Below, in pieces: positions 1-36,895 of a DNA stretch of 36,895 bases. This DNA comes from a virus, in the IMG/VR virus record IMGVR_UViG_3300049218_000489, positions 1 to 36,895 of that record; one strand, written 5' to 3'. The translations under genes and the position numbers were made by a program. Each line of letters begins with the position of its first letter. The stretch's first letter is position 1. The notes under the pieces are model-generated. The model was not told where the DNA came from and ran no database searches. It saw only the letters and a list, made by a program, of their open reading frames with translations.

Positions 1-342
1 ATGGGTTTTCGTTTCCGCCGGTCCATCCGGCTCGGCAAGGGCCTTCGGATCAACATCAGCAAGTCCGGCACCAGCCTCTCGGTGGGCCATCGCGGTGCAA
101 CGGTGAATTTCGGCCCGAAGGGCGAGAGAGTGACCCTTGCCCTGCCAGGCACCGGCATTTCCTATTCTCAAACCGTCCACAATCCGCATCACGCCGCCGA
201 AACCGCCGGCGAGGATCCTGGTAACATACCCCACGCCCCGACCAGCCTTCTCGTCTGGGTTCTAATCGCGGCTGTCGTCATCGTGATCATGGCCTCCGGC
301 GTGGTCATGGGCAGCCAGGCCCACCTCACACCATCCCCGTAG
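1..342 (+). CDS. DUF4236 domain protein with C-terminal membrane anchor
   Basis: 113 aa. The N-terminal 55 residues match the DUF4236 family: an MGFRFRRSI start, then K-G-R-I-N-S-K-S-G-S-S-G-G spacing and a PGTGISYSQT end. A hydrophobic helix at about residues 82-105 (LLVWVLIAAVVIVIMA) suggests a membrane-anchored protein with the small basic beta domain in the cytoplasm. The family occurs in bacteria and phages and has no established function. The gene faces the leftward lysis genes, overlaps the 3' end of the lysozyme gene by 17 bp, and sits at the end of the late operon where cargo (moron) genes are common. The window starts exactly at its ATG, so no ribosome binding site can be judged. 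Confidence 0.8.
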   Translation: MGFRFRRSIRLGKGLRINISKSGTSLSVGHRGATVNFGPKGERVTLALPGTGISYSQTVHNPHHAAETAGEDPGNIPHAPTSLLVWVLIAAVVIVIMASGVVMGSQAHLTPSP

Positions 343-838
343 CAAACGCCTGCGCCCGCGTGTTCCGCGCCAGCCACCCGTCCCCGAACTGCGCAAACCC
401 CGCCAGCCCGCGGTAATATGTCTCGTGGCTGTACGCGAGTTCGGCCACCAGCATCTTCGGCGGCCGTCCGGCCATTGCCGCAATCGTCGCCGGCCCAATC
501 TGCCCATCCAGCTGGTTGAACCCCAGCAGCGCCTGCAGACGCATGGCACTCCGCCCCGGCCCCGCATTGATCCCAAAATCGAACACCATCAGATCCACAC
601 CAGCCGGTAAATTGTCCGCGTTCACCGGCCGCCAGTAATGCGGCAGATAGATGGATTCGGCCTGCCTATCCGTCAGGTTCATCACGTCCTGCACTGTCGC
701 CGGGCGCCCGAGCACGGACGAAAGCTCGCCGATCGTGATCCCATGGTTCGTCGCCCCGCCCGGGTCACCCTGCACATTGCAAAAGCCGCCCTCTTGGACA
801 AGTGAAAAGCCGCAGCACCGTAAAAAATTCCCGATCAT
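326..838 (-). CDS. Endolysin, glycoside hydrolase family 108-like lysozyme
   Basis: 170 aa from the ATG at 838; a TTG five codons upstream is less likely. It should cleave peptidoglycan at the end of the lytic cycle. The family hallmark is present: E-G-G at residues 16-18 (Glu16 the expected catalytic acid) followed by DPGGATNHGI at 25-34. Further matches are Y-L-P-H-Y-W (64-69), D-F-G-I-N-A-G (87-93) and D-G-Q-I-G-P-T (111-118), typical of GH108 lysozymes with a C-terminal peptidoglycan-binding part. No signal peptide is evident, so export would depend on the holin at 1824-2087. It starts by ATGA overlap with the coiled-coil gene upstream and is the last gene of the lysis cassette. Confidence 0.93.
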   Translation of the reverse strand: MIGNFLRCCGFSLVQEGGFCNVQGDPGGATNHGITIGELSSVLGRPATVQDVMNLTDRQAESIYLPHYWRPVNADNLPAGVDLMVFDFGINAGPGRSAMRLQALLGFNQLDGQIGPATIAAMAGRPPKMLVAELAYSHETYYRGLAGFAQFGDGWLARNTRAQAFATGMV

Positions 839-1167
839 GGCAGCAACTGCCAATGCGACTCAATCAAACACCCGATCAGACCGCCAATCACCACCGCCGC
901 CGTGGTCCAGACTTGGATGCGCCGGTTCTCATCCTTCGCTCGCCGCGCCTCGATCTCAGCTTGCGCGTCCTTTCGGCCCTCCTCTTCCCCCTCGGACCGA
1001 TTTCTTTTTTCCAGCAGCATGTCCAACTTGTCGCCGTTATCGTTCGTGGTGGACTCAATGGACAACAGCCGCCGCGCGGTTTCCTTTTCGTTCAGCTCGA
1101 TGGTTTTTTCGAACACGTCCGCCCGCCTTTCAAGCAACGCCACACGCTTCTCAATTTCGTCGGTCAT
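835..1167 (-). CDS. Coiled-coil protein with C-terminal membrane helix
   Basis: 110 aa. Residues about 1-55 form a heptad-rich, charged coiled coil (IEKRVALLERRADVFEKTI). A highly charged stretch rich in E, R and K follows, and a single membrane helix (VWTTAAVVIGGLIGCLI) lies at about 88-105. The layout resembles XhlA-type hemolysin/holin accessory proteins, and its place between spanins and lysozyme supports a lysis role, but no family match is certain. A good SD (AGGGGGCAAA) precedes the ATG at 1167, which overlaps the o-spanin stop as ATGA. Confidence 0.8.
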   Translation of the reverse strand: MTDEIEKRVALLERRADVFEKTIELNEKETARRLLSIESTTNDNGDKLDMLLEKRNRSEGEEEGRKDAQAEIEARRAKDENRRIQVWTTAAVVIGGLIGCLIESHWQLLP

Positions 1168-1424
1168 TTTGCCCCCTTCTTCGGCACGTCTTCCAAAGCC
1201 TGTTTCACGGCCGCCAGGTGCTGCCGGCAGTCCTCGCCGGCCTCATCAATCGCCACCAGCAAATCCGCAGCCTGGGACTGCAGTTTCACGTCCGGAATCG
1301 GCGGTTCCGGCATGCAGCTCAGCATCGCCGGCGGCACGTCCGGCGTCACAATCTTCGTCTGCGTCACGGTCATCGGCGCGGCGCAGCCCACCAGCAGCAG
1401 CGCCAGCCCCACCGCCCGCATCAT
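1164..1424 (-). CDS. Rz1-like outer-membrane spanin lipoprotein (o-spanin)
   Basis: 86 aa. The N terminus is a lipoprotein signal: hydrophobic AVGLALLLVGC with a lipobox ending L-V-G-C at Cys14, so the mature protein should be lipidated at the outer membrane. The mature part starts with a proline-containing linker (DVPPAMLSCMPEPPIPD) and continues with a helical stretch, as in phage o-spanins. It pairs with the i-spanin encoded directly upstream with an ATGA overlap (1421-1424). Together they would fuse inner and outer membranes in the last step of lysis. The assignment rests on topology and position, because spanin sequences diverge strongly. Confidence 0.78.
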   Translation of the reverse strand: MMRAVGLALLLVGCAAPMTVTQTKIVTPDVPPAMLSCMPEPPIPDVKLQSQAADLLVAIDEAGEDCRQHLAAVKQALEDVPKKGAK

Positions 1425-1822
1425 TGCCCGTCCGCCTTGTGCAGAAGCTTCAACCCGCCGATCGCGCTGCCCAGCACCGTCGCCACCGGCCCGTCATTCC
1501 CCGCCTGCTCAGCCACCGCCGGCAGAGAAGCCCGCAGCGCTTCATGGCCGGCGGCTGATTTCTGCCCAGCCTGCGCCAGCGCCGCATCCGCCGCATCCAG
1601 CCGGTTCTGCAGCTCCGTCTGTGCCTGCGCCGCCGCCACGTTCAGCGCATTTGCATTCTGGGCAATCGTCGCGTTGCAGCTCGCCGCCTGGCCGATGATC
1701 TTCTCATGCTGAAACGCCGCCAGGCCGATCAGCGCCAGCATCCCCAGCCACGGCCCCACCTGCATCGCCAGCCCCAGCCCTGGCACGGCCGCCCCAATCA
1801 CCGTTTTCACAACACCGCTCAT
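1421..1822 (-). CDS. Rz-like inner-membrane spanin (i-spanin)
   Basis: 133 aa. A membrane helix at about residues 18-42 (GLAMQVGPWLGMLALIGLAAF) is followed by a long alanine/glutamine-rich periplasmic helix (about 45-110) with coiled-coil character, the standard i-spanin layout. It should span the periplasm and bind the o-spanin encoded just downstream. A strong SD (GGGAGGGTGAG) precedes the ATG. Neighbours are the holin upstream and the o-spanin downstream, so the cassette is holin, i-spanin, o-spanin, coiled-coil protein, lysozyme. Confidence 0.75.
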   Translation of the reverse strand: MSGVVKTVIGAAVPGLGLAMQVGPWLGMLALIGLAAFQHEKIIGQAASCNATIAQNANALNVAAAQAQTELQNRLDAADAALAQAGQKSAAGHEALRASLPAVAEQAGNDGPVATVLGSAIGGLKLLHKADGQ

Positions 1823-1823
1823 C

Positions 1824-2087
1824 TCACCCTCCCAGCTTCGCTTTCAGCCCCATCGCGCAGGCCATCGCGCCGATCACACCGCCGGCGGAGCCAAACAGCG
1901 TCGCGGCCGCGGCCGCGAAACTTTCCGGCGCCCACACCCCGCGCCGCACCACCACCGTGAAAATCTCCAGCCCCACCAGCGCGACAATTGAGCCGACAAA
2001 ACAAAGGCCGATGAGCACGGCAATCACCGCAATCTCATCGGCCTTCTGGTCCGGCCCGGAGAACAAATCTCCCAGCCACTTGCGCAT
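1824..2087 (-). CDS. Holin-like small membrane protein
   Basis: 87 aa with a charged N terminus (MRKWLGDLFSGPDQKADE), one clear membrane helix at about 18-45 (IAVIAVLIGLCFVGSIVALVG), and a second hydrophobic segment at about 58-82 (FAAAAATLFGSAGGVIGAMA). It ends in a lysine-containing tail. Size, topology and position immediately before the spanins fit a class II holin that permeabilises the inner membrane for the endolysin. There is no sequence-specific family match. A GGAAG motif lies about 7 nt before the ATG. Confidence 0.75.
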   Translation of the reverse strand: MRKWLGDLFSGPDQKADEIAVIAVLIGLCFVGSIVALVGLEIFTVVVRRGVWAPESFAAAAATLFGSAGGVIGAMACAMGLKAKLGG

Positions 2088-2089
2088 CG

Positions 2090-2389
2090 TTACAGCTTCC
2101 GTGCGGCAATCTCCGCCCCCAGCGTGTGCCAGGCGTGCTGAACGCCCGCCGGAATCGCCTCAATCTTCTTCAGCAGCGCCAACGCGTCCGCCTCGATGGA
2201 TTTCAGAAACGCAGCCACGTCAGATTCAACCGTCTCCCCCGCCTTCTCAACATCGGCGACGCCGGAGGCGCCGGCCTTCTCCACCTGACCCGCGGCCTTC
2301 TCAACATCGGCAACGCCGGCGCTCTCAGCCTTGTTCACGTCGTTTTCAACAACCCCGGCCACGCCGGCGGTCTCCGTCGTCACGCTCAT
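2090..2389 (-). CDS. Small helical alanine/glutamate-rich protein of unknown function
   Basis: 99 aa from the ATG at 2389, chosen because GGAGAGAG precedes it; ATGs at 2398 and 2401 are alternatives. The protein is almost entirely predicted helix with a loose internal repeat: G-V-A-D-V-E-K-A occurs around residues 24 and 43, and related V-E-N/V-E-S segments flank it. The C terminus (ALLKKIEAIPAGVQHAWHTL) is amphipathic. I do not recognise a family. Its place between fibre genes and the holin suggests a tail-fibre accessory or lysis-associated role, but that is position only. Confidence 0.65.
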   Translation of the reverse strand: MSVTTETAGVAGVVENDVNKAESAGVADVEKAAGQVEKAGASGVADVEKAGETVESDVAAFLKSIEADALALLKKIEAIPAGVQHAWHTLGAEIAARKL

Positions 2390-2430
2390 CTCTCTCTCCA
2401 TCATTATCGCCGCGAACCCGCGCGGCACGG

Positions 2431-2655
2431 TTAATCGTCCGGCTGCGCCGGCAGCGTCCACGCCGCATCCCAGGGCACCGCATTCGCATCCTGGTAGGCC
2501 TGCACAACATAACTTCCGTCCGCCAGCAGTATCGGCTCCGCCCATTGCGTCGTCACGCCGCCCACCGGCAGGTTCATCAACGCGGTCTGTTGCGCAACAT
2601 ATGCAGTCGCATCCGGAAGATTGGCGAACTTTTGATACGTTGCCGGATCGCTCAT
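2431..2655 (-). CDS. Small hypothetical protein after the tail fibre
   Basis: 74 aa, acidic, no membrane segment. It has a short helical N terminus (YQKFANLPDATAYVAQQ) followed by a beta-like part (VLLADGSYVVQAYQDA with the sequence P-W-D-A-A-W near the end). Small proteins of this kind often follow fibre genes as assembly partners, but no family is recognised. Its ATG overlaps the stop of the upstream fibre gene (ATGA at 2652-2655), which supports translational coupling. Confidence 0.7.
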   Translation of the reverse strand: MSDPATYQKFANLPDATAYVAQQTALMNLPVGGVTTQWAEPILLADGSYVVQAYQDANAVPWDAAWTLPAQPDD

Positions 2656-3524
2656 TGTGTCACCCCGCTAATGCCGTACAAAGCCGCCTCGGCCAGCTCC
2701 AAAGTCGCCCAATCGGCGTTAGAAATCGAGGCATTCAGCCCGACAACCTGGCTAACATAACCCGCCTCGCCGCCACCGGACCCGCTGGTGTTGATGTAAA
2801 TGACATTGGCGGCGTCAGCATTATACGAGGCCGATGCGGTCGCCGCGTTTCCATTGTACCTCCCGGCGATTTGCGTTCCGTTGTAATTCAAAGAGAGGAT
2901 CATTTGCGTGTTGAACAGCGATGATCCAACCGTCGGCTGAGCATTTCCGCCGCCAGTCCCCACCGTTGAAAAGCTCACCTGGTAAGACGAAGCGCCCTGG
3001 TACCGAATATACCATCCATTGCTGCTCCGGTTGGTCAGCACATAAGCATTCGCCCCCGAAGCGGCCGCGGTATCGTGCGCGACAATATTTACGAAAAATC
3101 CGGAGGACGAATTAAATGTCCCCGCGCTTAGACCGGTAATTTTCAAAAGCTGCGTTGCGGAAACCAGCATCGCAGGCTTGCCGCCGTCTGTGATGAGCGC
3201 ACCTGATGACACAATCTGCGGCTGGCTCGCTGCAGTCGATTGCGTCGCGTTGCCTGCGGAGCCGAGTGAACCCTGATTATACCATGTCGTGACAAAACCG
3301 TTCGCGGACCCGTTAAATGCCAGCAGCGTCGCGGTATCGAGCAGCCCGTTGCGAAACCCGATATCCATCGTGGCGTTGTCTGAATCGCGCCGGACATTGA
3401 TGCATTTTCCAGTATAAGCCGCCCGCAGCCTTACGAATGCGAGACCGAGACCGGGCGTGACGGAAAGCGCATCGAACATTCCGGCGTTCACCGAATAGCC
3501 CAGCAGCTGGGCGCCGATCAGCAT
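2652..3524 (-). CDS. Tail fibre/receptor-binding protein with an arabinofuranosidase-B-like fold
   Basis: 290 aa. The segment from about residue 20 to 110 (A-F-V-R-L-R-A-A-Y-T-G-K, then V-R-R-D-S-D-N-A, D-I-G-F, and T-T-W-Y-N-Q-G) matches the region found in many phage and bacterial surface proteins that resembles the catalytic domain of alpha-L-arabinofuranosidase B. In phages it is used as a carbohydrate-binding lectin-like domain. The remaining residues are beta-rich (concanavalin-like). It is expected at the tail tip and may contact host surface sugar. No catalytic claim is made. It lies directly downstream of the other fibre gene. Confidence 0.8.
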   Translation of the reverse strand: MLIGAQLLGYSVNAGMFDALSVTPGLGLAFVRLRAAYTGKCINVRRDSDNATMDIGFRNGLLDTATLLAFNGSANGFVTTWYNQGSLGSAGNATQSTAASQPQIVSSGALITDGGKPAMLVSATQLLKITGLSAGTFNSSSGFFVNIVAHDTAAASGANAYVLTNRSSNGWYIRYQGASSYQVSFSTVGTGGGNAQPTVGSSLFNTQMILSLNYNGTQIAGRYNGNAATASASYNADAANVIYINTSGSGGGEAGYVSQVVGLNASISNADWATLELAEAALYGISGVTQ

Positions 3525-3525
3525 G

Positions 3526-4674
3526 CTACTGCACGCCGTTGATCAACGCGCAAACGATCCGGCCGGTGTCCATCAACCAATACATCAGCACATCAATCGC
3601 GCCTGGCGCCGTGCTCAGCACCGGCGTGCCGGCGTCGCCGAACTTGAAATATGTGCCGAACGCAGCCGTCCGGCTTCCGGTGCCATCCTGGATGATCTCA
3701 ATATGTCCGGACGCGCCAACGGACATCACAGATGGATTCGCGAAGGTCACATTCCCCGTCAAGGTCACGCTCGCATCATTACCTTGGCTCGTATCAATGG
3801 TGATCGTGCTCGCATAGGTTAGGGGCTGGATCGTGGCTGATTGCGTCTTCGTGAAAGTCTGCGCCGCATTCAGCGCCGCCGCATTTGCAACATCTCCAAC
3901 CGCAAGCGTAACCGCGCCCGTCCGGCCAGCCACGCTCGTCACCTCGTTCGAAAGCCCGTCGATTTTGTTCCAGGTGTTCGACAGGCCATTGAACACGGCC
4001 TTGTCGTTCACATTCCATGAACTTATCCCGTCCAGTGTCGTCGTACCGGCCGTGCTCACCACGTAAACCGCGCCAGGCGTGCCGGAGCCCGACGTGAAGC
4101 TCGGCGTGTTCGTCAAGGCATTCCAGTTACCGGCAAAAACCAGGGCCTCGGTCAACCCGAGATTGACAATTGCCCCCGCCGCCGTCGTGGCGCCAGTCCC
4201 GCCTTGGTTTACCGGCAGCGCCGCCGCGAACTGCGGGTTCCCCCCATCCCGCGAGAGCAACAAAAACTTACCCAAGGTGGCGCGATACATCGCCAGCACT
4301 TCCATCCCGGCCTGCAGCGCCCCAGAAACCAGCGCCGCCCCGCTCCCCGCCACCAGCGGCACCGCGCCCGCCGAATTATAGTTCACCGTCGTGGCGCCGG
4401 TATTCGCCGCATACACGTTGATCGTCAGCAGCAGCCCATCCACCAGCGCGGCCGGCCCCACATTCGAATTCGCTACAATCGCATTCGCCGCGCCGGTATC
4501 GGTCACATTGATCACAATGTCCGAAAGCAGCGCATGCGGATGCCCGCCCACCGTTGAACCATCATGCGCATGCATCCGGTTCGTGTCGGTATTGAACGTG
4601 AACTCGCCCTGCGCCCCGGTGAACGAGGCATGGCCAGCCGTGTTGCCACGCCGGCGTTTTAACTGTGTTGCCAT
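3526..4674 (-). CDS. Tail fibre protein with trimeric-fibre head motif
   Basis: 382 aa. The N terminus (about residues 1-50) has the pattern R-R-G-T-A-F-T-G-A-G-E-F followed by H-D-G-S-T-V-G-G, a motif that recurs at the start of phage fibre and tropism-determinant proteins. The middle contains repeated low-complexity beta segments (PVNQGGTGATTAAGA, VTSVAGRTGAVTLAVGDV) typical of trimeric fibre shafts. The C terminus is beta-rich with Y-W-L-M-D-T-G-R near the end. It would form or attach to the distal fibre. The next gene (2652-3524) starts 1 nt after its stop. Confidence 0.85.
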   Translation of the reverse strand: MATQLKRRRGNTAGHASFTGAQGEFTFNTDTNRMHAHDGSTVGGHPHALLSDIVINVTDTGAANAIVANSNVGPAALVDGLLLTINVYAANTGATTVNYNSAGAVPLVAGSGAALVSGALQAGMEVLAMYRATLGKFLLLSRDGGNPQFAAALPVNQGGTGATTAAGAIVNLGLTEALVFAGNWNALTNTPSFTSGSGTPGAVYVVSTAGTTTLDGISSWNVNDKAVFNGLSNTWNKIDGLSNEVTSVAGRTGAVTLAVGDVANAAALNAAQTFTKTQSATIQPLTYASTITIDTSQGNDASVTLTGNVTFANPSVMSVGASGHIEIIQDGTGSRTAAFGTYFKFGDAGTPVLSTAPGAIDVLMYWLMDTGRIVCALINGVQ

Positions 4675-4683
4675 GGTTTTCCT

Positions 4684-6819
4684 TTAAGGAACGGTACCGA
4701 GGTCGACCGGCACGTTCACCGTGTCATAAACGGTCCCGAAATCATCATAGACCGCGGAGATATCCGTCACCTGGCCCAAATCCAGCGGCGTGCCCACCGC
4801 CAGCGCCGTTGAAACCGGCCCGAAATTCCCCGAACCCGTCGGCACGTATGGGTAGGCCACGCAATCGCTCAGCGGCTGCAGGCCCGTCCCCTGCGTTGAA
4901 AAACTTGCCAGCTTCACATAAAGCGCCTGCCCCACATACGCCGCCGGCGGTTCATAGGTGAACACCGCATCATCCAACCGGCAGAACACCGCCCCTTGCG
5001 CGTGGCTGTTCGCTGGCGTGCCGTTCTGCCCGCGGTAAAGAGTGGACAACGCATACTGCTCGCCGCCGGTAAGCGTGGCGGAAACAAAGCTGATAATCTC
5101 GCCGTCCACATAGCACATCGTCGCGCCGTTCGCCGCCGCCACGGCGTCCGTGGCGTTGGAAAGTGTGCCGCCGCTCACCGTCATATCCACGCTCAGCGTG
5201 TCCGTTGTGTCCGGGTTCGCGCCGGCAAACGCCGCCAGCGCCGCCACCAGCACACCTTGCCGCGCCGGCGCTTCAATCGTCCCGATATACGAATATGTCG
5301 TGTTGTCGAGGGAGATATAAACATCCGCCCCGGCCCAAAGCGGGTCTGCGACACCGCCGGCACTTCCGCTCGCCCCAATCCAAACCTGCGCCACGCCCCC
5401 GGTCAACGTCGCCGGCGGCTCGAAGATGACCGGCGGGTTCACCGGGTTTGCTTCGGCATAACTGCCATTGCCGCCGAACGAATTGCTCTGCTTGGCGTAA
5501 ATCGCCGCCGTCCCCACGCCGGCCGGCAGCTCCTCCACTTGCACCGTCAGCACCCCGGAATCATCCTGCTCCTCGATCTGCAGAATGCGCACGGCGACAT
5601 CGCCCATGCCCAGCGCCGAATCAGTGAGCGTGACGATATCCATCGGGTCCAGCCCGCAATACCGCGCGTCCAGCTTTATCGTCGCGGTGTTGCGAACATA
5701 AAGCTGCCGCTGCAAAATCAGCTGCGCAACAATCCCCGCCACATTGGCATCGCAGATCTCCGAGGCCGAAACGCTTGTATCCACCCGCAGGCCGAATTGG
5801 TTGACCATAGCCTCATCCCGCGCCTCGATCGGGATGGAGTTGTAGGCCGCGGCGCGGTCATTGATATTGATCCGCTCGACATTATACGCTTCCGTGATGT
5901 CCGTGATCTGTTCCTGCAGCGGGTCGCTGGAGGCATCGCCCTGAAAATCCCCATCCCCCAGATTGAAAATCGGAGTCAGGTTCGGAACATAAGTCACGCC
6001 ATTCCCGCTCACCGTGGTGTCCCCAAACGGCACCATGTTCAGCTGGCCGCCAGAGACGAACACGGCGCAGTTAAGAAGCTTCTGCCAGCGCTGCAGAACG
6101 CTCTGCGCCGTCTCCACATTCGTCAGCACCGGCGAAAACGCGATGCCCACAGCCTTGCAATAGGTCTGCAGCGCCGCATCGCCCGTGGTCGTAGCAGCAG
6201 GCGAAGATATCATCGAATTATAGTTGATCGATCCGGACGGAAACCCAACACCGTATTGCTGGTTCGTCAGAAAATCCTCGATCACATACGCGGGGTCCGC
6301 ATCCACCCCATTCGCCCCGGTTCCGGCCAATGGCGTCTCCACCTCAAAATTGTGGTTGGAGATTGAGGCCGAGCTCCCCAGGCTATAATTCGCCGCGTGC
6401 ACATAAGCCGTGCCCGGATACGTCAACGCCTCGCCCGGATACGTCGAATACAAATATGGCCAGGGCGATTGCGGCGTATTCCCCAGTGCCAGGGAAAGCC
6501 CGATTGCCGAAAGGCTGTAATAAATCGTCCCGTCTTTCCAGATTTGCGTGATGCCCGAAATCGGCCCCTCGCAAATCCCCATGATGATATCGGCCGAATA
6601 GGTGTATGTTGTCGAACTCCCGCCACCGAAAAGCCCTTTTCCAACCTTCTGGCTCTTGCTGTATTGCCGGAAATTCCCGGTAAAAATCACATTTGGCGCA
6701 ACCCGGAATTTCCCCCACCCCACCGGAATCGGCAGCGTGTTGATCGAGGTCTGGATCTGCAGCCCGGTAAAATTCGGCTTGTATCCGGTGGATTTAGCGC
6801 CGCCCGAAAGAAAGCTCAT
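4684..6819 (-). CDS. Large tail-tip protein (gpJ/GTA host-specificity type)
   Basis: 711 aa from the ATG at 6819, which overlaps the NlpC/P60 stop as ATGA; an open frame continues upstream but only antisense to the peptidase gene. The N-terminal third (PIPVGWGKFRVAPNVIF, then D-I-I-M-G-I-C-E-G-P-I-S-G) is characteristic of phage tail-tip attachment proteins. The middle (I-T-D-E-Y-N-V-E-R, R-D-E-A, Q-R-Q-L-Y) matches the tail-tip domain that threads through the hub. The C-terminal 250 residues are beta-rich. It should form the central spike/hub below the tape measure. It lacks the very long TIM-barrel part of RcGTA-like versions, so it is a short member. Confidence 0.88.
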   Translation of the reverse strand: MSFLSGGAKSTGYKPNFTGLQIQTSINTLPIPVGWGKFRVAPNVIFTGNFRQYSKSQKVGKGLFGGGSSTTYTYSADIIMGICEGPISGITQIWKDGTIYYSLSAIGLSLALGNTPQSPWPYLYSTYPGEALTYPGTAYVHAANYSLGSSASISNHNFEVETPLAGTGANGVDADPAYVIEDFLTNQQYGVGFPSGSINYNSMISSPAATTTGDAALQTYCKAVGIAFSPVLTNVETAQSVLQRWQKLLNCAVFVSGGQLNMVPFGDTTVSGNGVTYVPNLTPIFNLGDGDFQGDASSDPLQEQITDITEAYNVERININDRAAAYNSIPIEARDEAMVNQFGLRVDTSVSASEICDANVAGIVAQLILQRQLYVRNTATIKLDARYCGLDPMDIVTLTDSALGMGDVAVRILQIEEQDDSGVLTVQVEELPAGVGTAAIYAKQSNSFGGNGSYAEANPVNPPVIFEPPATLTGGVAQVWIGASGSAGGVADPLWAGADVYISLDNTTYSYIGTIEAPARQGVLVAALAAFAGANPDTTDTLSVDMTVSGGTLSNATDAVAAANGATMCYVDGEIISFVSATLTGGEQYALSTLYRGQNGTPANSHAQGAVFCRLDDAVFTYEPPAAYVGQALYVKLASFSTQGTGLQPLSDCVAYPYVPTGSGNFGPVSTALAVGTPLDLGQVTDISAVYDDFGTVYDTVNVPVDLGTVP

Positions 6820-7262
6820 TGGCCGCGCTTCCAGTAGCTGAAGAACTTCTTCGCCTTGTCGCTGAACGCGCTCTTCAGCACATCCTCCATCGTCACCTGG
6901 CCCACCGGCCCGGATGCATGCACAATCATCGGCCAGCTCACCACCACGCCGCCATGGCTGAACGTGCGCCCATGCCGGAACACCACCACATCGCCGAAAA
7001 GCGGTGTCTCCACCTCGGCCACGCGGTCCAGCACGAAGCCCAGATACTTCTCTTCGGAGCGGTGCAAAAACCAATCATCCGCATAGGGCCGCGGCTCAAA
7101 CGGGGCCACCAGGCCGGTATCCACAAACACCCGCACCAGCAGCATCCCGCAATCGCAGCCAGCACCCTTCACATCCGCCTGGTGCCGGTACGGCGTGCCA
7201 ATCCACGCGCACGCCTCCTTCACCACCGCCGCGCGCTGGTCGATTTCTTCAGGCGTGATCAC
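6816..7262 (-). CDS. NlpC/P60 family tail peptidase
   Basis: 148 aa. The catalytic motif is G-C-D-C-G at residues 35-39 (Cys38 the expected nucleophile), with His103 (FSHGG) and His115 (IVHAS) supplying the remaining catalytic positions. The family cleaves cell-wall peptide stems. In tails of this type the enzyme sits at the tip and helps the tail cross the wall, as does lambda gpK or the RcGTA homologue. The start is GTG at 7262, abutting the upstream stop with no spacer. The order DUF2460, DUF2163, (65 aa), NlpC/P60, tail tip is the GTA-like baseplate order. Confidence 0.93.
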   Translation of the reverse strand: MITPEEIDQRAAVVKEACAWIGTPYRHQADVKGAGCDCGMLLVRVFVDTGLVAPFEPRPYADDWFLHRSEEKYLGFVLDRVAEVETPLFGDVVVFRHGRTFSHGGVVVSWPMIVHASGPVGQVTMEDVLKSAFSDKAKKFFSYWKRGQ

Positions 7263-7460
7263 TTAAGGCGCGTCTTCCGTTTTCTTCGTGAAGGAGAACG
7301 TCACCGAATCAATTTGCCAATCTGCAGGCGTGCGCTTGGAACTCGTCTCGATGGCCTGGATCAGGATCGTCCCGGCTTCAATGCCCTCTTTCAGATCATC
7401 GAGAACCTTTTGCGCATCCGGCTTTTCCAGCCCGAAATTGAAGCCATTGTAATTCGGCAT
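7263..7460 (-). CDS. Small hypothetical tail-module protein
   Basis: 65 aa, no cysteines or membrane segments. It shows a helix at about 13-45 (PDAQKVLDDLKEGIEAGTILIQAI) and a C-terminal strand pair (IDSVTFSFTKK). No family is recognised. It is inserted between the DUF2163 hub gene and the peptidase gene, where GTA-like clusters have no gene, so it may be specific to this phage lineage. The peptidase GTG start follows its stop directly. Confidence 0.7.
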   Translation of the reverse strand: MPNYNGFNFGLEKPDAQKVLDDLKEGIEAGTILIQAIETSSKRTPADWQIDSVTFSFTKKTEDAP

Positions 7461-7470
7461 CGTTTTCCCC

Positions 7471-8841
7471 TCAGTAAGTGATATCCGGCGGCGGAACTTC
7501 CGGAAATCCCCGGAAATTTGACAGATTATTGAATTTCAAGCATCCGCCCGGGCCGCGCGAATGGTCACACCCGGCCCAAAGATTAAACACGTCGCCCGAT
7601 GCCGGCGCATAATTCAACGGCTGCGCCAGCGTAATTCCCGTCGCGCTCGCACTCTTCACCTGGCAAAGCACGCCGGCATTCTGGCCGCCCTGCCAAAGCA
7701 GCGTGCCCATCGAAAAATTGTTCGCCGGCGTATCTACCAAAGCGGCGGACGGCGCGGAGTTGAAGCCGCTCCCGCCATTTATCTTTATCACGCTCGTCAG
7801 CACGCCATTAACAATCACCGGCGTGAAAACCGCGCCCGTCCCGCCGCCGCCGCTCAGCTGCACGCTCGATGCGTTGCTGTAACCGCCGCCGCCGTTAGAA
7901 ACGCCAATGGAACTTATGCTCTGGCTTCCCGCGGCCAGTACCGCCGTCGCCGTCGCCGCGCCATAGCTGAAATGGATCGTTGGATTCGTGTAATTCGCCC
8001 CACCATTCACCACCAGCACGCCGTACAGCCCGGTGCCGAAAAAGCTCATCAGCGGCCTCAGCACCGCCCCGCTTCCCGTTGGGTCCGTCACGGTTATCAC
8101 CGGCGGCGTGCGCAGATAGGCCTGGTTCGCAGCGGTGCTGCTGGTGAGGATCACGCGGGAGATTGCGGACCCCGCCGTCCCGCTCATATTCACGCTAAGC
8201 ACGGCGCCAGAGCCTCCCAGCGAGCAAGGCACGCTGATATTCGTCGCACCCGCGCCGGCCACGCCCACGCTCTGGAAATTCGCCTTGTTCAGCCCGCAGC
8301 CGGAATCGTAAAGTGTATGCAGGCAGCTCGCCTGCCAAAGGTTCCGCGGGAAATCGATGTCCAGCAGCACCAGGTCGCTCTTCAGGTTTATCTGCGCCGT
8401 GGTCCGCCCCAGCGCCGTAACAGCAGCCACGCGCCCCTTGAACATCGTCACCCCGCCGGCCGCCACCGCGCCGGTGAGTAAATTCGGTGGCCAGTTCGTG
8501 GCAGGGTTAAAGAAAGCCCGGTCCCGCTGCACATAAGCCCCGTCCAGCACATGCTCGCGAATGCCCTGCAGCACTGGCACGCCTTTGATCGTATCCGCCG
8601 CCGAGCAGATCAGGTCGATTTCCTGCTCATCGATATCCACGCCCGTCGTCTGCTTGAACTTCAACCCCTGAATGCGAACGCCGTTCGCGGCAAAATAACT
8701 GCCGTTCAGCCACACGCCAACGTCCAAATTCGTGTAGCGCAGGACCGTCCCGTCAATCAGCGTGATGGTGAAGCATTCCGCGAACGGCAATTCGGTCGCC
8801 GTCTGCACCAGCGATATCAGCGCCGCATATCCCGGTTTCAT
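7471..8841 (-). CDS. DUF2163/BR0599 tail hub protein with inserted glycine-rich domain
   Basis: 456 aa. Residues about 1-190 match DUF2163, and about 373-456 match the conserved C-terminal BR0599 part (W-A-G-C-D, G-G-C-L-K-F-N-N, N-F-R-G-F-P). Four conserved cysteines (173, 182, 425, 434) are where RcGTA-like hub proteins place an iron-sulfur cluster (family knowledge as I recall it). Between the halves, about 165 residues (205-372) are extra relative to the usual roughly 280-residue protein. The insert carries three repeats of a V-x-N-G-G-x-x-Y/F-x-N-x-P/S pattern near residues 276-290, 313-329 and 352-368. ATG at 8841 overlaps the DUF2460 stop (ATGA). Confidence 0.88.
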   Translation of the reverse strand: MKPGYAALISLVQTATELPFAECFTITLIDGTVLRYTNLDVGVWLNGSYFAANGVRIQGLKFKQTTGVDIDEQEIDLICSAADTIKGVPVLQGIREHVLDGAYVQRDRAFFNPATNWPPNLLTGAVAAGGVTMFKGRVAAVTALGRTTAQINLKSDLVLLDIDFPRNLWQASCLHTLYDSGCGLNKANFQSVGVAGAGATNISVPCSLGGSGAVLSVNMSGTAGSAISRVILTSSTAANQAYLRTPPVITVTDPTGSGAVLRPLMSFFGTGLYGVLVVNGGANYTNPTIHFSYGAATATAVLAAGSQSISSIGVSNGGGGYSNASSVQLSGGGGTGAVFTPVIVNGVLTSVIKINGGSGFNSAPSAALVDTPANNFSMGTLLWQGGQNAGVLCQVKSASATGITLAQPLNYAPASGDVFNLWAGCDHSRGPGGCLKFNNLSNFRGFPEVPPPDITY

Positions 8842-9677
8842 GAGGTCCGCACGGTCCTGAATTTGCAGCTTTTCAAAGTATGCAGCTGGTAGAGGAACTC
8901 TTCATAATCCTGCACATCATCCAGGAAGCGGCAGACGAAGTAATAGCTGAAATCCGCGGTCACCGTTACGCCAGCGCCCGGCGCCGTTGAAAACACAATC
9001 TGGTTGCCGTTGATAACGCTCCAGCTCCCGCCGCTCTGCGCCACGCCATTCAGATAAACCGCCGTCACAACATTCGCGTCTTGTATGGCCTCAGAATAGT
9101 TGCCCACAGTCCGCAGCATCAAAAACGTCGTCGTCACCCCATCGCCCGTCCCCAACGCCCCGCCGGTCACCTGGCAGTTCTCTGGGTCCGCGAACAGAAA
9201 GCCGCCATACTGCCCCTGCATCTGCAGGAAGAACCCTTCCAGCGCCTGCAGCGTCTGCGCCGGAATAGCCCCCATTGCGGATGCGCCGCTTAACAGCCCG
9301 TCATAGGTCAGCTCGAACTCATAAAGCGGCATGGCGTAATATGGGCTTCGCACTTCGCGGCCGTTCACGGCCGCCGCCACGCGCGTCGAATTCGTCGGCC
9401 GCCGGTGCACGCTCCACCCCAGGCTCGCCGGCAGGGAAGGAAAAATCGCCGTCGGTATCAACGGATTCGCCGGATATGAAATGATGTACTCAACCAGGGC
9501 CTGGTCCAGTCGCAAGTTCGGGCTGCCGGTCTCAATCTGCTCCGCCAGCACCTGGTCAAGCCGCGCCTTTGGGCTGCCGGTCTCAATCTGCTCAGCGAGC
9601 GCCTGGTCAAGTCGCGCCTTTGGGCTGCCGGTGATGACATCCTCGGCAAGCGCCTGGTCAAGCCGCGCATTCGTCAC
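8838..9677 (-). CDS. DUF2460 distal tail protein with N-terminal tandem repeats
   Basis: 279 aa. Residues about 75-279 match DUF2460, the distal tail (Dit-like) ring protein of GTA-like tails: I-F-P, S-R-E-V-R-S-P-Y, Y-E-F-E-L-Y-D, and F-R-D-V-D-Y-E-F near the end. Residues 4-71 are three near-identical 17-residue repeats (ARLDQALAEQIETGSPK type) plus a degenerate fourth, not part of the family core. Start is GTG at 9677 in a GTGA overlap with the LamG-like gene upstream. The protein would connect tail tube and hub. Confidence 0.87.
   Translation of the reverse strand: MTNARLDQALAEDVITGSPKARLDQALAEQIETGSPKARLDQVLAEQIETGSPNLRLDQALVEYIISYPANPLIPTAIFPSLPASLGWSVHRRPTNSTRVAAAVNGREVRSPYYAMPLYEFELTYDGLLSGASAMGAIPAQTLQALEGFFLQMQGQYGGFLFADPENCQVTGGALGTGDGVTTTFLMLRTVGNYSEAIQDANVVTAVYLNGVAQSGGSWSVINGNQIVFSTAPGAGVTVTADFSYYFVCRFLDDVQDYEEFLYQLHTLKSCKFRTVRTS
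9465..9668 (-). repeat. 51-bp tandem repeat, three copies plus one degenerate, in the distal tail gene
   Basis: Read on the minus strand, units begin at about 9668, 9617, 9566 and 9515. Each encodes A-R-L-D-Q-A/V-L-A-E followed by an eight-residue spacer ending G-S-P-K/N; the last unit diverges after A-L-V-E. The unit length is a multiple of three, so copy number can change without breaking the frame. The repeat sits in an N-terminal extension of a DUF2460 protein. Confidence 0.95.
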
Positions 9678-10708
9678 GCCGCAACCTTAACGCCCCACTG
9701 CAGCACCCCGGCCGCCAGCGCTGCAGCGGTAAATGGCACACCGGTCGAAGGGTCCGTCTCCCACACATCGGTCTGGGTCGTATAGCTGGAGGCGAGCGGC
9801 GTGCTCACCCCGCTCGCCACCGTGCCGCCGGATTTCAGCTGGGTGGAAAGGCTCCTGTTGCCGGAATCATCCTTCCGCGCAATCGCGCTCACCATTACAC
9901 CCGCGACGCCTGTAATGCCGGCCGGCGCGCCGCCTTTGTAAAGGTCCAAATTCCCCACCGTGCCGGAATAGTTGTAATCCGTATCGCCGGTTGGCGGGCA
10001 CTCCGCGGCGTTCAAATAATTGCTGGAATTCCCCACTGGCGTGAAATTCGTCGTATCACCGGCGGAAGTCGGAAGCTCCCCAACCACCCGCTGGTCGCTC
10101 GCATAGGAATTGTTATAGGTCCCGGTTGCATCGTTCCAGATAAGGTGCTGCAAATACCACGCGGGCCCGCCCCCGGCCGAAGTGAAGATAAATCCAGTGG
10201 TGTCGCAATAACCGCGTGCCGAAGATTGTGTATTCACCCCGGTCAAATTCACTTTTAACGTCGGGCCGATCTGCACGCCCACCGCGCCCGAAGTTCCTGT
10301 GCCGATCACAAATTTTATCGAAAACCAGAACCACGCGTTGAGCGGAAATTGCCCAGGTGCGGTTTGAAGCAACAGCGTCGCGCCGCAATAAACGCTGATG
10401 ACGCCTGACGCGCCGGCAAAGGTGACATAGCACTGGTTTACCTGATTAACCACGTCGACGGCGGCGATAGATTCGGACCCGGTGACATACATGCGTCCTG
10501 AAACGAAAAGCGTCGTAAACGGACCGCCGGGAACATTTCGCCGGTTAATCTGGTTTGCACCGAAGCCCGATGAAATTGAAATAGCCGGATCTCCGAACGG
10601 CGTCCCGGTGGCGAAGATCGAACATGAGCCCGTCGAGACAAAGCGCCCATAGGTCGCAAAATCCGCCGCATTCGTGGACATCTTGAAAGATTCACAATCC
10701 CGGATCAT
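9674..10708 (-). CDS. LamG/concanavalin-like tail-associated protein
   Basis: 344 aa. The N-terminal 215 residues form a beta-sandwich pattern (F-V-S-G-R-M-Y-V, N-A-W-F-W-F-S-I-K-F-V-I-G, V-G-V-Q-I-G-P-T-L-K-V, followed by Y-L-Q-H-L-I-W-N-D-A-T-G) typical of LamG-like domains in tail proteins. The C-terminal 130 residues (S-A-I-A-R-K-D-D-S-G-N-R, D-V-W-E-T-D-P-T-G) are found in other phage minor tail proteins next to the tape measure. GGAG lies 8 nt before the ATG. It is probably a sugar-binding side protein on the tail, inferred from fold and place only. Confidence 0.78.
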   Translation of the reverse strand: MIRDCESFKMSTNAADFATYGRFVSTGSCSIFATGTPFGDPAISISSGFGANQINRRNVPGGPFTTLFVSGRMYVTGSESIAAVDVVNQVNQCYVTFAGASGVISVYCGATLLLQTAPGQFPLNAWFWFSIKFVIGTGTSGAVGVQIGPTLKVNLTGVNTQSSARGYCDTTGFIFTSAGGGPAWYLQHLIWNDATGTYNNSYASDQRVVGELPTSAGDTTNFTPVGNSSNYLNAAECPPTGDTDYNYSGTVGNLDLYKGGAPAGITGVAGVMVSAIARKDDSGNRSLSTQLKSGGTVASGVSTPLASSYTTQTDVWETDPSTGVPFTAAALAAGVLQWGVKVAA

Positions 10709-10712
10709 CGCC

Positions 10713-13154
10713 CTATCTCCGCATCATCCGCGCGATCGCCGGATATTTTTGAATGCGCCCGCTGCGCACTGCCGAATTGAGCATGGCCAGGTAGGAATCC
10801 TCATCTAGGTTCCCGGCGCCGTGATAGGTATTGTGGAAAGTGTTTGAAATGCTCGTGTCGCCGCCTGATTGATCATTCATGGCGTCTCCCGCCAGCATGG
10901 AGGTCAGCGGCTGGGCAATATATGCCGGCAGCACCATTTCATTCTCATGCAGCTGCGCCAGCGGGTTAACCCCCGCGCCGATCACCGCGCCGCCCTCAGC
11001 CGAGATCACATCATAAGCCATCACCGCCGCAAACGCCGTCGCCGCCGCCACCGGCGCCAGCGCCGGGCCGACGTAAGGTATTCCGGCAACCGCAGCGTAA
11101 GCACCGGAAGCCGCCCGCATGGCGTTGGATTGAATTTGCGCGGCACCCGTCGCCACATCTTCGGCCTTGCCCGCCGCATCCGCGCCGGTCTTCGCCGCCA
11201 GCCTGGCGGTGTTCCCGGCGGCCGTCGCGGCCGTCATCCCCAGCTCGCTCGCCACTACCCGCGCCAAAATCAGCGCCTCGCCCTCGGCAAAAGCCAGAAC
11301 CTTCTTCGCCTCTGCATCGATGAACGCCAGCGCGATGCTTTGCGCCGCCTTCAGCTCCGCATTCTGCAGCGTCTGTGTCCCCTGGATCACGCCGTTAATC
11401 GAACTGTCAAACGCCTGGTTGGTCGGCTGCAGCGCCCGCTGCCAGGCCTGCGCCGTGGCGTTCGCCGCCTGAGTCTGCGCATCCTGAATTTGCTTCGCCT
11501 GCTCGGCTTGCGCCGTCACCAGGTCTTCATTCAGCTTTGCCATTTCGGCGTTATGGTCCGCCTGCAGCACCAGAATATCATCCAGCGCCTTCGCCTTGGC
11601 CGCCGTACCCGCTTGGTCCGCCGCCGCTTCCTGCTGCAGCTCGGCGAGGTCCGCCGCATACATCTTGTTCTTGGCGTCTATTTCATCCTGTACTTCCTGG
11701 GACTTCGTAATCTTGCCCTCGGCAACCTCGGCATCCCAGTTCGAAACTTGCGCATCATATTCGTCCGTCGCAATCGCCTTCCGCGCCGAAGCCCCATCCT
11801 GCGCAATCTGCGTAATTTGGTCTTGCGCACTTCTGGCCTTTGAGACGCCATCATCGCCAGCGCCGGACGAAACGCCGCTGGAATCGGTATCATCCCCTTG
11901 ATCCGAATTATCCTGCCCGCTCACCCCCTGGTGGTCGCCCAGGCTTCCCCCGCCCTTCAAATTCGGTGCCTGCACACTTCCAGGCGCTGCGCCTCCGGTA
12001 TAAGCGCCCTGCTGCGCCGCGCTCGCGCTTAGCTGCGCCTTTTCTGCCTCAAGCTTCGTCAGTTGATCTCTCAAGCCAACACCCGCGCGCACGCCGAGTT
12101 GATTTATACGTTCCTGCGTGTTCGCAATCTGGTCATCAATGCTCGCAGTTCCGGTCGCGAGAGCGAAACCCTGCGCCATGTCATCCAGGGCCGGAAGCAA
12201 TTTCCGGATTATGCTGTCCGCAATGCCTTCAACGCCCATTTTGACGGTGTTCAGATCTTCCTCGAATTTCGTTGCGGCGTCAGAATCCACGCCGGTCCAG
12301 GTCTCGCCCAGACGCGTCGATTCAACAATCGCGCCCGGAATTCCTTCCTCCGCCAATTTCTCCAGGAATGGCAGCAAATTCGCGCCGATTTTCGAACCAA
12401 AAATGTCTGTCTCAAGCGCCGTCTTATTCGCGCCATCGGCATAGCTGTTCAGCTTAGCTGACACCTCATCCAGAATGTCTCCCATCGGCCTAATCCTGCC
12501 GCTGGAATCCGTTATTTGAACACCCATTGTCCGGAATGCATCGGCCGCCTTGCTCGTTGGGTTGTTCACCGCCTCCTGCAGCGTGTTTGGCAAGCGCTGC
12601 AGCATGGTTTGCACTTCGCCGAAATCTGTGCCGGTCTGCATCGCAACAACGCGCAGCGCGGAAAGCGCCTCCGTGCTCAGCCCGGTTTCTTCGCTCAGCT
12701 TGCCCAGCTGCTCGCCGGTCTCAGCTACGTGATTGATCGCTTCCCCAACCTGCTCGAGACCCAGGCCAACGATAACAAATTCGCCCACCTCCGACGCCAA
12801 TGCAGTGAAAACTTTGAGCTTTTCGGTGGTTGCCTCAATGCTCTTGGTGGCCTTCTCAGCGCTCTCACTTATTTTTCCAAAGAAACCAACGGATTCCTGG
12901 GCTGCCTCGGCACTCTTTTTCGTCTGTTCCTCCAGCGCCTTCCAATGTGCCCTCGCCGCTTCCAGTTGCTCAACTTGCTGAAGAAGAGACGCCTCAAGAG
13001 CCTCCTTCATCTCCTCGCTTGCTGTTGTGACGGCCTTCGACGTCGCACGGACCGTGGCAGCAAACGCATTCATTTGAGCCTTCGCCACGGCCGTCTGGGA
13101 TTCGAGTTTGGTCGTTTTCGCGGAAAACGTGACTTCAAGGCCGGATTCGGGCAT
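10713..13154 (-). CDS. Tail tape measure protein
   Basis: 813 aa, the largest leftward protein. It is mostly helix: coiled coil at about 20-100, a conserved tape-measure region at about 120-330 (L-S-E-T-G-L-S-T-E-A-L, V-M-Q-T-G-F, F-G-K-I-G-A-N-L-L-P), long alanine/glutamine/lysine coiled coils at about 430-620, a hydrophobic alanine-rich stretch at about 690-740 (AAVAGIPYVGPALAPVAAATA), and the C-terminal Y-D-V-I-S-A-E-G-G and H-E-N-E-M-V-L-P motifs. It fixes tail length; using about 1.5 angstrom per residue, a tail near 120 nm is expected. It follows the tail chaperone gene, interrupted by an opposite-strand gene. Confidence 0.92.
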   Translation of the reverse strand: MPESGLEVTFSAKTTKLESQTAVAKAQMNAFAATVRATSKAVTTASEEMKEALEASLLQQVEQLEAARAHWKALEEQTKKSAEAAQESVGFFGKISESAEKATKSIEATTEKLKVFTALASEVGEFVIVGLGLEQVGEAINHVAETGEQLGKLSEETGLSTEALSALRVVAMQTGTDFGEVQTMLQRLPNTLQEAVNNPTSKAADAFRTMGVQITDSSGRIRPMGDILDEVSAKLNSYADGANKTALETDIFGSKIGANLLPFLEKLAEEGIPGAIVESTRLGETWTGVDSDAATKFEEDLNTVKMGVEGIADSIIRKLLPALDDMAQGFALATGTASIDDQIANTQERINQLGVRAGVGLRDQLTKLEAEKAQLSASAAQQGAYTGGAAPGSVQAPNLKGGGSLGDHQGVSGQDNSDQGDDTDSSGVSSGAGDDGVSKARSAQDQITQIAQDGASARKAIATDEYDAQVSNWDAEVAEGKITKSQEVQDEIDAKNKMYAADLAELQQEAAADQAGTAAKAKALDDILVLQADHNAEMAKLNEDLVTAQAEQAKQIQDAQTQAANATAQAWQRALQPTNQAFDSSINGVIQGTQTLQNAELKAAQSIALAFIDAEAKKVLAFAEGEALILARVVASELGMTAATAAGNTARLAAKTGADAAGKAEDVATGAAQIQSNAMRAASGAYAAVAGIPYVGPALAPVAAATAFAAVMAYDVISAEGGAVIGAGVNPLAQLHENEMVLPAYIAQPLTSMLAGDAMNDQSGGDTSISNTFHNTYHGAGNLDEDSYLAMLNSAVRSGRIQKYPAIARMMRR

Positions 13155-13191
13155 CTGTTTTTCCGTTACGGTAAATTAAAGGGAGAAATGC

Positions 13192-13530
13192 GTGTTCGTA
13201 ATAATCTGGGTTTTTTGCGGCGTCATTTCGGCCATCATCGCCTCAAACAAGCGCCGCACCGTCTTCGGCTGGTTTTGCATGGGCATCCTCTTCGGCCCAC
13301 TCGCGGTCATCACCGTCGCCGTGCTGCGGCAACTTACCCCAAACGAAGCCGCCCGCGCCGCCGGCGGTCCGCGGGCTATCCTGCCGGAACCGGAAGCCGC
13401 CAATGTGAACGCCGTTCGCACCAAGCCCTGCCCGCGCTGCGCCGAGGACGTAAAGGTGGCCGCCCTGGTATGCCGGTTTTGCGGCTATGATTTCACTTCC
13501 GAACGGCCCTCAGCCATGCCGCAAGCGTGA
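13192..13530 (+). CDS. Membrane protein with C-terminal zinc ribbon, opposite strand to the tail operon
   Basis: 112 aa. Two hydrophobic segments (about 2-18 and 25-46: FVIIWVFCGVISAIIA and VFGWFCMGILFGPLAVITV) are followed by a linker and a zinc ribbon C-P-R-C-x10-C-R-F-C-G (about residues 83-100), as in UPF0547-type proteins. Start is GTG at 13192 with GGAG six nt upstream; the ATG at 13188 opens a different frame. It lies in the reverse orientation between tape measure and chaperone and overlaps the end of the frameshift product by 38 bp. This layout is typical of a moron (independently expressed cargo gene). Function unknown. Confidence 0.8.
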   Translation: MFVIIWVFCGVISAIIASNKRRTVFGWFCMGILFGPLAVITVAVLRQLTPNEAARAAGGPRAILPEPEAANVNAVRTKPCPRCAEDVKVAALVCRFCGYDFTSERPSAMPQA

Positions 13531-13992
13531 ACTGCGCCGGCGGGCTGTCCCGCCAATGCTCGCAGAGTGCCCTATAATGGTCCCAGGTCATCGCGTCGAT
13601 CTGCGCTTCGGTCTGATAAAGCGCCGTGGCGAGTGTCGCGTATATTTTTACCCAGTCTAATCTGCTGGCGGGGACGCCTCCCCCTGGGCTTCCCCCGGCC
13701 GCGGCGCCTTATCCAGGAGCACCAGATATCCTATCATCAGCCCGATTGTCTGCCGCGCCCCCATTAATTCCTGCATGGTAACGCCCTTTATGGCGAGGAA
13801 ATCATCATAAGTCAGGCCAGGCTTGCTGCATTCAACGCCAATATGCGCAATCGTCGCCAGCGCATCGGTTCCCGGAACCGTCTTCGTGTCGCTCTGTTCC
13901 AGGAGCGGAAGCAAACGCTTAACCTGTTTGAGCGTGAAAGGGCCGACCTCATACTCCGCGCCCGCCAGCGTGATCGTCTTCGCCCCGCTCAC
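13493..13992 (-). CDS. Tail assembly chaperone, long form made by -1 ribosomal frameshift (gpGT-like)
   Basis: The zero frame from the GTG at 13992 ends at 13657. In the -1 frame an open stretch begins after a TAA and continues past the zero-frame TAG to a TGA at 13493-13495, with no ATG, GTG or TTG before the conserved part. It encodes R-L-D-W-V-K-I-Y-A-T-L, then Q-I-D-A-M-T-W-D-H-Y and C-E-H-W-R, resembling the T half of tail chaperones. The overlap window (about 54 nt) contains two G5-A runs (CCGGGGGAA and CAGGGGGAG) where P-site GGG can re-pair in -1. Frameshifting at this exact gene position is conserved in long-tailed phages. The exact slip site is not proven. Confidence 0.75.
13657..13992 (-). 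CDS. Tail assembly chaperone, short form (gpG-like)
   Basis: 111 aa. It is the zero-frame product: a small alpha/beta protein with an N-terminal strand pair (K-T-I-T-L-A-G-A-E-Y-E-V) and helices (F-T-L-K-Q-V-K-R-L-L-P-L-L, then Y-D-D-F-L-A-I-K-G-V-T). It is encoded between tail tube and tape measure, where gpG-type chaperones reside. It would coat the tape measure protein during tail assembly and is not expected in virions. Start GTG overlaps the tail tube stop (GTGA). The C-terminal linker (APRPGEAQGEASPPAD) spans the proposed frameshift site. Confidence 0.85.
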   Translation of the reverse strand: MSGAKTITLAGAEYEVGPFTLKQVKRLLPLLEQSDTKTVPGTDALATIAHIGVECSKPGLTYDDFLAIKGVTMQELMGARQTIGLMIGYLVLLDKAPRPGEAQGEASPPAD

Positions 13993-14975
13993 TGGTCGCT
14001 GCTCCAGCTGAACACGCGCCCGAGATAGTCAGCAGCCGCCGAAAAATCCATTTCCGGGATATTCCAATCCTCGTTTTTGAAATCCAGCGAAAGCTTATTC
14101 ATCCCCGCGGCGTAAATAATCATGCCTGATGCCTGGCCGGTGTAGTTCGGATTATTGCCGGAATACGGGTCCTTCAGCACCATCTGGAATACCGGCCGAT
14201 ATCCCATCAACTGCCGGTAATAGGTGAAATTCACGCCCGCGGTGTTCTGTGTATATTCATACGAAGGCGCCACATAACCCCCAGCCGTCGCGTCCGCGGA
14301 GCTGAACGTGTAAACCCCGTTGGTCACCATATACTGCCCGGTCGCCGGCGCGCTGGCCACTCGAGTCATCTGCGCCCCGGTACCTACGTTGATCACGCCC
14401 AGGTCCTGCACGAACGTCGCGGCGTTCACCACGGTCACGGACGGCCCAAATACAACGGTCGCGCCGCTCGCAACACCGGTGCTCACCACCGCGTTACTCA
14501 TCGTAACGGTGGTGCCGGTTTTGGAAAGCACAGTCGTCCCCGCGGGCACGTTTGTCGCCGTAATGCTCTGCCCAGCCACCACGCCGGTGGTTGCGGTAAA
14601 CGTTAGCGTGGCGCCCGTAGTCGTCGCGGCGGTAGTGGTCAGCGAAACCTGGGCCGGAATCTGCGTCCCCGTCGGCAGCCCTTCCGCGTCCGAGGTGGTG
14701 GTGGTTCCCGTGGCCGTCGTGGTCGACCCGCCAAATACCACCGAATTGAAATCCACAGCCCGGATTTTCGCGGCTTTGATTTTCCCGCTCAGCTTCAGGC
14801 TGCCACGCGCAATCGCCGCCGGCGCGTCATATTGCCCCTGCAACGGCTTGTCGCTCCACGCCAGGTCCACGGACGTTTCCTGCAACGTCCCCACCTGCAC
14901 CGGCTGCGGCAAGGCAATGCCCTGCGGCACCAGGTACAGCTGCCCGGAGCCAAAGCTGTATTGTTCAAGAGCCAT
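13989..14975 (-). CDS. Major tail tube protein with inserted beta module
   Basis: 328 aa. N terminus (FGSGQLYLVPQGI, then P-V-Q-V-G-T-L-Q) and C terminus (G-Y-R-P-V-F-Q-M-V-L-K, then M-N-K-L-S-L-D-F-K-N-E-D-W) fit a phage tail tube protein, and the order connector, terminator, tube, chaperone, tape measure confirms the role. Residues about 110-178 form a threonine/valine-rich module that also occurs in the head-tail connector encoded at 15881-16741; it is probably an Ig-like surface decoration. SD GGAGGATTAG is strong, consistent with high expression. Confidence 0.88.
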   Translation of the reverse strand: MALEQYSFGSGQLYLVPQGIALPQPVQVGTLQETSVDLAWSDKPLQGQYDAPAAIARGSLKLSGKIKAAKIRAVDFNSVVFGGSTTTATGTTTTSDAEGLPTGTQIPAQVSLTTTAATTTGATLTFTATTGVVAGQSITATNVPAGTTVLSKTGTTVTMSNAVVSTGVASGATVVFGPSVTVVNAATFVQDLGVINVGTGAQMTRVASAPATGQYMVTNGVYTFSSADATAGGYVAPSYEYTQNTAGVNFTYYRQLMGYRPVFQMVLKDPYSGNNPNYTGQASGMIIYAAGMNKLSLDFKNEDWNIPEMDFSAAADYLGRVFSWSSDQ

Positions 14976-14985
14976 CTAATCCTCC

Positions 14986-15426
14986 TTAAAAACCCAAAGA
15001 CGTGACAAGAATTTTTAGCGGAACAATCAGCCCTGCCTGGCCATAAAGCGCACCATCATCGCGCCGAATTGTTCCCTCGATATAGCAACGTTTCACCAGT
15101 CCCCCCAGCGTCGTCGCCTCATAGGTGGGCCCAGGCGTCAGCACCGCCTCCACATTCTCCAACAATGTGTCTAGATCGATGGCCGGCGTCTCGTCAGGAT
15201 CATCCGTCTTGTAGTAGATGATCACCTCCGCCATCAGAATCACCGTCGCCGGCCGCGTTGCCGGCACGCGCGGCTCGTACAAATCATCCGTACGCCGCAG
15301 GAACAGCGCGGGCTGCGCGGAAACCTGGTTCGGAAATTGCAGCCTTGTGCCATATGTCACAAAACCCGGCGCCGTCTGCAGCAAATTGAACAGCGCCGCG
15401 TAAATCGCGTTTCTGCCAATGCTCAT
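14986..15426 (-). CDS. Tail terminator/minor tail protein (gpU-like)
   Basis: 146 aa. Pattern: N-terminal helix (RNAIYAALFNLLQTAPGF), then strands (P-A-L-F-L-R-R-T-D-D, V-I-L-M-A-E-V-I-I-Y-Y), a helix with D-L-D-T-L-L-E-N-V-E-A-V-L, and C-terminal strands ending V-P-L-K-I-L-V. This alpha/beta order and size fit tail terminator proteins that cap the tail tube and join the head connector. It lies directly upstream of the tail tube gene and overlaps the gp10-like gene by ATGA at its start. Confidence 0.78.
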   Translation of the reverse strand: MSIGRNAIYAALFNLLQTAPGFVTYGTRLQFPNQVSAQPALFLRRTDDLYEPRVPATRPATVILMAEVIIYYKTDDPDETPAIDLDTLLENVEAVLTPGPTYEATTLGGLVKRCYIEGTIRRDDGALYGQAGLIVPLKILVTSLGF

Positions 15427-15881
15427 AACTCGTTTGCCTGCTCAACAGCCTTGTCCAGCGCCGCGCGCATTGCTTCCAGCGCCTCGCCGGCCATGGCCTC
15501 TTCCGGCCCGCGTAAAAATCTGTGCGGCGTCAGGTTCAACTGCCGCTGAATCTTAAGTGGCGGCGTAAGGATATATTCAAAAAGATGCGTCAATTTGAAA
15601 TTGATCTCTCTCTGCGACCCATATTCAAGCGCGCCAGCTTTTCCGTAATCACCATCAACCGCGACAATGCCGGTTATTCCATTTTCGCCGTCCGATATCC
15701 GCGAATTGATGCTCGCTTCCAGTTTCCCCGTCTTCTTCGGTGCACCCCGGCGAACCGCCTCCTCCAGCTTTGCAGTTTGCTCCGTAATTGCTTGCTTGAG
15801 ATTCACTCGCGCAAATTCGGGGAATTTCTCAAACCTCAGACTAACGCTTCGCTCGCCCACAAGATCCAGTGAAATTTCCAT
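15423..15881 (-). CDS. HK97 gp10-like head-tail joining protein
   Basis: 152 aa from the ATG at 15881, which shares one base with the upstream stop (TGATG). Conserved features of the HK97-gp10-like family are present: L-R-F-E-K-F-P near the start, the R-R-G-A-P-K-K-T-G-K-L motif at about 50-60, G-A-L-E-Y-G-S at about 90, and R-P/P-H-R-F-L-R-G followed by an alanine-rich C-terminal helix. The protein joins head connector to tail. It is longer than many members because of a 20-residue segment after the Y-G-S motif. Confidence 0.85.
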   Translation of the reverse strand: MEISLDLVGERSVSLRFEKFPEFARVNLKQAITEQTAKLEEAVRRGAPKKTGKLEASINSRISDGENGITGIVAVDGDYGKAGALEYGSQREINFKLTHLFEYILTPPLKIQRQLNLTPHRFLRGPEEAMAGEALEAMRAALDKAVEQANEL

Positions 15882-16741
15882 CACGCCACCACCAAAAACC
15901 GGTAATTGTCCAAAAGGTCCGCGATATCCGCCGTCAAATTCCCATCCGGGCTGGGGCTCACCCAGAATTTCTCGCTTCCCATCCCTGGTGACTGCCGTTC
16001 CATCACGGAAGGGTCGCGCCCGCGTTGCCAATAAGCCTTCTTCGTCATGCGGCAGCACGCATCGTCGATATCGGAAGGTATCGTCGCAAAGCCCGCGGTG
16101 TAGATCACCACCGTCTGAATCGGGTCCCACCGCCTCGGCAGCCCGGAGGAGGCATCCAGCCGGATCAACTGGCTGCGCGCCAGGTCAACCATGAAGTCCG
16201 TGCCTTGCGTCAACGTGTAAGCCCCGGCCGGGTCGTTCACGGTGATCGAGGTCACCGAAACCAGCGGCAACTTCGAAAGCTGCAGCTTGGTCCGGCTCTC
16301 ATCCAGATAATACCGGTAATAATACGTCAGGAAATTGAACTGGTCCTGAATCGTCTCCACCGGAAACTGCCGGTTGCAATATTTCGCAATGGCGGCGGAG
16401 TTCAGCGTAATCTGCCGCGCCAGCCACACATCAATCGTCGTATCATCCCCGAAGATGATCGTGGACCCCGCCGGCACATCGCCGGTCACCGCCGCACTCA
16501 TCGTCACGCTCGTCCCCGTCAGGCTCTGCACCGTTGCCCCGGTCTGAATATTCGTCCCGTTTACCTGCTGCCCCTTCACAATCCCCGCGGTGGAGCTGAA
16601 CGGCAGCACATTGCCCGAGGGCGTATCGGCGGACGTGGTGAACGGCGTTCCCGCCGGCACATTCAAATCCGTCTTCACATTCGCCAGCACCGTCAAATCA
16701 TAAGTGCTCGCCGGCGTGACGACGGTGGTGATCAAATCCAT
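15881..16741 (-). CDS. Head-tail connector (gp6/phiE125 gp8-like) with inserted beta module
   Basis: 286 aa. The family's first helix is at about residues 17-28 (TVLANVKTDLNV). The second part resumes at about residue 99 (D-D-T-T-I-D-V-W-L-A-R-Q-I-T, then F-P, L-S-K-L-P-L-V-S-V-T-S-I-T-V, D-L-A-R-S-Q-L-I, V-V-I-Y-T-A-G-F and I-P-D-I-D-A-C). Residues about 30-98 interrupt this as a G/T/V-rich module homologous to one in the tail tube protein. Normal members run from the first helix directly into the D-D-x-x-I/L helix, so the module is an insertion. The protein is expected to form a ring under the portal. Confidence 0.85.
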   Translation of the reverse strand: MDLITTVVTPASTYDLTVLANVKTDLNVPAGTPFTTSADTPSGNVLPFSSTAGIVKGQQVNGTNIQTGATVQSLTGTSVTMSAAVTGDVPAGSTIIFGDDTTIDVWLARQITLNSAAIAKYCNRQFPVETIQDQFNFLTYYYRYYLDESRTKLQLSKLPLVSVTSITVNDPAGAYTLTQGTDFMVDLARSQLIRLDASSGLPRRWDPIQTVVIYTAGFATIPSDIDDACCRMTKKAYWQRGRDPSVMERQSPGMGSEKFWVSPSPDGNLTADIADLLDNYRFLVVA

Positions 16742-17097
16742 TACGGAATCGTCGTCGGGAAAAGATTAATCACGGCGCCCGGGGTCTGGACTACGGGCGA
16801 GCCAGCCGTGCCAGACCGCACCTTCAAGATATTCACCGCCCGCCACAACGTCGGGTCCAGCGCCAGATAATGCCCCGCCGTAACGGAATAAACCAGGTTA
16901 CCCGAGACGCCGTCCATCTCATAGAAATTCACACCGTCCGGTGACATCTGAAAAGTCATTGACGCGGCAATCCACCCCGAAGGGATCAAAATCCCATGCA
17001 GCGTCAATGCGCCCAGCACGACAAGGCCGGAAAGTGACTGCCCTGCAGCAATCGTGGCCGGCACGGCCGAAGCCCCGCCCGATGAATTATTCGGCAT
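16741..17097 (-). CDS. Putative virion protein, unknown family
   Basis: 118 aa from the ATG at 17097; GGAGG lies 8 nt before it, and a TTG five codons upstream overlaps the SD. Beta-rich sequence with T-F-Q-M-S-P-D-G-V-N-F-Y-E-M-D and a C-terminal V-I-N-L-F-P; proteins with this S-x-D-G-x-x-F pattern are found as capsid or tail decoration proteins, but I cannot name the family. Its SD directly follows the T-run of a strong terminator hairpin (17111-17140), so its expression may depend on readthrough. Its stop overlaps the connector ATG. Confidence 0.7.
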   Translation of the reverse strand: MPNNSSGGASAVPATIAAGQSLSGLVVLGALTLHGILIPSGWIAASMTFQMSPDGVNFYEMDGVSGNLVYSVTAGHYLALDPTLWRAVNILKVRSGTAGSPVVQTPGAVINLFPTTIP

Positions 17098-17110
17098 CGC
17101 AAAAGCCTCC

Positions 17111-17140
17111 AAAAAAGGCCGGGCAGTCTCCCGCCCGGCC
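17111..17140 (-). terminator. Intrinsic terminator in front of the connector cluster
   Basis: On the minus strand GGCCGGGC, an 8-nt loop, GCCCGGCC, then TTTTTT: a perfect 8-bp GC stem followed by six T. The T-run runs directly into the GGAGG ribosome binding site of the next leftward gene (start 17097). Confidence 0.85.
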
Positions 17141-17156
17141 TCGTCTCATCAGTCGG

Positions 17157-17645
17157 TTAGTTGCTGTACGTGGTTGGCGGCGTCGCTTGCGCGTAATCGG
17201 TCACCAGCCAGAGCTTCGCCTCGGTAATATTCGCGGCGTTCGAAGCCGAGGTGCTTACCGCCAGGCTCCGGAACGCGTTCGGAATATCCATGCAGGCTTC
17301 TGGCGTGATCTCGAAAATCACGATCTTGTCGGCGACGGTGGCGTCCGTGGTGAAGCTCGTGCCAGCCGTCTGCGCCACCAGCGCATCCGTCGTGGACGTA
17401 GGCTCCATCAACCAAATCGGCACGGCGGCGGAAAGCCCCTTCGAACCGGTGCCGGAAACATCCTGCCCCTGCAGCGGCGTCAACGTCACCACCGCCGCGT
17501 TGCCCTGGTTCAGGTGGACGACGATATACGCCTTATCCACGCTCCGGATATTCCGGTAGCCGGAGGTCCGGCCCGCGGCATCCGCAGCCGGCGGCAAAAG
17601 CGCCACCGGCGGTATCTGATAAGGCAGCGAGAAATTACGAGCCAT
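17157..17645 (-). CDS. Putative virion-associated protein, unknown family
   Basis: 162 aa, beta-rich with few charged residues. It starts M-A-R-N-F-S-L-P-Y, contains S-G-Y-R-N-I-R-S-V-D-K-A-Y-I-V-V (about 28-43) and V-I-F-E-I-T-P-E-A-C-M-D-I-P-N (about 108-122). It may be a capsid-binding or head-completion protein, judged only from its place right after the major capsid gene. AAGGGA precedes the ATG by about 9 nt. A palindrome (17675-17691) separates it from the capsid gene and a strong terminator follows it. Confidence 0.72.
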   Translation of the reverse strand: MARNFSLPYQIPPVALLPPAADAAGRTSGYRNIRSVDKAYIVVHLNQGNAAVVTLTPLQGQDVSGTGSKGLSAAVPIWLMEPTSTTDALVAQTAGTSFTTDATVADKIVIFEITPEACMDIPNAFRSLAVSTSASNAANITEAKLWLVTDYAQATPPTTYSN

Positions 17646-17674
17646 TTTCCATGGTCCCTTTCAAAATGAATGAA

Positions 17675-17691
17675 TGAACGCCAGGCGTTCA
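17675..17691. repeat. 17-bp perfect palindrome between capsid gene and next gene
   Basis: TGAACGCC-A-GGCGTTCA. In RNA it can fold into a short hairpin. No T-run follows at once (only TTCATTCATTTT on the minus strand), so termination would be weak. Its half-site GAACG also occurs in the dispersed palindrome described in the findings, with a different central spacing. Confidence 0.7.
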
Positions 17692-17710
17692 GTTGATGAT
17701 GAGCGCGGCC

Positions 17711-19117
17711 TTACCGCGTCTGCAGCGTGATGAACGGAGATTTCGCGGTCGAACCCCGGAACGGCGTGAGCGGCGCGTACCACATCGGCCGGCCGTCAAC
17801 CCGGTAGGTGATGCGGAACACCATTTCATCCGTCAGGAAGGCGACATGCATGGAGGTCTGGGCATTGACGCCGCCCTTATCCACCAACTGGTACTGGCTC
17901 ATATCCGCCAGGACGATATCGCCCTCAGTCGAAAGCGCCGCGTTATATTCCGTCGGGATAATCGGCCGGCCGAACAGCGTGGCATAGGGCAGCCCCGAAA
18001 CGCCGCCAGGCGGCATGAACACCAGCGCACCGCCGGCGGTGGAAACCGGCTGGTTCAACGCGAAAAGCTGCGGCTCGATTTCCTGGTTGATGAACCACAC
18101 CGCATTCTTCCGGCTGCGTATCCAGCACTGGCTCCACATCTGCTCGATGTTCTGCAGCAGAATCGTCCCCGTCGCCTGGCCGGAGGCTTTCGCGACGGTC
18201 ACGCGCCCAGGCGATTTCAAAATCCCCAGCGGCTGCCCCACGCCCGTCCCCTCGAAGATCGAATCTTCGGTCATGAACATGACTTCTTCGGCGAACGCGG
18301 TTGAGGCGATCGAAGTAAGCGCCGTCGAATCCTGCAGCAGCTCGTCCGTCATATACATCACGGACATCAGCTTCTTCAGGGAAAAGTCCACTTCACGGAA
18401 CTTCGGCCGGCTGAACGCCGGAGTCTGCCCTTCGCCAACCCAGTAGGACTGCACGCCACCCCACCGGCTTCCGGTGGCGCGGCTCGTTTCGTCGATGGCC
18501 TTTATCTTCACGCCGTTCGAATTCTCGCCGATCGGCAACTTGTTCACCCTCCCAAGCACATCGCCCATGGTGTGAGACAGCATGAAAATTGCCTGCGCAA
18601 AATCCGTCTGCACCAAAAACCCGCCGCCGGTCGGATCAACTTCGCCGGCGCCAGTGGGCGCGCGCTTCAGCCGGTTGTCAAAAGTGCCGCCGCGGGAAAG
18701 CGAGTAATTCGCAATCGCCTTCAGCTGCTCCCCGAAAGACCGGAAATCCTTGTTCGGGTCCGGACGGTATTGCAACTGCGCCCGCGCGCGCCGCACGTAA
18801 TCATCGAATGTCTGGAACTTGCCATCCATGCCGAACAGCCCGTTCCCCCGCATCGAGGCCGCGTCCGGGTCCACCGTCGCGAAATTCCCCGCCTGCACGC
18901 CGCCAGGCTCAGCGCCCGGCTGCAACCCGTCCGTTCCCGCCGGCTGGCCTTGCGCCGCAATCCGCTGCTGGAGCGCGATGGACCGCGTCAACTCGCCTTC
19001 CATTTGGGTCAGCTCGGCTTCCTTGGCCTCAAACGCCTTCGGGTCCGCCGTCAACGCGGCCAGGTCTTCCGTTGCCTTGCCAATCGCCTGGCGCAACTCT
19101 CTGATACGCTCTTTCAT
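17711..19117 (-). CDS. HK97-type major capsid protein
   Basis: 468 aa from the ATG at 19117 (AGGA seven nt upstream; an upstream in-frame ATG would start within the terminator T-run). Residues about 1-60 are a charged coiled coil (MKERIRELRQAIGKATED), the delta/scaffold domain normally removed by the prohead protease. The core includes F-L-V-Q-T-D, V-K-I-K-A-I-D-E-T, L-K-K-L-M-S-V-M-Y-M-T-D-E-L-L-Q-D-S, G-V-G-Q-P-L-G-I-L, A-V-W-F-I-N-Q-E and G-R-P-I-I-P-T-E, all standard for HK97-fold capsid proteins. The gene is flanked by a terminator upstream and a palindrome downstream. Confidence 0.95.
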   Translation of the reverse strand: MKERIRELRQAIGKATEDLAALTADPKAFEAKEAELTQMEGELTRSIALQQRIAAQGQPAGTDGLQPGAEPGGVQAGNFATVDPDAASMRGNGLFGMDGKFQTFDDYVRRARAQLQYRPDPNKDFRSFGEQLKAIANYSLSRGGTFDNRLKRAPTGAGEVDPTGGGFLVQTDFAQAIFMLSHTMGDVLGRVNKLPIGENSNGVKIKAIDETSRATGSRWGGVQSYWVGEGQTPAFSRPKFREVDFSLKKLMSVMYMTDELLQDSTALTSIASTAFAEEVMFMTEDSIFEGTGVGQPLGILKSPGRVTVAKASGQATGTILLQNIEQMWSQCWIRSRKNAVWFINQEIEPQLFALNQPVSTAGGALVFMPPGGVSGLPYATLFGRPIIPTEYNAALSTEGDIVLADMSQYQLVDKGGVNAQTSMHVAFLTDEMVFRITYRVDGRPMWYAPLTPFRGSTAKSPFITLQTR

Positions 19118-19138
19118 CACTCTTTCCTTTTCGAGCAT

Positions 19139-19161
19139 AAAAAAAGGCACCTCACGGTGCC
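19139..19161 (-). terminator. Intrinsic terminator directly upstream of the capsid gene
   Basis: Minus strand: GGCACC-GTGA-GGTGCC followed by T7. The stem is 6 bp with a tetraloop. The T-run ends about 22 nt before the capsid ATG at 19117. The protease gene ends at 19193, so the terminator lies within the late operon between protease and capsid. Confidence 0.82.
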
Positions 19162-19192
19162 CACCAATCCACGCCAGACAGCGGGGAATTCT

Positions 19193-20383
19193 TCAGTCTT
19201 CTGCAGCCAGGGCCAGCGCCCGGAAGCGCGCCAGCTTGGCCCGCCTGGCGCGCGTATCCGCGCCGGAAACACCGTCATCGGGCGTTCCGGCAGCCGCCTC
19301 GCACACGCCCATGATCATGTCGCACGCATCGGAAATCTGCCCATGCGCCGCCCGCAGCGTCTCCTCATTCGCGGCGGAAAGCACCTTGCCCGCCCGAATA
19401 AAGCCCTCGATCAGTTTCACCGGGTCGCCGGCGGCTGCCTTGCGCTTGCGCAGCACACCTTCCATCCGCAGCAGCATCCGCGCCGCATCGGTCTTCGCGG
19501 CCGCCACCAGCGTCTCCGGCGCTTCCACAATCACCACTTCTTCCGCAGCGCCCAGCGCCGCGAGCAGCTCGCCCACCTCTTCCGCCGCCATCGCAATCAG
19601 CGTCTCGCCCAGCATCTTCAGTGCCGCCAGCAGCTTCGCCGGCACGTCGCTGTCATCCTCTTCCCATTCCTCTTCCCACGAGGATTCGGACTGCAGATAT
19701 CCAAGCTCCGCCACCAGGTACGCAAGCTGGCAAACATCATAAAGCCCGCGCTTCTTCGCGCGCGGCGTGCCAACGCCGGTGCGCTTCGGTTTTCCAATCG
19801 ACGGCATTTTCGCAGCCCTCCGCATCTCTTCCAGTTCTTTCCGCCGCACCATTACAAAGCCGCCTGTATCCAGCGCCCGTTCGAGCCATTCATGCATCGG
19901 CCCGGTATCAATGCCCAAACCCCGCGCGGTCACCAGCGCGCTTGGCATTGCCGGCACTGTCACTTGGCTTACTTCCAGGAGCTCCTGCTTGAGAAAATCA
20001 ATGCCGCCCGCGCGTCCCTTATCCTGGCTGAACCGGTATTCAATCGGGTTCCAGCTCACCGAAACCGCGTTCAGCAACTTCGCCCGCACCATCCGGTAGA
20101 CCATGTCTCCGAAAGGATAGAGATCGGCCGTTGGGTATTCCACATTGCCCATCAACCGGTCACCTGAAGCGCCAATGTCTACCATTTGTCCAATTGGCGG
20201 CGCACTGGAATCATGTGCCCACAAAAACACCGGGTTCCGCAGATAATTAACCAAATCCCAGCCGGCAGTGTTGATCGTATGGTTATCCCGCGCCACCGCC
20301 GAACTGGACAACTCATACCGGATCACCCGCCCATTATCGTCGGCTTGTGGCTTTTCCGCGCTCACCCGAAAGAATGTCTTCAT
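19193..20383 (-). CDS. HK97 family prohead protease (S78) with long helical C-terminal extension
   Basis: 396 aa from the ATG at 20383 (AGGGG upstream; a TTG four codons earlier is part of the SD). Residues about 1-160 are the protease: W-A-H-D at 55-58 (His57) and N-A-V-S-V-S-W at 105-111 (Ser108) supply the expected catalytic pair, with V-T-V-P-A-M-P-S-A following at 141-149. Typical enzymes end near residue 200. Here about 200 further residues follow: an acidic patch (WEEEWEEDD at about 240) and alanine-rich helices to the end. This part may work as an internal scaffold or bind the portal; that is inference. Confidence 0.88.
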   Translation of the reverse strand: MKTFFRVSAEKPQADDNGRVIRYELSSSAVARDNHTINTAGWDLVNYLRNPVFLWAHDSSAPPIGQMVDIGASGDRLMGNVEYPTADLYPFGDMVYRMVRAKLLNAVSVSWNPIEYRFSQDKGRAGGIDFLKQELLEVSQVTVPAMPSALVTARGLGIDTGPMHEWLERALDTGGFVMVRRKELEEMRRAAKMPSIGKPKRTGVGTPRAKKRGLYDVCQLAYLVAELGYLQSESSWEEEWEEDDSDVPAKLLAALKMLGETLIAMAAEEVGELLAALGAAEEVVIVEAPETLVAAAKTDAARMLLRMEGVLRKRKAAAGDPVKLIEGFIRAGKVLSAANEETLRAAHGQISDACDMIMGVCEAAAGTPDDGVSGADTRARRAKLARFRALALAAED

Positions 20384-20391
20384 CGTTCCCC

Positions 20392-21804
20392 TCAATCACT
20401 CGGCGCCGGGTCGCTGCCATCTTCCGGCGGCCGGCCGCCGCCTTCCGCGCCATCGCCCGTCACATCGCTGCCCGGGCCCGCCGGATCATCCGGGTTCTTC
20501 GGGTCATTCCCGCCCGGCAAATCCTGGCCCAAGAACACGTCGCTATTCGCCGGCGCCATGTTCACCGGCCGCATCACCACATCGCCCTCCGGCCCAATCG
20601 GGTTCAGCCCTTCGGCAATCCGGATCTCGTTAATCGTCAGCCAGCCCATCTGCCCGATGCGGTACGCCGCATACCGCGCCGCCAGGTCCGCCCGCAGAAT
20701 TTTCGAAAGATCGAGGCCCACAAACAAGCCCGGCCCCAGATCGAAAGTGAACGTGAACCGCTGCTCGATGATATCCACATAGGTCATCAGCGTGTTGTTC
20801 AAATAATCCTGCGCCATCTGGGTCTGGTTGGCGCGCGAGACTTTTGAATCCTCGCCGATCATGTAAGCCGGCACGCGGAAAATCCGCGCGATATCCACGT
20901 TCTGGTAATTCCGGTTGGCGAGGAACTCCATATCAGCCATCGTCAACGAAAGCGGCTTCCACTCCAGCCCCTTCTCCAGAAAGATCACCTCCCCGGCATT
21001 ATCCAGCCCCGCATTGCGCTGCTGAAACTGCGCCTTGATCTTCTGGCCGATCTCATCAGAGACTTTCTTATCCGAAACAAACAGCCCGGAAGGCTTCGCA
21101 CCCCGCCCCACGGTCCGGCTCATCAGCTGCTCCATCGCCGCCGCCAGGCCAATCGCCTCCCGGCACATCGCGATTTTTGAAACGCCCAGCAGCCCGGTAC
21201 CGGAAAGTCCTTTCCAGTGCAGCATGTCCTCGTAAGGCACGAACAGCGGCACATTCTTCAGCACCGCCAGCTCATGCAGCCCCGTCCGCGTCACCACGAA
21301 AAACAAATTGCCATCCGGCGCTTCCCACAGCGCCACCCGGTCCGGGTTGATCGGCACGAACATAATCGGGTCGCCGCGCCGGTTTCGCAGAAGCACCGTA
21401 TACGCATTCCCCCGCAGCAACAACGCCGCGATCTGCATCTGGCAGAACTCAAACCAGGTCTGCCAGTCATTCGGCCTGGTAAGCAGCGGTACCAGCGGAT
21501 GGTCTGTTACTTCATCCTTCCCGCCATCCGCCCGGCGCCGATAAAGCGCAGGCTGCAGCTTGGAAACATCCTCGCTGATAATCCCAACGCAAGCCATCAC
21601 CGCGCTCACCTGCAGCGCGGTCTGCATGTTGATGTTCACGCCCGTGAGCGAAGGCGATGACCACCAGTTATCCGTGAACGCAAACGGCGTGCTGGAGCTG
21701 CCAGACCGCATCAGCGGCGGCGGCTCCCGCCGCATTTTGAGTCCGGAACGTGTGAACGCCGTTCGCACCGGCCATTCCCGCGCCGCGGTCAAACTCAAAC
21801 TCAT
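20392..21804 (-). CDS. HK97 family portal protein
   Basis: 470 aa from the ATG at 21804 (AGGGA seven nt upstream). The family core is clear: A-L-Q-V-S-A-V-M-A-C-V (about 65-75), H-P-L-V-P-L-L-T-R-P-N (about 102-112), G-N-A-Y, P-I-N-P-D-R-V, W-K-G-L-S-G-T-G-L-L-G-V-S (about 198-210), K-P-S-G-L-F, F-L-E-K-G-L-E-W-K and R-I-F-R-V-P-A-Y-M-I-G. It forms the dodecameric DNA gate in the capsid. The C-terminal 50 residues are a proline/glycine/aspartate-rich tail. The first 40 residues are not conserved, and one copy of the dispersed palindrome (21749-21768) lies in them. Confidence 0.95.
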   Translation of the reverse strand: MSLSLTAAREWPVRTAFTRSGLKMRREPPPLMRSGSSSTPFAFTDNWWSSPSLTGVNINMQTALQVSAVMACVGIISEDVSKLQPALYRRRADGGKDEVTDHPLVPLLTRPNDWQTWFEFCQMQIAALLLRGNAYTVLLRNRRGDPIMFVPINPDRVALWEAPDGNLFFVVTRTGLHELAVLKNVPLFVPYEDMLHWKGLSGTGLLGVSKIAMCREAIGLAAAMEQLMSRTVGRGAKPSGLFVSDKKVSDEIGQKIKAQFQQRNAGLDNAGEVIFLEKGLEWKPLSLTMADMEFLANRNYQNVDIARIFRVPAYMIGEDSKVSRANQTQMAQDYLNNTLMTYVDIIEQRFTFTFDLGPGLFVGLDLSKILRADLAARYAAYRIGQMGWLTINEIRIAEGLNPIGPEGDVVMRPVNMAPANSDVFLGQDLPGGNDPKNPDDPAGPGSDVTGDGAEGGGRPPEDGSDPAPSD

Positions 21805-21813
21805 CAATTTTCC

Positions 21814-23388
21814 CTAAAAAACCTGAATCCCAAAACTCAGCGTATCGCTCTCCGTCTCGCTCTGTGTCGCCCGGCCCACCGCCATAATCGCCGCCACCAC
21901 GCCATCGATCCGCTCGCCGGACTTTTCCTTATCCGGCTTCATGTTTCCCGCCGGGTCCGTCTTCACGTCCAGGTTAGAAACATTCCATGACAAAACCGGA
22001 TGGTCGCCGTGTGCCAGCAACTGCCCCGCCACCATCCGCATAAACTCCCGCGTCGGCCCAGCCATCGAAGACATGCCCTGCCGAAACTCGAACATCGGAA
22101 ACCCGTCGTCCTGCAGCTCTAGCGCCAGCTGAGTCGCATTCCACGGGTCATACCCAACGCTTAAAATCTGGAAGTCCCGCGAATCGGCTTCCAACATTTG
22201 CCGGATCATCCGGTAATCAATCACGTTGCCGTCAGTCGCAATCAGCGCGCCGGCGTTGCGCCACTGGTCATACGGCACGTGGTCTCGCCTGGCGCGCCGC
22301 TCTATATTCTCCGCCGGCACGAAAAACCGGCACAGCACCGGCCACACATCCTCGCCCTCTTCCGGTTCAAACACATAAACCAGCGCCGCCAGGTCCGTGG
22401 TGCTCGCCAGGTCCAGCCCAGCATGGCACCGCCGGCCGCGCAGCTTCGATTCCATCCCCTGCCATGGCGTCTCGCCGGTACAGGCCCGCCACTGGTCGAT
22501 ATCAATCGCCCGCTTCGACTGCATCACCCATTGGTTCAGGTGCAGTTGCCGGAACGTGTTCTGGTACGCCAGCAGCTCATCGGCCTTCTTCGCCTCCGCC
22601 GCGATCCATACCGGCTTAAGGCTCTCCCCATACCCCGGATTTGCCTTGCGCCAGGTCGCCTCAGACCGCCAATCATCGCTATCATCGGCGCCGTAGATCA
22701 CCACCAGAAGCTCCGGGTCCTCGATCAGCCCGGCCCGCACCTTCACGGCATACTCATGCATCTGCCAACCGAACGATTTCTTGTCCTTGCCGGCCGTCGT
22801 CGCCATGAACTCAATCGGCTGCCGCCTTGCGCCCTGGCTCGTGTGCAGTACGTCGTATAAATCCCGGTTCGGATAGGCGTGCACCTCGTCCATGATCAGG
22901 CAGGACGCATTCAGCCCATCCTTCGTCTTCGCATCGGCCGAGAGTGGCTTCAGCAGCCCATCCAGCTCGCCGCAATAAATCGATTGTGCGAACAACTCGC
23001 AATGCTTCATCAAATCCGGGCTCGCCCTAATCATGTTGTAGGCTTCCTTGAACACGATCTTCGCCTGGTTCTTGTCCGTCCCGGCCGTGTAGACCTCAGC
23101 ACCCCGCTCCCCGTCTCCGATCAGCCCCAATATGCCCACGCCGCCGCACAGCGTGCTCTTGCCGTTCTTGCGCGGAACTTCCAGCCAACAGGTCCGGTGC
23201 CGCCGCAGGCCGTCACTGCGCCGCTTCATGCCGAAGAACGGCCGGATGATATCCCGCGCCTGCCACCGGTCCAGCTTGAACGGCTTGCCCGCCCACTCGC
23301 CCTTCCAGTGCCGCAGGTACCGAGGAAAGAATTCCACCGCGGCTTCCGCCGCCGCCTCGTCCATATAGTAGTCTTCGGCCTCAGGCAT
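21814..23388 (-). CDS. Terminase large subunit
   Basis: 524 aa. ATPase part: Walker A V-P-R-K-N-G-K-S-T at 71-79 and Walker B C-L-I-M-D-E at 163-168, followed by the T-T-A-G coupling motif. Nuclease part from about residue 315: L-D-L-A-S-T-T-D-L-A-A-L, then V-G-Y-D-P-W-N-A and a final D-G-V-V-A-A-I-M-A metal ligand region. This is the Terminase_1 (HK97-type) family, which packages DNA into proheads. It overlaps the small subunit gene by 8 bp. HNH nuclease and P27 small subunit next to it fit a cos-type packaging phage. Confidence 0.96.
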   Translation of the reverse strand: MPEAEDYYMDEAAAEAAVEFFPRYLRHWKGEWAGKPFKLDRWQARDIIRPFFGMKRRSDGLRRHRTCWLEVPRKNGKSTLCGGVGILGLIGDGERGAEVYTAGTDKNQAKIVFKEAYNMIRASPDLMKHCELFAQSIYCGELDGLLKPLSADAKTKDGLNASCLIMDEVHAYPNRDLYDVLHTSQGARRQPIEFMATTAGKDKKSFGWQMHEYAVKVRAGLIEDPELLVVIYGADDSDDWRSEATWRKANPGYGESLKPVWIAAEAKKADELLAYQNTFRQLHLNQWVMQSKRAIDIDQWRACTGETPWQGMESKLRGRRCHAGLDLASTTDLAALVYVFEPEEGEDVWPVLCRFFVPAENIERRARRDHVPYDQWRNAGALIATDGNVIDYRMIRQMLEADSRDFQILSVGYDPWNATQLALELQDDGFPMFEFRQGMSSMAGPTREFMRMVAGQLLAHGDHPVLSWNVSNLDVKTDPAGNMKPDKEKSGERIDGVVAAIMAVGRATQSETESDTLSFGIQVF

Positions 23389-23926
23389 TTCCGGCCGTTC
23401 TTAAAATCCCCAGCGGCGAATCCGGCCGCAGCGGTGCCTGGGCGCGATCGCCCCCGCCCTGCAGCGGCAGGACCGGCTGTTCCGGCTGCCTGGTCGCTGC
23501 TACCACCGAATGCGCCCTGATCCGGCTGATCGAGGTCATACCGAACTCGCGCTGCATGTCGCGCATCATCCGCCGGCAGTTGCTTTCAACATCCAGCTCC
23601 GGGCGCCGGCGCGTGTAAGTCCCGTGCTTGGACTGGACCGTATACGTCAGCCCATCCACGTCGATAATCGCCTTCGCTTCCTGATAGCGCTTGACCGTCT
23701 CGACATACATTTCGAAGGCGCTCATGTCGCTCTGCCGCAGTAGATTTAGGTTGCCAACCCGCCTGATCTCGCGGTTCCAAATCTGCCGCTCTACATCGCT
23801 CAAATGCTCCGGCGCCGGGAACTCCTCATGCACTTCCGGCGCGGCCGCCACGGTCTGCTCCAGTTTCTTCTCCCCCGGATTGCCCTGCGCCCGCTTCAGC
23901 TCGTCAGACTTAGCGTTCCGCCCCAC
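23381..23926 (-). CDS. Terminase small subunit, P27 family
   Basis: 181 aa. N terminus G-R-N-A-K-S-D-E-L-K-R-A-Q-G-N-P-G (the P27 family K-x-x-G-N-P-G-K motif). It is followed by P-E-H-L-S-D-V-E-R-Q-I-W, L-N-L-L-R-Q-S-D-M-S-A-F-E-M-Y and R-M-M-R-D-M-Q-R-E-F-G-M-T-S-I-S-R. It recognises packaging DNA and recruits the large subunit. The start is GTG at 23926 with a G-rich stretch (GGGGTGG) upstream. The 105 bp before it (23927-24031) is AT-rich with A and T runs and holds no gene; a cos site there is possible but cannot be seen. Confidence 0.92.
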   Translation of the reverse strand: MGRNAKSDELKRAQGNPGEKKLEQTVAAAPEVHEEFPAPEHLSDVERQIWNREIRRVGNLNLLRQSDMSAFEMYVETVKRYQEAKAIIDVDGLTYTVQSKHGTYTRRRPELDVESNCRRMMRDMQREFGMTSISRIRAHSVVAATRQPEQPVLPLQGGGDRAQAPLRPDSPLGILRTAGNA

Positions 23927-24031
23927 GCCACCACCCCAAAAAAATAATTTTCAAAATTTCTCCGTCGCACACGCGTCATTAAAACGCGGTTCCGAACGGC
24001 ATTGCCGGTGCTAAGTTAAACCCCCATCCCC

Positions 24032-24346
24032 TCATCGGTTCCAGGATTGCTCTCGCGATGTCCTGGCCGAGTGATGGCTGTGGCAGAAGCCGCGCAGGTT
24101 GGACCAGTGCAGCCGCAAGTCAGGACGATCACGCACGGACTGGATGTGGTCCACGTCAGTGGCCGCCTCGTTGCATCCAGTCTCACAGCACCACGGATGC
24201 GCTGCCAGATATTGCTTGCGCACCGCACGCCATGCCGCGTCATAGCCTCGCTGCGCCGCTGTGCCGCGCGCCTTGTCCGCCTCGGCACGCCGCTGCTCAA
24301 ATGGCTTGACGCCTTTCGGACGATGCTGCGGCGGTTTGGATGGCAT
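24032..24346 (-). CDS. HNH endonuclease, packaging-associated
   Basis: 104 aa. Basic N terminus (PQHRPKGVKPFEQRR), then G-Y-D-A-A-W-R-A-V-R-K-Q-Y-L, C-C-E-T-G-C at about 53-58, and the ββα-metal core V-D-H-I (about 66-69) ... N-L-R-G-F-C-H-S-H-H-S. Such HNH proteins next to terminase genes assist terminase cleavage in HK97-like phages (known from family studies). ATG at 24346 is preferred over the TTG at 24349. No SD is visible, and the T-run of a terminator lies only a few bases upstream. Confidence 0.9.
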   Translation of the reverse strand: MPSKPPQHRPKGVKPFEQRRAEADKARGTAAQRGYDAAWRAVRKQYLAAHPWCCETGCNEAATDVDHIQSVRDRPDLRLHWSNLRGFCHSHHSARTSREQSWNR

Positions 24347-24351
24347 CAACG

Positions 24352-24382
24352 AAAACGCCCGCAGGAGATCATCCTACGGGCG
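24352..24382 (-). terminator. Intrinsic terminator between the regulator and the HNH/terminase genes
   Basis: Minus strand CGCCCGTAGGA, loop TGATC or shorter, TCCTGCGGGCG, then TTTT. The stem is about 11 bp with one T-G pair. It ends a few bases before the HNH start, so transcripts from the early region should stop here unless antiterminated. Confidence 0.8.
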
Positions 24383-24427
24383 CGAATCGACATCATGCGC
24401 TTTTCTGTCCGATAACCGTCCGGCGTG

Positions 24428-24976
24428 TCAAGCGCATATTCTGGAACGCCCGCAAACATCAACCCAGCCGCCAATTTCCGCGTATCGGTGCAAGCTTTCT
24501 CGCACGATAGCTTTCACCGATTCGCGACGCATCCGGTAATGATCAGCCACTTGCTGCATCCCATAATTGTCCACAACCACGAGGAAAACGAGGTCCGCTT
24601 CCGTCTGATTGCGCACCGGCTTTTTGCCGGCTTCCTCGCGCCAAGGGATATACCGGTCATGGTAAGCGGTGATCATTCCGGCTTGCCAGTCGCTATGCGA
24701 AACGCCGCGCACCTCGCGGTCATATTTCTGCACCTTTGCGAACAGACCGGCCGTTATCTGCTCCCACACCCGCGCGATCTCGATTCCCGCGCGATGTTGT
24801 TCTGCCCGGAGATATTCACGGTTCAGCATCTCATCGATCACGCATGCACGCCGGTGCCTGATCGTCTCATGCGTTGCATTCGCTTCCAGCTGCGTTTGCA
24901 CTTCCGCGCGTTCCTGCAGCTCGCGTTCCTGCCGGATGCGATTTGCCTCGCGAATGCGCGACCATTCAGCGCTCAT
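24428..24976 (-). CDS. Putative late regulator with C-terminal HTH
   Basis: 182 aa from the ATG at 24976; a GTG three codons upstream is possible, and neither has a clear SD. The N-terminal 60 residues are charged helix (REANRIRQERELQERAEV). The C-terminal third (V-V-D-N-Y-G-M-Q-Q-V-A-D-H-Y-R-M-R-R-E-S-V-K-A-I-V-R-E-S-L-H-R-Y) has the spacing of a sigma region-4-like HTH, and such genes sit before the terminase module in many phages. It is followed by a terminator and then the whole late operon, and preceded by the iteron cluster. A role as late activator or antiterminator is inference. The stretch 24383-24427 downstream holds no gene. Confidence 0.75.
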   Translation of the reverse strand: MSAEWSRIREANRIRQERELQERAEVQTQLEANATHETIRHRRACVIDEMLNREYLRAEQHRAGIEIARVWEQITAGLFAKVQKYDREVRGVSHSDWQAGMITAYHDRYIPWREEAGKKPVRNQTEADLVFLVVVDNYGMQQVADHYRMRRESVKAIVRESLHRYAEIGGWVDVCGRSRICA

Positions 24977-24998
24977 GCGCCGCACGCATAAATTAGAA

Positions 24999-25246
24999 AG
25001 GTTACAGCGTTACAGCTTTGGTTACATGAATTAATCATATTATCTCTTTCAATATCAATAGTTTAATAGGAGGCTGTAACGCTGTAACGCTGTAACCCCT
25101 ATTTTGGTGTGCAGAGAAATCATGATTTCGGTTTTCCTTTGGAGAAGCCAGATTTTGCCAATTCGCGTTACAGCAAGGAAATTTCAGGCACTTTAGCGTT
25201 ACAGCCCCGCGTTACAGCTGGTTACAGCTGGTTACAGCGTTACAGG
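24999..25246. repeat. GTTACAGC iteron cluster with AT-rich core, candidate replication origin
   Basis: Direct GTTACAGC copies start at 25001, 25009, 25167, 25198, 25211, 25221 and 25231; GTTACA(T) is at 25021 and GTTACAGG at 25239. Three inverted copies (GCTGTAAC) lie at 25073, 25081 and 25089. Spacing is 8 or 10 bp in the tight arrays. Between the left copies and the inverted copies is a 45-bp AT-rich stretch (25027-25071). The cluster fills the only gene-free gap of the replication region, just after the ATPase gene. Clustered iterons plus an AT-rich unwinding element are the usual layout of initiator-bound origins. Confidence 0.7.
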
Positions 25247-25260
25247 TGATTTTCTCGGGC

Positions 25261-27000
25261 TTATTCCTCAAACTTGTCGATCTCATCCCAAGAAATCCAA
25301 ATAGCCTTACAAGGGCCAAGCTCACTCACCCGCACCACTTTCGGGCTTTTCCACGCCGATGGCAGGCGACGAAGCTCCACAATCCAGCGGTCGCCGTCAT
25401 GCGGCGTGTTCGCAAAAATGCCACGTAACGGCTGCCATCTCGGGTCAATCCACACACCGGCCGTCATCGTCATGCGCGGGATCACGCGCCCCTGGCCGTC
25501 CACAACCTCATCAGCGCGCACAGGGCGCAACCCCCAACGTGCCAGCACGCGCATCGCCGCGAAGCGGGCGTGTTCATCACCAGGCGTCGATAAAGGCTCG
25601 AAACAGTTCCGAATGAGCTTGGCGATGGATTCCTGGTCCGTGCTTCGATCCAGGCTCACCACCTTGCTCAGCAGCATCGCCAGCACGGCCTGCGGCGCTG
25701 AGTCCGCGCGCATTTCCTCGCCGCCAACAATGAACTCGCCGATTATTTTCACGGTCTCTGCGGCCGCATCGATATCCGGCACGCCATTTTCCGCAAGTAC
25801 CCAATGCCCGGCCAGGATGGACCCGATTTGGTCCATCTCACGCGCCACGCATCCAGCAGCGCCAAGTGCCTCACGAAACACCTGCAGCGCAGCTTTATAT
25901 CGATCAAACCCAGCCAGCGCGCGCTCAAAAAGCGCGGGACCCGCTTTAAGCGCGCGTTCGGTCGCCGCCTTCATCAGCGCCGTATGGTCAGCACCTGCTT
26001 CCGGCCGCAGCAGCTCGATCATCGCGAAGCGCGAGCGATGCTGCGGCTGCATCGCCGGCGGATTTATGCTGGCCATGATCACGCTGCCAACCAGATCGAT
26101 GCTTCGCACACTGCCATCCGCCGTTCCACGATGGCCCTTTGTGCCTTCGCCCGAGCTTGCCGAGAGAACGACGTTCAGCAATGTCTCAGCGCCGCCATGG
26201 TCAAACGCCTCATCAATGAAACACGGCATGGCGCGCCCGGAAATCGCGCCCTCGATCCCGGCTTTCGTCGTATCATTGGAATAATGGTTCAGCGGCGTCA
26301 TCGCCCGCAGGAAATTCAGCAGCGCCGATTTGCCCGAATTTGTCCCGCCGGAAATGAACCCGTTGGACCGCCAGGACAGCCCGGCGGCATAATAGCCCTG
26401 CGCCACCAGGCCAATCGCGATAATCTCGCCGCCCTCATGCTGCAGCCGCCACAACGTACGCACATCGTCGCACAAGGCTCGCGCTGTTAAGGCGTCACAC
26501 GGCGTCTCTGCAGGATACGGTGCCGGAGCGGCCGCCGCAAAAACCTGGCCGGCGACTTTCGCCCCTGAAGGATGCTTTTCGCCGTCAATGAACAGCGCAT
26601 CGCCACAATGGGCGATCAGCGTGCCATCCTCGCCAGGCCAAACACCGGGCCGGCGCACAACGATATGCTCACCGTAAATCCCCGCGCGCCGGCATTCGGC
26701 CATAAGAAATTCAGTCGCCCTGGCGATTGACCAGCCCTTGGGATTTCCCTCGGCATCCGTCGCGCGAAATTTGCGCTGCAGCCACGCCGTGTCTCCCAGG
26801 AACAGAGAGGTGATTTCCGGCCGCGACCCCATTTGACGCGCCGAAAGTCCACGCTTTTCTCCAACAATATTCAGAAACCAGAATTTTCCGTCCACATGGC
26901 CCAACGCGGTTATCGGGCACGCAATTTCGTCTGTCTCCGCCGGCGGCGGCGCTTTGCCTTTCCGCTTCCGCGCCGCGGCAAGTGAAATCGGCGCCGGCAT
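25261..27000 (-). CDS. Phage replication P-loop ATPase/helicase-like protein
   Basis: 579 aa. Walker A G-G-T-N-S-G-K-S at 218-225, Walker B-like P-C-F-I-D-E-A at 259-265, then S-S-G-E-G-T-K-G-H-R-G-T and S-V-I-M-A-S-I-N-P-P, the order seen in DUF927/D5-like superfamily 3 phage helicases. The N terminus begins with a lysine/arginine-rich segment (ARKRKGKAPPP) and has no recognisable primase active site. It is the largest early gene, lies next to the iteron cluster, and is the best candidate for helicase loading or unwinding at that origin. ATG follows the upstream stop directly (TAGATG). Confidence 0.8.
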   Translation of the reverse strand: MPAPISLAAARKRKGKAPPPAETDEIACPITALGHVDGKFWFLNIVGEKRGLSARQMGSRPEITSLFLGDTAWLQRKFRATDAEGNPKGWSIARATEFLMAECRRAGIYGEHIVVRRPGVWPGEDGTLIAHCGDALFIDGEKHPSGAKVAGQVFAAAAPAPYPAETPCDALTARALCDDVRTLWRLQHEGGEIIAIGLVAQGYYAAGLSWRSNGFISGGTNSGKSALLNFLRAMTPLNHYSNDTTKAGIEGAISGRAMPCFIDEAFDHGGAETLLNVVLSASSGEGTKGHRGTADGSVRSIDLVGSVIMASINPPAMQPQHRSRFAMIELLRPEAGADHTALMKAATERALKAGPALFERALAGFDRYKAALQVFREALGAAGCVAREMDQIGSILAGHWVLAENGVPDIDAAAETVKIIGEFIVGGEEMRADSAPQAVLAMLLSKVVSLDRSTDQESIAKLIRNCFEPLSTPGDEHARFAAMRVLARWGLRPVRADEVVDGQGRVIPRMTMTAGVWIDPRWQPLRGIFANTPHDGDRWIVELRRLPSAWKSPKVVRVSELGPCKAIWISWDEIDKFEE

Positions 27001-27804
27001 CTACTGCGCCACCAGAACCGACGGGCCCATGTATGGCCGCTGCAATCTTTTCCTCACCGCCTGGCCGTGCGCCACGTCATCGCACACAATTCCACCGTCG
27101 CACCGGCTCATCCAGTCGTAGTTTTCCTCATCGCTGCCAATCAGCACCGCGCCGCCACATTTTTCCTCAAGCCAGCCCTTCACGGTTTTGAAAATACGTT
27201 GCGGCAATTCGTTAGAAATTTCAGGATAGACCGGCCCGCCAATCACCGGGCTTCGGAACGTCATGCGTCCCAGCACTTTTGAGAAATTGGCGCTCACGGC
27301 AACCAGCTCATAAATATCCGGCCCTCTGGTAGCTTCCAGCGCAGCACGAAAGCCGATCTTTTCGCGAGCAGTCTTTGAATATGCCTGCCAAACTTCTGGA
27401 TCAAAGCACGGTGATTCACTATCCAACCACATCGCCATCAGATTCGCAGCGAGGCCGGTGCGCACGGCAACAACCCAGACCCAGCTTTTCGCGCTGGCAT
27501 TTTCAAAATCCGGATGCAATTCGAAAATCCCGTTTCCGTCTTCATCTTTCGAAAGGGTGATGGGCGACGGAATAAGAACCTCGAAGAAATATGGGCCCAG
27601 CTTCACCATCACGTCGCAGACGGGTTGCGGCATGTCGCCGCGAAATTCAGGATTCCGCCGCGTCAATCCGAAAGGCGGAAAATATAGGATAGGCAACGAA
27701 GCCGGCAGCTTCCTGGTGAGCAATCCCACCATATATCGGCGCCGAATTTCCCGCCAAAGCATATTCAGATCCATCACGACAATTCCCCCAACAAACATGA
27801 TCAT
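27001..27804 (-). CDS. Hypothetical early protein
   Basis: 267 aa from the ATG at 27804, which overlaps the upstream stop (ATGA). N terminus hydrophobic then basic (MIMFVGGIVVMDLNMLWREIRRRYMVG). The body contains F-P-P-F-G-L-T-R-R-N-P, W-V-W-V-V-A-V-R-T-G-L-A-A-N and K-C-G-G-A-V-L-I-G-S-D-E-E-N-Y near the end. I do not recognise a family. Its coupling to the ATPase gene directly downstream suggests a replication partner, but this is position only. Confidence 0.7.
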   Translation of the reverse strand: MIMFVGGIVVMDLNMLWREIRRRYMVGLLTRKLPASLPILYFPPFGLTRRNPEFRGDMPQPVCDVMVKLGPYFFEVLIPSPITLSKDEDGNGIFELHPDFENASAKSWVWVVAVRTGLAANLMAMWLDSESPCFDPEVWQAYSKTAREKIGFRAALEATRGPDIYELVAVSANFSKVLGRMTFRSPVIGGPVYPEISNELPQRIFKTVKGWLEEKCGGAVLIGSDEENYDWMSRCDGGIVCDDVAHGQAVRKRLQRPYMGPSVLVAQ

Positions 27805-28085
27805 GCGGCGCCCTCGCAACTTTCAATTTCTTGTTTCATTCTTGCCGTCTCGTCCAGCTGCACGCCGGCGGCCGTCAGTCTTCCAATTTGCGGCGCCAAT
27901 CGAGTCACAGCGTCTTCGGTTGCCGGAAAATATGCGCCGCAGATAAACATCCCGGTCGCGATCGCCATCACGCCCAGCAGCTCGCGGTCCGAAACACCGG
28001 GAGAGCCCCGCCGCACCATCTCGCAAATCCGAATCGCCGCATCCCGCAGCCTTTCGCCCATTTCCGCCTCATGGGCGCCGCTCAT
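27801..28085 (-). CDS. Small hypothetical early protein
   Basis: 94 aa, helical, no motif identified. It has a charged N terminus (HEAEMGERLRDAAIRICEMV), a central hydrophobic helix (L-L-G-V-M-A-I-A-T-G-M-F-I-C-G-A-Y-F, about 37-54) that might be membrane-associated, and a charged C-terminal helix. ATG overlaps the upstream stop (ATGA at 28082-28085) and its own stop overlaps the next start, so it is translated within a tightly coupled early operon. Confidence 0.68.
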   Translation of the reverse strand: MSGAHEAEMGERLRDAAIRICEMVRRGSPGVSDRELLGVMAIATGMFICGAYFPATEDAVTRLAPQIGRLTAAGVQLDETARMKQEIESCEGAA

Positions 28086-29026
28086 GCCGCGCGCCTCTTG
28101 AACTTCGGCGCATTTGAGACTTTTGCCAGTAGGGCTCCGCCTATCGTTGGCGCCGGCAACGTTTCCACCGGCCCACGCGCATTGAGAACAACGAAAACCG
28201 GCAATGCAAAACCCGTCCGCGCCGCATTTATCTTTTTCAAAGCCGCACCCTGCGCCAGGCCCTCGATATCAACCTTGTTGAACTTCGCCCAATCGCTGAT
28301 CGCTTGCCAATCCGTCGCCGCGACATCCGCGTTTCTACCGGCGTGGTCTTCAAGCAGCCGCGCCACGGAGACCTCAATTTTCGCCGGTACGGCCGGCAGC
28401 CGCCCCTGGGTTTTCAACAAGTGGTAGCGCACCGTCACTGCTTTTTCAGTCAGCTCGCGCCCCGGAAGTTCGTTCACGAGCTCGGTAATCCGCGCCCAGC
28501 CTTGCCCGTCGGCTTTCAGCCGCGTCATCAGCAACTCGCGCGCCGCACTCCACGGGTCTACCGCGTGCACAATTTTTTCGGCCACTTTCACAACGGGCAG
28601 CTGGCCGCTGCGCTTCAGGTCCGAATGTTTCCACTGCAGGGCAGCGACGCTGGCAATCTCGCCGCCCGGCATCGCGTTCAGCTTGCCGAAAATCTCCGCC
28701 CAGCTTTCACCCATCGCCTTCGGTGTCGCCAGCGCGGTAATTCTTTCAGGCGTCCACTTCGGCGCCGGCGAAGTCACCTCCGCGCCTTGCGCCGCCGTTT
28801 CAAATTCTTCCGGCGGGTCATCCTCAAAATCGGCGTTTTCATCAGGCGCATTTACCGGCCGCTCAGTCATCACCGGGCCTGTCCGAAAAACCGGCGCGGC
28901 CGCCGGCGCCGGGCTTTGTTCAGCCTCGCCCCGCAGCGCTTTCACCACCAGCAGCGCAACCTGCTCCAGTGCCCGCAGCGTCACCGGCGATAGGTTCACG
29001 TTCACCTGGATGGTCACCTGGGTCAT
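28082..29026 (-). CDS. DNA-binding-like early protein with SANT/GcrA-like helices
   Basis: 314 aa from the ATG at 29026, which overlaps the GcrA stop (ATGA). N terminus V-T-I-Q-V-N-V-N-L-S-P-V-T-L-R-A-L, then a proline/glutamate-rich linker. From about residue 88, W-T-P-E-R-I-T-A-L-A ... S-W-A-E-I-F-G-K-L-N-A-M-P-G-G resembles a Myb/SANT-like or GcrA-like tri-helix. A similar segment, W-A-R-I-T-E-L-V-N-E-L-P-G-R-E-L-T, recurs further on. The module W-x-x-I-x-x-x-L-N-x-M-P-G-G also occurs in the protein encoded at 29498-29968, so the two are probably related. DNA binding is inference. Confidence 0.72.
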   Translation of the reverse strand: MTQVTIQVNVNLSPVTLRALEQVALLVVKALRGEAEQSPAPAAAPVFRTGPVMTERPVNAPDENADFEDDPPEEFETAAQGAEVTSPAPKWTPERITALATPKAMGESWAEIFGKLNAMPGGEIASVAALQWKHSDLKRSGQLPVVKVAEKIVHAVDPWSAARELLMTRLKADGQGWARITELVNELPGRELTEKAVTVRYHLLKTQGRLPAVPAKIEVSVARLLEDHAGRNADVAATDWQAISDWAKFNKVDIEGLAQGAALKKINAARTGFALPVFVVLNARGPVETLPAPTIGGALLAKVSNAPKFKRRAA

Positions 29027-29505
29027 CCCCACGGCGTCGCCTCGGTGCGCACCCGCACAAAGCATATCGCCGCATGCTCAGCGCAATACACGCCGGCGGA
29101 ATAAACCGGCGCATCGCAATACCGGAAATCTGGCCGGCGAGGCTCACCGAACGGAAAGCAGCATTTCTTTGCCCGCCCAGGCGCAATGTTTAACGGCCTC
29201 ATCGCCGGGCCTGCCTCCGCCGCCGGAATGATCGCCGGCACGCCCGCATCGGAAACCACAGGCAACAGCGCCGTCGCGTTCGCGGCACTCTGCCGTTGCG
29301 TGAGCACCCGTGGCGCGCGTGGCACGGCCTCGCCGGCCCCTTCACGCCGTATCGGCGAAGGCCGTGGCGGCAAGTTTAGCCGGTGCGCTTTGCCAACAAT
29401 CCCGTTTTTTGAAATACGCATGCGCCGGCCGATCTCGGCTGTGCTGAACCCCTCGGCCCACAAAGCCCGCAACTTCACGACCTGGTCATCGGTCCAATCA
29501 GCCAT
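29023..29505 (-). CDS. GcrA family cell-cycle regulator
   Basis: 160 aa from the ATG at 29505. N terminus W-T-D-D-Q-V-V-K-L-R-A-L-W-A-E-G-F-S-T-A-E-I-G, then I-S-K-N-G-I-V-G-K-A-H-R-L-N-L-P-P-R-P-S-P-I, is the GcrA signature. The C terminus has C-C-F-P-F-G-E-P ... Y-C-D-A-P-V ... Y-C-A-E-H, the cysteine/histidine pattern also found in GcrA. Host GcrA binds RNA polymerase sigma70 and activates promoters carrying methylated GANTC sites (known for Caulobacter). A phage copy may redirect host transcription. Start overlaps the end of the next upstream gene by 8 bp. Confidence 0.9.
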   Translation of the reverse strand: MADWTDDQVVKLRALWAEGFSTAEIGRRMRISKNGIVGKAHRLNLPPRPSPIRREGAGEAVPRAPRVLTQRQSAANATALLPVVSDAGVPAIIPAAEAGPAMRPLNIAPGRAKKCCFPFGEPRRPDFRYCDAPVYSAGVYCAEHAAICFVRVRTEATPWG

Positions 29506-29968
29506 CGGCGCTGCCCTGCAGTACAAACGGGGCGGCGCCGGCGCGCTTGCGCACCGCGTTCACCGTTCGCAAATCCAGCCCCATGCGCTTGGTGCTCAAC
29601 CCGTATTTCTCGGCCCACGCCTTGGCGTAGTCATACGAAACGATCCTATGAACGCCCGAAAAAGCCGCCGGAGTTGTCTGCCCCGGCGGCGAGTTAAGGG
29701 AGGAAACGTCCAAGAAGCCCGCATCGCCGGCGGGCGCGGCACCCGGCGGCGCGGTGCAAACCGTCACTGCCGAATCCTGTACAACATCCAAATACCTGGC
29801 CCGCACCGCCTGTGGCGTGGCAATGCGCCCGCCCGGCATGGTGTTCAGCTCCTGCCAGATCGCAATCCACATCTCGCCTAAGCCTGCCGGCGGCGTGCCA
29901 GGCCGCAGCCGCTCATAGGCCCGCGCCAGCGCGTCATCGCGCGCATCAGTCCAAATCACCGCGCCCAT
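29498..29968 (-). CDS. SANT/GcrA-like early protein, partner of the GcrA gene
   Basis: 156 aa. N terminus V-I-W-T-D-A-R-D-D-A-L-A-R-A-Y-E-R-L resembles the first helix of GcrA (W-T-D-x-x-x-x-x-L). It is followed by M-W-I-A-I-W-Q-E-L-N-T-M-P-G-G-R-I-A-T, the same module as in the 28082-29026 protein. The C terminus has V-S-Y-D-Y-A-K-A-W-A-E-K-Y-G and R-T-V-N-A-V-R-K-R-A-G. A nucleic-acid-binding role is likely but not proven. ATG shares a base with the upstream TAA (TAATG). Confidence 0.72.
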   Translation of the reverse strand: MGAVIWTDARDDALARAYERLRPGTPPAGLGEMWIAIWQELNTMPGGRIATPQAVRARYLDVVQDSAVTVCTAPPGAAPAGDAGFLDVSSLNSPPGQTTPAAFSGVHRIVSYDYAKAWAEKYGLSTKRMGLDLRTVNAVRKRAGAAPFVLQGSADG

Positions 29969-30426
29969 TACGGCGATTCCTTGAGGTAGAAGATCGTCTC
30001 CGCCGCCGCGCGCCGCAGGTCATCCAGCTCGCGTATCAAATCCGCGCGTTCGGCCTCGGTTAGCGCCGGGTGGCTGAGCGCGGTGGAAGACGTTGCGAAC
30101 AACTCGCCCACATCCTTGCCAATCCGCGAGAGCAGCACGGCCAGGGCGGATTTCTCGCGCATCGGTTCAACCGGCACCAGCCCATAACCCTGCGCTCTGG
30201 CGAGCGCGGCGGTAACACGCGGCGTGCCGGCCGCAAACTCCAAATCCATCACCACATCGGCGGGAATAAACCGCTCATCGGTTAGCATGGTGTAGGCGGA
30301 AAGCTGGCTGCGCCCCACACGCGTAACGGTTGCCGCGGCATCAACCCCGCCCAAATCCTGCACCAGCATCTTGGTGCCGGTTTTCACCGCGTTATACGCG
30401 GCGGGTGCAAACTGCCGCTCGCTCAT
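29968..30426 (-). CDS. CII-like phage regulatory protein
   Basis: 152 aa from the ATG at 30426. Pattern A-Y-N-A-V-K-T-G-T-K-M-L-V-Q-D-L-G-G-V-D-A-A-A-T-V-T-R-V-G-R-S-Q-L-S-x-Y (about residues 9-46) followed by F-I-P-A-D-V-V-M-D-L-E matches the N-terminal HTH of phage regulatory CII-family proteins. The C-terminal half is helical and may oligomerise. It is encoded early in the leftward operon, where a lysis/lysogeny decision protein is expected. ATGA overlap with the 43-aa gene upstream. Confidence 0.82.
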   Translation of the reverse strand: MSERQFAPAAYNAVKTGTKMLVQDLGGVDAAATVTRVGRSQLSAYTMLTDERFIPADVVMDLEFAAGTPRVTAALARAQGYGLVPVEPMREKSALAVLLSRIGKDVGELFATSSTALSHPALTEAERADLIRELDDLRRAAAETIFYLKESP

Positions 30427-30554
30427 CGCGCCCACCGCAGCAGCACAAAGCCAAAATTCCACCAGGTTCGCGCGAATAAGGTGCGAACGCCGTTCAGCCG
30501 CGCATGGTCCGCATCCGTCCCCACCAGCCAGAATTTCGGTTTTGCCCCGTTCAT
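30423..30554 (-). CDS. Short hypothetical protein, 43 aa
   Basis: 43 aa: M-N-G-A-K-P-K-F-W-L-V-G-T-D-A-D-H-A-R ending in L-L-R-W-A-R. The ATG overlaps the upstream stop (ATGA at 30551-30554) and the TGA overlaps the CII-like start (ATGA at 30423-30426). This precise double coupling argues for a translated gene despite its size. It contains W-W-N-F-G-F-V-L-L, short for a membrane helix. One copy of the dispersed palindrome (30481-30496) lies inside. No family is known to me. Confidence 0.65.
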   Translation of the reverse strand: MNGAKPKFWLVGTDADHARLNGVRTLFARTWWNFGFVLLRWAR

Positions 30555-30727
30555 TCCTCAACCTTCCCCTTTTCCGGTTTGGCGGGCGGGTCCGTCTCGG
30601 CCGGGTAGCTTTCTGTCTCCAGCGCCGCCCCGGCCGCCGGCGCTTGCACCCGGTGTTCCGGCAGCACGGCCCGGTTCGGCGCCCGCATCCGCGGCCAGGT
30701 CGGCAGCCAGTATTTCATCAGCGCCAT
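30551..30727 (-). CDS. Short hypothetical protein, 58 aa
   Basis: 58 aa: M-A-L-M-K-Y-W-L-P-T-W-P-R at the start, an alanine/proline-rich middle and an acidic, lysine-containing tail (K-P-E-K-G-K-V-E-E). AGGGG lies 8 nt before the ATG at 30727. It is the first gene of the tightly coupled leftward cluster (58 aa, 43 aa, CII-like, SANT-like, GcrA, SANT-like, 94 aa, 267 aa, ATPase). No family is recognised. The 207 bp before it (30728-30934) hold no gene that I can support, only an imperfect hairpin. Confidence 0.68.
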   Translation of the reverse strand: MALMKYWLPTWPRMRAPNRAVLPEHRVQAPAAGAALETESYPAETDPPAKPEKGKVEE

Positions 30728-30861
30728 GGTCAGGCCCCTCCCCAGGCGTAGGGCGGGCGTCGCATCGGTCCCGTAGCGATGACAACACCCGCCCGCCCTC
30801 CTATCGTCCGTGGCAGCACGACACGAACGGGAGACGAAATATCCTCAAACCGTTGGAAAGA

Positions 30862-30886
30862 GGCGGAGCCTTGCAAAGGCCCCGCC
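30862..30886. other. Imperfect hairpin in the gap before the leftward cluster
   Basis: GGCGGAGCCTT-GCA-AAGGCCCCGCC, an 11-bp stem with one A-C mismatch. No T-run follows on the plus strand; on the minus strand only TCTTTCC follows. It lies between the small leftward operon (start 30727) and the rightward gene at 30935, and could be a weak terminator or attenuator of the cro transcript. Confidence 0.45.
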
Positions 30887-30934
30887 CCGCCATCTACCGT
30901 GGGAATCGCAACAAACCACAACGGAGATTCAATT

Positions 30935-31201
30935 ATGATTCTGGAAAATGACCCTTTTCTAAAAGCGCTCTCTCCGCCTCTGTTAGCGGTGGCAGCTTTA
31001 GCCGCCGCCTTCGGTCGGACTCTAAACCAGACGCGTACATCCGAAGAAACGAAGAACTTTCGAACGAACGGCCCGATGCAAGACTCTCTGCAAGCCATGC
31101 ATCGTTTGCTGGAAGATTGTCCGGGTCTTGATACCACAGACGCCAGAAACCTCTTACAATCGGTGAACAGATTGCTGAACGAAGCGCCGAAAATTTCCTG
31201 A
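30935..31201 (+). CDS. Hypothetical protein in the immunity region
   Basis: 88 aa. GGAG lies nine nt before the ATG. Sequence M-I-L-E-N-D-P-F-L-K-A-L, then a hydrophobic stretch P-P-L-L-A-V-A-A-L-A-A-A-F-G (about 14-27), then amphipathic helices (S-L-Q-A-M-H-R-L-L-E-D-C, N-L-L-Q-S-V-N-R-L-L). No family is recognised. It faces away from the leftward early operon and a hairpin followed by TTTT (31267-31291) lies downstream, suggesting an independent unit. An antisense open frame (30933-31232, minus) also has an SD-like sequence, so the strand is not certain; purine-first codon bias favours this strand. Confidence 0.55.
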   Translation: MILENDPFLKALSPPLLAVAALAAAFGRTLNQTRTSEETKNFRTNGPMQDSLQAMHRLLEDCPGLDTTDARNLLQSVNRLLNEAPKIS

Positions 31202-31266
31202 ACATGCGGCGCAGCCGCAGAATTCTCCACATAGTCCACCCCTAATCGTAATTGGTGCGTTTTCCG

Positions 31267-31291
31267 TGCGGACCGAATCCGCATGACTTTT
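31267..31291 (+). terminator. Weak terminator-like hairpin after the 88-aa gene
   Basis: TGCGGA-CCGAA-TCCGCA (31267-31283) followed on the plus strand by TGACTTTT. The stem is 6 bp and the T-run is short and offset, so it is weak. It lies between the rightward 88-aa gene and the end of the leftward cro gene. Confidence 0.4.
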
Positions 31292-31322
31292 CGTCCGAGA
31301 AAGGGCAGGCCCATCCCCATGG

Positions 31323-31526
31323 TCATGCAGCCTTTTCATCCGTGGGATAAATGTCCGGCCTCAAAAGGTCGCGCCTTATTCCGGTCACCCTCTCAGCCTG
31401 AATGACCCGGGATGCAGGCAGGCGATTGGCGCGGCGCCATCCAATTACCGAAGTATGGTGAACGCCCATTTCCTGAGCGAACTTTGTTACGCCCCCTCCG
31501 GCCTCTATGATTTCCGAAACATTCAT
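31323..31526 (-). CDS. Cro-like (YdaS-type) HTH repressor
   Basis: 67 aa. A-G-G-G-V-T-K-F-A-Q-E-M-G-V-H-H-T-S-V-I-G-W-R-R-A-N-R-L-P (about 9-37) is an HTH of the YdaS/Cro type, and the C terminus (E-R-V-T-G-I-R-R-D-L-L-R-P-D-I-Y-P) is characteristic of that family. It is the first gene of the leftward lytic transcript and is divergent from the CI-like gene. No SD precedes the ATG; the predicted promoter puts the transcript start within one or two bases of it, so the mRNA may be leaderless. Confidence 0.85.
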   Translation of the reverse strand: MNVSEIIEAGGGVTKFAQEMGVHHTSVIGWRRANRLPASRVIQAERVTGIRRDLLRPDIYPTDEKAA

Positions 31527-31533
31527 GTTGCGT

Positions 31534-31563
31534 AATGTGGGGGATTCCCACGCTTCTTGTCAA
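31534..31563 (-). promoter_or_regulatory. Leftward lytic promoter of cro
   Basis: -35 TTGACA at 31558-31563 (minus strand) and a CACATT -10-like hexamer at 31534-31539, spacer 18. An operator (31537-31551) overlaps spacer and -10. The expected start is near 31527, next to the cro ATG at 31526. Confidence 0.7.
31537..31551. promoter_or_regulatory. Operator within the cro promoter
   Basis: GTGGG-GGATT-CCCAC, perfect 5-bp arms with a 5-bp centre. It covers the -10 region of the leftward promoter. The same palindrome lies at the rightward promoter (32603-32617) and 9 bp upstream of it. Confidence 0.75.
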
Positions 31564-31572
31564 GAACACTTT

Positions 31573-31587
31573 GTGGGAGGAGCGCAC
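31573..31587. promoter_or_regulatory. Second, imperfect operator upstream of the cro promoter
   Basis: GTGGG-AGGAG-CGCAC, one mismatch in the right arm. It is nine bases from the -35 box of the leftward promoter. Centre-to-centre distance to the first operator is 36 bp, against 35 bp for the pair at the rightward promoter. Confidence 0.6.
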
Positions 31588-31620
31588 ACACGAAATCACC
31601 AAATCTTTTACCCCGAATGG

Positions 31621-31968
31621 ATGGAAACCATTGCGGAACGCCTCTCGCGCCTACGGAAGCACAGAAAACTGAAGCAGGTGGACGTTGCTGCCGCCGCCGA
31701 CGTCGACCGGTCCTCGATTTCTAAATACGAGACCGGCGGCGATGTTCCAGGCAGGGATACGCTTATGAAGTTGGCCGAATTTTACGGCGTTAGCATCGAT
31801 TGGTTGGCAGCAGGCTCCGGCCTTCCCCTTGAGAAGGAAGCCGCACGCGCCAGGAACGAAGAAGAAGCATTATTATTATGGGCCTTCCGCACCGTCCCAA
31901 CTGACGAAGCCTCAGCTCACCTGAATCTCCTCGTAAGCCGCGCAAAAGGTATTAAACCCTCTTCTTAG
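31621..31968 (+). CDS. CI-like XRE family repressor
   Basis: 115 aa from the ATG at 31621. The frame is open further upstream, but a longer start would run through the operators and into cro. HTH_3: I-A-E-R-L-S-R-L-R-K-H-R-K-L-K-Q-V-D-V-A-A-A-A-D-V, then R-S-S-I-S-K-Y-E-T-G (about residues 4-43) and L-A-E-F-Y-G-V-S-I-D-W-L (about 53-64). The C terminus is a helical region without an S24 self-cleavage domain, so induction would not be by RecA-stimulated autocleavage. It is the probable binder of the GTGGG-N5-CCCAC operators. No clear SD. Confidence 0.85.
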   Translation: METIAERLSRLRKHRKLKQVDVAAAADVDRSSISKYETGGDVPGRDTLMKLAEFYGVSIDWLAAGSGLPLEKEAARARNEEEALLLWAFRTVPTDEASAHLNLLVSRAKGIKPSS

Positions 31969-31985
31969 GGACATAGGACGCCCCG

Positions 31986-32546
31986 ATGCCGCTCATCGAT
32001 TGCCCTGAATGCGGTACATCAATAAGCGCCAAGGCGCCCGCTTGCCCGCGATGCGGCGCCCCAGCAACGAGACCTAGGGTTGCTCCCAAGGAGGGCGCGC
32101 CGACCGGCGCGATTATTTTATCCCTTGGTGTCGGGTTCGTAATCCTCATGATCATTGCAGCCGGCGTATCTTCAGGTTCGTCTAGCGTTCCGACGACAAC
32201 CCCCGCTTCGTCGCAAGCTATCACACAATCCAATTACGACTTACTTCAGCAATGTGACGACGTGCTTTCGAGTTCGAAAAACGCGGGAGTGATCATTTCA
32301 AATAGCTGGGAACGGTCGGGGTCAATGACCTCTTTTCAAATGATTGTCGACAAATCGCTTTGGGACGAAGTGCCGTTTTCGTCAAAATCAGGCATGGTCG
32401 ACGCCGTAGCTTGCGATGCGGTGCAGGGGGACAAATCCATGATGGTCGAAGGCTACGTATACGATAACATGAACCATAACGAGATTGGGCAGTATTCCGC
32501 GCTTACGGGCCAATTCACCTCGGAAGAGCCCACGGCAGGGCAATGA
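31986..32546 (+). CDS. Zinc-ribbon membrane protein, candidate lysogenic-conversion gene
   Basis: 186 aa. N-terminal zinc ribbon C-P-E-C ... C-P-R-C (residues 6-9 and 20-23), a membrane helix at about 41-62 (AIILSLGVGFVILMIIAAGV), then an outer part with a serine/threonine-rich linker and a beta-rich domain (F-Q-M-I-V-D-K-S-L-W, V-A-C-D-A-V-Q-G). It starts 17 nt after the repressor stop with AGGA upstream, so it is probably transcribed from the repressor promoter in the lysogen. This is the usual place for superinfection-exclusion or host-modifying genes; the function itself is not known. Its base composition is lower in GC than the structural genes. Confidence 0.8.
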   Translation: MPLIDCPECGTSISAKAPACPRCGAPATRPRVAPKEGAPTGAIILSLGVGFVILMIIAAGVSSGSSSVPTTTPASSQAITQSNYDLLQQCDDVLSSSKNAGVIISNSWERSGSMTSFQMIVDKSLWDEVPFSSKSGMVDAVACDAVQGDKSMMVEGYVYDNMNHNEIGQYSALTGQFTSEEPTAGQ

Positions 32547-32567
32547 AACGTAAAATTTTTCCGTCTG

Positions 32568-32582
32568 GTGGGAAAAACCCAC
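32568..32582. promoter_or_regulatory. Operator upstream of the rightward promoter
   Basis: GTGGG-AAAAA-CCCAC, extended by one more pair (GGTGGG/CCCACC). It ends nine bases before the -35 of the rightward promoter. Confidence 0.72.
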
Positions 32583-32591
32583 CGAATTGAA

Positions 32592-32620
32592 TTGACACGA
32601 ACGTGGGATTTTCCCACAAA
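32592..32620 (+). promoter_or_regulatory. Rightward lytic promoter of the ParB block
   Basis: TTGACA at 32592-32597, a 17-bp spacer and CACAAA at 32615-32620. The operator GTGGG-ATTTT-CCCAC occupies the spacer and the start of the -10. The expected transcript start is near 32627. Confidence 0.72.
32603..32617. promoter_or_regulatory. Operator within the rightward promoter
   Basis: GTGGG-ATTTT-CCCAC, a perfect copy of the immunity operator, placed between -35 and -10 like the copy in the leftward promoter. Confidence 0.75.
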
Positions 32621-32649
32621 TGCCCCATCGTTCCGATGGAGGCATTACT

Positions 32650-32820
32650 TTGCGTCAAGAATACAGTTTTTCCGCCCCGCCTGAGACCGTCTGGTCCATC
32701 ATCCGCGGCAACAAACTGGCCGTCCTCGCCGCCGGCATCACCGGCTGCGCCCTCCCCTTCGGCCTGAAATACATCTTCGCCGCCATCCTCATCGCCTTTA
32801 TCCTCACCGGTGGCCGATGA
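32650..32820 (+). CDS. Small membrane protein at the start of the rightward operon
   Basis: 56 aa from the TTG at 32650: GGAGG lies seven nt upstream, whereas the in-frame ATG at 32620 would lie before the predicted transcript start. R-Q-E-Y-S-F-S-A-P-P-E-T-V-W at the N terminus, then one or two hydrophobic helices (LAVLAAGITGCALPFG and YIFAAILIAFILTG). It may be an early inhibitor or membrane-acting protein; no family is known to me. It is the first gene after the rightward promoter. Confidence 0.65.
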   Translation: MRQEYSFSAPPETVWSIIRGNKLAVLAAGITGCALPFGLKYIFAAILIAFILTGGR

Positions 32821-32837
32821 GCGGACAGCTTACTGGC

Positions 32838-33050
32838 TCAGGGAGCGGCCGTCGCCTCCGCCACATCAAACCGGCGGTTAAGCGTCTCCATCTCGCCGCC
32901 AATTCGGTCCACGCGCCTGGAGACGGAGGAATAGCCAGCTTCCAGCAGGCCAAGCCGTTCCTTTACCTCGGCCATGTCGGAGCGGATCGTCGCGATATCG
33001 GTCCGAATGGCCTTGAGCAGCGTCAGCATCAGATCGTCGGGCTCGGGCAT
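32838..33050 (-). CDS. Short coiled-coil protein, antisense to the rightward operon
   Basis: 70 aa from the ATG at 33050; GGAG lies 8 nt upstream. M-P-E-P-D-D-L-M-L-T-L-L-K-A-I-R-T-D-I, then heptads (M-A-E-V-K-E-R-L-G-L-L-E, V-D-R-I-G-G-E-M-E-T-L-N-R-R-F). Proteins starting M-P-E-P-[DE]-N/D and continuing as a single coiled coil are common small proteins in alphaproteobacteria and their phages, with no known function. The orientation is opposite to its neighbours. An overlapping rightward open frame (32817-33104) has ATGA overlaps with both adjacent genes, so this locus deserves care. Confidence 0.68.
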   Translation of the reverse strand: MPEPDDLMLTLLKAIRTDIATIRSDMAEVKERLGLLEAGYSSVSRRVDRIGGEMETLNRRFDVAEATAAP

Positions 33051-33100
33051 CGCGTAATCTCCAGGAAGGCAGCGGCCAACAATAGCAAGCGGGTGCGCCA

Positions 33101-33232
33101 ATGAGCAACCGCAAACCCCCGCCCCGCCAGCAGCCGCCAAAACGCCATTCATGGTCCACCGCCGGCGCCTGGCTGGTGATGCTCATGTGTTTTGCCGTCT
33201 GGCTCGTCACCATCGCGGAGGCCTGGAAATGA
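33101..33232 (+). CDS. Short single-helix membrane protein, 43 aa
   Basis: 43 aa: M-S-N-R-K-P-P-P-R-Q-Q-P-P-K-R-H-S at the N terminus (basic, proline-rich) and a membrane helix (W-L-V-M-L-M-C-F-A-V-W-L-V-T-I-A) before E-A-W-K. Its stop overlaps the next start as ATGA (33229-33232) and it carries the SD of that gene (GGAGG) within its last codons. It is probably real because of this coupling. Function unknown. Confidence 0.6.
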   Translation: MSNRKPPPRQQPPKRHSWSTAGAWLVMLMCFAVWLVTIAEAWK

Positions 33233-33489
33233 AAACCGTGCACCCCCAATCCCTCGCCGCCATGCATGATGAGCTGAAGGAGGCGCTGAACGAACTTACC
33301 ATCGCCGAATCCCGGTACGATTACGCCCGGCATGCCCTGCAGCGCGCCCAGGCCCGCCACGGCGCCGCCAGCCTCGCCTCCATCAACGCGCTCATCGAGC
33401 TTCGCAAATTCATCGCGGAAAACGAGGTTTTGAAACAAGCGGCGTGCGAACGCCGTTCACACGATACCAGCCAAGGGACCATTTTATGA
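33229..33489 (+). CDS. Small helical hypothetical protein
   Basis: 86 aa. GGAGGCCTGGAA lies before the ATG. The sequence is one long helix with heptads (H-D-E-L-K-E-A-L-N-E-L-T-I-A-E-S-R-Y-D-Y-A-R-H). The C terminus (A-C-E-R-R-S-H-D-T) is encoded by a copy of the dispersed palindrome (33444-33463). It ends by ATGA overlap with the next gene, whose product is also helical, so the two may act together. No family recognised. Confidence 0.68.
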   Translation: MKTVHPQSLAAMHDELKEALNELTIAESRYDYARHALQRAQARHGAASLASINALIELRKFIAENEVLKQAACERRSHDTSQGTIL

Positions 33490-33821
33490 TCACAAACGAA
33501 GACCTCACCCGCCTTTCCGACGCGCTCAACAGCGAACGCGCCGCCGAATCCGAATACCGCCGCCACGCGGATATCGTGAAGACCCTGGAAAAAGAGCGTG
33601 ACGACGCCGGCAACCGCTGGCTCGCCGCCAAGCGTGAACGCGATGAGCTGCTCTACGCCCTCGGCCTCGTTCCCCCCAACCCCACAATCGGCGATGTGGC
33701 GGATGCGATATCCGCAGCCGAGCGCCTCACGCCGCCAGCCGAAGACGCCGAGGGCGCCGAAGCAGGCAACGGCGATCTGCTCGCCGGCATCGCCAACCCG
33801 CCAGCGCGGAAGCGCGTATAG
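33486..33821 (+). CDS. Small helical hypothetical protein upstream of the ParB-like gene
   Basis: 111 aa from the ATG at 33486 (AAGGGA upstream). N-terminal half is charged coiled coil (L-N-S-E-R-A-A-E-S-E-Y-R-R-H-A-D-I-V-K-T-L-E-K-E), then a proline turn and an alanine/glutamate-rich helix. A GTG at 33444 lies in frame but inside the palindrome and has no SD. It ends one base before the ParB-like ATG. It may be a partner of ParB; no family is known. Confidence 0.68.
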   Translation: MITNEDLTRLSDALNSERAAESEYRRHADIVKTLEKERDDAGNRWLAAKRERDELLYALGLVPPNPTIGDVADAISAAERLTPPAEDAEGAEAGNGDLLAGIANPPARKRV

Positions 33822-33822
33822 C

Positions 33823-35517
33823 ATGGCCCCGAAATCCAAGCTCACCATCGAGCAGATCGGCAAGCTCCGCATCCGCGCGGCTGAAACCCCAACCCCGTCA
33901 CAAACAGAGCTGGCGGCGGAATTCGGCATTTCCCGCGCGCTTGTCCGCCAGGCCCTTGGCTCCCCATTGGTTGAAGGCGCGGGCGCGGCCGGCCAGGCGC
34001 CGCCCGGCTTCACCCAATCCATCCCGGCGGAGCTGCTCCTCTCCTCCCCCGTCAACCCCCGCAAAACCTTTGAGCCCGAGGCGCTACAGGAACTCGCCTA
34101 CAGCATCGCCACCAACGGCCTCATGCAAAACCTCGTGGTGCGGCCAATGGAAGAGCCTGAAGGCCGCTACCAGATCGTCGCCGGCGAGCGCCGTTTCCGC
34201 GCCATCACCCAGCTTATTGAAAACGGCCAATGGGAAGGCCCAATCCCCTGCCTGGTGAAAGACTTTTCGGAAGGCGAGCAATTGGCCATCGCCCTGCTTG
34301 AAAACCTCCAGCGCGAAAACATTCCACCCCTGGAGGAAGCCGAAGGCTTCGCCGCTTTACACGCGATGGACGCGGACCTCTACTCCGCCGCCAACATCGC
34401 GGAGACCATCGGCAAATCCACCCGCTACGTCTACCAGCGCCTGGCCCTGGCCACCAAAGTTATCCCGCAGGTGAAGGAACTCTTCAAGCGCGGCCTCATC
34501 AACATAGAAGGCGCGCGGCTCTTGGCTCAGGTGAAGCAGGAATGGCAGCGGGACATTTTGTTCGACATGGAATTCCTGGATGACGAAACAGGCGCCGTCC
34601 TGGACGAACTCGAAATAGACAGCACACCCGTCACCCCCGAGGACATCCAGAATGCCATTCAATGGAAGGAGCGCGCCGAAAAGCACGCGGCCGAACAAGA
34701 AGCCGCCCGCGCCCAACACCGCGAGCACAATGCCACCCTCGATGCGCAATCCAGCCCCTCCGCCAGCGGGCCCATAAACCCGAACGCCGGCGATGACGAA
34801 GACGGCGAGGAAATGGAAAAGCGCATCGAGCGCCAAAACCCAGACCCGCCAAAGTCCCAGCCGGTCACCAAGGCCCACATCTACCACGCCCACAACCGCA
34901 AAACCGAAGCGCTGCGTCATGAACTTTGCAAACACCATTATCACGCGGCCCGCGTCGTTTGTTTCGCGCTGTTGGTGCCGAAGGGTCCTTTCGTGAACAT
35001 CCGCAGCAACGATTACGACCGCACTTTGGAAGACCGCGTTCCCGTGGCAGCAGATCATGAGGCCGCCATCAAGGCCATCCTAGGCAAAATCAAAATCCCC
35101 AGCCACGGCGGCATAGACGCGAAGATGGAGCTCGCCCTCATGTCCTTCCTCGGCAAACTGCCGGCCGGACAGGTCATGAAACTATTCGCGCACCTGGTGG
35201 CGCGCCACGTCGGTACATTCGCCGGCGCCAGGTGCGAAGCAGGCGACGATCCGGTCACAATCATGCTGGCTGACGCCCTCGGCCTCCACGGCCAGGAGGA
35301 AGAACACGGCCTGGGCGTTGAGCCTGAAGACCTCAAAGGCGTCCGCAAACAAACCCTGCTGGCCATAGCGGACGAATCCGGCACGCCCCGCATCAACGAT
35401 GAGCTTAAGCCGCAGGAAATAGCCGACGCCATTGCCGCCCACACAAACAAATACGTCCTCCCCACCCTCCGCTTCGCCACCACCGCCGAAATCGAAAAGG
35501 CCCTGACGTTCAAATGA
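33823..35517 (+). CDS. Long ParB/Srx-like DNA-binding protein
   Basis: 564 aa, well above the usual ParB length of about 300. Domains: a small HTH at about 26-46 (S-Q-T-E-L-A-A-E-F-G-I-S-R-A-L-V-R-Q); ParB/sulfiredoxin N-terminal domain at about 66-165 with N-P-R-K-T-F (78-83), the CTP-binding G-E-R-R-F-R-A motif (121-127) and L-E-N-L-Q-R-E-N (159-166); a KorB-type HTH at about 185-235; then a charged linker and an unrecognised 190-residue C-terminal domain. No ParA gene is adjacent. In phages such proteins regulate transcription, partition or bind replication sites. Target unknown; see the dispersed palindrome. Confidence 0.88.
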   Translation: MAPKSKLTIEQIGKLRIRAAETPTPSQTELAAEFGISRALVRQALGSPLVEGAGAAGQAPPGFTQSIPAELLLSSPVNPRKTFEPEALQELAYSIATNGLMQNLVVRPMEEPEGRYQIVAGERRFRAITQLIENGQWEGPIPCLVKDFSEGEQLAIALLENLQRENIPPLEEAEGFAALHAMDADLYSAANIAETIGKSTRYVYQRLALATKVIPQVKELFKRGLINIEGARLLAQVKQEWQRDILFDMEFLDDETGAVLDELEIDSTPVTPEDIQNAIQWKERAEKHAAEQEAARAQHREHNATLDAQSSPSASGPINPNAGDDEDGEEMEKRIERQNPDPPKSQPVTKAHIYHAHNRKTEALRHELCKHHYHAARVVCFALLVPKGPFVNIRSNDYDRTLEDRVPVAADHEAAIKAILGKIKIPSHGGIDAKMELALMSFLGKLPAGQVMKLFAHLVARHVGTFAGARCEAGDDPVTIMLADALGLHGQEEEHGLGVEPEDLKGVRKQTLLAIADESGTPRINDELKPQEIADAIAAHTNKYVLPTLRFATTAEIEKALTFK

Positions 35518-35777
35518 TGGACCCAACGGACCGCTTCTGTTTCCACGCCATCTTCGCCATCGAGGCGCTGAAAGCCCTCGAAGCCGGCTGCCCCGAGGAA
35601 GACACGGAATTCGCCGACGAAATAAATGTCGCCATCGGCCTGCGCCAGATGCTCGAACTCGCCGTGAATAGTTACGGCATCCAGGACGAAAACAAATCCC
35701 GCCGGGCCGAAGCCCAGGCCGCGCTGGAGCTTTTCTTCAGCACCATGCCAGCGGAGCCTCAACATGCCCCAGGTTAA
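35514..35777 (+). CDS. Hypothetical protein after ParB
   Basis: 87 aa. ATG overlaps the ParB stop (ATGA). A helical, acidic protein (F-H-A-I-F-A-I-E-A-L-K-A-L-E-A-G-C-P-E-E-D) with no motif I can name. It overlaps the next gene start by 14 bp. It belongs to the rightward operon by spacing and coupling. Confidence 0.7.
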   Translation: MMDPTDRFCFHAIFAIEALKALEAGCPEEDTEFADEINVAIGLRQMLELAVNSYGIQDENKSRRAEAQAALELFFSTMPAEPQHAPG

Positions 35778-36039
35778 CCTCACCGGCATCCCCTGGTTCC
35801 TCGGCCAGGTCATCGAACGCACCCTTGCCAACCCAAAATGCAGTTCGGATGCTTGCCTGCTGCTGGCCGAGGCGATGGAAGAAACGGCGGAGCTGCTCCC
35901 CGCGCAAACCATCTATCGCCTCCCCACCCTTCGCGCCGCCGCAGATCTCCGCGCCGCCGCCCCCGCCTTCGCCAACCCGCCCACCTCCGCCGGCCGCGGC
36001 AAACCCTTGGGCGATTTCGACGGAACCCTCACGCCATGA
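35764..36039 (+). CDS. Hypothetical protein of the rightward operon
   Basis: 91 aa. It has W-F-L-G-Q-V-I-E-R-T-L-A near the start, a helix with L-L-L-A-E-A-M-E-E-T-A-E-L-L, and an alanine/proline-rich C terminus. It resembles small phage proteins of unknown function and I cannot name it. Its stop overlaps the next start (ATGA at 36036-36039). Confidence 0.68.
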   Translation: MPQVNLTGIPWFLGQVIERTLANPKCSSDACLLLAEAMEETAELLPAQTIYRLPTLRAAADLRAAAPAFANPPTSAGRGKPLGDFDGTLTP

Positions 36040-36245
36040 CACGCCGGTATCTCACCGGCGACGTCAAATGCGTCCGCGGCTTCTTCGGCGAACTCTTCAT
36101 CAGTATCGAGGAGCGAGTTGAAGCGAAAAGCCTGTTCTTCCGCATCACGTACATCACTTACCGCTGGCGCACCGCCAAATATAAAGACCTCCCCGCCATC
36201 CAACGCGCCATGGCCGAACGAGACAAAGGAATCCTCCGCCCGTGA
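36036..36245 (+). CDS. Small basic hypothetical protein
   Basis: 69 aa. M-T-R-R-Y-L-T-G-D-V-K-C-V-R-G-F-F-G-E-L, then strands (L-F-I-S-I-E-E-R-V, S-L-F-F-R-I-T-Y-I-T-Y) and a helical end (Q-R-A-M-A-E-R-D-K). Size and strand pattern suggest a single small domain. Start is by ATGA overlap; its stop overlaps the next GTG start (GTGA at 36242-36245). No family recognised. Confidence 0.68.
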   Translation: MTRRYLTGDVKCVRGFFGELFISIEERVEAKSLFFRITYITYRWRTAKYKDLPAIQRAMAERDKGILRP

Positions 36246-36895
36246 TCAAAGAACCTGAACAGGTCGGCAACCTCGGCGAAAAACTCCGCGCCGCTGGTTT
36301 TTCCCCACAATCCGCCGCGCAGCGCTTTCGCCTGACGCTTGACCACGTTCGGCGACAGCACCCGCGTGACTGGCAAGCAATGGGCACATCGCTTTGCGCA
36401 ATCCTCTTGCGGGATGAAGAAGCCGCAGCCGAGCTAGCAAAATTCTTAGTTTCGGCCTTGAAGGCCGAAAACGTGGGGCGCCAATATCATGACGCCGAAG
36501 AGGCCAAACGTAGCGTGCACCCGCGTCCTTCATCAACCGGAAACATCCTCGCGATTCCGGCGCATCTACGCGGCCGTCCCGGTGCCGCGCAGACCAATCC
36601 CATCCTTAAAATCACACCAAAAATCCCGGAAAACCCGCGCCCAATCTCAGCGTCCCGAAAGGCCGGCGCGATTGTCAGCCGCAGCATCCTCAAAACCTTC
36701 CTGATCGACGGCACACCCATCGGCGACCGCACGCCGTTTGAATGCCGCAACTGGATGAACAAGCAGCGGCTCAGCTTAACGTTTGTGGAAATGCTCATCG
36801 CCGGCATCCCGGACAACATGCGCATCTCGGCTGCAATTTCAGACGATGAAGCCGCCAAAATCTACCGCCGGGCGCAGGAGAAAAACCATGCTTGA
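36242..36895 (+). CDS. Hypothetical protein at the end of the window
   Basis: 217 aa, GTG start at 36242, stop at the last base of the window. Two parts: an N-terminal helical region (S-A-A-Q-R-F-R-L-T-L-D-H-V-R-R-Q-H, with L-C-A-I-L-L-R-D-E-E-A-A-A-E-L-A) and a C-terminal part (F-L-I-D-G-T-P-I-G-D-R-T-P-F-E-C-R-N-W, then M-L-I-A-G-I-P-D-N-M-R-I-S, I-S-D-D-E-A-A-K-I-Y-R-R-A). The second part recalls proteins found in alphaproteobacterial phages but the function is unknown to me. An ATG before the stop suggests the operon continues beyond the window. Confidence 0.75.
   Translation: MIKEPEQVGNLGEKLRAAGFSPQSAAQRFRLTLDHVRRQHPRDWQAMGTSLCAILLRDEEAAAELAKFLVSALKAENVGRQYHDAEEAKRSVHPRPSSTGNILAIPAHLRGRPGAAQTNPILKITPKIPENPRPISASRKAGAIVSRSILKTFLIDGTPIGDRTPFECRNWMNKQRLSLTFVEMLIAGIPDNMRISAAISDDEAAKIYRRAQEKNHA

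Follow-up and report, generated by a model that had tools for sequence, protein, structure and literature searches.

The Rep protein of SaPI elements recognises, via its C-terminal domain, repeats situated directly downstream of rep, and the C-terminal domain of Cch2 binds repeats, three iterons in number, downstream of its own gene (PMC7581432). PICI origins are located 3' of pri-rep, where two sets of iterons are arranged around AT-rich DNA, and this module is able to maintain a plasmid (PMC6092414). A noncoding phage origin within a replication module is described for Streptococcus thermophilus phage Sfi21 (PMC6356513), to which the present locus is likened by description only. In P4, the crr region lies directly 3' of the helicase gene (alpha); followed in the alpha sense, inverted GGTGAACA units come first, then an AT-rich stretch of 37 bp and finally direct units. 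A distinct region, approximately 4.5 kb from crr, is also marked as an origin in the P4 record. We propose that the gap at 24986-25260 of the viral record studied here is very probably the replication origin of a temperate phage, and that the helicase encoded at 25261-27000 is its own initiator.

The window, i.e. the whole stretch of DNA analysed, comprises the 36,895 bases of a viral record. It contains terminase, portal, head, tape-measure and tail genes and encodes a CI-like repressor, a YdaS/Cro-like protein and a CII-like protein (29968-30561). Judged by this gene content, it is a temperate tailed phage. Relatives of its ATPase occur in named genomes of Asaia, Swaminathania, Saccharibacter, Gluconobacter, Acidocella and Paracraurococcus, and an Acetobacteraceae host is therefore likely. 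No match to a tyrosine integrase (PF00589), a serine recombinase (PF00239) or ParA (PF13614) was found in the record, which could be a plasmid-type prophage, or incomplete. A 639-aa ParB-like protein is encoded at 33598-35517, alongside the CI- and Cro-like genes, and the Saccharibacter relatives L366 and L367 lie on contigs of 41,198 and 38,919 bases, a phage-genome size, as extrachromosomal prophages would show.

The gap is 275 bp long, gene-free and filled by the array, and is flanked by the ATPase stop (25261) on one side and the start of a 185-aa gene (24985) on the other. The features of the locus are as follows, with the blocks numbered in helicase-sense order.

25001, 25009, 25167, 25198, 25211, 25221 and 25231: forward copies of GTTACAGC
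25073, 25081 and 25089: inverted copies of GTTACAGC
25021 and 25239: near-copies of GTTACAGC (GTTACATG and GTTACAGG, respectively)
25211-25246: block I, units at 25239 (GTTACAGG), 25231, 25221 and 25211
25167-25205: block II, units at 25198 and 25167
25073-25096: block III, three inverted units head-to-tail with an exact 8-bp period
25027-25072: AT-rich core that separates block III from block IV and may serve as the unwinding element
25053-25065, plus strand: TATCAATAGTTTA, an exact match within the core to WATCARNNNNTTR, which we take to be the IHF consensus
25001-25026: block IV, units at 25021 (GTTACATG), 25009 and 25001
25261-27000, minus strand: ATPase/helicase of 579 aa, proposed initiator, with Walker A GGTNSGKS and Walker B FIDEA; phrog_21086
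25264-25728, minus strand: C-terminal domain of the helicase (residues 425-579), likely reader of the DNA word, its binding role assigned by analogy (PMC7581432)

The ten exact copies of GTTACAGC in 25001-25246 (seven forward, three inverted) compare with a chance expectation of 0.34 over both strands of the whole 36.9-kb window and a maximum of three in 100 shuffles; only two further copies, each single, lie outside the array (2089 and 7876). The first-pass annotation had described ten perfect and two partial copies, some of them 8 or 10 bp apart, around an AT-rich stretch of about 45 bp in a gene-free gap adjoining the ATPase gene. The exact-match positions and the limits of the gap bear this out, the spacings are correct, and the stretch at 25027-25072 is 75% AT, compared with 40% across the window. 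Cumulative GC skew, which had been suggested as a guide, declines steadily along the window, does not reverse at 25.1 kb and is uninformative. An Rfam search gave four matches, all sub-threshold, which the inverted units explain most simply. Within the blocks the units are mostly spaced 8-13 bp apart, whereas the iterons of Rep_3-type plasmid origins are 17-22 bp long.

To assess conservation, 14 ATPase relatives of 31-99% identity were picked regardless of repeats. An array lies directly 3' of the ATPase stop in all 14, starting within approximately 60 bp of it, and the commonest 6-mer is present in 8-12 copies in 350 bp. A first scan of genome contigs with the window protein gave no match; in a later, out-of-sample set of 11 bacterial-genome loci (Acetobacteraceae), the array was present in ten, or in eight of nine independent loci since L366 and L367 are the same records as L349 and L350, with 9-12 copies against 4-7 for the best repeat elsewhere in each locus. 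The sole failure, L374, is a gene fragment (matching residues 498-690 only), from which the array region appears deleted. The annotation had read the array as a replication origin with an AT-rich core and had proposed a check of relatives with the same ATPase for conservation of the repeat. The position and geometry of the array beside that ATPase are indeed kept, which supports the reading as an origin, whose activity we infer, but the GTTACAGC word itself is not. Other loci carry, for example, GTGTGAAC, CGTAGCC, TGGGAAC or GGGACAA, and the list of words comprises TGTAAC (window), TGTGAA, CGTAGCC, TGTTACG, TGTGAAC, TGTAACC, TGGGAAC, TGTCTCA, TGTGAAG, GGGACAA, TGTGAG, AGTGAA and CTGTGA. Across these differing words the order of the four blocks is kept in most loci: block I of 2-4 units in either orientation, then about 30 bp; block II of 2-3 units placed 8-9 bp apart, then 52-87 bp; block III of 2-3 inverted units, again 8-9 bp apart; a gap of 17-56 bp, AT-rich in most; and block IV of 2-4 units, so that the AT-rich core sits between an inverted and a direct block. 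Unit totals are 9-14 in most loci (median 11-12; L342 has seven), and L349 and L350 fit the layout if their word is read as TGTCTCA. The layout is thus conserved and the word has turned over, even between L344 and L345, whose helicases are 75% identical in the ATPase part. The C-terminal part of the helicase is the more variable, with a mean identity of 36% against 48%.

Among the relatives, the upstream genes, the downstream genes and both terminase subunits fall into different clusters while the helicase is constant, which argues against a packaging site, a late operator and a SANT-like protein as the general binder. The array could be a pac or cos site to which the small terminase subunit, encoded about 1 kb downstream, binds; in its favour, the window and every relative tabulated have a terminase gene at a distance of 1-2 kb downstream. 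However, arrays of one geometry adjoin TerL genes of two unrelated clusters and small-subunit genes of three clusters, P4 crr has the same plan and adjoins no terminase, and in phages like L015 the neighbour is a primase gene and not a terminase; we rejected this highly improbable reading. An operator or other regulatory region for the late genes starting at 24985 is very unlikely. Block IV does end 16 bp upstream of that start codon and a CII-like protein is encoded in the window, but the next gene varies among the relatives while the array stays, a scan of the array region found no sigma-70-like promoter, and an array of 9-14 units with an AT-rich core is larger than operators usually are. 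We rejected it on these three grounds; a secondary regulatory role of the array is possible.

The protein encoded next to the array offers a candidate initiator for the proposed origin. Phrog_21086, to which the helicase belongs, is related to the phage DNA primase phrog_35358, and a Pfam search of the 579 residues gave no family and no DUF927 or D5 match. A sequence search of the PDB with the helicase returned essentially P-loop matches only. The AlphaFold2 model (pLDDT 83) has as its top PDB fold match in Foldseek the SCCmec protein Cch (5dgk, E 2.8e-8) and also matches SaPIbov1 Rep (8tch; E 4e-6, TM 0.33-0.38), PriRep1, D5, NrS-1 and MCM, while matches in BFVD are to DUF927 phage proteins. 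Cch and SaPI Rep are distant matches (TM 0.33-0.43, 11-12% identity), and the model supports membership, by fold, in the class of self-loading initiator helicases of mobile elements rather than close kinship. The annotation had seen no obvious initiator gene, a view that no longer holds in light of the resemblance of the ATPase to Cch and SaPIbov1 Rep, both self-loading initiators. When residues 425-579 were modelled alone, the model was confident (pLDDT 92.6) and its helix-strand pattern resembles paired winged helices; a PDB fold search with this part gave no confident match (best probability 0.16). Position and analogy suggest that this domain probably binds DNA.

As in SaPI and PICI Rep-ori units, the array and putative origin of the window lies directly 3' of a helicase gene, two sets of short iterons flank an AT-rich region, and the words vary between elements; the fold of the helicase is remotely similar to that of SaPIbov1 Rep. 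In contrast to those elements, the window is not a helper-dependent satellite but has its own head, tail and terminase genes, and is therefore a phage and not a PICI, although its origin would, by analogy, work like a PICI origin. Cch2, from the SCCmec group that gave the top fold match, has three iterons, as against the 9-14 units in four blocks found here. The origins of P4 and of the E. coli PICI EcCICFT073 follow the same plan as the window with a D5-type helicase: the P4 crr array likewise lies directly 3' of its helicase gene and has the window geometry. The P4 word is close to several words of the window-family arrays but differs from that of the window, and EcCICFT073 differs in its word (GGTAGACA) and in its D5-type helicase, that of the window having no Pfam family. 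The P4 alpha protein is a D5_N/DUF5906/Pox_D5 protein, and hhalign comparisons of the window helicase with alpha and with EcCICFT073 Pri-Rep aligned the Walker A motif only. The array is most likely the phage replication origin, and likely one of the SaPI/PICI/P4-crr kind; new here are its occurrence in tailed phages, the turnover of the word on a fixed layout and a helicase without a Pfam family.

The array could also be an origin at which the units are bound by a separate protein (the Myb/SANT-like 327-aa, the 272-aa or the ParB-like protein) that in turn brings in the helicase. The ParB-like gene and, in 28082-29065, a Myb-like DNA-binding match that falls short of the Pfam cut-off (E 5e-4) speak for such a binder, but the Myb-like cluster is found within 3 kb upstream only in the window and L347, and that of the 272-aa protein only in the window, L342 and L355, whereas the remaining relatives have a different or no shared upstream gene and yet the same array; moreover, the P4 and PICI origins, which share this plan, go with the helicase alone. 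We regard a separate binder as unlikely, and the annotation's suggestion of a SANT-like protein, being confined to the window and L347, was rejected as a general rule. The Myb/SANT-like protein (28082-29065) and a 156-aa protein (29498-29968) fall in one similarity cluster and are possibly paralogues. The gene directly upstream of the helicase (27001-27819) encodes the 272-aa protein, relatives of which occupy this slot in L342 and L355, while in L343, L347, L349 and L009 the slot holds a different protein cluster, represented in L009 by a CHC2/TOPRIM primase; the 272-aa protein may itself be a primase that has escaped recognition, or a partner in replication.

With the helicase as the preferred initiator, we propose a mechanism that starts from what is observed, namely the array, its conserved position and geometry, the turnover of the word and the fold class of the helicase. 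The 12 GTTACAG units would be bound by the C-terminal domain of the helicase. As blocks III and IV lie in facing orientation on either side of the AT-rich core, two helicase rings could assemble in opposite orientations around it, possibly assisted by an IHF bend, before melting the core and loading for bidirectional unwinding. Only two exact matches to WATCARNNNNTTR exist in the whole window, one of them inside the core, and an exact match is present on the same strand of this gap in 9 of 19 loci including the window, against 0.15 expected from shuffles, a count inflated by the shared descent of the loci. Rather than binding IHF, the core element may act in unwinding. A conserved element was also sought in the spacer between blocks II and III, where TATAG/CTATA occurs in 9 of 20 loci and is not convincing. 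We tentatively raise the possibility, itself rather doubtful, that the layout is shaped to fit a double hexamer, the approximately 12 units serving one per subunit of two head-to-head rings; the count is only suggestive of two hexamers. If this were true, the dozens of helicase-word pairs would be a natural record of an initiator switching its DNA word while the origin is retained, since all copies change their word in concert on an unvarying geometry.

An unlabelled phage repeat becomes a predicted origin with a named candidate initiator, and a plan that a 2018 paper had described as confined to phage-inducible islands is extended to tailed phages. The origins of many uncultured phages could be found just 3' of this helicase, and the turnover of words on an unchanging geometry, seen between helicases as much as 75% identical (L344 and L345), provides pairs for studying the evolution of initiator specificity. 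Among more distant fused primase-helicase loci with enough 3' flank, the strongest repeat cluster lies just 3' of the gene in 35 of 76, at similar offsets and with words such as CCTAAC, CGTAAC, CGGGAC, CGTGAG and CGTTAC. One clade (about L261-L287) is without a 3' array; many of its members come from 80-98-kb phages, L261 having nine GTTACA units about 1.7 kb off and L284 a CGTAAC cluster about 3.4 kb off. In an independent case (G013/L125), a GTTACAGC array lies directly 3' of a D5/DUF5906 helicase.

A pattern scan of viral contigs for paired GTTACAGC returned at least 120 loci, as did the reversed control, so that single matches are uninformative and clusters informative: nine or more GTTACA in 400 bp were found in 28 of the 120 loci listed, as against none of the 120 control loci listed. 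Some of the GTTACA clusters sit in repetitive coding genes. At L045:3668-3756 there is a near-perfect 11-bp tandem array of GTTACAGCTAT/GTTACAGTTAT without the four-block layout. About 11 related viral contigs (L023, L048, L078, L092, L096, L126, L128 and similar), most of them short fragments, carry approximately 12 GTTACA units within 314 bp; neither a helicase like that of the window nor a DUF5906 match was found in those tested, and the array lies near a terminase and an endonuclease VII gene.
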